From contig NZ_JYNS01000005.1 in NCBI RefSeq assembly GCF_000934725.1, positions 1-64,000 on the forward strand: a DNA stretch of 64,000 nucleotides. The letters are read 5' to 3'. The translations under genes and the position numbers were made by a program. Under the pieces are notes generated by a model that did not search any database, was not told the DNA's origin, and saw only the letters and a list, made by a program, of their open reading frames with translations. Positions 1 to 64,000 of this stretch are shown here, piece by piece. How positions within the stretch are numbered: the first letter of the stretch is position 1; each line of letters opens with the position of its first letter. The DNA comes from Methyloterricola oryzae (GTDB lineage: Bacteria; Pseudomonadota; Gammaproteobacteria; Methylococcales; Methylococcaceae).

Positions 1-258
1 GTCCCCCTGGACAATAACTGGTTGGAGAACCGCATCCGCCCGGTGGCCTTGGGGCGCCGCAATTGGCTATTCGCCGGAAGTCTGCGTGCCGGTCAGCGCG
101 CGGCTGCCATCATGAGCCTGATCCAGTCGGCGAAACTCAATGGTCACGACCCCTACGTCTATTTGAAAGACGTGCTCACGCGACTTCCGACGCAACCCGC
201 CCATCGGATTCATGAACTTCTGCCGCATCGCTGGCAGCTTGAAACCACTCCCGCTTAG
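1..258 (+). pseudogene. tnpC: IS66 family transposase TnpC, C-terminal part (cut by window edge)
   Basis: This is the last 85 codons of an IS66-type DDE transposase, read from the first base of the window. The residues NNWLENRIRPVALGRRNWLF followed by a GxxRAA segment are the typical C-terminal signature around the catalytic glutamate of this family. The rest of the gene lies to the left, so it cannot be judged intact or broken. A terminal inverted repeat follows about 50 bases after the stop. A second, badly damaged IS66 copy lies at 18471-20180 and lacks exactly this C-terminal part, but the two are 18 kb apart. Confidence 0.8.
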
Positions 259-294
259 TTCCTCCAAGCGCGATCCGATTCCGGATTGCGTCAA

Positions 295-316
295 CATGGG
301 ATCGCCACGCGCTTAC
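295..316 (-). repeat. Right terminal inverted repeat of the IS66 element
   Basis: The plus strand ends in GCGCTTAC at 309-316. Read on the minus strand this begins GTAAGCGC, the usual tip of IS66 family elements. It lies 58 bases after the tnpC stop, a normal distance. The outer edge is therefore placed at 316. The matching left end is outside the window. Confidence 0.55.
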
Positions 317-394
317 CCCTTGCGGGCGCGATGAATAGAACAGAAACGTCACTTAAGCCGCTGTCCAATATTCCTGAGCCCTTTCTTATCGGAC

Positions 395-426
395 AAAAAA
401 AGGCCTTGAGTGTTAGTCAAGGCCTT
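395..426 (-). terminator. Rho-independent terminator of tRNA-Met
   Basis: A perfect 10-bp stem (400-409 with 417-426) with a 7-base loop is followed on the minus strand by seven U residues (A run at 395-401). It lies just past the 3' end of the tRNA read on the same strand, so it should end that transcript. Confidence 0.85.
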
Positions 427-434
427 GGTTTGAT

Positions 435-511
435 TGGTAGCAACGGGTGGGCTCGAACCACCGACACCAGCATTATGAATGCTGTGCTCTAACCGACTGA
501 GCTACGTTGCC
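435..511 (-). tRNA. tRNA-Met (anticodon CAT), elongator type
   Basis: On the minus strand this 77-base segment folds as a complete cloverleaf. The acceptor stem is GGCAACG with CGTTGCT, the D arm is typical, the anticodon stem CAGCA/TGCTG encloses the loop TTCATAA, and the T arm contains GGTTCGAGCC. The CCA end is encoded. The G1-U72 wobble pair and the D arm resemble elongator rather than initiator tRNA-Met. Confidence 0.95.
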
Positions 512-519
512 ATAAGATA

Positions 520-548
520 ATTATCAAAAAAATTAGGACGCTAGTCAA
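520..548 (-). promoter_or_regulatory. Sigma-70 promoter of tRNA-Met
   Basis: On the minus strand TTGACT (543-548) is followed by a 17-base spacer and GATAAT (520-525). Transcription would start near 513, two bases before the mature tRNA 5' end. The boxes match the sigma-70 consensus at 5 of 6 positions each. Confidence 0.75.
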
Positions 549-655
549 TAGCTAGTGTCTGAGACACCCCCGCCTAACAACAGCGGTGCCGAACGGAAGT
601 TAATATTTGGCGGGGCCGTCGATTGGCGTATCACGCCACAGGCGCTCACCTCCAT

Positions 656-1090
656 TCAGGCTCTCATCCCGTTCTGAAGGTCGATGAAATCCTGCATGCC
701 TAGGGTGGTGACAGTGTGGAGATCGTCGTCCAATATTTCGTAGAACACTCCATCACCACCACGGATACTAAATAGCACGATTGCATCGGTATCCCCGCCA
801 CCTTCGCGGTGAGGTTCATCACTGGCGGGACTAACGGTGTAGCTGCCCACTGGGCGAATCTCCTTAAGCTTGCCGTCGGCATGGTAGAGGCGGTGCTCGC
901 CCTGGATCACAAGAGTCTTGTTCAACACTCTATGTCGGTGAAGCACGATTTGCCGGTTAGCGGAGAACCTGAACAGCACATCCACGATGCCGTTTTCTAC
1001 GTCGATATCGAGGATGGCGTATTGTAAATGTTCAAAGCCGCCAAGGCTTCGCCAGGGAATGTTGCGATCGTCGAATAGATGGGTGTTCAT
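656..1090 (-). CDS. Cupin-like (ChrR-type) small protein
   Basis: This 144-residue protein has the look of a single cupin barrel. An early segment VLFRFSANRQIVLHRHRVLN carries clustered histidines of a possible metal site, followed by VIQGEHRLY, a glycine/proline turn, and a later SDEPHREGGG segment that resembles the second cupin motif. Similar proteins are usually annotated only as cupin or regulator. The ATG at 1090 is preceded by GGGAG at a good distance. It is divergent from the sensor kinase gene, so the two may share a control region. Substrate and role are unknown. Confidence 0.55.
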   Translation of the reverse strand: MNTHLFDDRNIPWRSLGGFEHLQYAILDIDVENGIVDVLFRFSANRQIVLHRHRVLNKTLVIQGEHRLYHADGKLKEIRPVGSYTVSPASDEPHREGGGDTDAIVLFSIRGGDGVFYEILDDDLHTVTTLGMQDFIDLQNGMRA

Positions 1091-2641
1091 CGTTGCTCCC
1101 TATCAGTCTTTTGGTTTTGGCACTATCAGTCAGCTGGAAAAGGGGAATCCGCTGTACGAGCCGTCCAAGACAATTTAGGGGCCGCCCGGCGCGACGTAAC
1201 CCGAATATTGCCTGCAGAAGTCGGGCAATTTGCCCGCCGTGCTTGTGGCAACATAAATCACTATGAGTCGGCTTGTGCCCATCACGAGAGCCCCACGAAT
1301 CTGCAATTGCACCTACTGTTCCGCATCGTTGCCGCGGCTTTTTTGTGTCTTTTGCTCAGCGGCGGCCTTTTGCTTTACCGCAGTGACCGAGAGGCCAGAC
1401 AAGCAGTGCAGGATGCCGTGGACCAAATTAGCCAACGCCTGGAACTGCAACTTCTCAAGTTGAGCACCGGTATCGGTAACAGCAATCCCTTCCCAGACTT
1501 CGAGTTTTGGCAGCCGCAGTCAGCGGGAACTTGCGTCGAATTTTCCCCGGCTGGCGCTGGCACCCCGCGGCAGTTGTGCAGTAACGTGGATCCGTTCGCT
1601 CCGGCGCCGCCATGGTTCGAGCGGCTCTATCAGGTTTTCTTCACGCCAGCCGTGCCAGTCGCCAGAGCTTTGGTCTATCACCGGCACAACTATGGAACGC
1701 TGACCCTCAGGCCTAGCGCGCGCTGGCAGTTGGCCGCAACCTGGGCGCAATTGCGTGCACTGATGGAGCTGTCCGGGGTTACGGTGTTGTCGGTGTGCTT
1801 GTTGGTCGTTGTCAGCATCCGACGGGCCTTGCATCCCGCAGGGGTGATTGTTGCCGGGTTGCGAGCCATTCAGCAGGGCGATCTTGACCAGCGCCTGCCA
1901 ATCTTCAGACTCCATGAGTGGCGTAACATTGCCCAGGCGTTTAATCAGTTGACCGCCGGCCAGCAGCGACTTTTGAACGAGCGGCAGGCGCTTGCGGTCC
2001 GGCTCATGGGGTTGCAAGAGGAGGAGCGCGCAGGACTTGCCCGGGAACTGCACGACGAATTTGGACAGAGCCTCGCCGCCATCAACGCCTTAGCGCTCGC
2101 CATCAGTCAGGGGGCAGGCAGCCGGTGCCCCGACGTCGCTGCCGACGCTGGACGGATTCGCACCATAAGCCAGCACATGTTGGCAAACATTCGCGACTTG
2201 CTGCGTCGGCTTCGGCCGGCGGAGCTTGACGAAACGGGTCTTGAATCCAGCCTCAGGAGTCTGATCGCCGGTTGGCGAAGGCAACGCCAAGCCACCACTG
2301 AATTTCACCTCGTCATCGCTGGAGACTGTGGTGGACTCCCGGAAGCCGTGTCCGTTGCATTGTTCCGTGTGACTCAGGAGTGTCTGACCAATGTGGCCAA
2401 GCACGCTTCTGCCACCCGCGTAGCTGTCGAGCTCGAAGTCAGTGCAAGCGATGTACGCCTAAAAATTGAGGATGACGGACGCGCGGTTGAGGTTCCCAAG
2501 AGTTCCGGCATCGGCTTGCTAGGCATGCGCGAGCGGGTGACACCGTTGCACGGGCGCATGAATCTGGCTATTGGACAGCCCCATGGCCTTGTCGTTGACG
2601 TCTGGCTTCCACTTACGGCCGATCGTGGGCCAACATCATGA
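1079..2641 (+). CDS. NarX/MoxY-like sensor histidine kinase
   Basis: This is a membrane sensor kinase of the HisKA_3 class. A first membrane segment (LLFRIVAAAFLCLLLSGGLL) is followed by a periplasmic part of about 120 residues, a second membrane segment (VTVLSVCLLVVVSI), a HAMP linker and the phospho-acceptor motif EERAGLARELHDEFGQ, with the histidine at codon 325 of the long frame. An ATPase domain with ECLTNVAKHA and GIGLLGMRER completes it. Architecture and partner recall MoxY of methylotrophs, but the signal is unknown. The start is uncertain: the only upstream ATG (1079) overlaps the divergent cupin gene, and TTG at 1208 or 1307 would fit the first membrane segment better. Its stop overlaps the next start by four bases. 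Confidence 0.8.
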   Translation: MGVHRCSLSVFWFWHYQSAGKGESAVRAVQDNLGAARRDVTRILPAEVGQFARRACGNINHYESACAHHESPTNLQLHLLFRIVAAAFLCLLLSGGLLLYRSDREARQAVQDAVDQISQRLELQLLKLSTGIGNSNPFPDFEFWQPQSAGTCVEFSPAGAGTPRQLCSNVDPFAPAPPWFERLYQVFFTPAVPVARALVYHRHNYGTLTLRPSARWQLAATWAQLRALMELSGVTVLSVCLLVVVSIRRALHPAGVIVAGLRAIQQGDLDQRLPIFRLHEWRNIAQAFNQLTAGQQRLLNERQALAVRLMGLQEEERAGLARELHDEFGQSLAAINALALAISQGAGSRCPDVAADAGRIRTISQHMLANIRDLLRRLRPAELDETGLESSLRSLIAGWRRQRQATTEFHLVIAGDCGGLPEAVSVALFRVTQECLTNVAKHASATRVAVELEVSASDVRLKIEDDGRAVEVPKSSGIGLLGMRERVTPLHGRMNLAIGQPHGLVVDVWLPLTADRGPTS

Positions 2642-3324
2642 ACCAGAATGGAACCATCAAGCTTCTGCTGGTTGACGATCACGCTATTGTCCGAGAAGGC
2701 TACCGGGCGCTGCTGGGCAGGCAGCCGGGCCTTGCAGTGATCGCGGAGGCGGAAAGCAGCGCGCAGGCTTACGAGCAGTTCAAGCTGTGTGAGCCCGATG
2801 TGGTGATTACCGACATCACAATGGCCGGTAGTAGCGGTCTTGAACTGATCGGTCGCATCCGTGCGCGGTGTCGCGATGCAAAAGTGCTGGTATTCAGCAT
2901 GCATCAGAACCCGGGTTTTGCCAGGCAGGCTCTGCGCGCCGGGGCTTTAGGCTATGTTAGCAAAAGCAGTCCACCGGAGGAACTGCTGCGAGCTGTGTTT
3001 GAGGTGCATGGAGGACGGCATATCCTCAGCGCCGACATTGCCCAGGTCTTGGCTTTGGAAAAATTGGGCGCCGAGCACCGCGCGCTGGAGTCCCTGACAG
3101 CGCGCGAGTTCGAGATTCTGCGCCTGCTCCTGAATGGTGAGCCGGTCGAACGCATCGCCGGCTACCTCAATATCAGTCCCAAGACCGTTGCTAACTGTCA
3201 CTACCTGATCAAACGCAAGTTGGGGGTTGCCAGCGACATCGATCTGATACGCCTGGCTATACGCCTCGACGTGCTGGACCTGCTGCACTTGACGGCGGAA
3301 AGTGAACCGAGCAACCAGCGGTAG
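2638..3324 (+). CDS. LuxR/NarL family response regulator
   Basis: This 228-residue protein has a receiver domain (LLLVDDHAIVREGYRALL, phospho-acceptor Asp near residue 59 in VVITDITMAG, switch lysine in GYVSKSS) and a C-terminal helix-turn-helix (LTAREFEILRLLLNGEPVERIAGYLNISPKTV). It starts inside the stop of the kinase gene (ATGA overlap), so the two form a translationally coupled two-component pair. By analogy with MoxX/NarL it probably binds DNA when phosphorylated. The target genes cannot be read from this sequence. Confidence 0.88.
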   Translation: MNQNGTIKLLLVDDHAIVREGYRALLGRQPGLAVIAEAESSAQAYEQFKLCEPDVVITDITMAGSSGLELIGRIRARCRDAKVLVFSMHQNPGFARQALRAGALGYVSKSSPPEELLRAVFEVHGGRHILSADIAQVLALEKLGAEHRALESLTAREFEILRLLLNGEPVERIAGYLNISPKTVANCHYLIKRKLGVASDIDLIRLAIRLDVLDLLHLTAESEPSNQR

Positions 3325-3551
3325 CGGCAGTGGACAGCCTGGGATCTCGGGAGTGATTTCCCGCTTTCGTGTTTGACCGTGGTGTGTGCATGCGGCCCAG
3401 ACTGAAATGGCAACCGATTTCTAGCTTCGGTACTAGACTTTCCAGCCGGGGCGCGATTCGCGGCTCGGACAAGGCGGGCCGCAGCGACAACTATATTGAT
3501 CCATTCCACCCGCCCGCGCTGCGAGGGCGTGTTCAACTGCAGAGGTATTCT

Positions 3552-4607
3552 TTGGGCTTCAGTTCCTTTTGGCGCAGGCTGTTCGGGAAGAAGGCACCTC
3601 GGCCCCCAACCGCGCAGTTGCAGCACGAACCGACACCCGTTGTCATTCAGTCCCCGCAAAGCGATCCAGACTACGTGGGGATGGACCGTCATGCCCTCGC
3701 TAACAGCTTCAACGAACTTTTGCTGGAAAGCGGACCTGGATCGGAAGGGCTGATCCTCAACGACGCTGAGCACTACATTGTCGAGCGTATTGAGAAACTG
3801 CTTTCGGGCAGCATTCCTGATTCCATGATTCCCAAACTTCCAGAGGTAGCAGCCAGCCTGTTCCGCGATTTATCCGATCCCGATGTGCACCAGGACCGCA
3901 TCCTGTCTCATTTAAGGCGCGATCCGGCCATGGTTTCGGAGGTTTTGCGGCTTGCAAACAGTCCGATTTACCGGGTTACAGAAGAACCCCTGGAGAACCT
4001 GGAGCGGGCGGTCGTACTGCTGGGGCTGCAGAATCTAAAATCGCTGGTTAGCTCGGTGTTGATGAAGCCAGTCATGGAGATACGTCCCATCTATTTCCGG
4101 ATGTTCGGCCAACATTTGTGGCAACACTCGCTGGACTGCGCGCAAGCTTGCCAAAACTTGGACCTCGTCAGACGCCGCGCTGACCCGTTCAATAGTTACT
4201 TGGTCGGACTGATGCACGATGTCGGCAAGCTGGTGATCTTTCGCTTGCTAGTGGATTCATTCCGCGAGGTGGCGCCCAGCATCCAACCCAGGGGTGAGTT
4301 TTTCTCCCAGGTTGTTCGCGAGAGGTCTGCCCGATTGTCACTAAGTATGGTGGAACAGTGGTCGCTGCCGCCCTATCTCCGATTGGCGTTAGAAGAGCAG
4401 CAGGAAAGCTGGCTTAGCCAAAATCTCAGCGTATACGGACACTGTCTGCAGCAAGCCAATATGCTGGCCGAATTCAAACATATTGTGGAGAGCCGCGCAG
4501 GCGGTTCTGAAAGTCTCACAGACCTGGCAGCCCGTTTTCGCATCCCCGTCGATCTGTACTATCAGGTATTCCCGCAGAGCTGTCTTGGTCAAGGGAAAGA
4601 TCGATAG
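3552..4607 (+). CDS. HDOD domain signalling protein
   Basis: This protein of about 351 residues contains an HDOD domain, a variant of the HD phosphohydrolase fold used in signalling and c-di-GMP-linked pathways. Visible landmarks are IPKLPEVAASLFRDLSDPD, LRRDPAMVSEVLRLANSPIY, LLGLQNLKSLV, HSLDCAQACQ and VGLMHDVGKLVIFRLL. The frame is open from 3369, but the TTG at 3552 with AGAGGT five bases upstream gives the expected start (LGFSSFWRRLFGKK). It follows the two-component pair on the same strand, so it may share its transcript. The enzymatic status and partner are unknown. Confidence 0.8.
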   Translation: MGFSSFWRRLFGKKAPRPPTAQLQHEPTPVVIQSPQSDPDYVGMDRHALANSFNELLLESGPGSEGLILNDAEHYIVERIEKLLSGSIPDSMIPKLPEVAASLFRDLSDPDVHQDRILSHLRRDPAMVSEVLRLANSPIYRVTEEPLENLERAVVLLGLQNLKSLVSSVLMKPVMEIRPIYFRMFGQHLWQHSLDCAQACQNLDLVRRRADPFNSYLVGLMHDVGKLVIFRLLVDSFREVAPSIQPRGEFFSQVVRERSARLSLSMVEQWSLPPYLRLALEEQQESWLSQNLSVYGHCLQQANMLAEFKHIVESRAGGSESLTDLAARFRIPVDLYYQVFPQSCLGQGKDR

Positions 4608-4747
4608 ATGTTGGTTTCCTCGATCCGCTAATGAGCGGAGACCTTCCGCGTTTATCTCAGCACGATGCCGATTGCTCCTGGATCATGGGACACTCTGCAA
4701 ATAGGCAGATGGTCATCCGCAGAGTTAACAGGCAACACCACCGGACT

Positions 4748-5644
4748 TTACGGAGTGACCTCCTCTTTCTTGCTTCCCAGCAATAACTCGCGGACTAAGG
4801 CGTTGGGAAAGCGACGTGACGGGGTGATCGCATAAAAGCGCTCCTTTAACCCTGGGATGCGGCATCGTTCAACCAGCATCCCGCTCTCAAGCTCGTCCTG
4901 AACGACCACGGGTGGCACCAAGGCCAGGTTGCCGCTCTCCCGGCACAACAGGCGCAACATGGCCATATCATCGACCTCCGCCAACACCCGTGGCCGGATA
5001 CCGGCCTGCTCGAGGATGAAGTCGAAGGCGGCCCTGATCTCACTTTCCACGCTGGGCAGCAACAAGGAGGCCCAGCGCAAATCCTCCGGAAACTGGAACG
5101 GCTCAGCGTCTGGGCTGGGCTTCCCGATCAAACTGACCGGTTGCTCATCCAGCAGGTGAGAATGCCAGTTGATTTCGGCATCCCGCGGAACGGGCCGGTT
5201 GGACAAGACCAAATCCAGCGTGTGTGTGTGCATCTGCGCCAGCAGGTCGCGTAGGCTCCCCGACCTCAGCACCAACTCGATCTGAGCCTGGCCCAGGAGT
5301 GGCTTGAGCATCTGCAATTGAAAGTTGCGGGACAGCGTCGCAACGGCACCGATCCGAAGCACTTGCTGCGCACCGACCGGGCGGTTGTGCATCAGACTGA
5401 ACAGTTCATCCCCGGTCCTGAATATCGCGTTGGCATAGTCCAGCGCGATCCTTCCCGCCTCGGTCAGCACCAATCGCTTGCCATCACGCTCGAACAGCGC
5501 CTGACCCAGGGACTCCTCGAGTTTGCGCAATTGAATGCTTAGCGCGGACTGCGATACGTGCAAGCGCTCGGCGGCCCGCGTCAGGTTTGATTCGGTTGCG
5601 ATCACCCAGAAGTAGCGGAGGTGGTGGTAATTGAGTGCCGCCAT
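4748..5644 (-). CDS. LysR family transcriptional regulator, divergent from the dab operon
   Basis: This 298-residue LysR-type regulator has an N-terminal winged helix (LNYHHLRYFWVIATESNLTRAAERLHVSQSALS, residues 4-36) and a C-terminal effector domain. The N-terminus resembles the NhaR/CbbR branch. It is transcribed away from the DAB carbon pump operon across a 200-base AT-rich gap that contains a TNA-N7-TNA element. LysR regulators commonly control a divergent neighbour, so regulation of dabB-dabA-cysD-cysN in response to inorganic carbon supply is the natural inference. The inducer is not known. Confidence 0.85.
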   Translation of the reverse strand: MAALNYHHLRYFWVIATESNLTRAAERLHVSQSALSIQLRKLEESLGQALFERDGKRLVLTEAGRIALDYANAIFRTGDELFSLMHNRPVGAQQVLRIGAVATLSRNFQLQMLKPLLGQAQIELVLRSGSLRDLLAQMHTHTLDLVLSNRPVPRDAEINWHSHLLDEQPVSLIGKPSPDAEPFQFPEDLRWASLLLPSVESEIRAAFDFILEQAGIRPRVLAEVDDMAMLRLLCRESGNLALVPPVVVQDELESGMLVERCRIPGLKERFYAITPSRRFPNALVRELLLGSKKEEVTP

Positions 5645-5746
5645 ACATTAACAGAATAGAACGATTGATTTAAAAACTTATATTGGATGAAACAAAGTCG
5701 GATTGCTAGCATTCTCGCGTGACTCAACGAATGGGAGGCTGCCACG
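5645..5746. promoter_or_regulatory. Intergenic control region between lysR and the dab operon
   Basis: This stretch is much richer in A and T than its surroundings. TTA-N7-TGA at 5678-5690 fits the TNA-N7/8-TNA form of CbbR-type boxes. A possible promoter is TTGGAT (5683-5688), an 18-base spacer and TAGCAT (5707-5712), so the box would overlap the -35 element. Both calls are by eye and the motif is short. Confidence 0.35.
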
Positions 5747-5863
5747 ATGAAACGAGCAACACTGACGTTTGTCCAGCGTGAAATCTGCGAGCGGCAGGCT
5801 ATTCGGGGCCATGGTGCTCTCAGGCATCCACTATGCCAGGAGGTGGTGCCATGGATACGCTGA
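5747..5863 (+). CDS. Small ORF of 38 codons overlapping the dabB start
   Basis: An ATG at 5747 has GGGAGG ten bases upstream. It opens 38 codons (starting MKRATLTFVQREICERQ) that end with TGA at 5861-5863, twelve bases inside dabB and in another frame. The peptide is basic and has no membrane segment. It could be a leader peptide that couples translation to dabB, a real microprotein, or chance. The good ribosome binding site and the overlap are the only support. Confidence 0.35.
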   Translation: MKRATLTFVQREICERQAIRGHGALRHPLCQEVVPWIR

Positions 5864-7458
5864 TCGTCTCTTTGGTAATGCTTGGCCCCGGTCTGCTCAT
5901 ACTGACCGGACTGCCGCCGTCCAACTGGGCGGACCGCCATCCACGCTTCATGGAGAAGGCCAGCAGCGTTGTCGCCAAGACCGCACTGCTGGGGGCCGTA
6001 ACGGGAAGCCTGCTTTACGCGGCCAGTTCCGAGGGCCCCATCGAGTTGGGCTGGGGGCCGATGGATCTTCATTTCGACGCGCTGACGGCGATCATGTTGC
6101 CCTTGGTCGGACTGATCGGAGCCGTGGTCGTCCGCTACTCGCGTAACTATCTCCGCGGGGACCCAGGCCAAGGTCATTTCTTCAAGTGGATGACGTTGAC
6201 CTTGGGCGCCGTGCTGGCGCTCATCGTGTCCGGAAATCTGCTCCTGCTGGCCGCCGCGTGGATCTGCACCAGCCTCGCGCTTCATCAACTGCTGGTGTTC
6301 TATCCGGAACGCAAGGGCGCGCAAGTCGCCGCGCGCAAGAAGTTCCTGGTCAGCCGCGCGGGTGATGCGTGTTTGCTGGTAGCCATCATCTTAATCTACG
6401 ACCTGTTCGGTACGCTGCGCTTGAGCGAAATCTTTACCGACAGTGCCATCCTCGCCGAGATGTACAGCCCGGGTGAACTGTACCTGCATTTTCCGCAAAT
6501 ATCCTGGATGGGTGGCTGCCTCGTGGCGGCAGCCCTTCTGAAATCCGCGCAATTCCCGTTTCACAGCTGGCTGCCCGAGGTGATGGAAACGCCCACCCCG
6601 GTGTCGGCCATGATGCATGCCGGGGTCATCAATGCCGGAGGTTTTCTGGTGGTGCGGATGAGCCCGCTCCTCGCCTTGGCGCCAGACGTGCTGAGCGTGC
6701 TGGCGCTGGTTGGGGCCGTCACCGCCTTGTTCGGCTCCATGGCCATGCTGACGCAGACCAGCATCAAGCGCTCGCTCGCCTTCTCCACCATCGGTCAGAT
6801 GGGGTTCATGATGCTGCAGTGCGGGTTGGGCGCGTTTTCCTCCGCAACCCTTCACATCGTCGCCCACGCGCTCTATAAGGCCCACGCCTTCCTCTCCAGC
6901 GGCAGCATCGTGGATATGGCAAGGGCCGCCTGGACGCCTCCGGCCCAAGCTGCGCGTCATCCGGCCCATCTATGTCTTGCGCTGTTGGCCGCCGCCGGTA
7001 TGACCTACCTCGTGGCTGGCTGGTTCGGATTCACGCTGGAAAGTCATCACGGCATTCTCGTGCTGGGCTTCATCTTGATGGCGGCCTTGACTTATCTGAT
7101 GTGGAGCTCGATGCAGGGTAGCCCTGGCTGGGCCTTGCTGGGGCGGGGCGTTGCGCTGGCATTCGTGGCCTGTGTGGGCTACTTCGCCATGCAGGCGGCA
7201 TTCGTGGTGACCTTGGATCAGGTGCTGCCGGTCGAGCCGAGCGAGATCAGTCCTTTTGAGGCGGTGCTGATGGCCAGCGTCGTGCTGCTGTTCATGGGCG
7301 TTCTCTTGTTGCAGGTGCGCTTCCCCGGAGTCCACGGGGACCGTGCCTGGCAGGCCGCCTATGTGCACTTATACAACGGCTTCTATATCAGCACTCTGGC
7401 AAACCGCTGCATCCGCAAGCTGTGGCCGCTGACTCTTGATCGCCAGACTAAACAGTAA
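5851..7458 (+). CDS. dabB: DAB inorganic carbon pump, membrane subunit DabB
   Basis: This 535-residue protein is an NuoL/MrpA-type proton-translocating membrane protein with about a dozen hydrophobic helices. Typical antiporter landmarks include SAQFPFHSWLPEVMETPTPVSAMMHAGVINAGGFLVVR, FSTIGQMGFMMLQCGLGAF and HIVAHALYKAHAFLSSG. Beside a DUF2309 protein it is the DabB partner, believed to couple cation flow to CO2 hydration by DabA at the inner membrane. The ATG at 5851 has AGGAGGTG six bases upstream and is preferred over the in-frame ATG at 5833, which lies within that ribosome binding site region. dabA follows 12 bases later. Confidence 0.92.
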   Translation: MDTLIVSLVMLGPGLLILTGLPPSNWADRHPRFMEKASSVVAKTALLGAVTGSLLYAASSEGPIELGWGPMDLHFDALTAIMLPLVGLIGAVVVRYSRNYLRGDPGQGHFFKWMTLTLGAVLALIVSGNLLLLAAAWICTSLALHQLLVFYPERKGAQVAARKKFLVSRAGDACLLVAIILIYDLFGTLRLSEIFTDSAILAEMYSPGELYLHFPQISWMGGCLVAAALLKSAQFPFHSWLPEVMETPTPVSAMMHAGVINAGGFLVVRMSPLLALAPDVLSVLALVGAVTALFGSMAMLTQTSIKRSLAFSTIGQMGFMMLQCGLGAFSSATLHIVAHALYKAHAFLSSGSIVDMARAAWTPPAQAARHPAHLCLALLAAAGMTYLVAGWFGFTLESHHGILVLGFILMAALTYLMWSSMQGSPGWALLGRGVALAFVACVGYFAMQAAFVVTLDQVLPVEPSEISPFEAVLMASVVLLFMGVLLLQVRFPGVHGDRAWQAAYVHLYNGFYISTLANRCIRKLWPLTLDRQTKQ

Positions 7459-7470
7459 GGAGGGAAAGTC

Positions 7471-10047
7471 GTGATAACTCCAGAGTATTTGACCAGTGAA
7501 CTGTCGGACCAGGCTGCCGGCCATTCATCCGACGCTTCCTTTCAATCCGCTGCGCGCACTGAACTGCTCCGGGCCGTTGATGAAGCGTGTTCCCGTATTC
7601 CCCCGCTGTGGCCGCTGCGCCGTTTCGTGGCGGTCAATCCCTTCGTCGGTCTGGGTGACTTTCACTTCGACAAGGCCTGCGCGCTCATCCGCAAGGTGGG
7701 TCGCGGCGAATTGCTGATGCCTGCCGGGTTTTACCTGGAGCAGGTCGAAGCAGGCCATGTCACGCCTGCCGATATCGAAAGGGCCATGCATCTAAGGAAT
7801 TCTGGCGAGCGCCCGGAATCGGCGTCGGAGCTTATCGATTTCCTGCGCAGGAGCGCCCATGCTTCGCCATCACCCGTCGCTGCCATCGAGACCCTTGCTG
7901 ACGCCATCGACCGGGAGCGTGGGAGCGAGTGGGCCGCCTTCGTGGTGGAGGAAATCTCCAAGTGGTGCGCGGCCTATTTCGACCAGGGGCAGTCCTCCTG
8001 GACCATGCCGTGGCGGCATTTGTCCTTGTACGCCGCCTGGAAGCGGGCCGCGGAGTTGGATTACAACCCTGAGGCAGCCGGCATACCCGGATTCCGCGCC
8101 GCCGTCGCAACACTGCCGGATGAGCCTTGGGAACTCATTGCGCTGGCGGTTGACGAGTTAGATTTCTCCGCCGGAGCCCGGACGGACTTCCTGCATCGGG
8201 AACTGGCCACCATCGGCGGATGGAGTGCTTATGCCCGCTTCCGCGTCTGGGAGTCGGATATGCGCGGAGAGCGGGACGACGCTCTCATTCACCTGCTGGC
8301 CATCCGGCTTGCCTGGGATGTCGCGCTCAATCGCGTCTTCCGTCCCAAGCTCACGGGCCGGACGTTCCAACCGGCACAGTGCGCGGCCGAAGGCAGCGAT
8401 CTGCGCATCCGCGTCCTGATGCAACTGGCTTATGAGCTGGCTGACCAGAGGCGCTTAATGCGGGTTCTCACCTCAGGTTCCGAAAACCATGCCGCCGCCA
8501 GCCCGGTGCCGGCGCCGCGCAAGGCCGCGCAGGCCGTGTTTTGCATCGACGTGCGCTCGGAAGTCTATCGCCGCGCTTTGGAGACCGTGAGCCGCCAGGT
8601 GGACACCATAGGCTTTGCAGGTTTCTTCGGCTTTCCCATCGAATACGTGCCCTTGGCCCATGAGCATGGCGAGGCTCACTGTCCGGTGTTGCTCTCGCCC
8701 GGCTACCGCGTGCGGGAGACACTGAAGGACGCGTCGGTGCACGAATTGCTTAAAGTGTATGACCGCCGCTGGCTGCACAAGCGCACCAGCGTGATCTGGA
8801 AGGCCTTCAAGCAATCCGCGGTCTCGTGTTTCTCCTATGTCGAGGTGAGTGGCCTGCTTTATGGGCTGAAACTCCTGACGGACAGCTTGGGACTGACGCG
8901 TCCGGTCCTTCATCCGGCCACCGCTGGCGTTTCGCCTCGCCACCAGGAGCGTATCGGCCCCACCGTCACCCGCCAGCGCGGGCGGCTGGTGCGGGGTGGC
9001 GCTGTCCGGGAGACTGGCATCGCTTTGAGCGAGCGAGTGAATCTGGCGCAGGCTGCCCTGAAAGGCATGGGTTTGACCTGTGATTTCGCCCGTCTGGTTC
9101 TGCTGTGCGGGCATGCCAGCCAAACGGTCAACAACCCCTATGGCTCGGCCCTGGACTGCGGGGCCTGTGGCGGACACTCCGGCGAGGCCAATGCGCGCAT
9201 CGCCGCCACCATACTCAACGACCGCGACGTGCGCGCCGCACTTGCCGCTCAGGGACTGCGCATACCGCGAGACACCTGGTTTGTCGCCGGCCTGCACGAC
9301 ACCACCACTGACGAGGTGCGACTGTTCGACCTGGAATCGGTCCCCCACGGACACGAGGCAGACGTGGCGCAACTTCAATCCTGGTTGAACCTGGCTTCAC
9401 GCCTGGCGCGTGGTGAAAGGGCTGATCTCCTGGGACTCGGTGACCTGTCATCGTTTGACTTAAGTCAGGCGGTCGAAGCGCGTTGCCGCGACTGGTCTCA
9501 AGTCCGCCCGGAGTGGGGACTGGCCGGCAATCGAGCCTTCATCGCCGCGCCGCGGGAACGTACGCGCAAGCTGGTGCTCAACGGACAGGCTTTCCTGCAT
9601 GAATACTCGCCCGAGAAAGATCCCGGGGGGGCGATTCTGGAACTGATCATGACCGCGCCGCTGGTGGTCGCCAGTTGGATCAACCTCCAGTACTACGCAT
9701 CCACGGTGGACAACCGCTTGTTCGGCAGCGGCAACAAGACACTGCACAACGTCGTTGCAACCTTGGGCGTTTTCGAAGGCAATGGCGGCGATCTCAGGAC
9801 TGGCCTGCCCTGGCAGTCGCTTCACGACGGAAGCCGTCTGGTCCATGAGCCCCTGCGTCTGAGCGCGATCATCGAAGCCGAGGAAGACGCCATCGAGCGG
9901 GTGATCGCCAAGCACGAATCCTTGCGTCAGCTCATCAATAACCAATGGCTGCATTTATTCCGGATCGTACCCGGCGGAGCGGATGTGTTTCGCCGTCGCG
10001 GTCCCGGCAACTGGGTCAAAGAAACCAACTGGAGGTTCGAGGCATGA
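7471..10047 (+). CDS. dabA: DAB inorganic carbon pump, zinc-dependent subunit DabA (DUF2309)
   Basis: This 858-residue protein is the cytoplasmic subunit of the DAB carbon accumulation complex. It resembles a beta-carbonic anhydrase and is thought to convert CO2 to bicarbonate in one direction when driven by DabB. The predicted zinc ligands are in place: Cys358 and Asp360 in AVFCIDVRSE, His548 in LLCGHAS and Cys563 in ALDCGACGGHSG. The 15-residue spacing between the last two matches characterised DabA. It starts at GTG 7471 after AAGGAGG. The stop overlaps the cysD start (ATGA), which ties carbon uptake and sulfate activation into one transcript. Confidence 0.93.
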   Translation: MITPEYLTSELSDQAAGHSSDASFQSAARTELLRAVDEACSRIPPLWPLRRFVAVNPFVGLGDFHFDKACALIRKVGRGELLMPAGFYLEQVEAGHVTPADIERAMHLRNSGERPESASELIDFLRRSAHASPSPVAAIETLADAIDRERGSEWAAFVVEEISKWCAAYFDQGQSSWTMPWRHLSLYAAWKRAAELDYNPEAAGIPGFRAAVATLPDEPWELIALAVDELDFSAGARTDFLHRELATIGGWSAYARFRVWESDMRGERDDALIHLLAIRLAWDVALNRVFRPKLTGRTFQPAQCAAEGSDLRIRVLMQLAYELADQRRLMRVLTSGSENHAAASPVPAPRKAAQAVFCIDVRSEVYRRALETVSRQVDTIGFAGFFGFPIEYVPLAHEHGEAHCPVLLSPGYRVRETLKDASVHELLKVYDRRWLHKRTSVIWKAFKQSAVSCFSYVEVSGLLYGLKLLTDSLGLTRPVLHPATAGVSPRHQERIGPTVTRQRGRLVRGGAVRETGIALSERVNLAQAALKGMGLTCDFARLVLLCGHASQTVNNPYGSALDCGACGGHSGEANARIAATILNDRDVRAALAAQGLRIPRDTWFVAGLHDTTTDEVRLFDLESVPHGHEADVAQLQSWLNLASRLARGERADLLGLGDLSSFDLSQAVEARCRDWSQVRPEWGLAGNRAFIAAPRERTRKLVLNGQAFLHEYSPEKDPGGAILELIMTAPLVVASWINLQYYASTVDNRLFGSGNKTLHNVVATLGVFEGNGGDLRTGLPWQSLHDGSRLVHEPLRLSAIIEAEEDAIERVIAKHESLRQLINNQWLHLFRIVPGGADVFRRRGPGNWVKETNWRFEA

Positions 10048-11012
10048 AGACACAGCAACTGCTGGACGTATGCGAATCAGGAATTGGCGGAGGCGCCGCC
10101 GCGGCCTTGGGCACGGAGCGGAAAGACCACCTGGATCTGTTGGAGTCGGAGGCCATCTTCATCATGCGGGAAGTGGCGGCGGAGTGCCGAAACCCGTTTA
10201 TCTTGTTTTCGGGCGGCAAAGACTCGGCGGTGCTTTTGCACCTCGCGCACAAGGCCTTTCATCCCGAGCCGGTCGGTTTCCCCTTGCTTCACATCGACAC
10301 GGGGCACAACTATCCGGAAGTGCTGCAGTACCGCGACCAGATGGCAAGGCGCTACGATGGCCGGCTCCTGGTGCGCAGCGTCCAGGATTCGATACGCCGG
10401 GGGAGCGTGCGTTTGCGCCGGCCTGACGAGTCGCGCAACCGCCATCAGTCGGTGACGCTGTTGGAGGCCATCGCTGAACTACAAATCGACGCCTGCTTGG
10501 GTGGGGCGCGCCGCGACGAGGAAAAGTCGCGGGCAAAGGAGCGGGTCTTCAGCGTACGGGATGAGTTCGGGCAGTGGGATCCGAGAAGCCAGCGGCCGGA
10601 ACTTTGGGCACTGTACAACACCGCCCTGGCGCCGGGTGAGCACCTGCGCGTGTTTCCCATCTCGAATTGGACCGAACTGGATGTATGGCAATACATCGCG
10701 CGCGAGAGGATCGCCCTGCCTTCCCTTTACTTTGCCCATCAGCGCGAGGTGGTGCGCCGCGGCGGGCTTCTGGTGCCGGTCACCCCGCTGACGCCGCCCC
10801 GTACCGGCGAGACTGTTGAAACCATGACCGTCCGTTTCCGCACCGTCGGCGATATATCCTGCACGGCGCCTGTCGCCTCCAAAGCCGCGACGGCCGCCCA
10901 AATCATAGATGAATTAGCCCGTTGTACGGTCACCGAACGGGGTGCCACACGCCTCGATGACCAGACTTCCGAGTCCGCCATGGAACAACGCAAGAAAGAG
11001 GGGTACTTCTAA
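10044..11012 (+). CDS. cysD: Sulfate adenylyltransferase subunit 2
   Basis: CysD makes adenosine 5'-phosphosulfate from ATP and sulfate, with CysN supplying GTP hydrolysis. The 322-residue protein shows the PP-loop FSGGKDSAVLLHLA (near residues 55-68), LLHIDTGHNYPEVLQYRD, GGARRDEEKSRAKERVFS and the C-terminal EQRKKEGYF, all typical. The start at 10044 overlaps the dabA stop by four bases, and the earlier in-frame start inside dabA is not credible. The stop overlaps the cysN start by one base. No cysC or cysH is present in the operon. Confidence 0.95.
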   Translation: MKTQQLLDVCESGIGGGAAAALGTERKDHLDLLESEAIFIMREVAAECRNPFILFSGGKDSAVLLHLAHKAFHPEPVGFPLLHIDTGHNYPEVLQYRDQMARRYDGRLLVRSVQDSIRRGSVRLRRPDESRNRHQSVTLLEAIAELQIDACLGGARRDEEKSRAKERVFSVRDEFGQWDPRSQRPELWALYNTALAPGEHLRVFPISNWTELDVWQYIARERIALPSLYFAHQREVVRRGGLLVPVTPLTPPRTGETVETMTVRFRTVGDISCTAPVASKAATAAQIIDELARCTVTERGATRLDDQTSESAMEQRKKEGYF

Positions 11013-12307
11013 TGCACGTGATTTCCCTGGAACCGTTTTCACTACAGGCACGCCCTGTTTCGAGCACGGGCCTGCTTCGCTTCGTGACCGCAGGCAGCGT
11101 CGATGACGGCAAAAGCACCCTGATCGGCCGCCTGCTGTATGACACGCAGAGCGTGCCCCATGACCTGATCGAGGCCATCAGACGTAGCGCCGCCGGTAGG
11201 GGAGGTGCAGAGTTGGATCTGTCCCTGATCACGGACGGACTGGAGGCTGAACGCGAGCAAGGCATTACCATCGACGTCGCCTACCGCTACTTCGCCACGC
11301 CGCGGCGCAAGTTCATCATCTGTGATGCGCCCGGGCACGAGCAGTACACCCGCAACATGGTCTCGGCGGCGTCCACGGCCGGCGCCGCAGTCGTGCTGGT
11401 CGATGCGAAAAAAGGAATCACGACGCAGACCCGCCGCCATTCCTGCCTGGTTCACCTGCTGGGCGTGAGCGAGATCATCCTCGCGGTCAACAAGATGGAT
11501 CTGGTTGGATGGCGGCAGTCCGTGTTCAATGACATCGTCGCAGAGTACGCAGAGTTCGCCACGGCCTTGGGAGTCAGGCGTGTACAGCCTATACCGCTAT
11601 CGGCGCTGCACGGCGACAACGTCGCACGAAACAGCGAGGCATCACCCTGGTACGAGGGGCCGAGTCTGCTCGAGCATCTCGAATGCTTGTCTGTCGACAT
11701 AAAAAGCGAGGCGGCTGCGCTGCGTTTTCCCATTCAACGGGTCGTGCGCCCCCATTCGTCCAGAGGCATCGGGCGAAGGATCTATCAAGGCACCCTTGCC
11801 GCCGGATTCCTGCGGGAAGGTGATTCCGTGTTGCTCCTGCCATCCGGACGGAAAACCCGCGTGACATCCATCCGTCAGGCGGGCGAATCCTTGGCAGTCG
11901 CCGCTTCCGGCCAGGCCGTTGCGATTGAGCTGGAGGGTGACTTGGACGTGTCGCGCGGTGACATGTTGGTTTCCCCCGAGGCGCCCGCGCGAGTTGCCGG
12001 CGAGATCGAGGCACAGATTTGCTGGCTGGGCACGGCGGCGCTGGATCAGCGGCAAAAGTACAGGATCAAGCACACGACTCGGAGTGTGACTGGACGCTTT
12101 GCCGAAATACTTGGCATAGTCGATGTCAACACACTGGATATCCTGAGACCCTCAGGCGCGATCGGCATGAACGATATCTTTGCAGCGAAAGTCAGGCTCC
12201 AGCAGCCTCTGATTGTGGACCGCTATTGCAGCAATCAGGTGACTGGAAGCTTCATCATCGTGGATGAAGCGTCTTGCCTGACGGTTGGCGCAGGCATCAT
12301 TCGCTGA
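11012..12307 (+). CDS. cysN: Sulfate adenylyltransferase subunit 1 (GTPase)
   Basis: CysN is the GTPase that drives APS formation by CysD. The 431-residue protein is an EF-Tu-like GTPase with G1 GSVDDGKSTLIG (about residues 28-39), G3 DAPGHEQYTRNM, G4 NKMDLVGW and beta-barrel domains behind it. It stops without a fused APS kinase domain, unlike the CysNC or NodQ type. It is the last gene of the dabB-dabA-cysD-cysN operon, joined to cysD by a TAATG overlap. The next 477 bases have no convincing gene. Confidence 0.95.
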   Translation: MHVISLEPFSLQARPVSSTGLLRFVTAGSVDDGKSTLIGRLLYDTQSVPHDLIEAIRRSAAGRGGAELDLSLITDGLEAEREQGITIDVAYRYFATPRRKFIICDAPGHEQYTRNMVSAASTAGAAVVLVDAKKGITTQTRRHSCLVHLLGVSEIILAVNKMDLVGWRQSVFNDIVAEYAEFATALGVRRVQPIPLSALHGDNVARNSEASPWYEGPSLLEHLECLSVDIKSEAAALRFPIQRVVRPHSSRGIGRRIYQGTLAAGFLREGDSVLLLPSGRKTRVTSIRQAGESLAVAASGQAVAIELEGDLDVSRGDMLVSPEAPARVAGEIEAQICWLGTAALDQRQKYRIKHTTRSVTGRFAEILGIVDVNTLDILRPSGAIGMNDIFAAKVRLQQPLIVDRYCSNQVTGSFIIVDEASCLTVGAGIIR

Positions 12308-12784
12308 GCGTTACAAAGGCTTCTTGGTCCTGCACTGGCGCTTTATCACCTCGGTCGACCGTATGCCACCATTGTTTCGAGAATTTGCAAGGCCCGAGTT
12401 GATGACACAAGCGCTTTGCATGCTCCAAAGGCCGATCCAGAGACAGTCACCCCAAGGCCATAAATGGCAGCAAGACTCCTGAAGGAGAAAGACAAGGGCA
12501 CAGGTAAGGATGTCTTGGAGGTCAATAAGGTGGCAATTGTCTGGTTTCCAACACTCATTGGGGCGATGCCCGTTTTGTGGGCCAGACATGCGACTTGATG
12601 GCTCCTTTCAGGGGTTTCGCGCGGAATTGCCTGTTGCAGCGTGGAAGATCGTATTAGTGGCGAAGCTCTAGGAGATGAACAGGGCATCTGGTATCGGCCT
12701 GACTAGCCGATTAAATCCACCTGGGTCCATGGTCCGCGAATTGCTTCCTCCTGGGGAAAGGTTCACTTTTGACGGGAGGAAGTT
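12308..12784. other. Intergenic region without a convincing gene
   Basis: This 477-base gap lies between cysN and the Rieske protein gene. It holds short open frames only. One of 42 codons from ATG 12464 has a mildly hydrophobic end (NKVAIVWFPTLIGAMPVLW) but no clear ribosome binding site, and may be debris of a lost gene. No hairpin terminator was seen after cysN. Confidence 0.4.
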
Positions 12785-13123
12785 ATGGCGTTCACTGCGA
12801 TTTGTCACAAGAATGACGTAACTGAAGGGGAGATGGGGTTCTTCCAGGCTGGCAAGAAGAGCGTGCTGGTGGTTTGGCCCAAAGGCAGTGAGTTGAGGGC
12901 GTTTCGTGGTCGCTGCCCCCATGCGGATATGCCTTTGAACGAGGCGAGCTTTGACGGGAAGACCGTCAAATGTCAGCACCATCAGTGGGGTTTCGACTGC
13001 ACCAGCGGCAAGTGCGTGACACATCTGGTCCGCCACGCCATCCATCCCTACGATTTACGGATTGAGGGTGACGAGATCCAGGTCGACCTCGGGCCTGTCA
13101 GGCCACCGCGCGCAGCGGCCTGA
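12785..13123 (+). CDS. Rieske [2Fe-2S] ferredoxin, monooxygenase type
   Basis: This 112-residue protein is a stand-alone Rieske ferredoxin. The cluster ligands are visible as C44-P-H46 (RGRCPHADMP) and C63-QH-H66 (VKCQHHQWGFD), with 16 residues between the two boxes. The opening MAFTAICHKNDVTEGEM resembles ferredoxins of toluene and related multi-component monooxygenases (TmoC type), which pass electrons from a reductase to a di-iron hydroxylase. GGGAGGAAG lies just before the ATG. No oxygenase or reductase gene is near, so its partner must be elsewhere. Confidence 0.85.
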   Translation: MAFTAICHKNDVTEGEMGFFQAGKKSVLVVWPKGSELRAFRGRCPHADMPLNEASFDGKTVKCQHHQWGFDCTSGKCVTHLVRHAIHPYDLRIEGDEIQVDLGPVRPPRAAA

Positions 13124-13198
13124 GTCCACTGGATCTCGGGTGCGCATTCGAGCCACATCGCCAGCATTTAGGCATATTTGCCTCCTCCAGTGAGCCCC

Positions 13199-13537
13199 AT
13201 GGTTGCATGGCCTGCCGTGGTCAAATACCTCGGCGACGACGAGTTGACCTTTGTCGATTCCCCGGAACAGCTCGATGAGCGCCCGGAGTTGCAGGGTGGC
13301 CAATTTCATCCGGGAGATGTCCTGATCGATTCCGCCGGTCAGGTTTACAGGCCACAAAGACGGCTGAGCCGGACCGAGGTCTCCGAGGAACCCTTGGAGA
13401 GGTTAACGCTTGATGCCGTGCTCGCTCTGGTACGCCGGCATGCTGCAAGCGGCGGCGCATGCTGCGTCAGCAAAATCTCTGCGCCGAGCGTGGCCGAGGC
13501 GATCGCCCTGATCAAATGCCTGGAATCGCCAGGCTGA
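13199..13537 (+). CDS. DUF4144-like protein
   Basis: This is a small acidic protein of about 112 residues. The segment WPAVVKYLGDDELTFVDSPEQL followed by HPGDVLIDSAGQVYRP looks like the DUF4144 family, for which no function is known. The ATG at 13199 puts the conserved WPA motif near the N-terminus. The frame opens slightly earlier at 13178. It follows the Rieske gene by 75 bases on the same strand and might be co-transcribed. Confidence 0.55.
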   Translation: MVAWPAVVKYLGDDELTFVDSPEQLDERPELQGGQFHPGDVLIDSAGQVYRPQRRLSRTEVSEEPLERLTLDAVLALVRRHAASGGACCVSKISAPSVAEAIALIKCLESPG

Positions 13538-13701
13538 GCAAGCCGGCCAGCGCGATGGCAGGTTTATCTTGGGGGCGAGTAAGACGGCGCTTCGGCCTTT
13601 GTTGGTTTGTGGGCGCGATAGCATCTGCCTCGGCGCAGTGGCTTCGTGATGATCACGGTGGTACGATCCCGCGCTTGTAAACTGCATAGTCAAGCAAGAA
13701 C

Positions 13702-13992
13702 ATGAGCAAAATCACGATTGAGCACAATCCGAGCGAAGACCGTCTGAAGGAACTCGGCGTTGACGCGTGGCCGATTTGGGAAAAGGAAGTGTCCAAATTC
13801 CCGATTGATTTTGATGAAACCGAAACGGCCTACGTGCTTGAAGGCGAGATTCTGGTGACGCCTGCCGGTGGCGAGCCGGTGCGGATTATCCCGGGTGATC
13901 TGGTCTCGTTCCACGCCGGCCTGGACAGTCAGTGGGAAGTGGTCAAGCCCTTGCGCAAGCACTATAGCTACGACTACCCGAACGGCGTCTAG
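13702..13992 (+). CDS. Cupin domain protein (DUF861/EutQ-like)
   Basis: This 96-residue single-domain cupin contains IWEKEVSKFPIDFDETETAYVLEGEILVTPAGGEPVRIIPGDLVSFHAGL, the full pattern of small cupins of the DUF861 group. The lone E-rich box and absence of the HxH pair make a catalytic metal site uncertain. A hairpin terminator follows 18 bases after the stop, so it ends a transcript. Its substrate is unknown. Confidence 0.8.
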   Translation: MSKITIEHNPSEDRLKELGVDAWPIWEKEVSKFPIDFDETETAYVLEGEILVTPAGGEPVRIIPGDLVSFHAGLDSQWEVVKPLRKHYSYDYPNGV

Positions 13993-14009
13993 TCGCGAAC
14001 GAACAAAAC

Positions 14010-14033
14010 AAAAGGCATCCTCGGGTGCCTTTT
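14010..14033 (+). terminator. Rho-independent terminator after the small cupin gene
   Basis: AAAAGGCA and TGCCTTTT form a stem with a short GC-rich extension and loop. The T run on the 3' side supports termination of the plus-strand transcript. The A run on the other side could serve the opposite strand, where lnt ends about 100 bases away. Confidence 0.75.
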
Positions 14034-14130
14034 GGTCGCTGGACATGGGCTGGAGCCTTGATGGGCGGCATCCGCTTGTAGCCCTATTCCCTGCCGTGTC
14101 CGCCCACCGGCGGTGCGCGCTGATACCCGT

Positions 14131-15717
14131 TCAACCGTCCTGGAAACAAGTCTTTCGGGGTGTCCGCAAGCGCAAGCCCACGGCGATCAGCACTATCAGA
14201 CTGCCCCATAGCAGCGTAGGAACCAGCCAAAACCACGTCTGATAGAACGTCGCCGGCGGACTTTTCAGGAACGGGACGTCATACGCGGCGGCCCATTCTT
14301 GGTTGATGGGTGATTTCTGTAATATCTCGCCCGAGGCCAGCGCCACCGTCGAGATACCAGTATTGGTGGCGCGCAAGACGGGCCGGCGGAATTCCACGCT
14401 TCTCGCCAGGGTCATCATCATGTGTTGATAAGGCTCCTGCCAGTCTCCGTACCAGGAGTCGTTGGTGGCATTGACGATGAATTGGGCACCCAGTTCAGCC
14501 AGGGCGCGGGTGAAGGCGGGAAAGAGGCTTTCATAGCAAACCTGCGCTCCCATTCTGAATTCGCCCAGTTTCAGCAAAGCCGTGGGGCCCTGCCCGCGGG
14601 CAAACTGTCCGATCTGCGGAAACCATTCGCGGATTTGCGGGAAGAAATGCTCGCCCGGTATGTATTCGCCAAAGGCCAGCAAAATGGTTTTGCTATAGGC
14701 AGGCGGGACCAGTGCACCCGTGTGATCCAGCACAAATATCGAGTTGGTGAGCAGGCCTGTCGGACGGTCTACGCCGAAGGCGCCGGTCACCAGCGCCAAC
14801 TGGCGGTCCTTGAGATATTCCCGCAGGATCGTTGGATACACCTTGTTTTTGAAGTCTTCGCCGAGCAGCGTTGGGAATGCGGTTTCCGGCCAGAGGACGA
14901 AATCGACTTTTCCCCTAGCGCGGCTGGCCGCCTGATCGGTCAGCGCAAAGTAACGCCTAAGAATTTCCTCCCGAAACGAGTCGCCCGGCTTAGCTTGCAA
15001 AGTCTCGGGGTTACCGATATTGCCCTGCACCAGGACCGCTCGCACCGAGGCATCCGGCGAAGGCAGGCGATTCTTCAGCCAGAGGCCGCCAAGATTTAGC
15101 ATCGCGACGCCGAGTAGGACGCTAGCCAGCAGCATCTTACCGCGCCCCATGGCCCTGTGTTGCCAGGCGAGATACAGGGGGAGATTGGCCAATAAGGTCA
15201 ATGCACTGAGGCCGCTGAAACCGATCACTTCCGCCCAGTGATAAACGGGAAGGCCCGCACCATACCAGGAGTACCCAAAATTCCAGTCAAACAAGGTGAG
15301 GGAATAGGCTTCGCACAAGGTGGTTATCAACGCCATCAGGGCGACTGAAAGTCCGTCTGGCCATCGGAAGCGGGTGTGGCCCCAGAACCATAATGCGCCC
15401 GCCACAGGCACGAACAAGTGCGCTACCAAGGCAAATGCCAGCATGCCGATGACAGCCAGCGGCCAGTCCAGGCCGGCAAATTCATGGAGCAGATAGGTGA
15501 CCCAGTTGAAGCCGATGAGCGTGAACACGAACGATGTGGTCAAGCCGCCAAGGAGCACCGCCTTGAAGGTGGTTTGGCGGCGCCAGAACAGCCATAGCGG
15601 GACGAAGCAGAACAGTGAGGCCCAGGGAGGAAAGGGAATATAGCTAGTTCCTATGAACAAGCCTGAAAGGACCGGGAGTAGCCACTGGGTTCGACCGCGG
15701 TCAGGTGGGGCATTCAT
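14131..15717 (-). CDS. lnt: Apolipoprotein N-acyltransferase
   Basis: Lnt adds the third acyl chain to the N-terminal cysteine of lipoproteins in the inner membrane. The 528-residue protein has about seven membrane helices in its first 230 residues, then a nitrilase domain, then a final C-terminal helix. The catalytic triad is visible as Glu278 (WPETAFP), Lys343 (AYSKTILLAFGEY) and Cys394 (VCYESLFP), with spacing close to the E. coli enzyme. The usual neighbour ybeX/corC is absent, so this copy stands alone between the small cupin gene and the LuxR gene. Confidence 0.94.
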   Translation of the reverse strand: MNAPPDRGRTQWLLPVLSGLFIGTSYIPFPPWASLFCFVPLWLFWRRQTTFKAVLLGGLTTSFVFTLIGFNWVTYLLHEFAGLDWPLAVIGMLAFALVAHLFVPVAGALWFWGHTRFRWPDGLSVALMALITTLCEAYSLTLFDWNFGYSWYGAGLPVYHWAEVIGFSGLSALTLLANLPLYLAWQHRAMGRGKMLLASVLLGVAMLNLGGLWLKNRLPSPDASVRAVLVQGNIGNPETLQAKPGDSFREEILRRYFALTDQAASRARGKVDFVLWPETAFPTLLGEDFKNKVYPTILREYLKDRQLALVTGAFGVDRPTGLLTNSIFVLDHTGALVPPAYSKTILLAFGEYIPGEHFFPQIREWFPQIGQFARGQGPTALLKLGEFRMGAQVCYESLFPAFTRALAELGAQFIVNATNDSWYGDWQEPYQHMMMTLARSVEFRRPVLRATNTGISTVALASGEILQKSPINQEWAAAYDVPFLKSPPATFYQTWFWLVPTLLWGSLIVLIAVGLRLRTPRKTCFQDG

Positions 15718-16041
15718 TGATGCGGAGTCCTTAATGAAGTCATGGAGTCATTTATTTGATGTTGCGACCGCCAACCTTGCTCTTGCACGCTATCGATTAG
15801 GATGAATCATCTCCGCCCAGACTCCCTGAAGTCACTTCGGTAATGTTTTGGAAGGGATGTGCGTTTCGGGCATTGCGATCAGATCGGGATCTTGGATGGA
15901 TATCTGTTGCGCTATAAATGAGTTTAAAAAGGGGTGCCGGTCTTGCGAGTTGCCTGACGCGCTCACCGAATCCATGTCCTGCGTGCGCGGAGGATAGCGT
16001 AAATCCAAGAATGACTGTTTTCTATTTCGGAATGTAATTTG
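15718..16041. other. Divergent intergenic region between lnt and luxR
   Basis: These 324 bases separate two genes read in opposite directions, so they must hold both promoters. No clear operator, hairpin or gene was found. The stretch near 16010-16041 is AT-rich. Confidence 0.4.
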
Positions 16042-16773
16042 ATGGAAATTTATGAATTTCAAGACAGCTTGGGGGGGCTAGCCACGGCGGGAACACTGGA
16101 TGAGATTACCGATCGGGTTCGCACGTACGTTGGACAACTGGGATTTGAGTATTTTATTTACGTCTTGCGCCTGCCAACCCGATTCGCCGAAGCCAGGGTC
16201 ATCATGATTAACGGCTACCCGGAAGCCTGGCTGGAGCGTTATTGGGAGGCAAGTCACTACACTCACGATCCAGTAATCGCCCATTGCGCGCAACGTCTGG
16301 TTCCAGTCATCTGGCATGAGCTGCCCTCAGAAGGCCTCAGCAGGCAGGTCATGAATGAAGCCACCGAGTTCGGCTTGCGGTATGGCCTGAGCATGCCCAT
16401 TCACGGCCCCAATGGTGATCTGGGAATCCTGAGCCTTGCGGTGGACCGGAAATTGGCGGCGGCACAGGAGATTTCGAGACGCGCCTTGCCCTACGTACAG
16501 ATACTGGCCGTACATATTCATGAGGCAGTGCGGCGCGTCACTATTCAGGTCGGGGAAACGGCACCGATCCTGCTCACCGAGCGGGAACAAGATTGCATGC
16601 GCTGGGTGGCGGATGGCAAGACATCTTGGGAGATATCGCAGGTGCTCCACATGTCGGAGCGTACCGTCAACTTTCACATCAATAACGTCATGATCAAGCT
16701 CGATGTCCGTAACCGGCAGCACGCAATAGCCCGTGCAGTGTTGCAGGGCTTGATCAATCCGCGCCCCTTCTAG
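16042..16773 (+). CDS. LuxR family quorum-sensing regulator (solo)
   Basis: This 243-residue protein has an N-terminal acyl-homoserine-lactone binding domain and a C-terminal helix-turn-helix. The ligand-pocket pattern appears as WLERYWEASHYTHDPV and later VIWHE and GLSMPIHGPNGDLG. The DNA-binding part is LTEREQDCMRWVADGKTSWEISQVLHMSERTVNFHINNVM. ATG at 16042 is preferred to TTG at 16039. No luxI-type synthase lies in the window, so it is a solo here. A perfect CT-N12-AG dyad lies 170 bases downstream of its stop, before a secreted protein gene. Confidence 0.88.
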   Translation: MEIYEFQDSLGGLATAGTLDEITDRVRTYVGQLGFEYFIYVLRLPTRFAEARVIMINGYPEAWLERYWEASHYTHDPVIAHCAQRLVPVIWHELPSEGLSRQVMNEATEFGLRYGLSMPIHGPNGDLGILSLAVDRKLAAAQEISRRALPYVQILAVHIHEAVRRVTIQVGETAPILLTEREQDCMRWVADGKTSWEISQVLHMSERTVNFHINNVMIKLDVRNRQHAIARAVLQGLINPRPF

Positions 16774-17201
16774 TTTCGGTATGAAGCAATCCAGCCGGGA
16801 CTGCTTCGCACCGCCTATCACAACACGTGTCCCGCGGCGGTCGGCATAGTTTCCCGTCTGTAGAAAACGATTGGGGCAGCGTCAGTGTCCACGGAAAGTG
16901 CTGAAGGATTATGCTGACCTGTTACACGTCCGGATGAAGTTGCTGTCAGATTTGACAGGTTTCCGGGCTTAGCGATTTCCCCTTAAATTGAGCGACAGAA
17001 AAGATTCCACATCTGTCTCACGCCGTTACTGCTCGTCGTGCCTTGATGAGCGCTTCAGTCACACGTAGACGGAGCAGGAACGTCGCGAAGCGTCGGATGG
17101 ACCCAGAGCAAGACGGCAACAGCCGGCCGCTTGACCGGGGTCTAAAGAAGCAGGCCCGCCAAGTTCAGTCAATTCCAATTTCATCGTTTTCTGGAGGATC
17201 A
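16774..17201. other. Intergenic region holding a lux-type box
   Basis: This 428-base gap lies between luxR and the Calx-beta gene. It contains the dyad described at 16941-16960. A frame open from 17043 runs into the Calx-beta gene but lacks a ribosome binding site. No terminator was seen after luxR. Confidence 0.5.
16941..16960 (+). promoter_or_regulatory. lux/las-type box (LuxR family operator)
   Basis: TGCTGTCAGATTTGACAGGT contains the perfect dyad CTGTCA-GATT-TGACAG and fits the CT-N12-AG rule of LuxR-family operators. It overlaps a TTGACA hexamer that could be a -35 element, though no good -10 was found at the right distance. It lies downstream of a LuxR-type gene and 241 bases before a secreted protein start. 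Binding by that LuxR is an inference. Confidence 0.6.
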
Positions 17202-17984
17202 ATGCAAATTGTGTCGCACAAGTCATCCTGGCTGCTGACTGTTGCACTTTGGCTGGTCAGTTCTTGGGCCATCGCCTTGGATTCAGATGGCAAGGGCAAC
17301 TGGACCGCGATACAGGTCGATCGCTATACAGCCAACGGCAACAAGTTCGGAGATAACCTATTGGGCGTCAAGCGGGAAACTGGCGACTTGTACAAGGACG
17401 GCACGTTTTTGCCATTTTCCGTGCTGGAATCGACACAGATCCGGGTGGATGAGGCAACGTTGAACGCTTTCAGCGGGCGTTTCGTCATGTCGTTGGCTAT
17501 ATGGACAAATTTCGATGGCGCCCAGAAGCCACTGGGCAACAACAATGCCATGCGGTATTTCCCTCGCTCGGCAGAGACCTACTCCATCGATAGTGTGCCT
17601 TATGTCATCGTGACACCCGGAGGAGGCGAGAACCCGCCGAGTGCTGGAAAGCCCACGGTCACGTTGAGCGTGGTTCAAGCCGCAGTCTCGGAAACCGGCC
17701 CCAGCGCCGGACGTTTCCTGGTCGCGCTGGACTCTGCCAGGGGCAAAGATGTTAAGGTGCCTTACGCCATTTCCGGTAAGGCCAAGAACGGCAAGGACTA
17801 CACCAAGATTGCCAAGTATGTATTAATTCCAGCCGGGAATGTCTCTGCGTTTTTAGACATTATCCCAATCGACGACAACATTCAGGAAAACGCCGAATCT
17901 GTGAAACTCAAATTGCAGAAGCGGCCTTCATACAAGCTGGGCGGCGCCAAATCGGCAACCGTTGAGATACTGGACAACGATTGA
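17202..17984 (+). CDS. Secreted protein with a Calx-beta domain
   Basis: This 260-residue protein starts at an ATG preceded by GGAGGA, with a signal peptide (SSWLLTVALWLVSSWAIALD, cleavage near residue 26). A first domain of about 130 residues is not recognised. The C-terminal 100 residues form a Calx-beta repeat (PTVTLSVVQAAVSETGPSAGRFLVALD, then IDDNIQENAESVKLKL and VEILDND), a fold of extracellular calcium-binding and adhesion proteins. There is no PEP-CTERM or LPXTG anchor. Its position after a LuxR gene and a lux-type box suggests density-dependent expression. Confidence 0.75.
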   Translation: MQIVSHKSSWLLTVALWLVSSWAIALDSDGKGNWTAIQVDRYTANGNKFGDNLLGVKRETGDLYKDGTFLPFSVLESTQIRVDEATLNAFSGRFVMSLAIWTNFDGAQKPLGNNNAMRYFPRSAETYSIDSVPYVIVTPGGGENPPSAGKPTVTLSVVQAAVSETGPSAGRFLVALDSARGKDVKVPYAISGKAKNGKDYTKIAKYVLIPAGNVSAFLDIIPIDDNIQENAESVKLKLQKRPSYKLGGAKSATVEILDND

Positions 17985-18470
17985 GTGTTCTTGAATGGAT
18001 AATCTCGCCAAAACTCGAACTTCTTGTTTCGTCCTCCTATTAAGCCAGCCGAGGCTTGGCCATCCCTTGGTTTTCTGGTGATAGGGACAGAAAGCGCCGA
18101 GCGTGAAAAAAGGGTATTGCCATCGCGGCGGAAAGAACTGAGTTAGAGAATGTTCGTCCGCAAGTCCTACGGAAGATGTGCGGTAGGTCACTGGTTCCGG
18201 TTAGGGTGCCGATTCAGTCGGTATCAGCCGCGCCTCGACATGGCGACATCCGCATGACAGACCGGGTTTTACCCCATCGGCCGTGTGAGATTGCGCGTAA
18301 TGCAGTAGAGGCGAGGCAATCAGCGGGGTTCCGATTTCACGTTGAGTCGGATTGGGAAAAAATCGAAGCGAAAGTGCCCCAGTATGGTAACCGTTCGGCG
18401 GAGCACATTCTTCCCGCGGGGTGATGGTTGAGAGACATTGTTGTCACTTTCTGTTGCCTGGAGGAATGTG
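17985..18470. other. Intergenic region, left flank of the IS66 remnant
   Basis: These 486 bases carry no credible gene on either strand. The left end of the damaged IS66 copy should lie here, but no repeat starting GTAAGCG was found, so that end may be lost or diverged. Confidence 0.4.
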
Positions 18471-18725
18471 ATGACATTCGAAGAACGTGGGAATTATTGG
18501 GAGCGGCGCTTGGCCGAGCAGTCGGTCAGTGGATTGTCGGCGCGGGCCTGGTGCCGGCATGCGGGGGGTGGCGTATGGGACGTTCAGCTATTGGCGTCGT
18601 CGCGTACAGAGCGAGTCGCCATTGGCTTTGTTGACGTTGATTCCGGTCGTTGACGAGGCACCTGAACCAGTCGGGCTGCGGATCGTGGTGCGCGGTGCCA
18701 GCATCGCAGTGGCGCAAGACTTCGA
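18471..18725 (+). pseudogene. tnpA: IS66 TnpA, N-terminal part with frameshift
   Basis: Starting at ATG 18471 after GGAGGA, the frame reads like an IS66 OrfA accessory protein (YWERRLAEQSVSGLSARAWCRHAG). A single-base insertion in the G run near 18565 shifts the frame, after which VAYGTFSYWRRRVQSE and VVRGASIAVAQDFD continue the family pattern. The coding stops making sense at the TTCGA at 18721-18725, and its missing C-terminus (FDSELLRRVVAALSTC) is found on the opposite strand at about 18943-18988. Confidence 0.7.
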
Positions 18726-18993
18726 CCCTTCTCCAGACGCTTGCAAGCCAGCCAGAAGCCATGCCGGTCCCACCACAGCAGCTTCACTTTGCCCCGACCG
18801 CGATTGAAAAACACATAGACCGATCCCGACAACGGCGAAGCCCCCAGGCTGGTTGCCACCGCCAGCGCCAGCCCATCGATCGACTTGCGCAAGTCCACCG
18901 ACTCCGCCACCACGTACACCGCGCTCGCACCCAACAGCGTCGTCAACACGTCGACAACGCCGCGACGACCCGACGCAGCAGTTCGCTATCGAA
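18721..18993 (-). repeat. Inverted internal segment of the IS66 copy
   Basis: This block of about 265 bases reads on the minus strand as the end of tnpA followed by the first part of tnpB, while tnpA start, tnpB end and tnpC all read on the plus strand. The edges are TTCGA (18721-18725) and its inverse TCGAA (18989-18993). Turning the block round restores AQDF-DSELLRR in tnpA and KRLEKGR-IRRPPT in tnpB without losing a base, which is strong evidence for a simple inversion. Confidence 0.75.
18726..18949 (-). pseudogene. tnpB: IS66 TnpB, N-terminal part (inverted)
   Basis: On the minus strand this reads LTTLLGASAVYVVAESVDLRKSIDGLALAV, then GSVYVFFNRGRGKVKLLWWDRHGFWLACKRLEKGR, the conserved core of the IS66 OrfB accessory protein. 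It is cut after LEKGR at the inversion edge. The remaining C-terminus lies on the plus strand from about 18994 to 19104. Confidence 0.75.
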
Positions 18994-19104
18994 TTCGCCG
19001 ACCGCCGACGGCGTCAATTTCGCGTTCGGAACTGCTGTTGTTGCTGGAGGGGTGGATCTGTCGGTGCGGCGTCTTCGTGAGGTTCGGGCGGGGCGGGTGA
19101 GCTG
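18994..19104 (+). pseudogene. tnpB: IS66 TnpB, C-terminal part with frameshift
   Basis: The plus strand reads RPPTASISRSELLLLLEG, the typical end of IS66 TnpB, then an extra G shifts the frame and VDLSVRRLREVRAGRVS runs to a TGA at 19102-19104. This is directly before the tnpC start, the normal tnpB-tnpC junction. Confidence 0.65.
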
Positions 19105-20180
19105 ATGGAATGGCTTGCCAAGCCGCATGAAACAAGGGACTTGGTGGTTTTCGGCGGGTGTCATAGGGCCATGAATGCAGATGCCCTCGCCGAAGAAATT
19201 ACGACCCTGAAAGCCGCTTTGGCGGAGCGTGACGGCCGCATCGAATACTTGGAATTCGAGATGGCGAATCTCAAGCAGCTGATCTTCGGTGCCCGCTCGG
19301 AACGCTTGCAGACCCTGCCTGATCCCGCGCAAATGCCTCTCTGGGATGAACAGCCGGAAGACATCCCGCTCGCCAGCCCGGTGGAGTTCAAGACGGTGGT
19401 GAAATCCCCGGCCAAAGGGCAACCCAAGCGCGTCGTCTTGCCGGAACATCTGCCGCGAGAGATCGTGGTGCTGCCCCTCTCGGCCGAGGAACGGGCTTGC
19501 CCGGAATGCGGCGAAGAGCGGCCCGTCATCGGCTATGAGAGCTCCGAACGGCTGGACTAAGTGCCCGCACAGCTCAAGGTGGTCGAGACGCGCTGCGAGA
19601 AGTGCGCCTGCACCAAGTGCCAAGGACCGTTGGCTACTGCGCCGGCGCCGGCACAGGTGAGCGAACAGGGTATCCCACTGCCGGGGCTGTTGGCGTATGT
19701 GCTGATGGCCAAGTTCGGCTATCAACTGCCCTTGTACCACATCGAGCAAGTCTTCACCCACTAGGGTGTTCCCATCGCCCGCACCAGCCTGTGCGACTGG
19801 GTGCTGCAATGCGGCGTGGCCCTCAAGCCGCTGAGCGACCGGCTGCTGGTGTTGCTCAAGCGGCAGGCGGTGATTTTCTCCGACGACACCACTGTGGCGG
19901 TTCAAGACTGGGGCAAGACCTGCGAGACACGGTTCTGGGTCTATGCCGGTCACTCCTCGCCGATCATAGTCTACGACCACACCGAGACGCGGGCGGGCAA
20001 GCACCCCAAGGGCAGGCTGGAGGACTACAGCGGCTACCTGCAGGCGGACGCCTATGCGGGCTTATGACCAGGTCTTCGCCGATGGCAAGATCGTCAAAGT
20101 GGCCTGCTGGGCGCATGCACGTAGGAAATTCTTTGAGATTGCCCGACAGGCCGAGCAGGGTTCGCTGTGGTACCTTTAGC
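19105..20180 (+). pseudogene. tnpC: IS66 transposase TnpC, degenerate and truncated
   Basis: The frame starts like an IS66 transposase (a coiled coil, then FGARSERLQTL and a CPECGEERP zinc motif). It is broken by a TAA at 19558-19560, a TAG at 19762-19764 (probably from CAG) and a one-base insertion near 20062. The first two catalytic acidic residues are visible in FSDDTTV and LQADAYAG. The gene ends abruptly at about 20180, before the third catalytic residue. A hairpin (CTTTAGC at 20174-20180, GCTAAAG at 20191-20197) marks the junction with the next gene. Confidence 0.85.
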
Positions 20181-20191
20181 ATCCTCTCCGG

Positions 20192-20560
20192 CTAAAGTAA
20201 AAGCCAGAAATTTTCCTGGATCACAATCGCCTGGTTGTGCTCCTCATCCTTAGCGCCGTAGACGAGCGTAACCATACCTTTTTGCAGTTCTTCCTTTAAG
20301 AGCCGTATCTGCTGGTGGTTGCCCCTGAGTTCCGCGAGATAACGATCCTTGAAGTCTTCCCATCTTTCAGGGTCGTGGTCAAACCATTTCCGGAGCTCCG
20401 TGCTGGGGGCAATATCTTTAAGCCATAGATCGATGCGTGCTTTTTCCTTCGTCAAACCGCGAGGCCAGACTCTGTCGACGAGAATGCGCCGACCGTCAGA
20501 TCGATCCGGCAAGTCGTATACCCGTTTAATCTTGAAAATATGGCGCACTGACGGTTGCAT
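20192..20560 (-). CDS. DUF488 family protein
   Basis: This 122-residue protein has the complete DUF488 pattern: IKRVYDLPDRSDGRRILVDRVWPRGLTKEKARIDLWLKDIAPST, then LRKWFDHDPERWEDFKDRY and VTLVYGAKDEEHNQAIVI. The function is unknown, although nitrite- and stress-related contexts are common. The last residues (QENFWLLL) differ from the usual ending and lie at the junction with the truncated transposase, so the C-terminus may have been replaced. The start overlaps the 3' end of the nitric oxide reductase fragment by about 35 bases on the same strand. Confidence 0.8.
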   Translation of the reverse strand: MQPSVRHIFKIKRVYDLPDRSDGRRILVDRVWPRGLTKEKARIDLWLKDIAPSTELRKWFDHDPERWEDFKDRYLAELRGNHQQIRLLKEELQKGMVTLVYGAKDEEHNQAIVIQENFWLLL

Positions 20561-20990
20561 TTGTGAGTCGAATTGGCCAGTTCAGTTTTGGCGTTAATAA
20601 CGACGTATGGTACAGACGCACACCCAGCCAGCCATTGATGGATGCAATTGCCAATGGCAAGGCACCGAATAGAATAAATATCAGGTCACCGGGCAGGCGT
20701 AGCCATTCGATCAGGCGCGATCTTTCACTGCCTGTGTAATCAAGGCTGCGCGCATGCCAGTACCCATGCTGGACGACATCCCAGAACTTTAACACGCCAC
20801 TGGGGAACAAGCTCATCGTTAACATCAGAGGCAGTCCGACATTGGTTCCCCAGAATCCGACCTTTACGAATCTTTCGATACCGACCCATCTTAGATCGGT
20901 GCTGGTCTGTCGCAACACGAATACCATGAGCGCCAGTGCCAACATGCCGAATACGCCCATCATCGCGGAATGGCCATGATTAGGGGTCAG
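20526..20990 (-). pseudogene. norB: Nitric oxide reductase large subunit, 5'-truncated remnant
   Basis: On the minus strand from 20990 the reading LTPNHGHSAMMGVFGMLALALMVFVLRQ, then VGFWGTNVGLPLMLTMSLFPSGVLKFWDVVQHGYWHARSLDY and EWLRLPGDLIFILFGALPLAIASI is the C-terminal quarter of a NorB-type nitric oxide reductase. The histidines of the helix before MMGVFG are present. Everything upstream is missing and is replaced by the integrase fragment on the other strand. It is a remnant and cannot work alone. Confidence 0.8.
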
Positions 20991-20994
20991 TTGA

Positions 20995-21300
20995 GTGCTC
21001 CGCCAAACGGTTACTGTGTTTTGTGATTCGGAGGGTAACCGGATTCAGTCTATCAAGCGGAGTTTTGGAACCGTTTGTAGTCGCGCAGGCATCGAAGATT
21101 TTCATATCCACGATCTTCGGCGTGCGTGCGCCGCTTGGTTGGTTCAGGCCGGAGTGCCACTAATTCAGGTCCGGGACCTTTTGCGTCATAGCACCGTCGA
21201 GATGACGGAGCGCTACGCACACTTGTCGCCTGATAATGTGCGTACTGCTGTGGCTGCTTTAAATGGGTTGTCACGCTCTGGTCACGCCACATTTGGATAA
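20995..21300 (+). pseudogene. Tyrosine recombinase/integrase, C-terminal remnant
   Basis: The 101-residue frame carries the C-terminal catalytic half of a phage-type integrase: HDLRRACAAWLVQAGVPLIQVRDLLRHSTVEMTERYAHLSPD with the HxxR, the second histidine and the nucleophilic tyrosine. The N-terminal domain and the first catalytic arginine are absent. It ends 36 bases from the 3' end of tRNA-Val, the classic position of an integrase beside its attachment site, which marks this as the edge of an old island. Confidence 0.8.
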
Positions 21301-21335
21301 CATCCAATTTTATGGAGTAACCTACTGATTTTTAA

Positions 21336-21410
21336 TGGTGGGCGGTGTAGGGTTCGAACCTACGACCCCTGCCGTGTGAAGGCAGTGCTCTCCCGCTGAG
21401 CTAACCGCCC
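21336..21410 (-). tRNA. tRNA-Val (anticodon CAC)
   Basis: The 75-base minus-strand segment forms a full cloverleaf. The acceptor stem is GGGCGGT with ACCGCCC, the anticodon stem CTGCC/GGCAG encloses loop TTCACAC, and the T arm has GGTTCGAACC. CCA is encoded. The minus strand has TTGACA about 42 bases upstream (21452-21457), a likely -35 element, with a weak -10. Confidence 0.95.
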
Positions 21411-21564
21411 ATATATGATGGGACGCATAGGATCGCAACGTTTGCGAATTCTGTCAATTGGATTGCGATTTAGCGCCATCTCGGAATTGTTGCTTTCGCC
21501 CCGCTACATATATGAAAGCGTGACCGGCTGAATGCGAGGCATTTTGCTTCAAATTCATTAATTT

Positions 21565-21915
21565 TTAGCCACATTCGCCGCTTTCCAACAGGGCTGTTTC
21601 GAATGCGTCCTGCTCGTCGGCGTTTTGTTTCAAGTTGGCCTTGAGCACCTTCATACGTTCCTCCGCAGGCTTCAATTTAGCGCTGATCGCCTCGACCTTG
21701 GGCCAGAGCTCTTTTAGCGAGGCGTCGTCGTGATCGCGGTGCGCGAGCATCACTTTTCCCCTCAACTCCTGCTGTTGGCACTGGTCTTCGTGCATTTGCT
21801 GCAACAAGGCTTTTGCTTCCTCGAGATCGGCCGGCGATGACCGGGCAAGCGGGGGGAGCGACGCCAATCCAAGTGCGCAGAAAGGTAAGATGATTAAATT
21901 CGCCGCTATTTTCAT
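21565..21915 (-). CDS. Exported hypothetical protein with coiled-coil tendency
   Basis: This protein of about 116 residues starts with a signal peptide (MKIAANLIILPFCALGLASL, from ATG 21915). An earlier ATG at 21948 would put extra residues before it. The mature part is rich in E, K, L and Q and charged throughout (LEEAKALLQQMHEDQCQQQEL, VEAISAKLKPAEERMKVLKANLKQ), which suggests a helical periplasmic protein. No family was recognised and no neighbour suggests a role. Confidence 0.55.
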   Translation of the reverse strand: MKIAANLIILPFCALGLASLPPLARSSPADLEEAKALLQQMHEDQCQQQELRGKVMLAHRDHDDASLKELWPKVEAISAKLKPAEERMKVLKANLKQNADEQDAFETALLESGECG

Positions 21916-22157
21916 TGATCGCCCCGAAGTTCTTATTGTTGATTTCAATTGCCCGTGTGGACGGACAAGGGTCGCTTAACTGGCTCGCCGAGCATAGAAA
22001 TGTGTCATTGCGATGTCAACGCCCTGGGTTCGAAATCCGCAGTCAATCAAACCATCCCGTCGCTTCGAAACCTGAGTTTGAAGTGCGTCACAGTTTGAGC
22101 GCTTCGCAGAACGTATGCTGTCAGTGTGCTTTCTAGGACCGAGGAATATACAAAGCC

Positions 22158-22538
22158 ATGGCCGCCACGTATTCAAGTATCTCAGATATCGATGTTTTTT
22201 CGTTTTCGATAGCGTTTGAAAGCATATTCAGCGTCATGTTGAATGTGGAATTGTATGTATTCGATGGTGATGGTCTTCTCATTGACCATCAACCGGTCTG
22301 GCGCGGAAAAGCTAATGTGCCAATGACCGAGGACGAATTGGTTTCGGCGCAAATCTTCGTTGGTCCCGCATTGGCGGGCCGAAAAATCACGACGTTGGCA
22401 GCACTGGAAGAAGCACGGTTCTGCCGGGTCGCGATTGGTTTTCGACCTGGGTTGCGCCATTACCATCTCACCGCCATTCCGGAGCGGGTTTGGCGATGGT
22501 GGCTGATCGATGAGGTCTGGCAGCGTGAGGAAATGTGA
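22158..22538 (+). CDS. Hypothetical protein of 126 residues
   Basis: No family was recognised. The frame from ATG 22158 (GAGGAA upstream) gives a mixed alpha/beta-looking protein with LNVELYVFDGDGLLIDHQPVW, a central acidic stretch and a tryptophan-rich end (HYHLTAIPERVWRWWLIDEVW). A shorter version from ATG 22236 is possible. The stop touches the last base of galE on the opposite strand. Confidence 0.45.
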   Translation: MAATYSSISDIDVFSFSIAFESIFSVMLNVELYVFDGDGLLIDHQPVWRGKANVPMTEDELVSAQIFVGPALAGRKITTLAALEEARFCRVAIGFRPGLRHYHLTAIPERVWRWWLIDEVWQREEM

Positions 22539-23528
22539 CTAGACGCGAGCCAGTAGTTGTTTTTCCCATTCCAACGATGTTTTTACGATAAATTCCAGAT
22601 CGTCAAAACGCGGCTTCCACTTCAGCGTGCGGTGAATTTTGTCGACTGCAGCGACGAGCGCGGGCGGGTCGCCGGCCCGACGCGGTTGCTCCTGGACGGT
22701 AATCGGCGAGCCATGCACTCGGTTAACGGCATTGATGACCTCACGCACGCTGTAACCATGCCCATAACCGCAATTCAAAAGCGTTGACTGCCCTCCGTGA
22801 CGCAGATAATCCAATGCTTGGATATGAGCATCGGCCAGATCGCTCACGTGGATATAATCGCGCACACCGGTACCATCGGCTGTCGGATAGTCGGTTCCAA
22901 ACACGTATAATTTCTCGCGTTTCCCCACTGCGACTTCTGCGGCCACCTTTATCAAGAGCGTTGCGTTTTTCGTGGACTGCCCAATCTGACCGTCCGGATC
23001 GGATCCGGCTACATTGAAGTAGCGCAGGATTACGTGCCTGAGATCACATGCCAGCGAGAGGTCTCGCAACATGGTTTCGCTCATCAGCTTGGACATGCCA
23101 TACGGGTTGATTGGGCTGGTTGGCGTATCCTCCGTGCATAGGCTCCCTTCCGGTATCCCGTAGGTGGCGGCGGTAGAGGAAAATATGAAGTGCTTTACCC
23201 CCGCTTTTTGGCAGCATTCCAGCAGATTGCGTGTTTTGCAGGTGTTGTTGCCGTAGTATTTCAAGGGGTTTTCAACGGATTCGGGCACGATGGTATGAGC
23301 AGCGAAATGGATCACGGACTCCACGTCGTATTCCCGAAGGACACGGCTGACTAATTCCATATCCCCCGTGTCGCCTTCCACGAAGTCGCCATGGAGAACC
23401 GAGTCCCTGAAGCCCGTGGACAGATTGTCGATGATGACCAGACGCTCTCCCATGGGGCCCAATTGCTTTACCACATGGCTACCAATGTAACCCGCGCCGC
23501 CTGTGACCAAAATGCCTCGTTTGCTCAT
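22539..23528 (-). CDS. galE: UDP-glucose 4-epimerase
   Basis: GalE interconverts UDP-glucose and UDP-galactose for envelope and exopolysaccharide sugars. The 329-residue protein has the NAD-binding start GILVTGGAGYIGSHVVKQL, the catalytic serine region HFIFSSTAATYG, and YGMSK with the catalytic Tyr and Lys. VRDYIHVSDLADAHIQAL and LLNCGYGHGYSVREVI are typical of the family. The start is preceded by GGAGCGG on the minus strand. It fits the sugar and exopolysaccharide genes that follow further right. Confidence 0.92.
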   Translation of the reverse strand: MSKRGILVTGGAGYIGSHVVKQLGPMGERLVIIDNLSTGFRDSVLHGDFVEGDTGDMELVSRVLREYDVESVIHFAAHTIVPESVENPLKYYGNNTCKTRNLLECCQKAGVKHFIFSSTAATYGIPEGSLCTEDTPTSPINPYGMSKLMSETMLRDLSLACDLRHVILRYFNVAGSDPDGQIGQSTKNATLLIKVAAEVAVGKREKLYVFGTDYPTADGTGVRDYIHVSDLADAHIQALDYLRHGGQSTLLNCGYGHGYSVREVINAVNRVHGSPITVQEQPRRAGDPPALVAAVDKIHRTLKWKPRFDDLEFIVKTSLEWEKQLLARV

Positions 23529-23578
23529 TTTCCGCTCCTTGATTCTGTATCGGATGCTTTATATCTGATTGCCAAAGC

Positions 23579-24835
23579 TTACCAACCGCCGCTATAGGGC
23601 TTGATGCTCACTGTTTCACCCGGCTGCACCGGTCCGCTCTCGGGCTGCAAGATAATGAAACAGTTGGCCTGGCTGGCACCGCTTAAGCGATGCGAGCCCT
23701 GCTTGCCACAGGCTGTCACCACGATCTGGCCGCTTCCGTTTTGCTCATAGTAACCTCGTTGGAATTCCATTCGTCCAGGTGCTTTACGAAGGTAGGATTG
23801 GCACACGGCGCTAAGCCTTAGATCCGGGTGAAGGTCGGTTCCCGCCATGCGCAGCAAGCCTGGCCGCACCAATTCATGAAACACAACCAAAACGGCCACA
23901 GGATTACCTGGCAACCCGAAAAAGCGAGCCCGCCCGATCGAACCAAAGGCGAATGGCTTGCCAGGTTTGATTGCGACTTTCCAGAAATTTACCTGCCCCA
24001 GATCATCGAGCAATTTGGCCACGAAATCGGCATCGCCTACCGAGACGCCGCCAGTAGTCAAGACCGCGTCTGACATCTCCGCGGCGGTCTCCAGGGCCTG
24101 CCGCAGCGACACCGGGTCGTCTCTGACCACGCCCAAGTCGCATGCTTCTAGAAACGGACGGTCCAAGAGCGCGCTCAGCGTATAGCGGTTACTGTCGTAA
24201 ATCATACCGGGGACCAATGCCTCGCCTACTGGGCACAATTCGTCCCCGGTGGAGAAGTGTGCGACACGGATCCGGCGCCTCACTTGGACGGCGCCTATGC
24301 CGGCTGAGGCGAGCAATCCGAGATCGGCCGGCGTCAGTAGCTTGCCGGCTCGTAGCAGGGGAGCTTTGGCAGGTAACTCATCACCGATCGGACGAATATT
24401 CTCCAGGGGACGCGCAGGCCGGGAAAAGCGTGCATAACCCTCCTCGACGGCCACCTCTTCTTGCATGACAACGCTGTCTGCGCCTTCGGGAATGGCGGCA
24501 CCGGTGAAAATTCGCACACATTCGCCGGCTTTCAATGCGCCTACGTAGGGGTGTCCGGCATAGGAGGTTCCAACGACCCGTGCCCGGAACTGAACAGTGC
24601 CGGCATCAGCGCAATCGGAACTGCGTAAGGCGTAGCCGTCCATGGCAGAGTTGGCAAATGGCGGTATGTCAAAGGGGGCGAGAATGTCTTCGACCAGCAC
24701 CCGGTCTCTGGCCTTGGCGAGACTGAGGCGCTCGGTTTCCCTGGCCGGGCCTACGGTTTCCAATATGCGCTTTCTGGCCTCGGAAAGCGTGAGCGTCCTG
24801 GCCTTAGGCTCAGCGCAGCGGTCTAAGGATTCCAT
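23579..24835 (-). CDS. moeA: Molybdopterin molybdotransferase
   Basis: MoeA inserts molybdenum into molybdopterin, the last step of the cofactor pathway in the cytoplasm. The 418-residue protein has the family landmarks DIPPFANSAMDGYALR near residue 60, IFTGAAIPEGADSVVMQEE, LGLLASAGIGAVQVRRR, TTGGVSVGDADFV, KPGKPFAFG and GLPGNPVAVLVVF. Its start lies 26 bases inside the end of mobB on the same strand, so the two are co-translated. moaE and moaD lie 20 kb away. Confidence 0.95.
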   Translation of the reverse strand: MESLDRCAEPKARTLTLSEARKRILETVGPARETERLSLAKARDRVLVEDILAPFDIPPFANSAMDGYALRSSDCADAGTVQFRARVVGTSYAGHPYVGALKAGECVRIFTGAAIPEGADSVVMQEEVAVEEGYARFSRPARPLENIRPIGDELPAKAPLLRAGKLLTPADLGLLASAGIGAVQVRRRIRVAHFSTGDELCPVGEALVPGMIYDSNRYTLSALLDRPFLEACDLGVVRDDPVSLRQALETAAEMSDAVLTTGGVSVGDADFVAKLLDDLGQVNFWKVAIKPGKPFAFGSIGRARFFGLPGNPVAVLVVFHELVRPGLLRMAGTDLHPDLRLSAVCQSYLRKAPGRMEFQRGYYEQNGSGQIVVTACGKQGSHRLSGASQANCFIILQPESGPVQPGETVSIKPYSGGW

Positions 24836-25352
24836 CGGGGAAGAAATGGCGGTGGATGAATTCAGCGATCTGGGCAGGCGCGTTCAGGTCGAGGGTCCTA
24901 AGTTCGGGCGGCACTGGTATCTTGGCGTCCGTGGCAACGGCAATGATGCTGGCGTCGTCGGGAAAAATCGGCGGATTATTCAACGAAGGCCGGCAGATTT
25001 CGATTTTGGGCATGATCTCTTGCTTGAATCCCTCCACCAGAATCAGATCGACGACCGACTGGTCGAAATGCGCCAATTCTTCGTCCAGCGAGAATTCGCG
25101 GGGTTCCGCGTGCTCGGTGATCACTGCGCGTCGATGCGACGAAGTCAGCATGACCGGCGAAGCACCGGCCATTCTCAACGTATGGCTGTCCTTGCCCGGG
25201 TAGTCGATCTCAAAATTGTGATGGCTACGCTTGATCAGACCGACCCGCAAGCCTTGTTGCTTCAAGAGCGGGATCACTTGCGTGAGGAGGGTGGTTTTGC
25301 CGGTACCACTGCGGGCAACAAAGCCAATAATGGGCACGCGGGAATTGATCAT
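24810..25352 (-). CDS. mobB: Molybdopterin-guanine dinucleotide biosynthesis adaptor
   Basis: MobB is a GTP-binding helper of MobA in making the guanine dinucleotide form of the molybdenum cofactor. The 180-residue protein has the P-loop [39 protein letters not shown] and [19 protein letters not shown]. The ATG at 25352 overlaps the stop of the upstream epimerase by four bases. The frame also opens earlier at 25379, inside the epimerase. A mobA gene was not found in the window. Confidence 0.92.
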
Positions 25353-26359
25353 GTCACGTGGTAGTAATCGCGGTACCATGCGACAAATTTTGCGATCCCG
25401 GTTTCGATGGGCGTCTTCGGCGAATAGCCCACGTCGCGCATGAGGTCATCGACGTCGGCGTAAGTCGCCGGCACATCGCCTTTCTGCATGGGGAGAAAAT
25501 TCTTCTCGGCCTTCTTGCCCAGGCAGTCCTCCAGCACTTCGATGAAGCGCATCAGTTCGACAGGCTGGTGCGCGCCGATATTGTAAATTCTGTAGGGCGC
25601 GCGGCTGGTGCCCGGATCGGGTCGCTCGCCTGACCAAGCCTCATTGGGTCGTGCCACATGGTCCAGAGTGCGCATTACACCTTCGACGATATCGTCGATG
25701 TACGTGAAATCTCTTTGGTGTTTGCCGTAGTTGAATACGTCAATGGGCCTGCCCTCCAATATGCTCTTGGTGAACAAGAACAATGCCATATCGGGACGGC
25801 CCCAAGGCCCATACACGGTGAAGAAGCGAAGCCCGGTTGTCGCGAGTCCATAGAGGTGGCTGTAGGTATGCGCCATGAGCTCATTGGCCTTTTTCGAGGC
25901 CGCGTACAGGCTGACGGGGTGGTCCACGTTGTCATGCACCGAGAATGGCATGGAGGTGTTGGCCCCATAGACAGAACTGCTGGAAGCGTAGACCAGATGC
26001 TCCACCGAATGATGCCGGCAGGCTTCAAGAATGTTGCAGAACCCCGCCAGGTTGGAATCGATATAAGCGTGCGGGTTGGTTAGGGAATAACGCACGCCCG
26101 CCTGCGCGGCGAGATTGACCACGCGGCGCGGCTTATGCTCGGAGAACGCCTGATTCAACGCGGGACGATCCTCCAGCCCGATACGCACTTCGGTGAAGCC
26201 GGGAAAGGCGTTCAAAATCTCCAGTCGGGCTTCCTTCAGGCTCACGTCATAGTAGTCGTTGACGTTATCCACGCCGATGACTTCGTCCCCGCGCGACAAT
26301 AGAGCCTGGGCCAGATGGAAGCCGATAAAACCGGCGGTTCCTGTGACCAGCACTTTCAT
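25349..26359 (-). CDS. NAD-dependent epimerase, UDP-glucuronate 4-epimerase type
   Basis: This is a 336-residue extended short-chain dehydrogenase/reductase. It has [104 protein letters not shown] and [19 protein letters not shown], the pattern of CapI-like enzymes that interconvert UDP-glucuronate and UDP-galacturonate for surface polysaccharides. It is divergent from the exopolysaccharide sugar transferase and translationally coupled to mobB, an odd partner. Confidence 0.9.
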
Positions 26360-26698
26360 TCAGATCCTCTCCAGTGTTGCTTTTGTTCGCAAGTTTACAC
26401 TGTCAGCCGGGAACGCAGAACGTCTGCCTGGCTGGGTCACGCATGCATCTGTATTTGGAAGGGGCTGCGCGCGCCTCGCGCCATGAGTGTCATGGCGGAA
26501 CTGTGAGCTCGTTATGCTTCAGCTAGAATAGGTGCACATCATCATCGTCAGGTGCGAGCACCACGCTGGCTTCATCTAAAGAGTGATGGCGCTCTCACTG
26601 AGCCACGTCTGAACCGTTCACTTGCGTCCTGGAGGATTCACGACGCTGCCTGCTGTAACATCGCCGCAGAAATCGAATGGAAGAACAATCTTAGGACA

Positions 26699-28090
26699 AT
26701 GATACGAATTTTTCGCCACTATATCTCCGGGATCTATCTGGTCCTGTTCGTCCTGGAGCTTCTGGTCTTCGGCGCCGCATTCTTCTTGGGTAATGTGCTG
26801 CGTTTCTACGCTAGCGTGCAGCCCCTGGTTCCAGTTGAATTGCTGAGCATACCGGCGCTGGTTTATACCGTCGTCATGCTGATGAGCATGGCGGGCATGG
26901 GGCTCTACCAGCGTGCGCACGATATCAGCGACGCCGCGCTGCTGCTGAGAATCCTCGCGAGTTTTCTGTTGGGTACGGCGGTGCTCAGCATCGTATTTTT
27001 TCTCTTTCCCCGGATATTTGTCGGACGCGGCCTGTTCGGGCATACCTTGCTGGTGTCGCTGACAGGGGTGTTGTTGTGCCGCTTTCTGTTTCTGCGCTTT
27101 GTGGACCGTCAATCGCTGAAGCGGCGGGTGCTCGTGCTAGGCGCGGGATACCGCGGCCACATGATCATGGATTTCGAGCGCCGTAACGGTGGCAAACGCT
27201 TTCATGTGATCGGCTATGTGCGCATGAATGACGAGCCGGTGCGCGTGGATCCCGAGCGCCTCATGGGCCTTCGCGGTCCGCTCAACCAATTCGTCCACAA
27301 GGAGGATATCGATGAGATCGTGGTGGCGCCGGACGATCGCCGGGGTGGCTTGGCGGTTGACGAGATTCTCGACTGCAAGATGGCCGGAGTGGCCGTGGTC
27401 GACCTATTGAGTTTCTTTGAGCGCGAGGGGGGCTTGTTGCGGGTGGACTGCCTGCATCCCAGCTGGCTGGTGTTTTCCGATGGATTTCGCTTGGGTGGCG
27501 CAAGACACGGCATGAAGCGGATGTTTGATGTTGTGGTGAGCCTGCTGCTGCTCGCGCTGGTGTGGCCCGTCATGCTGCTGACGGCAATCGCCATCTGGGT
27601 GGAAAGCGGATTTCGCGCGCCTGTTTTCTATCGCCAGTTGCGCGTGGGGCTCAACTGGAAAATGTTCCCGGTACTGAAATTCCGCAGCATGCGCACCGAT
27701 GCCGAGCGCGGCGGAGTCCAGATGGCTAGAAAAAACGACGACCGAGTCACCTGGGTTGGCAGTTTCATCCGCAAGACGCGAATCGATGAACTGCCGCAGT
27801 TGTTCAATGTGCTGGCGGGGGATATGAGTTTTGTCGGCCCGCGTCCGGAAAGGCCCGAGTTTGTTGAGAAATTTGCCGAAACCATCCCCTATTATTCCGA
27901 GCGACACCGCGTCAAACCCGGCATCACCGGCTGGGCGCAGCTATGCTATCCCTACGGATCCAACTACCAGGACGCCATCGAGAAGCTGCAATACGATTTG
28001 TATTACGTGAAGAATTACAGCCCCTTTCTCGACATGCTGATCATCCTGCAAACCCTCGAAGTGGTGTTATGGGGGCGGGGAGCACGTTGA
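26699..28090 (+). CDS. XrtA/PEP-CTERM-type exopolysaccharide sugar transferase
   Basis: This 463-residue membrane protein starts polysaccharide assembly by moving a sugar-phosphate to the lipid carrier. It has about four N-terminal helices, a CoA-binding-like middle domain (RRVLVLGAGYRGHMIMDFE), a fifth helix before the catalytic part, and the bacterial sugar transferase domain (FYRQLRVGLNWKMFPVLKFRSMRTDAE, RKTRIDELPQLFNVLAGDMSFVGPRPERPEFV, KPGITGWAQLCYPYGSNYQDA). The whole pattern is that of the TIGR03013 family found beside XrtA exosortase loci. ATG 26699 has AGGA upstream and is preferred to the open frame from 26552. prsK follows. Confidence 0.88.
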   Translation: MIRIFRHYISGIYLVLFVLELLVFGAAFFLGNVLRFYASVQPLVPVELLSIPALVYTVVMLMSMAGMGLYQRAHDISDAALLLRILASFLLGTAVLSIVFFLFPRIFVGRGLFGHTLLVSLTGVLLCRFLFLRFVDRQSLKRRVLVLGAGYRGHMIMDFERRNGGKRFHVIGYVRMNDEPVRVDPERLMGLRGPLNQFVHKEDIDEIVVAPDDRRGGLAVDEILDCKMAGVAVVDLLSFFEREGGLLRVDCLHPSWLVFSDGFRLGGARHGMKRMFDVVVSLLLLALVWPVMLLTAIAIWVESGFRAPVFYRQLRVGLNWKMFPVLKFRSMRTDAERGGVQMARKNDDRVTWVGSFIRKTRIDELPQLFNVLAGDMSFVGPRPERPEFVEKFAETIPYYSERHRVKPGITGWAQLCYPYGSNYQDAIEKLQYDLYYVKNYSPFLDMLIILQTLEVVLWGRGAR

Positions 28091-28156
28091 TTAGGCCGTG
28101 CTTCGAAGTCCACGCTGGCGTCTTAGCCGGTCATTGCCCATCTTGAATCCAATTGC

Positions 28157-30235
28157 ATGAGTATCGGTGCATTAAGCTATCTGGCAGGGTTCATTGCCAA
28201 TCTGTTACTGACCGTACTGCTCTTATTGAGTTGGCGAGGGCATCCGCGCGGGCGTTGGCTGATCGTAGCCTGCGGGACCATGGTTATGTGGTCAGGCGTC
28301 CTGGCATTGGACGAAGCCTTTCACATGGTCTTCCCGCCGCTGCTGGCTACCCTGGAGGTGCTGCACATCTATGTGTGGCTGGCTTTTTTCAACCGACTGA
28401 TGCGGACCGGCGCTGCGCCCTCGCTTTACGACAGCCGTTGGATTCGCTTCCTTATCCACGCGCTGGCCTGGTCTCTGATCGGTTACATCTGGATTGCCAT
28501 GGGGCTGGGGCTTACGCCGGCGCCAATGTTTCATTCCACCGTGCAGTTGTCCGGACACATAGCCCTCGCGGTGATTGGCCTCCACCTGATCGAGCAGTTT
28601 TACCGCAACGCGCGACTCGATCAGCGTTGGCGCATCAAGTTCCTGTGCTTTGCCCTCGGCCTGCTATTCGCTTATGACCTCTACATCTACCTGGACGCTC
28701 TTTTCTTCGATCAGGTGAGGGTGGATCTGTGGCAGGCGCGGGGGGCGGTGACAGCCATGCTGGCGCCATTCATTGCGGTCGCCGCTGCGCGCAATCCGGA
28801 TTGGTCCGTGGACATCTTTATCTCCCGACAAGTGGTTTACCAGTCGGCGGCTCTGCTGGTGACCGGGGGATACCTTCTTTTGGTGGGAGTCGGCAGCTAT
28901 TACATCGAATACTATGGTGGCGAATGGGGAGAAGTAGGGCAGATCCTGTTCATGATGGCGGCACTGCTGATGCTCATGAGCGTGGTGTTTTCCGGCCAGA
29001 TGCGCGCACGCCTTAAGGTATTTCTGAGCAAGAACTTCTTTAACTACGTTTACGATTATCGTCAGGAATGGCTACGTTTGATCAATACGCTGGCGGATAA
29101 CCACACGGGCCTCAGCTTGGGGCAACGCGTCATCCTGGGGTTGGGGCAGGTGGTCGAAAGCCCGAGCGGCGTGCTCTGGCTCACTGAACCATCCGGGCGG
29201 CTCGTGCATCGCGCCAGTTATGGCGATCCGGAGATCGATGTTCCGGTCATTGAGGCCAACGATCCGTTGGTGGTGTTCGTTCGCGACAAGGAATGGGTCG
29301 TGAATTTTGAGGAATTGCTTACCCGCCGGGAGCTTTACGAAGACCTGAGCTGGCCCAACTGGCTGGAGCCGCACAGGCATGCCTGGCTGCTGGTGCCCTT
29401 GTGGAATACGGAACAGGCCTTGCAAGGCCTGGTGCTACTGACGCGGCCACGCACCGAAATTGCCTGGAACTGGGAGGTCATCGACATGCTTAAGAGCACG
29501 GGCAGTCTGGCCGCCAGTTACCTGGCACTGGAGGAAGCCGCTAGCGCCTTGGCCGAAGCAAGGCAATTCGAGGGCTTCAACAGATTGTCGGCCTTTGTCA
29601 TCCATGACCTCAAAAATTTGGTGGCCCAGTTGAGCCTGGTGGTCTGCAACGCCGAGAAGCATCGGGACAACCCGGAGTTCATGCGCGATGCCATTACCAC
29701 CGTGGAGCACGCGGTAGGCCGGATGAACAGCCTGATGTCGCAGTTGCGCAATTCAAGTCCGGCGGCTTCAGCGGCGCCTGTGGACTTGTGCAGTGTCCTG
29801 AAGGAAGTGCTTGAAACGCGCAAGAAGCAGGCGCCGCTTCCGGCGCTTGAGATAAGAGGCGCCGGGATCATCGTGATCGCCAATCGCGACCGGCTTGCCT
29901 CGGCGCTCGAGCACGTGATCCACAACGCCCAGGACGCCGCCGGAAAGGGCGGCTACGTGAAGGTGTGCCTGCGCGTGCCCGATAGGAATGCGGCCATGGT
30001 GGAGGTTGAGGACAATGGCTGCGGGATGGATCAGGACTTCATCCGCACGCGCTTGTTCCGGCCTTTCGATACCACCAAAGGCCTGACCGGAATGGGTATC
30101 GGCGCCTATGAAAGCAGGGAGTACATTCGCTCCATGGGTGGCGACCTCACGGTGCGCAGCGAGCCGGGAAAGGGCAGTAGCTTTTTGTTTACGATTCCCC
30201 TCGGTACGGGGAAGCAGATGGAATCCGTGGAATAG
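28157..30235 (+). CDS. prsK: PEP-CTERM system sensor histidine kinase PrsK
   Basis: This 692-residue kinase has an N-terminal block of about eight membrane helices (from FIANLLLTVLLLLSWRG to LVTGGYLLLVGVGSYYIEYY), a GAF-like sensor region, then a kinase core with His483 in SAFVIHDLKNLVAQLSLVVCNAEKH. The ATPase domain has HVIHNAQDAAGKGG, DNGCGMDQDFI and LTGMGIGAYESREYIRSMGGDL. The order of parts and the link with the next gene match the PrsK/PrsR pair of XrtA exopolysaccharide systems. The input signal is unknown. Confidence 0.9.
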   Translation: MSIGALSYLAGFIANLLLTVLLLLSWRGHPRGRWLIVACGTMVMWSGVLALDEAFHMVFPPLLATLEVLHIYVWLAFFNRLMRTGAAPSLYDSRWIRFLIHALAWSLIGYIWIAMGLGLTPAPMFHSTVQLSGHIALAVIGLHLIEQFYRNARLDQRWRIKFLCFALGLLFAYDLYIYLDALFFDQVRVDLWQARGAVTAMLAPFIAVAAARNPDWSVDIFISRQVVYQSAALLVTGGYLLLVGVGSYYIEYYGGEWGEVGQILFMMAALLMLMSVVFSGQMRARLKVFLSKNFFNYVYDYRQEWLRLINTLADNHTGLSLGQRVILGLGQVVESPSGVLWLTEPSGRLVHRASYGDPEIDVPVIEANDPLVVFVRDKEWVVNFEELLTRRELYEDLSWPNWLEPHRHAWLLVPLWNTEQALQGLVLLTRPRTEIAWNWEVIDMLKSTGSLAASYLALEEAASALAEARQFEGFNRLSAFVIHDLKNLVAQLSLVVCNAEKHRDNPEFMRDAITTVEHAVGRMNSLMSQLRNSSPAASAAPVDLCSVLKEVLETRKKQAPLPALEIRGAGIIVIANRDRLASALEHVIHNAQDAAGKGGYVKVCLRVPDRNAAMVEVEDNGCGMDQDFIRTRLFRPFDTTKGLTGMGIGAYESREYIRSMGGDLTVRSEPGKGSSFLFTIPLGTGKQMESVE

Positions 30236-30250
30236 CTTGGGAGAAGTCGG

Positions 30251-31600
30251 GTGAGTGATCAGACATTGTTGATCGTCGAGGACGATCCGGGTCTGCGCAG
30301 CCAACTGCGCTGGAGTTTCGATCAATACAAGGTTCAGGTGGCAGAAGACCGCGAATCGGCCATAGCGGCGGTCAAGCGTCACGAGCCTGCCGTGGTGACC
30401 CTGGATCTTGGGCTGCCCCCCGATCCTGGCGGCACGCGGGAAGGATTTGCGGCGCTTAGCGAGATTCTGGCGATTGCGCCGCAAACCAAGGTGATCGTGC
30501 TGACGGGCAATGATGATCGCATCAACCCGGTCAAGGCCGTGGGCCAGGGCGCCTACGATTTCTATCAAAAGCCCGTGGATCCCGAGATCCTGTCCTTTGT
30601 GGTGCAACGTGCCTTCCGGCTATTCGACCTGGAGGAGGAAAACCGCAAGCTGGCCCGAATGCATGTGAGCAATCCCATGGAGGGCATCATCGCTGCGAGC
30701 CCGGAAATGCACGAGGTCTGCAAGATGGTGGAACGCTTCGCCCCCATCGACATGAATGTCCTGATTCTGGGCGAGAGCGGTACGGGAAAGGAAGTCGTGG
30801 CCCGCGCTCTGCATGCCCTCAGTCCGCGCGCAAAGAAGCCTTTTATCGCTGTCAACGCGGCTGCCATTCCGGAAAACCTGCTGGAAAGCGAGTTGTTCGG
30901 CTATGAGAAGGGCGCCTTCACCGGTGCCACGCAAATGGTCAAGGGCAAGTTTGAGCTGGCCGACGGAGGTACCTTCTTTCTTGACGAAATCGGCGATATT
31001 CCTCTGGCCTTGCAGCCCAAATTGCTGCGCATACTGCAGGAACGCGTAGTGGAGCGCATCGGCGGGAGGCAGCCCATCAAGGTGGATGTCCGGATCATCT
31101 GCGCGACCCATCAGAACATCGGGCAGCTGATCGAGGAACGGCGCTTTCGCGAGGACCTTTATTTCCGCATCAACGAGATGATCATCAACCTGCCGCCGCT
31201 GAGGGGGCGCACGGGCGACGTGACAGTGTTGGCGCGCGCATTTCTGGAACGCTTCGCCAAGCAGATGCGGCGTAACCTGCTTGGATTCACTGAGGACGCC
31301 CTGGCCGCCATGGAAGCGTATCACTGGCCGGGGAACGTGCGCGAGCTGGAGCACAAGATCAAGCGTTCCGTGGTCATGGCAACGGGTACCCAGGTGGACG
31401 CAAAGGACTTGGAACTGGCGTCCGGCGCCTATCCGCGCCGCATAATGACGCTACGCGAGGCGCGTGACATCGCCGAACGCCGGGTTATCTGCGAGGCTCT
31501 GAGCGAGGCCGGGGAGAATGTTTCCAAGGCGGCGGATCTGCTGGAGGTGACGCGGCCGACCCTGTATTCCCTGTTGAACAAGTTCAACCTGAAGGTCTGA
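30251..31600 (+). CDS. prsR: PEP-CTERM system sigma-54-dependent response regulator PrsR
   Basis: This 449-residue NtrC-type activator starts at GTG 30251, 15 bases after prsK. It has a receiver domain (LLIVEDDPGLRSQLRW, VVTLDLGLPPDPGG), an AAA+ domain with GESGTGKEVVARALH, GYEKGAFTGATQMVKG (the sigma-54 contact loop), FFLDEIGDIP and WPGNVRELEHKI, and a Fis-type helix-turn-helix at the end (VSKAADLLEVTRPTLYSLLNKF). It should activate sigma-54 promoters of exopolysaccharide and PEP-CTERM protein genes. No clear -24/-12 element was seen near its neighbours. Confidence 0.92.
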   Translation: MSDQTLLIVEDDPGLRSQLRWSFDQYKVQVAEDRESAIAAVKRHEPAVVTLDLGLPPDPGGTREGFAALSEILAIAPQTKVIVLTGNDDRINPVKAVGQGAYDFYQKPVDPEILSFVVQRAFRLFDLEEENRKLARMHVSNPMEGIIAASPEMHEVCKMVERFAPIDMNVLILGESGTGKEVVARALHALSPRAKKPFIAVNAAAIPENLLESELFGYEKGAFTGATQMVKGKFELADGGTFFLDEIGDIPLALQPKLLRILQERVVERIGGRQPIKVDVRIICATHQNIGQLIEERRFREDLYFRINEMIINLPPLRGRTGDVTVLARAFLERFAKQMRRNLLGFTEDALAAMEAYHWPGNVRELEHKIKRSVVMATGTQVDAKDLELASGAYPRRIMTLREARDIAERRVICEALSEAGENVSKAADLLEVTRPTLYSLLNKFNLKV

Positions 31601-31748
31601 ATGCCGCCACAGCGCCGCTTGGCTTTGTTTTGTGGCGGCGCCACTGGAACCGGATGTCGGTGGGCCGCGCCCCGCCGCTTTAATGTCACTCATCGAGTTG
31701 ATAGAATCGAGGAGAATTACCGACCGGAAACCCATCTTCTATCACCCT

Positions 31749-32489
31749 ATGCAACGGCCCATGGCAAGCTTTAACGACGGAGATCTTCTCAACCAGCATA
31801 CATCCCGTCAGTACGACCATGAATTGCTGGACATCCGCAGCCGTGTACTGAGCTTAGGCGGGTTGGTGGAGGAACAGGTAACGGCGGCGGTAACGGCGCT
31901 TCTCGATGGCGACACGGAATTGGCGCAGCGGGTCATTACCGACGACTACAAGGTCAATTCGCTTGAGGTCTCCATCGACGATGAGTGCACCCAGATACTG
32001 GCCTTGCGTCAGCCTACGGCACGGGATTTGCGCTTGGTCGTGGCAGTCATCAAGACCATCACGGACCTAGAGCGCATCGGCGACGAAGCGAAGCGCATCG
32101 CGCGTCATGCGATTGACATGGCGTTGCATTTTCCAAAGCGCAATCAGTTGACCGAACTGGAGCAATTGTCGAAGGCCGCGCGCAGTCTCTTGCGTTCCGC
32201 GCTGGACGCCTTCGCGCGCATGGACGTGGACGCCGCTTTCAGCGTGGTCCAGGGAGACCGCCAATTGGACCGGGAATATGAGAGCATCATGCGTCAGCAG
32301 ATTACGTATATGATGGAGGATGCCCGCTCCATTCCAGTCAGCCTCGACATCATGTGGTCCGCGCGTTCCCTCGAGCGCATAGGCGATCGTTCCTGCAATA
32401 TCTCCGAATACGTGATTTATTACGCGAAAGGCAAGAATATTCGTCATATCAGCCTTGAGCAGCTCGAACAAGATCTGAGGGGCGACTAG
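31749..32489 (+). CDS. phoU: Phosphate signalling regulator PhoU
   Basis: PhoU dampens the PhoR/PhoB response and phosphate uptake by the Pst transporter. This protein of about 246 residues has two three-helix repeats, each with an E/D-rich motif (ITDLERIGDEAKRIARHAI and WSARSLERIGDRSCNISEYVIYYAKGKN) that bind metal clusters. The N-terminus HTSRQYDHELLDIRSRVLSLGGLVEEQV is typical. ATG 31749 or 31761 are both possible, and the frame opens earlier at 31632 without a ribosome binding site. No pst or pho genes are near. Confidence 0.9.
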   Translation: MQRPMASFNDGDLLNQHTSRQYDHELLDIRSRVLSLGGLVEEQVTAAVTALLDGDTELAQRVITDDYKVNSLEVSIDDECTQILALRQPTARDLRLVVAVIKTITDLERIGDEAKRIARHAIDMALHFPKRNQLTELEQLSKAARSLLRSALDAFARMDVDAAFSVVQGDRQLDREYESIMRQQITYMMEDARSIPVSLDIMWSARSLERIGDRSCNISEYVIYYAKGKNIRHISLEQLEQDLRGD

Positions 32490-32630
32490 TTGGCAGCCAA
32501 TCGCGCCACGGCGCGACGGTTCATATGCTAAGGCACTTCCAGTTTGCCCCGCGGACTCGCTGGTGTTGTGCGGGAAGCCGAGCTTCAGCGCGCCGCCGCT
32601 TGCAAGGAACGCCCAATCAACCTGCGATTC

Positions 32631-34913
32631 ATGAAACTTTTTAAGTTCATTCTGCCGCTGGTCGTGGCTATATTGCTCGCCGGCACCGTTCGCGGTGCCG
32701 ACTCGTTCGTCATCGAGGATATCCGGGTCGAGGGATTGCAGCGCATTTCGGCCGGAACGGTATTCAACTACCTGCCGGTGAAGGTGGGCGATATCTTCGA
32801 CCGGCAGAAATCGGTGGAATCCATCAAAGCCCTGTTCAAGACCGGTTTTTTCAAGGATGTGCGGATTGGTCAGGAAGGTGATGTTCTGGTGGTGACGGTG
32901 GAGGAGCGACCTTCCATCGCCAGCGTGAAGATTCAAGGCAACAAGGACATCAGCACCGAGGACTTGACCAAGGGCCTCAAGAATATAGGTCTGACCGAAG
33001 GGCGCGTCTTCGACCGTCAGATATTGGACAAGGTCGAGCAGGAATTGCGGCGGCAGTATTACAGCCGCGGCAAGTACGGTCTTAAGATCGATTCGGAGGT
33101 GCAGGACCTTTCGCGCAACCGGGTGGCGGTGGTGCTGAAAATCTCCGAGGGCCGCGTCGCCAAGATCAGCCAGATCAACATTGTCGGAAACAACGCCTTT
33201 GCCGACGACGACCTGCTGTCCGTCTTCGAACTGAGCACGCCCAATCTGCTCTCGTTCTACACCAAGAACGATCAGTACTCCAAACAAAAGCTGGCCGCGG
33301 ATCTGGAGCGCTTGCGCTCATATTATCTCGACCGCGGCTATATCAACTTTGATATCGAGTCGACCCAGGTCTCCATCACGCCAAACAAGAAAGAGATCTA
33401 CATCACGATCAACGTCAAGGAGGGCGACATCTTCGCCGTCAAGGAAGTAAAGCTTACCGGCAAGACCATCGTATCGCCCGACGAACTGGTGCCCCTGGTC
33501 AAGATTGGTCCTACCGACACCTTTTCACGCAAACTTGCGACGGAGACATCCAAGGCAATCTCCGACCGTTTGGGCGATGAGGGCTACATCTTTGCCAACG
33601 TCAACATGGTCCCGGACATAGACAATGCCGCGAAGACCGTGAACATCACGTTTTTCGTGGACCCTGGCAAGCAGGTCTACGTCCGGCGCATCAACATGAG
33701 CGGGAACACCAAGACGCGTGACGAGGTACTGCGCCGCGAAATGCGGCAGATGGAAGCTGCCTGGGCATCGACGGCCAAGATCGAACGCTCCAAGACCCGT
33801 CTGGAACGCCTCGGCTATTTCCAGGAAGTGAACGTGGAGACTCCGGCGGTGCCGGGCACCAACGATCAGATCGACGTCAACTACACGGTGACGGAGAAGC
33901 CCTCGGGCAACCTGATGGCGGGCGTCGGTTACTCGCAGTTGCAGGGCATCGTGTTCAATGCCAGCGTGACCCAGGACAACGTGTTCGGATCGGGCAAGCG
34001 GGTCAGCTTCACGTTCAACAACAGTTCGTTCAACACCATCTACAAGCTGGGCTATTTCAATCCTTACACCACGCTGGACGGCATCAGTTCCGGTTTCGAT
34101 CTCAGTTACCGCGACACCAACGCGTTTCAGTTGAACGTTTCCAGTTATTCGAGCAAGGTCTTCTCGGCGGGCATCAATCTGGGCATTCCCCTGGGCGAGT
34201 TCAGCAGCCTGCGCGCCAACCTGGACTACGAAAACACGCTGATCCGGACCAACAGCCGCACCTCGATTCAGATCATCGACTTCATCAATCGCTACGGCGA
34301 CCAGTACAACACCTTCGCGGCGTCCCTGGGTTGGACCCACGACACCCTGAACCGGGCCATTTTCCCGACCCACGGCGGCATGGAGCGTATCCAGGCGGTG
34401 GCTACGGTGCCCGGCAGCGACCTGACCTACTACAAGGCAAACATCCGGGTACAGCACTATTTCCCTATCGCCAAGGACCTTACCCTCATGCTGGATGGTG
34501 AGGTCGCTTACGGCGACGGCTACGGTAGTACCGATGAGTTGCCCTTCTACACCAACTATTATGCCGGCGGCCCGCAATCGGTACGCGGCTTCATGGCCAA
34601 TACCCTGGGCCCGCGGGACAGCAACAACCGCGCCTTCGGCGGATCCAAGAAGCTGGTGGGTACGGCGGAAGTGTTTTTCCCGGTGCCCTTCCTCGAGGAC
34701 AGCAAGAACTTCAGGCTCGGCGCATTCCTGGATGCGGGTAATGTGTTTGTGGACAGCTACGAATTGGGCGATCTGCGCTATTCAACCGGCCTCTCGGCCA
34801 AATGGCTCTCGCCATTCGGTGCGCTGGTATTTTCCGTTGCGCAGCCCCTCAATTCCAAGGATCCACCCGACCAGTTGCAGCGCTTCCAATTTTCCTTCGG
34901 TTCCGGCTTCTGA
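32631..34913 (+). CDS. bamA: Outer membrane protein assembly factor BamA
   Basis: BamA inserts beta-barrel proteins into the outer membrane. The 760-residue protein begins with a signal peptide (FKFILPLVVAILLAGTVRGA) from ATG 32631, has five POTRA repeats (for example FVIEDIRVEGLQRISAGTVFNYLPV and KVAKISQINIVGNNAF-type starts) up to about residue 420, and then a 16-strand barrel with the conserved VRGF loop (PQSVRGFMANTLGP) and a C-terminal QFSFGSGF ending in phenylalanine. skp follows, as usual. rseP and dxr, its common upstream neighbours, are replaced by phoU. Confidence 0.96.
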   Translation: MKLFKFILPLVVAILLAGTVRGADSFVIEDIRVEGLQRISAGTVFNYLPVKVGDIFDRQKSVESIKALFKTGFFKDVRIGQEGDVLVVTVEERPSIASVKIQGNKDISTEDLTKGLKNIGLTEGRVFDRQILDKVEQELRRQYYSRGKYGLKIDSEVQDLSRNRVAVVLKISEGRVAKISQINIVGNNAFADDDLLSVFELSTPNLLSFYTKNDQYSKQKLAADLERLRSYYLDRGYINFDIESTQVSITPNKKEIYITINVKEGDIFAVKEVKLTGKTIVSPDELVPLVKIGPTDTFSRKLATETSKAISDRLGDEGYIFANVNMVPDIDNAAKTVNITFFVDPGKQVYVRRINMSGNTKTRDEVLRREMRQMEAAWASTAKIERSKTRLERLGYFQEVNVETPAVPGTNDQIDVNYTVTEKPSGNLMAGVGYSQLQGIVFNASVTQDNVFGSGKRVSFTFNNSSFNTIYKLGYFNPYTTLDGISSGFDLSYRDTNAFQLNVSSYSSKVFSAGINLGIPLGEFSSLRANLDYENTLIRTNSRTSIQIIDFINRYGDQYNTFAASLGWTHDTLNRAIFPTHGGMERIQAVATVPGSDLTYYKANIRVQHYFPIAKDLTLMLDGEVAYGDGYGSTDELPFYTNYYAGGPQSVRGFMANTLGPRDSNNRAFGGSKKLVGTAEVFFPVPFLEDSKNFRLGAFLDAGNVFVDSYELGDLRYSTGLSAKWLSPFGALVFSVAQPLNSKDPPDQLQRFQFSFGSGF

Positions 34914-35093
34914 TGATGGTGTCGACACTAAAGGGGACAGAAGTTCGATGATAGCCCGGCAGTTCTTGTATAATGCGCGGACGTTATCACCTGCCTGTCC
35001 TCTACGGCGGGCTTCTGTCCGGCTAAATCGGGCCGCCGCGATTCGGAAGCTGTTGCGCTGAATCAACCATTTTTCTCTGGAGAGAGATAGAAC
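34914..35093 (+). promoter_or_regulatory. bamA-skp intergenic region with promoter and inverted repeat
   Basis: A perfect TATAAT lies at 34969-34974 and may serve skp, but the -35 (TTCGAT at 34944-34949) has a 19-base spacer and is weak. GGACAGAAG (34935-34943) and CTTCTGTCC (35012-35020) form a 9-bp inverted repeat 68 bases apart that brackets this promoter. Confidence 0.4.
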
Positions 35094-35612
35094 ATGCTAA
35101 GAAAAAGCCTTTATTGCGCGCTACTTGGACTGTTGGTGAGCAGTGCAGCTCAGGCGGCAGATCTCAAGATCGGCTTTGTCAACGTGGCGAGACTGCTGGA
35201 AAAGGCTCCGCAAGCCGAGCGCGCAAAGAAAGAACTGGAACGGGAATTTTCCCCGAGAGACAAGAAGCTCGTGGCCGAGCAGAAGTCCATCAAGGCCATG
35301 GAGGAACGCTTGACCAAAGATGCGTCCATCATGAGCCAGTCCGAGCGCGACAAGCTGGATCGTGATTTGCTGAATCGCAAGCGGGAGGCCAAGCGGGCCC
35401 AGGACGAGTTCCGTGAGGACTTCAATCTGCGCCGCAACGAGGAGTTGACCCAGTTGCAGAAGGAGATCTTCGAGGCGATTCAGACGCTGGCGAAGGAAGA
35501 GAGCTTCGACTTGTTGCTCACCGACGGGGTGGTCTATGCATCCGAGGGAATCGATGTGACCAGCAAGGTGGAAAGCAAGCTTGAAACTGGTTTCAAGGGC
35601 TCCAAGAAATAA
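35094..35612 (+). CDS. skp: Periplasmic chaperone OmpH/Skp
   Basis: Skp holds unfolded outer membrane proteins on their way to BamA. The 172-residue protein has a signal peptide ([15 protein letters not shown]) and then the short beta piece [14 protein letters not shown], long charged tentacle helices ([32 protein letters not shown] and [31 protein letters not shown]) and the closing beta strand [16 protein letters not shown] 35094 is preceded by GGAGAGA. fabZ follows after 47 bases. lpxD, normally between them, is absent. Confidence 0.93.
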
Positions 35613-35659
35613 CCGGCCTCCTCGGTTACCACAATCAGATCAACCGGAAGGACAGCCCA

Positions 35660-36100
35660 TTGGATATTCAACAAATAAAGGAATTTCTGCCCCACCGATA
35701 TCCCTTTTTGCTCGTTGACCGCGTGCTGGAATGCGAGCCTGGCAAGCGTTTGCTTGCTATCAAGAATGTGACCTACAACGAACCTTGCTTTCTCGGCCAT
35801 TTCCCGGACCTGCCCATCATGCCGGGCGTCCTGATTATCGAGGCGCTGGCCCAGACCACCGGCCTGCTGGCCGGCAATTCCGCCCCGGACGTATTGGGGA
35901 AGGGGCGTACTTACTATCTGGTCGGTCTGGACAAGGTACGCTTCAAGCGCCCGGTAGTACCCGGTGACCAGCTCAAGCTGGAGGCCACTTACCTCCGGCA
36001 CAAACGCAATATCTGGGCATTTTCGTGCAGAGCAGAGGTGGATGGCGAGTTCGTCGCCAGCGCTGAAATCATGTGTGCCGCAGCGGAGCAGGATTCTTGA
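35660..36100 (+). CDS. fabZ: 3-hydroxyacyl-ACP dehydratase FabZ
   Basis: FabZ dehydrates 3-hydroxyacyl-ACP in fatty acid synthesis. The 146-residue protein has [15 protein letters not shown] near the start, [29 protein letters not shown] with the catalytic His and Glu, and the hot-dog fold strands after it. It begins at TTG 35660 with GGAAGGA upstream. The stop overlaps the TTG start of lpxA, so the two are coupled, balancing fatty acid and lipid A synthesis from the same 3-hydroxyacyl-ACP pool. Confidence 0.95.
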
Positions 36101-36867
36101 TCCACTCGACGGCAATTATCGATGCCTCAGCCCAGATCGATGAGAGTGTCGCCATCGGTCCCTACACGATCATTGGGGCGAATGTCCGGATAGGCGCCGG
36201 CAGCAGCATAGGCCCGCATGTGGTAATCCGCGGTACCACGACCATAGGCAGGGATAACCGGATCTTTCAGTTCGCCTCCATCGGCGAGGACCCGCAGGAT
36301 AAAAAGTATCATGGCGAGACGACTCGCCTCGAGATTGGCGACCGCAACGTCATCCGTGAATACTGCACCATTCACCGCGGCACGATGCAGGACAAGGAGG
36401 TCACTCACATCGGCGATGACAACTTGCTGATGGCCTACACCCATGTTGCCCATGACTGCCACGTCGGTAATCATGTGATCATGGCCAACGCGGCCTCCCT
36501 GGCGGGTCACGTGAGCGTCGAAGATCACTCCATCCTGGGGGGATTTTCTCTGGTTCATCAGTTCTGCAGGGTGGGCCAGTATGCTTTTTCCGCGATGGGC
36601 AGCGTAATATCGCGGGACATTCCTCCCTACGTCATGGTAGGCGGCCGCCCCACCAAGCCCCATGGAATCAATACAGTCGGTCTTGAGCGGCAGGGCTTTA
36701 GCGGCGAGGCGATCCGCCAGATACGCAAGGCATACAAGATCCTCTATAAGTCGGGCTTGAAGCTTGAGGATGCCATCCGGATGCTAGAGGAGATGACCGC
36801 GGAGACCCCAGAACTGGAAAGCATGGGGCAATTTCTCAGGGCGACTGGGCGCAGCATCATACGCTAA
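36097..36867 (+). CDS. lpxA: UDP-N-acetylglucosamine acyltransferase LpxA
   Basis: LpxA transfers the 3-hydroxyacyl chain to UDP-GlcNAc, the first step of lipid A synthesis. The 256-residue protein shows left-handed beta-helix hexapeptide repeats ([27 protein letters not shown]) and the catalytic histidine region [21 protein letters not shown], followed by [24 protein letters not shown]. The start is TTG 36097 overlapping the fabZ stop. The frame opens earlier inside fabZ. lpxB, often next, is missing and rnhB follows directly. Confidence 0.95.
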
Positions 36868-36884
36868 GGCGCGAAGTCGGGGCT

Positions 36885-37472
36885 ATGAGCGAGCGACTCG
36901 TCATCGCCGGAGTGGACGAAGTGGGCCGTGGCTGCATCGTAGGTCCGGTCGTCGCCGCCATCGTGATCCTGGGTGAGGGTATTAAAATTCACGGTTTGGC
37001 TGACTCCAAACAGCTGAGCCCGGCTCGCCGCAGCAAATTGGCGCTGCTCATCCAGGAACAGGCCCAAGCCTGGGCTATCGGCCGGGCCGAGCCCGGCGAG
37101 ATCGACCGCATCAACATTCACCACGCCTCTCTGCTGGCCATGCGCCGCGCCTTTGACGCACTCAGCGTGCGGCCGGACCGCGTGCTGGTGGACGGCAAAT
37201 TTTGTCCCCAACTGCCATGTCCGAGCGAGGCCATCGTCGGCGGCGATGCCCGGGTGCCGGAAATTTCAGCGGCCTCCATACTCGCCAAGGTGGCCCGCGA
37301 TGGAGAAATGCAGATTCTGGACGCACTTTTTCCCGGATATGAGTTTGCGAGCCACAAGGGTTACCCCACGGCCGAACACAAGTCGCGTCTTAAATCCCTC
37401 GGCGCGACGCCCTTGCACCGTTATTCCTACGCTCCCCTGCGAGCCCTGCAGAAAACGCCATGCTCAGCCTGA
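36885..37472 (+). CDS. rnhB: Ribonuclease HII
   Basis: RNase HII cuts RNA in RNA-DNA hybrids and at single ribonucleotides. The 195-residue protein carries [20 protein letters not shown] (first Asp and Glu), then DRVLVDGKF and [17 protein letters not shown] with the further active-site acids and [15 protein letters not shown] near the end. It follows lpxA by 17 bases and overlaps the MOSC protein start by 13 bases. Confidence 0.95.
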
Positions 37473-38128
37473 AAGCCGGGGAACCGCCACGGCTACTCGC
37501 CATCTGCGTCGCGGCCAGTTCCAGGGAGATTCAGCACAAGGGGCGCACGGAGCCAACCGGTATCTACAAGCAGCCTGTCAGCGGCGAACATCGAGTCACC
37601 TCGCTGGGTCTGGAGGGTGATTGCCAGATGGACCGGGAGAACCATGGGGGCGACGACAAGGCCATCTACGTCTACACGGCGGAAAATCACGCCTATTGGG
37701 AGCGCGAGTTGGGGCAACGCTTTCCCTTCGGGCAATGGGGGGAGAACTTCAGCGTGATCGGTTTGCCCGATGAGGCGGTCTGCATAGGTGATGTGTTTGC
37801 CATCGGTTCCCTGCGGCTACAGGTCACCCAGCCCAGGGTCCCGTGCTTCAAGCTCGGCGTAAAAATGGGGGATCCAGGTTTTGTCGGCCGTTTCCATCAT
37901 TCTGGGCGTGTCGGTTTTTATCTGCGCGTGCTTGAATCTGGAACGGTATCCGCGCCCTTGGACATCCATGTCGTGGATCATGATCCTGCCGGGCTGAGCA
38001 TTCAGGAAGCCATGCTCGCGCTGAGCCCAGGACCTAGGCAAAAGGAAGTCATCGCCCGTGCGCTGGGCCAGCCAGCCCTTTCCGCCGCCTGGCGGAAGAG
38101 CCTGACGAAGCGGCAGGCATCCCTGTAG
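37460..38128 (+). CDS. MOSC domain protein, YiiM-like
   Basis: This 222-residue protein has the MOSC pattern of the YiiM group: [61 protein letters not shown] and [26 protein letters not shown] with the conserved cysteine that holds the molybdenum cofactor in this family. YiiM proteins reduce N-hydroxylated bases in E. coli. The start overlaps the end of rnhB, which suggests co-expression. It fits the molybdenum cofactor genes elsewhere in the window. Confidence 0.88.
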
Positions 38129-38239
38129 CGCGGGAGACGGCAATGATCGCTGCATGGATGGCTATGTGTGTTTCGGCGCAACCTGGGCTGGAGGCCGGAA
38201 CAATCCCGAAGCGCTGCTGGCCCGCTGGAGCTTGAGCAG

Positions 38240-41200
38240 ATGCGGCTGGAAAAGATCAAGTTGGCGGGTTTCAAGTCCTTCGTCGATCCCACAACCATTC
38301 CCTTGCCGAGCAACCTGGTCGGGATCGTTGGGCCCAATGGCTGCGGCAAGTCGAATATCATCGACGCCGTGCGTTGGGTCATGGGGGAGAGTTCGGCCAA
38401 ACATTTGCGCGGCGAGTCCATGGCGGACGTCATTTTCAACGGTTCCGCATCGCGCAAGCCGGTGGGTGTCGCTTCCGTGGAACTGGTGTTCGACAACACC
38501 GACGGCGACGCCCCCGGCGAATATGCGCAATACCGACAGATATCCATCAAGCGCCAAGTCGCGCGGGATGGCCAGTCCAGCTACTTCCTCAATGGCTCCC
38601 GCTGCCGCCGCCGCGATATCACCGATATCTTTCTCGGTACCGGCCTGGGTGCGCGCAGTTACGCCATCATCGAGCAAGGCACCATTTCCAGGCTCATCGA
38701 AGCCAAGCCCGACGAATTGCGCGAGGTGATCGAAGAAGCGGCCGGCATCTCCAAATACAAGGAGCGTCGCCACGAAACGGAGATCCGCATGCGCCATACC
38801 AGTGAGAACCTGGAACGGCTGCAGGATCTGCGCGACGAACTGGCCAAGCAGATCGCGAGCTTGCAGCGGCAGGCCCGCAAGGCCGAGAAATACACAGCGC
38901 TCAAGGCCGAGGAACGCAGCTATCGTACCCAACTGCTGGGCCTACGCTGGCGCAAATACAACGATTTGCTGCAGCAACATCACGCCGTGCTCGAGGAGGG
39001 CGGCGAAGCCTTTCGTCGTCTGATCAGCGAGGGCAATGGCCTGGCCGAGATGGAGTCGGCGGCCAAGGAACAGCAGGCTGAGCTGCAGCGCGCCACCCAT
39101 GGCAAGCAGGGCGAGTTTTATGAACTGGGGGCCGAAATCAGCCGGCTGGAGCAGGCGATCAAGCATGCTCACCGCACCCGCGAGGATTTGCTGCGCGAGA
39201 TTGATCGGCTCCGTGCCGACCAGGGGCGCTCCCTGGTTGAACTGGAGAGTGACCGCGAGCGGGTCGCCGCCGTGCGAGAGGAACTGGCCGAACTGCAGTC
39301 GCAGCAGGACGGCAGGTCACAGGAGGTGAGCGCCGCCGAGAGCCGCAGGCAGGGCGCCGAGCAGGCGCTGAGCGCCTGGCGCGAAGCCTGGGACGCGCAC
39401 CGCTCGGAACTCGCCGAAACACGCGCGCAGATCGATTTGCAACGCACGCGCATCCGTCAGATCGAGGATCAGCAGCGTCAGCAGCAAGCGCGGCGGGAAC
39501 GCCTGCAGTTCGAGCATGATGAACTACAGGACGCGCTCATGGATTCAGAGGTCGAAAGTCTTACCGAAAGCTTGACCGGTGCAGAGGACGAACTTGGGCA
39601 TCTGCGTAGCCGCTTGGATGTGCTCTCGGAATCCATCCAAAGCGAACGCGACCGGGTGCGCACCCTGCAGACGGAGCTCAACGGGGCTCGTGCCGAGCTG
39701 CATGAAATGACCGGGCGCATCGCTTCGCTGGAGTTGTTGCAACAGCATGCCATGGGTAAGGACCGTGAGGGATTCGTGGATTGGCTGGCGGCACAGGGGT
39801 TGGTCGCAGCCCCCCGGCTGGCAGAGAGTCTGGAGGTGAGCCCCGGCTGGGAGGCGGCTCTAGAATCCGTCCTCGGTGATCACCTGCAAGCCATCTGCGT
39901 CGAGGATGCCGGTGTCTACCTGCCTCGGCTCTCGGAGGACCAGCCGCCGGACAATTTCTGCCTGTTGCAGATGAGTCCCGCGGATGCCCGGGAGAATTCC
40001 GGCGGACTTCCCCGTTTGGGCGAATGCGTAATATCCAGTTGGAGCCTGGAAGCTTTGATTGGCGGCGTCTACCTGGCCGAAGGGCTCGCGGACGCGTGGA
40101 CTTTGGCGCAGGGGCTCGCGTCCCATGAATCGGTCGTTACCCCGGATGGCACGCGCCTCGGACCCGGCTGGATGGTCATCAAGAAGCCCCAGGACAGCGG
40201 AGCCGGCGTGCTGCTGCGTGAGCGGGAGTTGCGCGAACTGCGTCAGAGGCGCCAAACACTGGCCCTACAGACCGAGAGCCTGGAAACCGGCCTTGCCGGT
40301 GCCGAGGAGGCCTTGCACAGCGGCGAATTCGAGCGCGAGCACAAGCAGCGCGAGGCCAATCGCCTGGCAGCCGAGGTGACCCAGATCAAATCGCAGTTGA
40401 GTGCGGCTCTCGCGCGCGCCGAACAGGCGCGAAAGCGCCTGCAGCAGCTGGAATTCGAAATGGAAGATCTGGAAGATCAGTTGTTGCAGAGCGCGGAGGG
40501 TCTCGCCGAAGCGCGGACGCTGCTGGAGCGGGCGGAGAGCGTCTCGCGAGACCTTGAGGCTCAGGCATCAGGTCTCGCAGAGCGACAGGTACTCTTGGAA
40601 GAAGAGTCGCGTAATGCCGAAGCGGCGCTCAGATCCGCGAGGGACGGCATCCACGCCCTCAAGAGCCGCATCGAGACGCTGAAGTCGACCGACCAGCTCA
40701 CCGTCAAGCATCTGGAGCGTGTTCAGACGCAACACGATGAGTTTCACCTGCGCTTGCAGGAAGCCAGCGCACGCTTGGCTGAAACCGGCGATCCCAAGGA
40801 CGTGGAACAGCACGTTCTGGATGAACTGCTGGAGCGCCGCTTGCAACTGGAACGCGAGCTTGCCGAGCTGCGCCACCGCAGCGGCGAGGCTGATGCTCAT
40901 GTTCGCGGCATAGTGGAGTCGCGAATGCGCGTCGAGCGTGAACTGAATGGTGTGAAGAGCCGCCTGGAGCAGGGCAAACTGGACTATCAGGCCGCGGAGT
41001 TGCGCCGGCAGACCATACAGGAGCAGTTCGAGGAGTTGGGAATCGAGGCACAGGATGTCGTTCCCGACTTGCCGGACGGCGCCGACGAGAAAGTCTGGCA
41101 AAGCCGCGTCACCGAATTGGGGGATGAGATCGCCCGGCTTGGCGCCATCAACCTGACCGCCATGCAGGAGTTCGAAGAGCAGTCCGAGCGCATGCAGTTC

Positions 41201-41752
41201 CTCGACCAGCAGCATCACGACCTGACCGAGTCTCAGACCACCTTGCAGCAGGCCATTGAAAAGATCGATCGCGAATGCCGGGCCCGCTTCAAGGAAACCT
41301 TCGAGCGGGTCAATGGCGGGATCCAGCGCATGTTCCCAAAACTGTTCGGCGGTGGTCAGGCCTACCTCGAACTCACCGAGCGGGATTTGCTGGAGACGGG
41401 CGTCACGGTCATGGCGCGGCCACCGGGCAAGCGCAATAGCTCCATCCATTTGCTTTCAGGCGGGGAAAAGGCGCTGACCGCCGTGGCCCTGGTGTTTGCC
41501 ATTTTTGAATTGAATCCCGCCCCCTTCTGTCTGCTGGACGAGGTGGACGCCCCGCTGGACGATGCCAACGTTGGGCGGTTCAGCCAGTTGGTCAAGGAAA
41601 TGTCCGAAAGGGTACAATTTCTGTATATCTCGCATAACAAGGCAACCATGGAAATCGCCCAGCATTTGGCCGGGGTCACCATGAAAGAACCGGGTGTCTC
41701 TCGCATCGTCGCGGTGGACATCGATGAAGCGGTCGAACTCGCAGCAGTCTGA
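38240..41752 (+). CDS. smc: Chromosome segregation protein SMC
   Basis: SMC is the chromosome-organising ATPase. The 1170-residue protein has the start MRLEKIKLAGFKSFVDPTTI with Walker A GPNGCGKSNIIDAVRWVMGE, two long coiled coils, a central hinge near residues 500-680 (DREGFVDWLAAQGLVAAPRLAE onward), and a C-terminal head with HLLSGGEKALTAVALVFAI and CLLDEVDAPLDDANV. ATG 38240 is preferred; the frame opens at 38168. scpA and scpB are not here. The presence of SMC rather than MukB fits a gammaproteobacterium outside the enteric group. Confidence 0.96.
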   Translation: MRLEKIKLAGFKSFVDPTTIPLPSNLVGIVGPNGCGKSNIIDAVRWVMGESSAKHLRGESMADVIFNGSASRKPVGVASVELVFDNTDGDAPGEYAQYRQISIKRQVARDGQSSYFLNGSRCRRRDITDIFLGTGLGARSYAIIEQGTISRLIEAKPDELREVIEEAAGISKYKERRHETEIRMRHTSENLERLQDLRDELAKQIASLQRQARKAEKYTALKAEERSYRTQLLGLRWRKYNDLLQQHHAVLEEGGEAFRRLISEGNGLAEMESAAKEQQAELQRATHGKQGEFYELGAEISRLEQAIKHAHRTREDLLREIDRLRADQGRSLVELESDRERVAAVREELAELQSQQDGRSQEVSAAESRRQGAEQALSAWREAWDAHRSELAETRAQIDLQRTRIRQIEDQQRQQQARRERLQFEHDELQDALMDSEVESLTESLTGAEDELGHLRSRLDVLSESIQSERDRVRTLQTELNGARAELHEMTGRIASLELLQQHAMGKDREGFVDWLAAQGLVAAPRLAESLEVSPGWEAALESVLGDHLQAICVEDAGVYLPRLSEDQPPDNFCLLQMSPADARENSGGLPRLGECVISSWSLEALIGGVYLAEGLADAWTLAQGLASHESVVTPDGTRLGPGWMVIKKPQDSGAGVLLRERELRELRQRRQTLALQTESLETGLAGAEEALHSGEFEREHKQREANRLAAEVTQIKSQLSAALARAEQARKRLQQLEFEMEDLEDQLLQSAEGLAEARTLLERAESVSRDLEAQASGLAERQVLLEEESRNAEAALRSARDGIHALKSRIETLKSTDQLTVKHLERVQTQHDEFHLRLQEASARLAETGDPKDVEQHVLDELLERRLQLERELAELRHRSGEADAHVRGIVESRMRVERELNGVKSRLEQGKLDYQAAELRRQTIQEQFEELGIEAQDVVPDLPDGADEKVWQSRVTELGDEIARLGAINLTAMQEFEEQSERMQFLDQQHHDLTESQTTLQQAIEKIDRECRARFKETFERVNGGIQRMFPKLFGGGQAYLELTERDLLETGVTVMARPPGKRNSSIHLLSGGEKALTAVALVFAIFELNPAPFCLLDEVDAPLDDANVGRFSQLVKEMSERVQFLYISHNKATMEIAQHLAGVTMKEPGVSRIVAVDIDEAVELAAV

Positions 41753-41761
41753 GGTAAGGTA

Positions 41762-42520
41762 ATGGATAGAGAAACGGTGCGCATGATTTTGCTCGTCCTC
41801 GGCGTGATGGTGATCATGGGCGTCTATGTGTGGGGTCGCTACAAGGAAAGGCTGTTGGACTTTTTCTACCGGCGCGGCGAGTTCGACGAGTTGGGTTACG
41901 AGGCCGAGGGTAACCCCGCCGAAATGGACCAGAGCTTCAGCCCCCGCGAGCCGGTGTTCGACACCCGCAACGAACTCGACGACGAACCGGCGCCCCTGGT
42001 GATCCCTGAGGTCAATGACGAGGAGGATTACAGCCTGGGGCGCGAGGCCGCTCAGCCGCATCGGAGCCAACCGGCCATGGCCCGCGCCGGCGAGAGCGCG
42101 AAAGCCGCGCCACTGGGCGCGCCATTCCTGATCCAACTCAGCGTGGTAGCCGGGGATTCCGCTTTCTTCAATGGCGAAGACCTGCGCGACGCCTTGGTGG
42201 AGCTGGATCTCATCTATGGCGACATGGGTATCTACCACCGTTACGACCGCGAGTACCGCGAGCCCTTGTTCAGTGTTGCCAGCCTGGTGGAGCCGGGCAC
42301 CTTTCCCATCGAGAACATGGAGACGTTTGAGTGCCCTGGCGTTGTGCTGTTTTTCCAGCCCTCCCAGGTCGCGGACCCACTTTCGGTGTTCGACGACCTG
42401 GTGGCCACTTGCCACGAACTGGCGGTCAAGCTCGATGGGGTCGAATGGGATGAGCGCCGCGAGATTCTGACTGAGGACAAGCTTGCTCTGATGCGGGAGC
42501 GCCTCGAAGACGCGTACTGA
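41762..42520 (+). CDS. zipA: Cell division protein ZipA
   Basis: ZipA anchors FtsZ to the inner membrane at the septum. The 252-residue protein has one N-terminal membrane helix (MILLVLGVMVIMGVYVWGRYK), a charged, proline-containing linker and a C-terminal FtsZ-binding domain (PFLIQLSVVAGDSAFFNGEDLRDAL, MGIYHRYDREYREPLFSVASLVEPGTFPIENMETFECPGVVLFFQ). It lies between smc and ligA, as in many gammaproteobacteria, and is the best taxonomic marker in the window. Confidence 0.94.
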   Translation: MDRETVRMILLVLGVMVIMGVYVWGRYKERLLDFFYRRGEFDELGYEAEGNPAEMDQSFSPREPVFDTRNELDDEPAPLVIPEVNDEEDYSLGREAAQPHRSQPAMARAGESAKAAPLGAPFLIQLSVVAGDSAFFNGEDLRDALVELDLIYGDMGIYHRYDREYREPLFSVASLVEPGTFPIENMETFECPGVVLFFQPSQVADPLSVFDDLVATCHELAVKLDGVEWDERREILTEDKLALMRERLEDAY

Positions 42521-44563
<2,043 letters not shown>

Positions 44564-44594
44564 CCGGCACCCTTGCAGATTTTGGCGCAACACC

Positions 44595-45404
44595 GTGACG
44601 CAAGCGGGACGATGCATCGGGCATTCCATCAATATGCTGGGAATTCCAACCAGCCTCCTTGCCAGCGTTGAATTCAACGAAAATCCGGTGCCACTGCACA
44701 TCCACGGCACTCGTGAGGCCAACAGCAGTTTTTTTTCCATGTTGGCCAAGGTTCCAAGTCTAAGTCGGGCTGGGGTTGTCTTTCAGGATTACATGAGCCT
44801 GCTGTTCGGGTTCGAGGAAGAACAGCGACAAGGTACCGATGCTTCGGGGCGTCGCCGCTTCCGCAGTAGTTACCTCCGTTTGCTCCAGGATTGGGGCTTT
44901 GATTCCAATCACCCACAGGGTGCGGTTCTCAAGGGTTGGGTCGAAAGTCGTTTTGGCATTTTTCCAACCTACCACAAGTCACCGCTGGAAGGTTTGCTCA
45001 CTCCGGCATGGATGGAATACTTGGAGGAGAAGATGACCAGTCGCTATCACAACAACTGCATCTTCCTGCAATTGGACCTGCTCTTTGAGTTCTGCCAATT
45101 TGCGCTAGAACGCTTTGTCGCGCCTGGAAGTCGGCACCTGCGTTTGTTTCGTGGCGTCGACCGGCTCGATGAGCTGAGATTGGGGAATTCAGGCATTAGG
45201 CAAGGTGTGGCGCGGCTGAATAATGTCGTTTCGTTTACCGACAGCCGCGAGATGGCGGGGCAGTTCGGTTCCTACATCATCGAAACGCGAGTGCCGCTGG
45301 TCAAGATTCTATTTTTCAATGAGCTGCTGGTCTGTCACCCATTGCGCGGTGAGGCGGAGTATCTGGCGATCGGGGGCGACTATCAGGTAAGGATAAGTTC
45401 CTGA
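44595..45404 (+). CDS. draT: NAD(+)-dinitrogenase-reductase ADP-ribosyltransferase
   Basis: DraT switches nitrogenase off by adding ADP-ribose to an arginine of the iron protein NifH when ammonium or darkness and energy limits appear. This 269-residue protein has the family blocks SLLASVEFNENPVPLHIHGTRE, RFRSSYLRLLQDWGFDSNHPQGAVLKGWVESRFGIFPTYHK, SRYHNNCIFLQLDLLFEFCQFALE, RLFRGVDRLDE, RLNNVVSFTDSREMAGQFGSYI and a closing RGEAEYLAIGG with the likely catalytic glutamate. The start is GTG 44595. The reversing enzyme DraG and nif genes are not in the window, though the gene implies nitrogen fixation in this genome. Confidence 0.93.
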   Translation: MTQAGRCIGHSINMLGIPTSLLASVEFNENPVPLHIHGTREANSSFFSMLAKVPSLSRAGVVFQDYMSLLFGFEEEQRQGTDASGRRRFRSSYLRLLQDWGFDSNHPQGAVLKGWVESRFGIFPTYHKSPLEGLLTPAWMEYLEEKMTSRYHNNCIFLQLDLLFEFCQFALERFVAPGSRHLRLFRGVDRLDELRLGNSGIRQGVARLNNVVSFTDSREMAGQFGSYIIETRVPLVKILFFNELLVCHPLRGEAEYLAIGGDYQVRISS

Positions 45405-45423
45405 CGCAACTTCCCGTCTCGAA

Positions 45424-45882
45424 TCAGCGGGATGAGCCAACGTAGCCGTCGGTATTCTTCTCGACCCAGCGCTGCTCACCGGTGGGCAAGGTTTCTCGTT
45501 TCCAGAACGGGGCCCGTGCTTTCAGTTCCTCCATGATCTTGCGACAGGCGTCAAACGCCGGTCCACGGTGGGAGGACCATACCGCCACCAGGACAATCGA
45601 TTCTCCCGGGGAAATGTCGCCGACGCGGTGAACCAGCAGACAATCCATATCAGGCCATTTGGCCAATTCGCTTTCGACGATACGCTCCAGGCACTTTTCC
45701 GTCATCCCGGGGTAGTATTCGAGGGTCATGTTGGCGACAGCCGTGCCGTCATTGAAATCACGCATGGTACCTACGAAACTCGCGGTTGCGCCGAACTGGA
45801 AATTCCCAGGGAGCCTCCCGGACTGGTAGCGCTCGAGTTCATGGTAGGCGTCGAATGGCGCCGCGCGCAGGCTGACCAGCAT
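45424..45882 (-). CDS. moaE: Molybdopterin synthase large subunit
   Basis: MoaE, with MoaD, adds two sulfurs to precursor Z to make molybdopterin. The 152-residue protein shows GATASFVGTMRDFNDGTAVANMTLEYYPGMTEKCL, CLLVHRVGDISPGESIVLVAVWSSHRGPAFDACRKIMEELKARAPFWKRE with the catalytic lysines. The start follows the moaD stop by one base on the same strand, the usual pairing. It is convergent with draT. Confidence 0.95.
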   Translation of the reverse strand: MLVSLRAAPFDAYHELERYQSGRLPGNFQFGATASFVGTMRDFNDGTAVANMTLEYYPGMTEKCLERIVESELAKWPDMDCLLVHRVGDISPGESIVLVAVWSSHRGPAFDACRKIMEELKARAPFWKRETLPTGEQRWVEKNTDGYVGSSR

Positions 45883-45883
45883 C

Positions 45884-46123
45884 CTAACCTCCCGTCACAG
45901 GGGGGAAGAACGCAACCTCGTCCCCGTCGCGCACCGGCGCGTCCGGGCTCGCATATTCCATGTTGACCGCACACAACAGGCGCGCGAGGGGTACATCTTC
46001 GCCGCGGACTCGCGCCCAGACGGCGGAGACCGTGGTGCTTGCTCCCTCATCCAGGTTCAGGATTTCCTCATGTTTGCCCATGGCATCCTGCAGACTTGCA
46101 AAGTAGCGTACTTTGATTGGCAT
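45884..46123 (-). CDS. moaD: Molybdopterin synthase small subunit
   Basis: MoaD is the sulfur carrier of molybdopterin synthase. The 79-residue ubiquitin-like protein ends in the required Gly-Gly (VAFFPPVTGG) and has IKVRYFASLQDAMGKHEE at the start. It is followed directly by moaE. The start lies 26 bases past the terminator of the upstream DUF1631 gene, so the pair needs its own promoter in that short gap or depends on read-through. Confidence 0.93.
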   Translation of the reverse strand: MPIKVRYFASLQDAMGKHEEILNLDEGASTTVSAVWARVRGEDVPLARLLCAVNMEYASPDAPVRDGDEVAFFPPVTGG

Positions 46124-46148
46124 TGATGTGCTTTGGAACTGAAGGTAA

Positions 46149-46181
46149 CAAAAAACCCCTCCTTCCCACGGTAAGGAGGGG
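46149..46181 (-). terminator. Rho-independent terminator after the DUF1631 gene
   Basis: CCCCTCCTT (46156-46164) and AAGGAGGGG (46173-46181) form a perfect 9-bp stem with an 8-base loop, followed on the minus strand by seven U residues. It sits just past the stop of the minus-strand DUF1631 gene and before moaD. Confidence 0.9.
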
Positions 46182-46196
46182 GGGCGGTGCAGTTGA

Positions 46197-48560
46197 TCAA
46201 ACCTGCGGTTCCGCCTTCTTCACAGGGTTCTTCAAAGTGTTCATCAACGCGGACAAGGCACGGTCCATCAAAGGAACCGTCGCTCCCTCGACCACGCGGG
46301 CGGCGCCGATCCGGAAGCGCCTCGCCAGTTCGCCCAAGCTCATTTCGGCGACCTTTACGCCCTTCCGGTTGACGAACACATAGAGCGAAGTCACCTGGCT
46401 TTTCCAGGAAAGCTTAGCGCGCGAACTCTTGTTCGAGCTTTCGTCCACAAACTCCACCCACTCGCCGATGTTGAGCGACCGGGCCTTGCAGTCGAACTCG
46501 TCGTTGCCGACGCTGAAATCGCGCAGGCTCTCCAGCACGATCTCTTCCGAGTTTGGGTGGTTGCCGCCGATCTCTAATGCATCAAGGTTGTCGATGTCTG
46601 GCAGATTGGCGCGGATTTCACGGATAGCCTCGGCAAGTTCCGGGTCGCGGATCGTGATTTCCAGCCCACTGTCCGTTTCCTTCCTCGGTTTCGTTAGCGG
46701 CTGGGGCGCGGCACGCAGAGCCTCTCGATGGACTTCTTCCAAATCCTGGATCAGAGCTCTGCCACGCAACGAGTCGAACGAGATACCATCTAGACCTGCG
46801 GTCAGTGATTTGACCAGACCCGGAATGGCTGCCAGCAGTTCACGACGGCCTTTGTCATCGACCGGAGGCGTCACGCTCCATAACAGCTTGTCCATGACCG
46901 CCAGGCCATGTTCCCAATCTTCACCACCCTTGTCTTTGCGCAGGTAAGCCAGGACGAGGACATCGTTCCATGCGTTGAGGAGAAAGGCCTTTACCGGTTG
47001 CGCAACCTCGCGTTGGCGCAGCCTGGATTCGATTTCATAGGCGACCATGCGTTTGGCCAGGCGCAATTGCTCCTTGCTTTGAGTCGACTGCCGCGTCCTT
47101 TCCTCCAGCACAGAACTTCGCTGGGATTCCTTGCCTACGAACTCGGTGAACTCCTCCAGCAACTCCGCAAACAGGTCTACGTTCTGGTCGAATTCCCCTA
47201 GTACCCGACCGACGACCTGTTCAATCTTGAGAAAGACAGGGTTCTCGCTGTCCGCAACATCGAGGGCGATCCCGGCTTGGGAAAGGCAATTCAGCAGTAT
47301 GCGCGCCGGATGATTCTTCTTGGCGAAGAAGGACTTGTCCAGAATCGCCACCTTAACCAAGGGAATTTGCAGTCGCGCGATTAGCGCCTTCACCGGGTCA
47401 GGAAGGTTCCGGTCCTCCAAAATGAAATCGAAGATCATCGCCACCATGTCAATGATGTCTTCTTCCAGCCTCCCCAAAGGCCGGTTCGAGCTATCCGGTG
47501 CAATCCTGCCCAGCTGGTTTGCCACATACAGCTTGAGCCCTTCCCCGGTGATGCCTTCACCGCCCACGTTGGGCAGCAGCGAGGGTTGCTGAAGCAGGCT
47601 CAGGGCGTTGAGCACCTCACCCGCTTCACAGGCGGTTTCGCCGGGCAGCAGTCCCGCCGCCTGAGCCGGTAAGCCCAGTTGTTGCCTCCATCCGTCCAAC
47701 AGCGATTGCATGGCGTGAAACGCTTCGATATAGACCGCTGCGTCGCTGGGGTCGTTCTCCTCCAGCGCGCGGCCAATCTTTTGCGCTGCCTGATCCAACT
47801 CGTTCCGGGTTGCGGGCGAGACAAGGCCGCCCTGGCGTTTGAAGTTCTTGGCAATGGAAGGGAGCACACCTTCATTGGCCAGGTAGGCGTTCATGTCCTG
47901 ATAGGCATTGCCGAAGGCATTCAGCACCTGATGCTCAAAAAGTTTGTAGATCAGCAGCTTAACTTTAAGCTCCAGAAGCTGTGGCTTCATGACGGACTCA
48001 AAGCCACGGCACAGGACAGTTGGTGAAACCGGGTTCAACTCGGCTGCCACTTCGTCCCTGCCAAGAAAGCTGCCGAAACGCTTGCCCAGGGCAAACAACT
48101 CGCGATGAAAGAGGGTGTTGCCCTTTTCGATCATGGATGTGATCGCCAGATTTTCTTCCAGGATCTCATCGTCTACTAGGGCAAAGTCGTCTTCGCCCCC
48201 GAGCAGGCCGGCTCCATCCTTGGGCGAGACCGCTTTAACCGGCTTGGAGCGCCAGAATTCGTCATAACGCTGCGAAAGTTCCTCGATATAACGCGTGGTG
48301 AGGTTATCCCTTTCTCGCCTGATATAGCGCATGGCCTCGAAATAGAGCGACTGAGTGGCGCTGTTCTCCGCCTTGTCGGACATCTTGAACAACTCGTCGT
48401 CCACTTTGGCGAAGAAGGCCTGCATCAGCTCGTGGGACTGATCCGTCAGGATGGTGCGGCATTCCGCAATCAGGCGTGTTTGGTCGTTGCGCCGATGCAC
48501 ATCCTTATGTTTGTTGTGCATCGCGTCAAAAGCGACGACATTGGATTCTAGGGCAGCCAT
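46197..48560 (-). CDS. DUF1631 family protein
   Basis: This large soluble protein (787 residues from ATG 48560, which has AGGAGA upstream; the frame opens at 48590) matches the DUF1631 pattern: an N-terminal helical part (SHELMQAFFAKVDDELFKMSDKAENSATQSLYFEAMRYIRRERDNL), a middle with LPDPVKALIARLQIPLVKVAILDKSFFAKKNHPARILLNCL, and a C-terminal beta-rich end (NIGEWVEFVDESSNKSSRAKLSWKSQVTSLYVFVNRKGVKVAEMSLGELARR) that resembles a PilZ-like barrel. The function is unknown. Such a barrel suggests c-di-GMP signalling, but this is inference. Confidence 0.85.
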   Translation of the reverse strand: MAALESNVVAFDAMHNKHKDVHRRNDQTRLIAECRTILTDQSHELMQAFFAKVDDELFKMSDKAENSATQSLYFEAMRYIRRERDNLTTRYIEELSQRYDEFWRSKPVKAVSPKDGAGLLGGEDDFALVDDEILEENLAITSMIEKGNTLFHRELFALGKRFGSFLGRDEVAAELNPVSPTVLCRGFESVMKPQLLELKVKLLIYKLFEHQVLNAFGNAYQDMNAYLANEGVLPSIAKNFKRQGGLVSPATRNELDQAAQKIGRALEENDPSDAAVYIEAFHAMQSLLDGWRQQLGLPAQAAGLLPGETACEAGEVLNALSLLQQPSLLPNVGGEGITGEGLKLYVANQLGRIAPDSSNRPLGRLEEDIIDMVAMIFDFILEDRNLPDPVKALIARLQIPLVKVAILDKSFFAKKNHPARILLNCLSQAGIALDVADSENPVFLKIEQVVGRVLGEFDQNVDLFAELLEEFTEFVGKESQRSSVLEERTRQSTQSKEQLRLAKRMVAYEIESRLRQREVAQPVKAFLLNAWNDVLVLAYLRKDKGGEDWEHGLAVMDKLLWSVTPPVDDKGRRELLAAIPGLVKSLTAGLDGISFDSLRGRALIQDLEEVHREALRAAPQPLTKPRKETDSGLEITIRDPELAEAIREIRANLPDIDNLDALEIGGNHPNSEEIVLESLRDFSVGNDEFDCKARSLNIGEWVEFVDESSNKSSRAKLSWKSQVTSLYVFVNRKGVKVAEMSLGELARRFRIGAARVVEGATVPLMDRALSALMNTLKNPVKKAEPQV

Positions 48561-48706
48561 GGCATATCTCCTGGCATCAAGGGTCAGCATTTCCAGCCGA
48601 GATTCGGGGTTCTACGTGCAAGGCTACACGAGTTGCCTCCACGCATTGAGTGAAGTCCACCGCAAAATCCTGATGCCACCCGAGAGGCCGGGTTGACCCG
48701 CCAAAC

Positions 48707-49249
48707 TCAATCGTAATGCACTAACGCATAGGGCAACGAAGGCTCCCTTCCCGATGCAAGATCGGTCAGGAATTTCCAGAAGGTGTCAGCCGATGGTGGG
48801 CAGCCGGGCAGAAAGTAATCCACTTTCACGACCTCGTGCACCGGGTGAACCTTGTTCAGGAGTAGCGGCAACTCGGGATCGTTGGGGATCTGCGGATTGT
48901 CTACGCCGACACCGTCCAGATAAGCCTCCTGCAAACATTCCTCCAGTGGGATGTGGTTGCGCATCGCCGGTATGCCGCCATTGATGGCGCAAGCCCCGAC
49001 CGCTACGAGGATCTTGCAGTGCTTGCGGAACTCCCGAAGGGTGTGCACATTCTCTGCATTACAGAGTCCGCCCTCGATCAGTCCGATATCCACCTGCTCG
49101 CTGCAGTGCTTGATGTCGGTGATGGGCGAACGGTCGAAATCGGCCACTTCCGCCAGTTCCAGCAGTCGCTCGTCGATGTCCAGGAACGACATATGGCATC
49201 CGAAGCACCCGGCCAGGGAGGTGGTCGCCACTTTCAGTTTATCCGCCAT
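48707..49249 (-). CDS. hoxY: NAD-linked [NiFe]-hydrogenase small subunit HoxY
   Basis: HoxY carries the [4Fe-4S] cluster that links the nickel-iron site of HoxH with the diaphorase module. The 180-residue protein has SLAGCFGCHMSFLDIDERLLELAE, VGACAINGGIPAMRNHI and DYFLPGCPPSADTFWKFL with the four ligand cysteines. ATG 49249 has GGGAGAG upstream; the frame opens at 49339, inside hoxU. hoxH should follow but is not there: the next gene on this strand is the DUF1631 gene after 146 bases. Confidence 0.92.
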   Translation of the reverse strand: MADKLKVATTSLAGCFGCHMSFLDIDERLLELAEVADFDRSPITDIKHCSEQVDIGLIEGGLCNAENVHTLREFRKHCKILVAVGACAINGGIPAMRNHIPLEECLQEAYLDGVGVDNPQIPNDPELPLLLNKVHPVHEVVKVDYFLPGCPPSADTFWKFLTDLASGREPSLPYALVHYD

Positions 49250-49250
49250 T

Positions 49251-49973
49251 TTACTCTCCCGCCTCGCTGGCTTCCCGCTCAAGACTCCAGTCGCTGATTT
49301 CCTGTCCGTCGAAGATGCGCTTGCCGATGGGCACTTCAAAACCGTGCCGTTTGACGATGATGGCTCCCACCGGGCATACCTGCGCGGCCTTGTCGGTCGC
49401 GGCCATTGCCGTGTCTTTCAGCAGGCCCGAATCGGAATTCACCACCAGATGGCTGGCGATGCCACGCCCCGATAGGCCGAACACGTTCTTGCCGTCCACG
49501 TCGCGGCTGGCCCGGACGCAGAGTTCGCAGAGGATGCAGCGGTCACGGTCCAGCAAGATGTCCGGGTGGGAGGCGTCCACGCACCTTTGGGGATAAAAGT
49601 GCGGGAAATGGCCGTCCAGCATATTCAGGAAATAGCCCACCGCCTGGAGTTGGCAATTGCCGCTCTTCTCGCAGGAAGGGCAGAAATGATTGCCTTCAAC
49701 GAAGAGCATCTGGGTGATGGTCCTGCGGGTGTCGTTCAGTTCCTTGGTGTCGTTCAGCACTTGCTGGCCGTCCGTCGCGGGGAAGGTGCAGGCCGAGCAA
49801 TTGCGGCCGTTGACCTTCACCGTGCACAGCTTGCAACTGCCATGCGGGGTGAATTCCGGGTTGTGGCACAAGTGCGGAATGTAGACGCCGGCCCGGGTCG
49901 CCGCCTCCATGATGGTGTCACCTTCTTCGAAGGGAACCGCCTTGCCGTCTATTTCGATCTTCATGCCACTCAT
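49251..49973 (-). CDS. hoxU: NAD-linked hydrogenase diaphorase subunit HoxU
   Basis: HoxU is the NuoG-like iron-sulfur subunit that passes electrons between HoxF and HoxY. The 240-residue protein has a plant-type [2Fe-2S] site (LCHNPEFTPHGSCKLCTVKVNGRNCSAC), a His/Cys cluster (HFCPSCEKSGNCQLQ), and [4Fe-4S] motifs CILCELCVRAS and CPVGAI. It starts four bases inside the end of hoxF and is followed by hoxY one base after its stop, so the three genes form one transcript. Confidence 0.94.
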   Translation of the reverse strand: MSGMKIEIDGKAVPFEEGDTIMEAATRAGVYIPHLCHNPEFTPHGSCKLCTVKVNGRNCSACTFPATDGQQVLNDTKELNDTRRTITQMLFVEGNHFCPSCEKSGNCQLQAVGYFLNMLDGHFPHFYPQRCVDASHPDILLDRDRCILCELCVRASRDVDGKNVFGLSGRGIASHLVVNSDSGLLKDTAMAATDKAAQVCPVGAIIVKRHGFEVPIGKRIFDGQEISDWSLEREASEAGE

Positions 49974-51805
49974 ACGCCCTCCTGCTCCAGATGCGCGAAG
50001 GCGTCGTCGCGCCCCGTCATCCGCCGTGAAATCTCAAGTTCGCCATCCAGATCGAAGCCGGGTTCGAAACTGATTTCCTTGAGCCGCTGTTCGTAGAGTT
50101 CAGGGAAGCGCTCCAGCGTGGAAAGGATAGGGTTCGCGGCCGTTTGCCCCAGTCCGCAGTGGCTGGCGCTTTTCACCAAGTTGCTCAGGCGCGTCAGTTC
50201 CACCAGATCGCCCGCGGTGCCATGGCCGCCGCAAATCTTGTCCACTTCCTTGCGCAGCAGGCTGGTGCCTACGCGGCAGGGCGTGCAAAAGCCACAGCTC
50301 TCGTGGGCGAAGAAATGGGCGAAGTTACGCACCACTTCCAGCACGTCGCGGCTCTGGTTGAAGATCATGAACGAGCCGCCGGTGGCGAGATCTTCAAAGG
50401 CCAGCTTGCGGTCGAACTCCCGCGCGGAAATGAAGGTGCCCGAAGGGCCGCCGACCTGTACGCCCAAGGTATCGCTGGCGCCACAATCGCGCAGGATCTC
50501 GGCGATGGTGACGCCGAAGTCGTACTCGTAAATGCCGGGTCGGGCACAGTCGCCGCAGATGCTCAGGATCTTGCTGCCGGCGGACTTGGCGGTGCCGTGG
50601 CTTGCGAACCAGGCGCCTCCACGCAGCGCAATGGCGGCGGCAGCGGCATAGGTTTCGACATTGTTGACGACCGTGGGCTTACCCAGATAGCCGTGAGTCA
50701 CGGGGTAAGGCGGGCGATTGCGGGGCACGCCCCGCTTGCCCTCGAGGGATTCGATCAGCGCGGACTCCTCGCCACAGATATAGGCGCCCGCGCCCAGGTG
50801 AATGTCGATGTCGAAGTCAAAACCGCTCTGGCCCAGGATGCCCTTGCCCAGCAGATTTAGACGGCGCCGCTCCGCGAGTACCTTTTGCAGATGCGGCACG
50901 AGATAGAGGTATTCCCCGCGCAGATACAGGAAGCCCTGGCGCGCGCCGATGATGGCGGCGCATAAGGTCATGCCTTCGAACACCTGATGCGCATGGCTTT
51001 GCAGCAGCACCCGATCCTTGAAGGTGCCGGGCTCGCCTTCGTCGGCATTGCACACTACGAAGCGCTCCAGTTCCTTGCGCTTGTCCACCGGGCACTCCGC
51101 CAGTTCTTCCGGGCCTTCGAAACAGAACTTCCATTTCCAGGCGGTCTGGAATCCGGCGCCGCCGCGTCCGCGCAAGCCTGATTTTTCGATTTCCGCAAAG
51201 GTGGACTCGATACCCCGCATCATGGACCACTTCAGGGCTGATCCAGGCGCCACAGGCTCCTTAAGCAGTAGTCCGGGGCGGCGCACATTGTCTTTGACCT
51301 GGAAAAACTCTCGCGGCCAAATCTCAAGCGGCGCTTCCTGCTCGATCAGGGCGGCAATCTTCGCGATGCGGGCGCTGTCCAGTCGGCTGATCGCCATGCC
51401 GTTGACCAGACCGGCCGGCCCCTGGTCGCAAAGGCCGGAGCAGGACGTGAAGTCCACGCTCACCTTGCCGTCGGACCGGGTCTGCCCGGGCTTGATGCCC
51501 AGCCGCTCGCACAACTGCTGCATGAGTTCCCGACTGCCCAGCATGTGATCGCTGATCGAATCACTGATCAGGACGTGGTAACGGCCCTGAGGCTCGGTGG
51601 AGAGGAAACTGTAGAATTCGGTGACCGCCAGCACGCGCGAGATGGGCACTTCCAGTCTATCGGCGATGAGACCCCGCACGGCGGGAGGAACGTGGCGGAA
51701 GTGCGCCTGAATGTCCCGGAGTATTTGCAAGAGGCGTGTTTCCTGAAAGCTGTGCCGTTCCAGGATGCCCAACACGAATTCCTGTTCTGCCTCGGTGAGA
51801 GTCAT
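49970..51805 (-). CDS. hoxF: NAD-linked hydrogenase diaphorase subunit HoxF with HoxE-like domain
   Basis: HoxF holds FMN and the NAD site of the soluble hydrogenase. The 611-residue protein has an N-terminal HoxE/NuoE-like [2Fe-2S] domain (FRHVPPAVRGLIADRLEVPISRVLAVTEFYSFLS, then DFTSCSGLCDQGPAGLVNG), then a NuoF-like part: GLRGRGGAGFQTAWKW for FMN, CNADEGEPGTFKDR, GAYICGEESALIESLEGKRGVPRNRPP for NAD, and SCGFCTPCRVG with a later cysteine for a [4Fe-4S] cluster. ATG 51805 is preferred; the frame opens at 51859. The length and fusion match HoxF of soluble hydrogenases. It is divergent from hemW. Confidence 0.94.
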   Translation of the reverse strand: MTLTEAEQEFVLGILERHSFQETRLLQILRDIQAHFRHVPPAVRGLIADRLEVPISRVLAVTEFYSFLSTEPQGRYHVLISDSISDHMLGSRELMQQLCERLGIKPGQTRSDGKVSVDFTSCSGLCDQGPAGLVNGMAISRLDSARIAKIAALIEQEAPLEIWPREFFQVKDNVRRPGLLLKEPVAPGSALKWSMMRGIESTFAEIEKSGLRGRGGAGFQTAWKWKFCFEGPEELAECPVDKRKELERFVVCNADEGEPGTFKDRVLLQSHAHQVFEGMTLCAAIIGARQGFLYLRGEYLYLVPHLQKVLAERRRLNLLGKGILGQSGFDFDIDIHLGAGAYICGEESALIESLEGKRGVPRNRPPYPVTHGYLGKPTVVNNVETYAAAAAIALRGGAWFASHGTAKSAGSKILSICGDCARPGIYEYDFGVTIAEILRDCGASDTLGVQVGGPSGTFISAREFDRKLAFEDLATGGSFMIFNQSRDVLEVVRNFAHFFAHESCGFCTPCRVGTSLLRKEVDKICGGHGTAGDLVELTRLSNLVKSASHCGLGQTAANPILSTLERFPELYEQRLKEISFEPGFDLDGELEISRRMTGRDDAFAHLEQEGV

Positions 51806-52012
51806 AGTCTGCTCCAGGTGGTTTCTCCCGCAGGATTCTACCGCGTAAACCGGCGCCATGAACGGGGGCCGGGGACTTTTTAGATGGCGGCCAGGTGCCG
51901 CTGCCGCCTAAGCCAAGTTTAGCGCGAGTCGCTCCGGGCAGGGCCGTGTGCCTGTAGAATGGCGCGGATAGTTCGCGATACGACCGTCATCGTTTCCACC
52001 GGCCCCACCTGC

Positions 52013-53170
52013 ATGCTTCGAAATCCGCCACTTGCCCTCTACATTCATATCCCCTGGTGCGTGCGCAAGTGCCCCTACTGCGATTTCAACTCCCACGCAG
52101 GCGATGGTGCCCTGCCCGAGGAAGCCTATGTGGCCGCGTTGCTTGCGGATCTGGAGCAAGACCTTCCCCTGGCGGTGGGGCGCAGCCTCAGCACGCTCTT
52201 TATAGGCGGCGGCACGCCCAGCCTGTTCAGCGCCGAGGCCATCGCGCGCTTGCTGGAAGGCATTGCCGAGCGAATCGACATCGCCGACGACGTTGAGATC
52301 ACTTTGGAAGCCAATCCGGGCACGGTGGACGAAAGCCGTTTCATAGGGTTCCGTCGGGCCGGCGTAAACCGGCTCTCCATCGGCATCCAGAGCTTCAATG
52401 ATGCGCATCTTGCTCGGTTGGGGCGCATCCACGATGCCGCCGCCGCTGTGCGGGCCGCGCAGGCGGCGAGGAGCGCGGGTTTCGATAACTTCAACCTGGA
52501 CCTGATGTTCGGCTTGCCCGGGCAGGGCGTCGCCGAAGCCTTGGCGGATGTGCAAACGGCCATAGGCCTGAGCCCAAGCCACATCTCGTTCTACCAACTG
52601 ACCCTGGAGCCGAATACTTGGTTCCACCGGCACCCGCCAGCACTGCCAGAAGATGAGGTCATCTGGGAAGCGCAGCGGGCTTGCCAAGCCATGCTCGCCG
52701 AGCATGGCTATGCGCAGTACGAGGTTTCCGCCTACGCGCTAGATGGCCGAAGGTGCCGGCACAACCTCAACTACTGGCGCTTTGGCGATTACCTGGGCAT
52801 AGGCGCCGGGGCCCACGGCAAGATCACGGATGCCGAACGCGGCACTATCGCCCGCCGCTGGAAGCAGAGGCATCCCAAACGCTATCTGGAAACCGCGGGC
52901 ACACCTGAGTGTATAGGTGAACACATGGTGATCGCTCCCGGCGAACTGCCTTTGGAGTTTCTCATGAACCATCTGCGCTTAAGGGAAGGGTTCCGTTTGG
53001 CAGATTTTTCCTTGAGCACCGGGCTGGCTGCCGATGTGCTGGACCCAGGCATCCAGGCATGCGGCGAGGCCGGATTGCTGCATGCGGCGGACGGCCACAT
53101 CCGCTGCACAGACAAGGGCTGGAATTTCCTGGATAATGTGCTGGAACATTTCATGTCTGAACATTCTTAG
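52013..53170 (+). CDS. hemW: Radical SAM protein HemW
   Basis: HemW is a radical-SAM enzyme and heme chaperone related to HemN. The 385-residue protein has LALYIHIPWCVRKCPYCDFNSH with the CxxxCxxC cluster, LSTLFIGGGTPSLFSAEAIARLL, EITLEANPGTVDESR, RAGVNRLSIGIQSFNDAHLARLGRIHDA, FNLDLMFGLPGQ and YEVSAYALDGRRCRHNLNYW. ATG 52013 is preferred to the earlier start at 51959. TAGAAT at 51955-51960 may be a -10 element. It is followed after 10 bases by a DUF58 gene. Confidence 0.93.
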   Translation: MLRNPPLALYIHIPWCVRKCPYCDFNSHAGDGALPEEAYVAALLADLEQDLPLAVGRSLSTLFIGGGTPSLFSAEAIARLLEGIAERIDIADDVEITLEANPGTVDESRFIGFRRAGVNRLSIGIQSFNDAHLARLGRIHDAAAAVRAAQAARSAGFDNFNLDLMFGLPGQGVAEALADVQTAIGLSPSHISFYQLTLEPNTWFHRHPPALPEDEVIWEAQRACQAMLAEHGYAQYEVSAYALDGRRCRHNLNYWRFGDYLGIGAGAHGKITDAERGTIARRWKQRHPKRYLETAGTPECIGEHMVIAPGELPLEFLMNHLRLREGFRLADFSLSTGLAADVLDPGIQACGEAGLLHAADGHIRCTDKGWNFLDNVLEHFMSEHS

Positions 53171-53180
53171 CCCGATCCCC

Positions 53181-54137
53181 ATGTCCGCAATTCCCGCCCT
53201 AGGCCAGGCGCCGGCAGCCCAGCCGGCAGATGAGGTTGCGCGCGTATCGCTGGCGTCCTTGATCAACCTGAGCCAATCGGCCGCCGGCCTGCATTTCCGG
53301 CATCGGGGCGTGCGTTCATCGCAGGGCGGTAATTATCTGTCCAGCTTCAAGGGGCGTGGCATGGAGTTCGATGAGACCCGGCCGTACACGCCGGGCGACG
53401 ATATCCGCAACATGGACTGGCGCGTGACCGCCCGCACGGGCAAGACCCACACCAAGCTGTTCCGCGAGGAGCGCGAACGACCGGTGTTCATCTCGGTGGA
53501 CGCGCGCGCCAGCATGTTCTTCGCCACTCGCGGCAGTTTCAAGTCGGTGCTGGCGGCGCGCATGGCGGCGCTGGTGGCCTGGAGCACCGTGCAGCACGGC
53601 GACCGCGTCGGCGGTCAGGTCTTCGCCGAGGACGGCAGCCGCGAAATCAAGCCCGAACATGGCAGGCGCACCGTCCTGCGCTTGCTGCAGATGCTGGCCG
53701 CGCTGGATCCGGCGGATGGCGCGTCCGCGCATGCGCCGCACACCCTGGACGATGCCATGGCGCGCTTGTTCCGGCATGCCCGCCCCGGCAGCCTGGTGTT
53801 CGTATTCAGCGACTTCCGACAGCTCTCCCCCAGTGGGGAAGCCAGCCTGATCCGCCTCAGCCGCCACTGCGATCTGGCGCTGGGTTTTGTCAGCGATCGC
53901 CTGGAGCGCCAACTGCCGGACACAGGGCGATTGCGCTTCGCCTACGGTGAGCGCGAGCTGTTCCTGGACGCGACGCCCGCCGCGGCGGCCGCCCATGCGC
54001 AGGCCTTCGAGGCGCGGCTGGAACGGGTGCAGACCCTGGCGCGCCAGCACCAGATCCGCTTCCTGAACTGCGACACGGCGGCCGATCCCGTATCCATCCT
54101 GCGGGGCAGCCCCCCGCCAACTGTCCACACGGCATGA
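53181..54137 (+). CDS. DUF58 protein of the Bat operon
   Basis: This 318-residue protein is a DUF58/vWA-like member that usually acts with a MoxR ATPase. The hallmark FDETRPYTPGDDIRNMDWRVTARTGKTHTKLFREERERPVFISVDARASM lies near residue 60, followed by a degenerate vWA fold. It starts ten bases after hemW, with ATG 53181 chosen because the frame upstream runs through hemW. The stop overlaps the next start (ATGA). The moxR ATPase gene that normally precedes it is missing here. Confidence 0.88.
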   Translation: MSAIPALGQAPAAQPADEVARVSLASLINLSQSAAGLHFRHRGVRSSQGGNYLSSFKGRGMEFDETRPYTPGDDIRNMDWRVTARTGKTHTKLFREERERPVFISVDARASMFFATRGSFKSVLAARMAALVAWSTVQHGDRVGGQVFAEDGSREIKPEHGRRTVLRLLQMLAALDPADGASAHAPHTLDDAMARLFRHARPGSLVFVFSDFRQLSPSGEASLIRLSRHCDLALGFVSDRLERQLPDTGRLRFAYGERELFLDATPAAAAAHAQAFEARLERVQTLARQHQIRFLNCDTAADPVSILRGSPPPTVHTA

Positions 54138-54607
54138 ATCCGGAACTGCCGCTGCGCGATATTCATCTGCCGCCCGCCGTGGGCTGGTGGCCGCTGGCGC
54201 CTGGCTGGTATGCCCTGGCTGTGGGCATTCTGGCACTGCTCCTGCTCGGCTGGTGGCTCTGGCGGCGGCTTCGGCGGGTAACCGTGGTCAAGGCGACCCT
54301 GCGCCAACTCGACGCCATCGCCGCCCGCCAGCAAGCGCCTGTCGAACAGGTGCGGGAACTGGCCCTTGTATTGCGCCGGGCTTGCCTGAGCGCCTACCCG
54401 CGGGAGGATGTGGCTGGACTCACGGGCGAGGAATGGCTGCGCTTTCTCGATCAGTCCCTGCCAGAGCGGCCTTTCAGCGAAGGCCCGGGCCGTTTGTTGC
54501 TGGACGCGCCCTACCGCCCGCACTGCGAAGGCGACCTGAACGCCTTGCTGGATGTGTGCCGCACATGGGCAAGGCGCTTGCCGGTAGTCACCCTGGGAAA
54601 AGCATGA
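54134..54607 (+). CDS. DUF4381 membrane protein of the Bat operon
   Basis: This 157-residue protein has one membrane helix near the N-terminus (ALAVGILALLLLGWWLWRRL) after a short periplasmic head (LRDIHLPPAVGWWPLAPGW), then a soluble helical tail with LTGEEWLRFLDQSLPERPFSEGPGRLLLDAPYRP. This is the DUF4381 pattern found in moxR-type operons between DUF58 and vWA genes. Both neighbours overlap it by four bases. Its exact job is unknown. Confidence 0.85.
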   Translation: MNPELPLRDIHLPPAVGWWPLAPGWYALAVGILALLLLGWWLWRRLRRVTVVKATLRQLDAIAARQQAPVEQVRELALVLRRACLSAYPREDVAGLTGEEWLRFLDQSLPERPFSEGPGRLLLDAPYRPHCEGDLNALLDVCRTWARRLPVVTLGKA

Positions 54608-55599
54608 TCCAGTTCGCCTGGCCCTGGCTGTTCCTGCTGTTGCCGCTGCCCTGGCTGGCGCGGCGTCTGTTGCCGCCTGCCGATCTGGGGATGAGTTCCG
54701 CCCTGCGTGCGCCGTTTCTGGACGAACTGGACCGGCTTCCCCGCACCGCGCAGACGCTGCGCGTCGACCGCAGGCACGTGCTGTGGGCGGCGGCCCTGGC
54801 TTGGCTGCTGCTCGTCGCCGCCAGCGCTCGCCCGCAGTGGCTGGGGGAGCCCATCGAGCAGACCGTGAGCGGCCGCGACCTGATGCTGGCGGTGGATCTA
54901 TCCGGCAGCATGGAAATCACGGACTTCTTGCTGCAGGGCCGCCAGGTGGACCGGCTCACCGCCACCAAGGCGGTGGCCGGGCAATTCATCGAGCGCCGGG
55001 TGGGCGACCGTATCGGGCTGATCCTGTTCGGGGACAAGGCCTATCTGCAGGCACCGCTCACCTTCGACCGCAAGACGGTGCACACCCTTTTGGACGAATC
55101 CGCCATCGGCCTGGCCGGAGAAAAGACCGCCATCGGCGATGCCATCGGTCTGGCCATCAAGCGCCTGAAGGACAATCCGGACAAGCAGCGGGTGTTGATC
55201 CTGCTCAGCGACGGCGCCAATACCGCCGGGGCCGTTTCTCCGCTGCAGGCGGCGGATCTGGCGGCCAAGGAGGGTCTGAAGATCTACACCATCGGGGTGG
55301 GGGCGGACGAGATGGTGGTGCGGGACTTTTTCGGCACGCGCAAGGTCAACCCATCCGAGGACCTGGACGAGGACACCATGACAGCGCTGGCGAGCAAGAC
55401 CGGCGGGCGTTATTTCCGTGCCCGCGACACCGCCGAACTGGCGGAGATCTACAACCTGCTGGACACCCTGGAGCCGGTGGAGCGCGACCGGCGCTATTTC
55501 CGCCCGCACATCGAATTGTTTCCCTGGCCCCTGGGGTGCGCGCTGATGCTGGCCGCGGCCCTCAGCCTGGCGCGAGTCCGCGGGGCGGAGCGGGCGTGA
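54604..55599 (+). CDS. batA: von Willebrand A membrane protein BatA
   Basis: This 331-residue protein has N-terminal membrane helices (AWPWLFLLLPLPWLARRLL and VLWAAALAWLLLVAAS), a vWA domain with the intact MIDAS motif DLMLAVDLSGSMEI near residue 98, VGDRIGLILFGDKAYLQAPLT and LLSDGANTAGAVSP, and a final C-terminal helix. It probably recognises protein partners through a bound metal ion at the periplasmic face. ATG 54604 overlaps the DUF4381 stop, and the stop overlaps the next gene's GTG start. Confidence 0.88.
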   Translation: MIQFAWPWLFLLLPLPWLARRLLPPADLGMSSALRAPFLDELDRLPRTAQTLRVDRRHVLWAAALAWLLLVAASARPQWLGEPIEQTVSGRDLMLAVDLSGSMEITDFLLQGRQVDRLTATKAVAGQFIERRVGDRIGLILFGDKAYLQAPLTFDRKTVHTLLDESAIGLAGEKTAIGDAIGLAIKRLKDNPDKQRVLILLSDGANTAGAVSPLQAADLAAKEGLKIYTIGVGADEMVVRDFFGTRKVNPSEDLDEDTMTALASKTGGRYFRARDTAELAEIYNLLDTLEPVERDRRYFRPHIELFPWPLGCALMLAAALSLARVRGAERA

Positions 55600-57416
55600 G
55601 CGAATTCCATTTTCTCAGGCCTTTGTGGCTGCTGGCCTTGCTGCCCCATGCCTTGCTGTGCTGGCGGATGCTGCGGCGCGGCGGGCGGGCCGGCGCCTGG
55701 GAAAACCTGATCGAGCCAGCGCTGCTGCCCCATATCCTGGTGCATCATCGGGTCGGCAGGCGCGGTCGATTCGTCCCTGTGGTCTACGCACTGGGCGGCT
55801 TGCTGGGCATCGTTGCCCTGGCCGGGCCGGTATGGGAGCGATTGCCGGCACCCGTCTTCCGCGACGATGCGGCCCTGGTCATCGCCCTGGACCTGTCCCG
55901 CACCATGGATGCGGCGGACATCAAGCCCAGCCGCCTGGAGCGCGCGCGCTTCAAGGTGGCCGACATCCTGGCGCAGCGCAAGGACGGGCTGTTCGCCCTG
56001 CTGGTTTACTCGGGGGGCGCCTTTACGGTCACCCCGCTCACGGACGATGCCCACACCATCAAGGCGCAGTTGTCCGCCTTGAGTTCGGCCTTGATGCCGG
56101 CGCAGGGCAGCCGCGCCGACCTGGCCCTGGATCTCGCCGAACGGCTGCTCAAGCAATCCGGCCTGACCCACGGGGATGTGTTGCTGATCACCAGCGGGGT
56201 CAATCTGACCCGGGCCGAGCCCGCGGCGGAACGCCTGGCCGGAGAGGGCTACCGCGTGTCGGTGCTGGGCGCGGGAGGGCTGGAAGGCGCGCCCGTCCCA
56301 CTGCCCCAGGGCGGGTTCCTGGAAGACACCCAGGGCAATATCATCGTATCCAAGCTGGCCGCTCCCGCGCTGCAGCAGCTGGCCCGGAGCGGACGCGGGT
56401 TCTACGAGACCATGACGGCGGAAAACTCGGATATCGCCCAATTGCTGGCCTTCATGTCTCGCAGCGGGAGAGGGGCAGAAGGCGCGGAAGGCCAGACCAA
56501 AATGGATCTGTGGGAAGAGCGCGGCCCCTGGCTGCTGCTGCCGCTGCTGCCGCTGGCGGCCCTGGCCTTCCGGCGCGGCTATCTGGCCCTGCTGCTGTGC
56601 CTGCTGCCGATGCCGGACCCGGCGCATGCCTTGGAATGGCAGGACCTGTGGCGCACGCCGGACCAGCAGGCGCGGCAGAACTTTGAGGCGGGGGACGCCG
56701 CCAAGGCGGCGGAGACCTTTCAGCGCCCTGACTGGAAGGCCGCCGCCCAGTACAAGGCCGGCCAGTTCAAGGAGTCGGTCGCCACCCTGGATGGGCAGTC
56801 GGGCGCTCTAGCGCAGTACAACCTGGGCAATGCCCTGGCTCGCCAGGGGCGCTACCCGGAGGCCATCCAGGCCTATGACCGGGCCCTGGCGCAGAATCCC
56901 GGCGACGAGGACGCCCGCTATAACAAGGAACTGGTGGAAAAGGCCTTGCAGGAGCAGAAGAAGCAGCAACAGCAGGACCAGAAAGGGCAGGGCAAGGATA
57001 AGTCCGACGAAAAGCAGGACGGCAAGGACCAGAAGGATCAGCATTCGCAGCAGGATTCCTCCGAAGAGTCCCAGTCCGGCGACGAGGGCAAGGATCAGAA
57101 GCAGCCGGACCCGTCCCAGGAACAGAATGGCAAGGAAAACGAGGGACAGCAGGGGCAGCAGGGGCAGCAGCCGGAACAAGGCAATAAGGAGCGGGAATCC
57201 GACCAGCCCCAGACCGGCCAGGGGAAGGAGCAGGACAAGGCCGAACTCCAGGAGCCTGAAAGCCGAGGCGAGTCCAACTCGCGTCCCAATGAGGAGCAGC
57301 AGGCCAGCGAACAGTGGCTGCGGCGCATTCCCGATGACCCGGGCGGCCTGTTGAAGCGCAAGTTCTATTACCAGTATCAGCAGCGGCAAGGCCAAGGCAG
57401 GGGCCGACAACCATGA
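55596..57416 (+). CDS. von Willebrand A and TPR protein, BatB-BatC-like fusion
   Basis: This 606-residue protein starts at GTG 55596 and joins two roles. The N-terminal part has two membrane helices and a vWA domain (ALVIALDLSRTMDAADIKPSRLERARFKVADIL), with the MIDAS changed from DxSxS to DLSRT. After another hydrophobic stretch comes a TPR part (AQYNLGNALARQGRYPEAIQAYDRALAQNPGDEDARYNKELVEKAL) and a long low-complexity tail rich in Q, K, D, E and G. A short conserved end (RRIPDDPGGLLKRKFYYQYQ) closes it. The tail is probably disordered. Confidence 0.88.
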   Translation: MSEFHFLRPLWLLALLPHALLCWRMLRRGGRAGAWENLIEPALLPHILVHHRVGRRGRFVPVVYALGGLLGIVALAGPVWERLPAPVFRDDAALVIALDLSRTMDAADIKPSRLERARFKVADILAQRKDGLFALLVYSGGAFTVTPLTDDAHTIKAQLSALSSALMPAQGSRADLALDLAERLLKQSGLTHGDVLLITSGVNLTRAEPAAERLAGEGYRVSVLGAGGLEGAPVPLPQGGFLEDTQGNIIVSKLAAPALQQLARSGRGFYETMTAENSDIAQLLAFMSRSGRGAEGAEGQTKMDLWEERGPWLLLPLLPLAALAFRRGYLALLLCLLPMPDPAHALEWQDLWRTPDQQARQNFEAGDAAKAAETFQRPDWKAAAQYKAGQFKESVATLDGQSGALAQYNLGNALARQGRYPEAIQAYDRALAQNPGDEDARYNKELVEKALQEQKKQQQQDQKGQGKDKSDEKQDGKDQKDQHSQQDSSEESQSGDEGKDQKQPDPSQEQNGKENEGQQGQQGQQPEQGNKERESDQPQTGQGKEQDKAELQEPESRGESNSRPNEEQQASEQWLRRIPDDPGGLLKRKFYYQYQQRQGQGRGRQP

Positions 57417-59191
57417 TGCACACCTTCTCCCGAGGTTGGATTCAACTCCTCCACGATGGATGGACCTGGCGCGCCGTCGCGCTGATCTGTCTGTTCGCGC
57501 TGTTCGGTTCGGCGGCCCAGGCGGCCAGTATCCGTGTGGCCCCGGACCGCAATCCGGTCTCCCTGAACGAGTCCTTCAATCTGGTGTTCACCGCCACGGA
57601 GAAGCCCGACGACGACCCGGATTTCTCGCCCCTGGAGAAGGACTTCAAGATTCTGAGCCAGGGGCAGAGCAGCCAGATGTCCATCGACAACGGGCATTTC
57701 AGCCGCACCACCGAGTGGACCTTGACCCTGATGCCCAAGCAGGCGGGCACGTTCACCCTTCCGCCCATCGCTTTCGGCAGCGACCACAGCGAGCAGACGG
57801 TCATCACCGTGCAAGCCGGATCAGAGGAAACCGCAGCCGGAAGCGGAAGCACGGCGCCGGGTGAAGTGCTGCTGGAGGTGCAGGCCGAGCCGCGCAACCC
57901 CTATGTGCAGGCCCAGGTGCGCTACACCGTGCGGGTGCTGCGCCGGGTCAATTTCAATGGCGCGGAACTGAGCGAGCCGGTGGTGCACGACGCCCTGGTG
58001 GAACGTCTGGGCGAGGACCGCGGCTACCAGGCCGAGCGCGGCGGTCAGCAATACGCCGTGATAGAGCGGCAGTACGCCATCTTCCCGCAGAAAAGCGGCC
58101 CGCTGCGCATCGAGCCCTTGACCCTGGAGGCGCAGATTCCATCGGGCGGACGCTCCCGCTTCAACAGTTTCTTCGGGATGGGATCGCGGGTGGCACGCGC
58201 CCAGTCCAAGGCCGTGGAACTGAACGTGCGGCCCATTCCCGCCGGGTTCACCGGGCAGCACTGGTTGCCGGCGGAATCGCTGGAACTGACGGAGGCCTGG
58301 TCTCAGACACCGCCGCGGACGGAGGCGGGCGAGCCCATCACCCGCACCCTGGCCTTGCGCGCCAAGGGCGCGACGGTAGGCGTCCTGCCCGAACTGGCCC
58401 CCAATCTGGAGCGCGCCATCGGCGACCAGGCCAAGCTCTATCCCGATCAGCCCGCCATGAACGAGGAAAAGCGTCCGGATGGGATCATCAGCAGCCGTCA
58501 GGAAAAAACCGCCCTATTGCCGGGGAGGGCCGGCAGGATCGCGCTGCCCGCCATCGAGATTCCCTGGTGGAACACCCGGAGCGACCGCATGGAGGTGGCC
58601 AGGCTGCCGGAACAAACCCTGACCGTCACCGGCGCCGCCGGCGAACCCGCACCCACCGCGCCGCCGGCCGCAGAGCCTGCGCCCGCGGAGGCTTTTCCCG
58701 CGGTTTCCCGGAAGCCGGACGCGGCGAACCCGGCGGTTCCTGCTGCCCAGCTCACAGCCGACCCCTGGTTCTGGAGCACCCTGGTGGCTGCTATCGGCTG
58801 GTTGCTTACGGCCCTGTTCTGGCTGCGTGCTCGCCATTCCCCGGCTTCGCCCGCGCAGGACGGCGAGCAGGCGGAGCTTCCGGGGCTTCGGGCCGCCACG
58901 CGTGCGGCGAAAGAGGCCTGTGGGACGGGAGATCCGACGCGTGCGCGCGATGCCCTGCTGGTCTGGGCGGCGGCGCGTTGGCCGAAGGATGCGCCAAGCT
59001 CCCTGGCCGCATTGGCGCGGCACACCGGCGGCGAGCTGGCTCAAGCAATCGCTGAACTGGAGCGGGCGCTGTACAGCCGTTCCGGCAGCAGCTGGAATGG
59101 CGAGACCCTCGGCAAGTTGATCGCTGAGCCACAGCGGGGAGACGCGCAGACTCAGAAGGCGCCGGATCTGGAGCCCTTGTATCGCAGTTGA
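57413..59191 (+). CDS. batD: BatD oxygen-tolerance-type protein
   Basis: This 592-residue protein has a signal peptide ([15 protein letters not shown]), repeats of beta-rich modules ([50 protein letters not shown] and [25 protein letters not shown]), a C-terminal membrane helix ([21 protein letters not shown]) and a cytoplasmic tail. This is the BatD pattern, the last gene of Bat operons linked with stress tolerance and envelope assembly. It overlaps the previous stop by four bases. mnmG follows. Confidence 0.9.
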
Positions 59192-59230
59192 GGGTTTTCC
59201 GCCCCCCGGCGCCGGTTCCGGGCGGCCGGT

Positions 59231-59240
59231 ATGGTATGAT
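59231..59240 (+). promoter_or_regulatory. Possible extended -10 promoter of mnmG
   Basis: TGG directly before TATGAT (59235-59240) makes an extended -10 element 40 bases before the mnmG start. No good -35 was found at the usual distance. Confidence 0.4.
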
Positions 59241-59280
59241 TTCGCCCAGTTTCAGCCAGCGCCATCCAGAGTTTTCCAGC

Positions 59281-61154
<1,874 letters not shown>

Positions 61155-61155
<1 letters not shown>

Positions 61156-61775
61156 TGGCACAGGACCTGGATCGCCTGCTCGCGGAGGGGCTGGCGCAGA
61201 TGGGCGTCGCCGCCGATGCGGGTCAGCGGGAGCGGTTGCTGGTCTTCCTGCAGTTACTGCGCAAATGGAATCGTGTCTATAATCTCACCTCCATCACGGA
61301 CCCGGCCGACATGGTCAGGCTGCATCTGCTCGACAGCCTGGCGGTCTTGCCGCACCTGAAAGGGTGGCGTGTGCTGGATGTGGGCACGGGGGCGGGTCTG
61401 CCGGGCATTCCCCTGGCGCTGTTGGCCGGAGAGAAGGATTTCACCCTGCTGGACGGCAACTCCAAGAAGACGCGCTTCGTGCAGCAGGCCATCATCGAAC
61501 TGGGCCTTCGCAACGCCCGCGTGGTGCATGCGCGCATCGAGCGCTTCGCCGACCCGGAGGGCTTCGATGTGATACTGGCCCGCGCCTTCGCCAGCCTGCC
61601 GGTGATCGTGGAACACACGCGGCGGCTTTTGGCCCCGGGCGGCGTGATCCTTGCGCAGAAGGGCAAATGGGCGGAACAGGACTCACCGACCCCGTTTGCC
61701 GTTGAAAGCGTTCCCTTGAAAATTCCCGGAGTGGATGCCGAGCGGCACCTGCTTTCCGTCACCTTGCCAGGATAA
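61155..61775 (+). CDS. rsmG: 16S rRNA (guanine527-N7)-methyltransferase RsmG
   Basis: RsmG methylates G527 of 16S rRNA. The 206-residue protein has RKWNRVYNLTSITDPADMVRLHLLDSLAVLPHL, the SAM-binding LDVGTGAGLPGIPLALL and DGNSKKTRFVQQAIIELGL, then FDVILARAFASLPVIVEHTRRLLAPGGVILAQKG. ATG 61155 overlaps the mnmG stop by one base. The frame upstream is only the shadow of mnmG. Confidence 0.95.
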
Positions 61776-61781
61776 AGAGCC

Positions 61782-62555
61782 ATGGGAAAAATCATTGCGG
61801 TGGCCAACCAGAAAGGGGGGGTCGGCAAGACCACCACCAGCGTCAACCTCACCGCCTCGCTCGCCACCGCCAAGCGCCGCGTGCTGCTCATCGACCTCGA
61901 TCCCCAGGGCAACGCCACCATGGGCTGCGGGGTCAACAAGAAGAAGCTGGTCCATTCCTCCTATGAGGTGCTGACCCGCCAGTCCAAGCCGGGCGACGCC
62001 ATCCTGCCGCTGAAGGAGCTGGGCTTTCATATCCTCCCCGGCAATGCGGACCTGACCGCGGCTCAGGTGGACCTGCTGCATCACGACAACCGCGAGCGCG
62101 CCCTGCGCGAGGCGCTGGAGAGTTGCCGCGGCGACTACGATTTCATCTTCGTGGACTGCCCGCCGTCTTTGAACATGCTCACCGTCAACGCCATGGTGGC
62201 GGCGGACAGCGTGCTGATCCCCATGCAATGCGAGTACTACGCCCTGGAAGGCCTTTCCGATCTCATGGACACCCTGGAAAACATCCGCCGGACGGTGAAT
62301 CCCAAGCTGGCCATCGAAGGGCTGCTGCGCACCATGTTCGACCCCCGCAGCCGACTGGCCAAGGAAGTTTCGGATCAGTTGCTGGAGCACTTCGGCGACA
62401 AGGTGCTGCGTACCGTCATCCCGCGCAACATCCGCCTGGCGGAAGCGCCCAGCCACGGCCTGCCGGCCCTGATGTACGACAAGTCCTCCCGCGGCGCCGT
62501 GGCCTATCTGGCCCTGGCGGGAGAGATCATGCGCCGCAACGAGAAAGCCGCCTGA
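61782..62555 (+). CDS. parA: Chromosome partitioning ATPase ParA
   Basis: ParA/Soj moves the origin region with ParB. The 257-residue protein has the deviant Walker A KGGVGKTTTSVNL, LLIDLDPQGNATMGCG, FIFVDCPPSLNMLTVNAM, and PMQCEYYALEGLSDLMDTLE. It starts six bases after rsmG and is followed by parB after 13 bases. No match to the parS consensus (GTTTCACGTGAAAC) was seen in the window. Confidence 0.95.
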   Translation: MGKIIAVANQKGGVGKTTTSVNLTASLATAKRRVLLIDLDPQGNATMGCGVNKKKLVHSSYEVLTRQSKPGDAILPLKELGFHILPGNADLTAAQVDLLHHDNRERALREALESCRGDYDFIFVDCPPSLNMLTVNAMVAADSVLIPMQCEYYALEGLSDLMDTLENIRRTVNPKLAIEGLLRTMFDPRSRLAKEVSDQLLEHFGDKVLRTVIPRNIRLAEAPSHGLPALMYDKSSRGAVAYLALAGEIMRRNEKAA

Positions 62556-62568
62556 CCCGGAGAGTCAC

Positions 62569-63429
62569 ATGACAGCGAAGAAACGAGGCCTGGGGCGCGG
62601 ACTGGATGCCCTGCTGGGGGCGGTTAGCATCGAGCCGCCCGGCGACAAGGAGCGCGACAAGCTCAAGACGCTGCCGGTGGAGTTCATGCGCAGCAGCCGT
62701 TTCCAGCCGCGCAAGGATTTCGACCCCGCGCGCCTGCAGGAACTGGCCGACTCCATCAGCGCCCAGGGCGTGGTCCAGCCCATCGTGGTGCGCGAGGTGG
62801 CGGAGAACCGCTACGAGATCATCGCCGGCGAGCGACGCTGGCGCGCCGCCCAGATGGCGGGGCTGCACGATATCCCGGTGGTGATCCGCGAAGTGCCGGA
62901 CCAGGCGGCCCTGGCCATCGCCCTCATCGAGAACATCCAGCGCCAGGACCTCAACCCCCTGGAGGAGGCCGAGGCGCTCAAGCGCCTACTGGAGGAATTC
63001 TCCCTGACCCACCAGCAGGTGGCGGACGCCGTGGGCAAGTCCCGGGCCGCCGTCTCCAATCTGATGCGCCTCAACGAACTGCATCCGGACGCCAAGGCCC
63101 TTTTGGTCTCGGGCGAGATCGAGATGGGCCATGCCCGCGCCATTCTGGGCCTGCCCTACGAACGCCAGGGTGCGGTCGCCGCGCAGGTGGCGGCCAAGCG
63201 CCTGAACGTGCGCGAGACCGAGGCCCTCGTGCGCAAGCTCCAGGAGGCCGGTCAGGCAACCCGTCCCGGCCGTCAGCAGGACCCCGACATCACCCGCTTC
63301 GCCGAACAGATCACCGAGAAGCTGGGGGCCCGCGTGCAGATCCAGCACAGCAGCAAGGGCGCCGGCAAGCTCATCATCAGCTACGACAGCCTGGACCAAT
63401 TGGAAGGCGTCATCGAACGCCTGGGTTGA
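62569..63429 (+). CDS. parB: Chromosome partitioning CTPase ParB
   Basis: ParB/Spo0J binds parS sites and spreads along DNA. The 286-residue protein has KRGLGRGLDALLG at the start, FQPRKDFDPARLQELADSISAQGVVQPIVVRE, YEIIAGERRWRAAQMAGL (CTP box), ENIQRQDLNPLEEAEALKRLLEEFSLTHQQVADAVGKSRAAVSNLMRL (helix-turn-helix) and a C-terminal dimer domain. It ends 244 bases before atpI. Confidence 0.96.
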   Translation: MTAKKRGLGRGLDALLGAVSIEPPGDKERDKLKTLPVEFMRSSRFQPRKDFDPARLQELADSISAQGVVQPIVVREVAENRYEIIAGERRWRAAQMAGLHDIPVVIREVPDQAALAIALIENIQRQDLNPLEEAEALKRLLEEFSLTHQQVADAVGKSRAAVSNLMRLNELHPDAKALLVSGEIEMGHARAILGLPYERQGAVAAQVAAKRLNVRETEALVRKLQEAGQATRPGRQQDPDITRFAEQITEKLGARVQIQHSSKGAGKLIISYDSLDQLEGVIERLG

Positions 63430-63617
63430 AGGTCTGACGGCAACGGACTGTTTCCGGGGCGCCGGCGATCCCTGGCCCGTCCATGGCCTGTTGCGGGACG
63501 CAAAGCCCCGTGATGCCATGAATTTAGGGCCTCTGCCGGCGCAGTCCGGCCTGCCTTCTCACCTCCCCGAACCAGCCCGTCAGAACCGCACGTGACCGCC
63601 CCGGCGGACATAAATCG

Positions 63618-63646
63618 TTGATCTCCTGCACAACGGTTGATATGAT
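63618..63646 (+). promoter_or_regulatory. Promoter of the ATP synthase operon
   Basis: TTGATC (63618-63623), a 17-base spacer and TATGAT (63641-63646) form a sigma-70 promoter, with a TGA just before the -10 that makes it an extended type. It lies 28 bases before the atpI start. Confidence 0.65.
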
Positions 63647-63673
63647 TCCGACCGATTCAGAGGGGGGACGCCT

Positions 63674-64000
63674 ATGAGCGGGACCGGCCTGTTCGTTGCA
63701 GTCAGGCACGTGCTCCTGATTCAGGTGCTAACAATAATTGGGATTTTCGCTGTAGCCTACGGGCTGGCTGGCTTCCAGGAAGCCAAGTCGGCGCTGCTGG
63801 GTGGATTGGTGGGGTTCTTGCCCAACGCCTATTTTGCCTTCAAGTTCGGTCGGCGCGATCCGACCAAGACGGCTCAGGCGGTGGTCAAGGCTTTCTATCT
63901 GGGCGAAACGGTCAAGCTGACCATCACCGCCCTCCTGTTTGTCATTGTATTCCAACTTCCAGGCATCTTGTTCATGCCGTTATTCATCGGCTTTGTCGCG
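63674..64000 (+). CDS. atpI: ATP synthase subunit I (cut by window edge)
   Basis: AtpI is a small membrane protein that helps assemble the c-ring of F-type ATP synthase. The first 109 residues are in the window, with four hydrophobic segments (HVLLIQVLTIIGIFAVAYGLAG, SALLGGLVGFLPNAYFAFK, KLTITALLFVIVFQLPGILFMPLFIGFVA). The AtpI pattern GGLVGFLPNAYFAF is clear. A GGGGGG ribosome binding site precedes the ATG. The rest of the ATP synthase genes should lie to the right. Confidence 0.9.
   Translation, partial: MSGTGLFVAVRHVLLIQVLTIIGIFAVAYGLAGFQEAKSALLGGLVGFLPNAYFAFKFGRRDPTKTAQAVVKAFYLGETVKLTITALLFVIVFQLPGILFMPLFIGFVA

Follow-up and report, generated by a model that had tools for sequence, protein, structure and literature searches.

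The described LuxR solos that regulate an adjacent gene or operon include QscR of Pseudomonas aeruginosa and OryR and XccR of Xanthomonas, the latter two acting on pip (PMC4338825, PMC10134790), and among methanotrophs the Methylomonas solo MmsR senses the acyl-homoserine lactones (AHLs) of other methanotrophs (PMC10134790). Here we describe a LuxR solo, a lux/las-type box and a gene for a predicted secreted Calx-beta protein that lie one behind the other in a 64,000-nucleotide stretch of the Methyloterricola oryzae genome, hereafter the window. The unit shares with QscR and with OryR/XccR the pairing of a solo with presumptive control of an adjacent gene, but QscR acts beside resident LuxI/R systems and OryR/XccR answer plant signals, whereas the window unit combines a genome lacking luxI, an AHL-type pocket, a predicted exported-protein target and a promoter that probably descends from that of a luxI gene. 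MmsR is likewise a LuxR solo of the Methylococcales, and a CTGTCA-N4-TGACAG-type box is found in its orthologues, which are presumed as such from an FMN-reductase neighbour (compare PMC10134790). However, we rejected an assignment of the window LuxR to the MmsR type, as the two belong to separate clades (25–34% identity) and the MmsR-type box stands about 100 bp upstream of luxR, whereas the window box lies downstream of luxR and before the exoprotein gene. Canonical gammaproteobacterial luxR-box-luxI tandems (G608, G381 and G589) have the same box position after luxR, the same -10 offset and a LuxR of the sister clade, but carry luxI where the window has the gene for an exported protein. In the literature, mostly that accessible without subscription, we found no report of a LuxR solo whose target is a PEP-CTERM or Calx-beta protein and no solo described as keeping a luxI promoter. 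We regard the window locus as a real, conserved and functional-looking unit that represents a new subgroup of LuxR solos, and on comparative sequence evidence we consider it likely to be an AHL-responsive switch with a single target, in which one operator would serve one adjacent exoprotein gene.

The LuxR regulator and its host genome

The regulator (Table 1) consists of an N-terminal AHL-binding domain (Autoind_bind) and a C-terminal LuxR HTH, as in the quorum-sensing LuxR family, and is the sole PF03472 protein of its genome. Its best sequence matches in the PDB are RhlR and LasR (E about 1e-37). The AHL-pocket residues Y59, W63, Y67, D76, P77, W91, G115 and S131 are invariant in six orthologues; among them, Y59, W63, Y67, D76, W91 and S131 correspond to the LasR contacts Y56, W60, Y64, D73, W88 and S129. 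By equivalences assigned by eye, TraR W57, Y61, D70, P71, W85, G113, E178 and G188 correspond to W63, Y67, D76, P77, W91, G115, E182 and G192, which are also invariant in the six orthologues, and the L182 position of the TraR comparison is M in the window LuxR.

Table 1. Features of the luxR-box-Calx-beta unit and the evidence for each (positions in the window).
Feature	Position	Strand	Evidence
LuxR-type regulator (solo), 243 aa, intact, LasR/RhlR-like	16042..16773	+	PF03472 E 1.1e-37; PF00196 (GerE, LuxR HTH) E 1.3e-20
lux/las-type box, proposed single operator	16943..16958	+	unique perfect copy; conservation in five orthologous loci; luxI-box position in sister clade
-10-like hexamer TTAAAT	16983..16988	+	25 bp after box; 4/6 matches (weak)
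Predicted leader, between the inferred start site and the ATG	16994..17201	+	nothing matched in Rfam; structure not above chance level
Calx-beta protein, 260 aa, proposed target	17202..17984	+	PF03160 E 5.4e-9

Because the residues that contact the ligand in LasR are invariant in all six orthologues, an AHL appears to be the likeliest ligand. The LuxR might instead bind the box and control the Calx-beta gene with a non-AHL ligand or none, and several LuxR solos do answer plant signals or act independently of a ligand (PMC10134790). The groups of solos listed as such are often substituted at the AHL-contact positions (PMC4338825), whereas these positions are invariant here, and we think this alternative unlikely.

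Three matches to the AMO/pmoA family in the 4.9 Mb genome, a draft of 73 contigs with an estimated completeness of 100%, identify the host as a methanotroph. The original prediction had described a LuxR without a nearby luxI and proposed a genome-wide search for one. Run with the PF00765 profile over the whole draft, this search found no real luxI; its one weak match (24.6 bits) was rejected because it is an OlsB-like ornithine acyltransferase, and the regulator is therefore a solo with respect to the whole genome. As the genome carries no luxI, other bacteria are the most likely makers of the signal, which is probably an AHL. The term “quorum-responsive”, used when the locus was first noticed, has to be narrowed to a response that most likely concerns the signals of others.

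The box and its promoter geometry

The original prediction of a box at 16941-16960 with a 6+6 dyad and a 4-base centre proved accurate. The dyad is perfect (CTGTCA-GATT-TGACAG) and occupies the 16-bp core CTGTCAGATTTGACAG (16943-16958), with the outer two bases on each side of the 20-bp frame TGCTGTCAGATTTGACAGGT unpaired. The site has the characteristics of a lux/las box, namely a 20-bp dyad with a CT-N12-AG core adjoining the promoter of a LuxR target, and we predict that it is bound by LuxR as an operator. As stand-alone evidence the CT-N12-AG pattern was dropped, since its count in the 64-kb window is uninformative and not enriched (176 against 195.5 ± 14 expected). The window holds two perfect 6+6 dyads with CT..AG ends, where about 0.95 would be expected, and CTGTCA-N4-TGACAG is expected only 0.01 times per 64 kb. 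The proposed search for further copies returned no second perfect one, and the window box is unique as such in the 4.9 Mb genome. Its centre lies 178 bp 3′ of the luxR stop codon and the box lies 243 bp 5′ of the Calx-beta ATG. Autoregulation of luxR through the box was discarded because the box is downstream of luxR.

A -10-like hexamer 24–25 bp after the box is common to the window and its five orthologous loci (mean 4.5/6 matches). Signals of this kind arose in 0/3000 and 1/3000 shuffles in two runs, softening to 18/3000 when one sequence per genus was used. On the luxR-facing side of the box no -10 was found (the best is 3.5/6 at +26, 423/3000 shuffles), and a promoter running from the box towards luxR was rejected on these figures. 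At luxR-box-luxI loci, a -10-like hexamer peaks at the same offset from the box. The centre of the box would thus lie near -43 on the side of the exported-protein gene, near -43 being the classical position of a LuxR activator at lux promoters.

Orthologous loci in Methylococcales

The arrangement of a LuxR, a box and a secreted-protein gene, as first proposed, is real, and it is also kept at orthologous loci of other methanotrophs. Querying 301 genomes of the order with the 189-aa N-terminal part of the window LuxR yielded five intact orthologues (in G077, G256, G121, G223 and G106, the last being Methylococcaceae UBA7658), which are 46–54% identical over this query and 49–59% identical in longer comparisons; no further members turned up among all 237 genomes of the family to which G077 belongs. 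No credible luxI was found in the genomes of the orthologues, extra weak matches being judged by score. The box, with at most one mismatch, lies 17–32 bp after the luxR stop codon in 5/5 orthologous loci, where about 7e-4 boxes are expected by chance per 300 bp, and in genomes with this LuxR, boxes with up to one mismatch from CTGTCARWYYTGACAG occur essentially only at luxR. The sequence around the box is otherwise unalike across genera, and the distance from the box to the next ATG is about 60–380 bp in the relatives; the window box is farther from its luxR than theirs.

The next gene after the box is predicted to encode an exported protein in 6/6 loci, as judged from signal sequences or lipoboxes read by eye; several matches to sorting tails score under the curated threshold and were retained for their motif and position. 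In G077 (L084) the first protein after the box has 188 aa and a PEP-CTERM-like tail, and a HAF-repeat protein of VPLPA type and lipoproteins come next. In G256 (L085) the box is followed by an Lcl_C PEP-CTERM protein and the same HAF protein as in G077. G121 has an Lcl_C protein ending in VPLPSAAWLF and then a lipoprotein, G223 a 186-aa VPLPA-CTERM protein and then a PEP-CTERM protein, and G106 a lipoprotein followed by a PPC/RTX calcium-repeat protein. These protein types fit a role of the exported products in adhesion or in the matrix, which they may have. At a further locus of this clade, in G186, luxR is a pseudogene broken by stop codons (L089, 5398-6353), and we found neither a box nor an exported gene following on the luxR strand.

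Between G077 and G256, which belong to the same genus, the DNA is 92% identical from luxR via the box to about +36, whereas the body of the first gene is unrelated over several hundred bases; identity returns to 91% over the 94 bp surrounding the PEP-CTERM tail and is 86% in the next gene. The first gene of G077 matches that of G223 (69%) and the first gene of G256 that of G121 (48%), whereas in the LuxR tree G077 groups with G256 and G121 with G223, so that gene types cross the LuxR tree. It is possible that a cassette was exchanged here, flanked by the conserved promoter on one side and the conserved PEP-CTERM tail on the other, an exchange of the gene body that needs confirmation because the G256 assembly is fragmented and 75% complete. 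More generally, though we hold this to be doubtful, the former luxI promoter could be an exchangeable slot at which receptor and promoter are fixed and the exported protein is swapped as a cassette, so that a common signal would bring out different surface proteins in different eavesdroppers.

The Calx-beta gene and its surroundings

The proposed target was described from the outset as a gene for a secreted, calcium-fold protein, and its product does carry a C-terminal Calx-beta domain, preceded by an N-terminal region of about 110 aa and, at the very N-terminus, by a signal-peptide-like segment identified by eye. GGAGGA precedes the ATG. The protein gave no match to a PEP-CTERM/VPLPA sorting tail and is not classed as a PEP-CTERM/exosortase surface protein. 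Homologues occur in G037 (57%), G115, G195 and G199, none of which has a box within two mismatches at comparable placement upstream. A paralogue elsewhere in the same genome (G000:C21:33615-34184, minus strand, L129) is also without a box. A structured or Rfam-type RNA leader was considered and rejected (structure z -0.8; Table 1). Directly behind the Calx-beta gene, at 18587-20195 and 20995-21297, lie IS66 remnants (TnpB on the minus strand and an N-terminal part of the transposase on the plus strand) and a C-terminal fragment of a tyrosine recombinase.

Relation to luxR-box-luxI loci

A class-wide LuxR search added one close member from outside the Methylococcales (G428), together with a broader group of LuxRs about 40% identical. 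The G428 LuxR is 65% identical to that of G256; its box is on the upstream side of luxR, ahead of a divergent gene for a predicted secreted protein, and an OmpA-family gene follows luxR. Eight loci of the broader group, spread over seven families, carry luxI downstream of luxR and on its strand (confirmed as Autoind_synth in six and by tblastn in the others). The box lies between luxR and luxI in seven of these eight, 32–102 bp after the luxR stop codon and directly followed by luxI, and in the eighth (G636) it is found shortly ahead of luxI, and another gene intervenes.

In the LuxR tree, the seven solos (six Methylococcales loci and G428) form one clade (SH-aLRT 99) that is sister (SH-aLRT 92) to a clade with luxR-box-luxI loci. 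Other Methylococcales LuxRs, including the presumed MmsR orthologues, fall in a separate clade, most with the box upstream of luxR. Since the box occupies the position of the luxI promoter in the sister clade, with the same promoter geometry, the simplest reading would be that an ancestral luxI was lost, that its promoter was retained and that an exported-protein gene moved into its place. The tree was built quickly, is incompletely resolved and has long branches, and its outgroup does not hold together, for which reason it can only suggest the direction of change, and the order of events may have been the reverse.

Two other arrangements were seen alongside these loci. G540 (L166) has two luxI-like genes in tandem behind a luxR box (7179-7742 and 7970-8974), and G526 and G301 (L172 and L175) have another type of LuxR solo, with a box CTATCATTTTTGATAG over the luxR stop codon followed by genes that we named by eye as pirin-like, isochorismatase-like and amidohydrolase-like.

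Discussion

We propose that an AHL from neighbouring bacteria probably activates the window LuxR, which would then bind the box and activate transcription of the adjacent Calx-beta gene. Several observations weigh against this proposal: the window box stands farther from its luxR stop codon than the boxes of the relatives (178 bp, compared with 17–32 bp) and 243 bp from the ATG, where theirs stand at about 60–380 bp; the -10 is weak, and its statistical support softens with one sequence per genus; the genome is a draft; and the box of G428 lies on the other side of luxR. The same position that relates the box to the luxI promoters of the sister clade would also be expected if it were a remnant, retained by descent, of the promoter of a lost luxI, with the Calx-beta gene there by chance and outside LuxR control. 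The absence of such a box upstream of Calx-beta homologues elsewhere, the long distance from box to gene and the IS66 remnants next door agree with this. A relic, however, would be expected to decay, whereas box and -10 are kept across genera despite unalike intervening sequence; a predicted exported-protein gene comes next in every locus, and in G186 the decay of luxR coincides with loss of both the box and the exported gene. We judge a relic improbable on these grounds. A chance dyad in an intergenic gap, which the commonness of palindromes and the unenriched CT-N12-AG pattern might suggest, is hardly credible, being already refuted by five orthologous loci that have the box in the same position and by its uniqueness in the genome.

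A LuxR solo that would act as an AHL-responsive switch on one exoprotein gene, as we favour, may offer a test bed with one regulator, one operator and one target for eavesdropping among methane-oxidising bacteria. It would also connect the sensing of AHLs with exported proteins, those of PEP-CTERM type among them, and it suggests a possible route by which LuxR solos arise, in which luxI is lost, its promoter is kept and a new gene comes to lie behind it.
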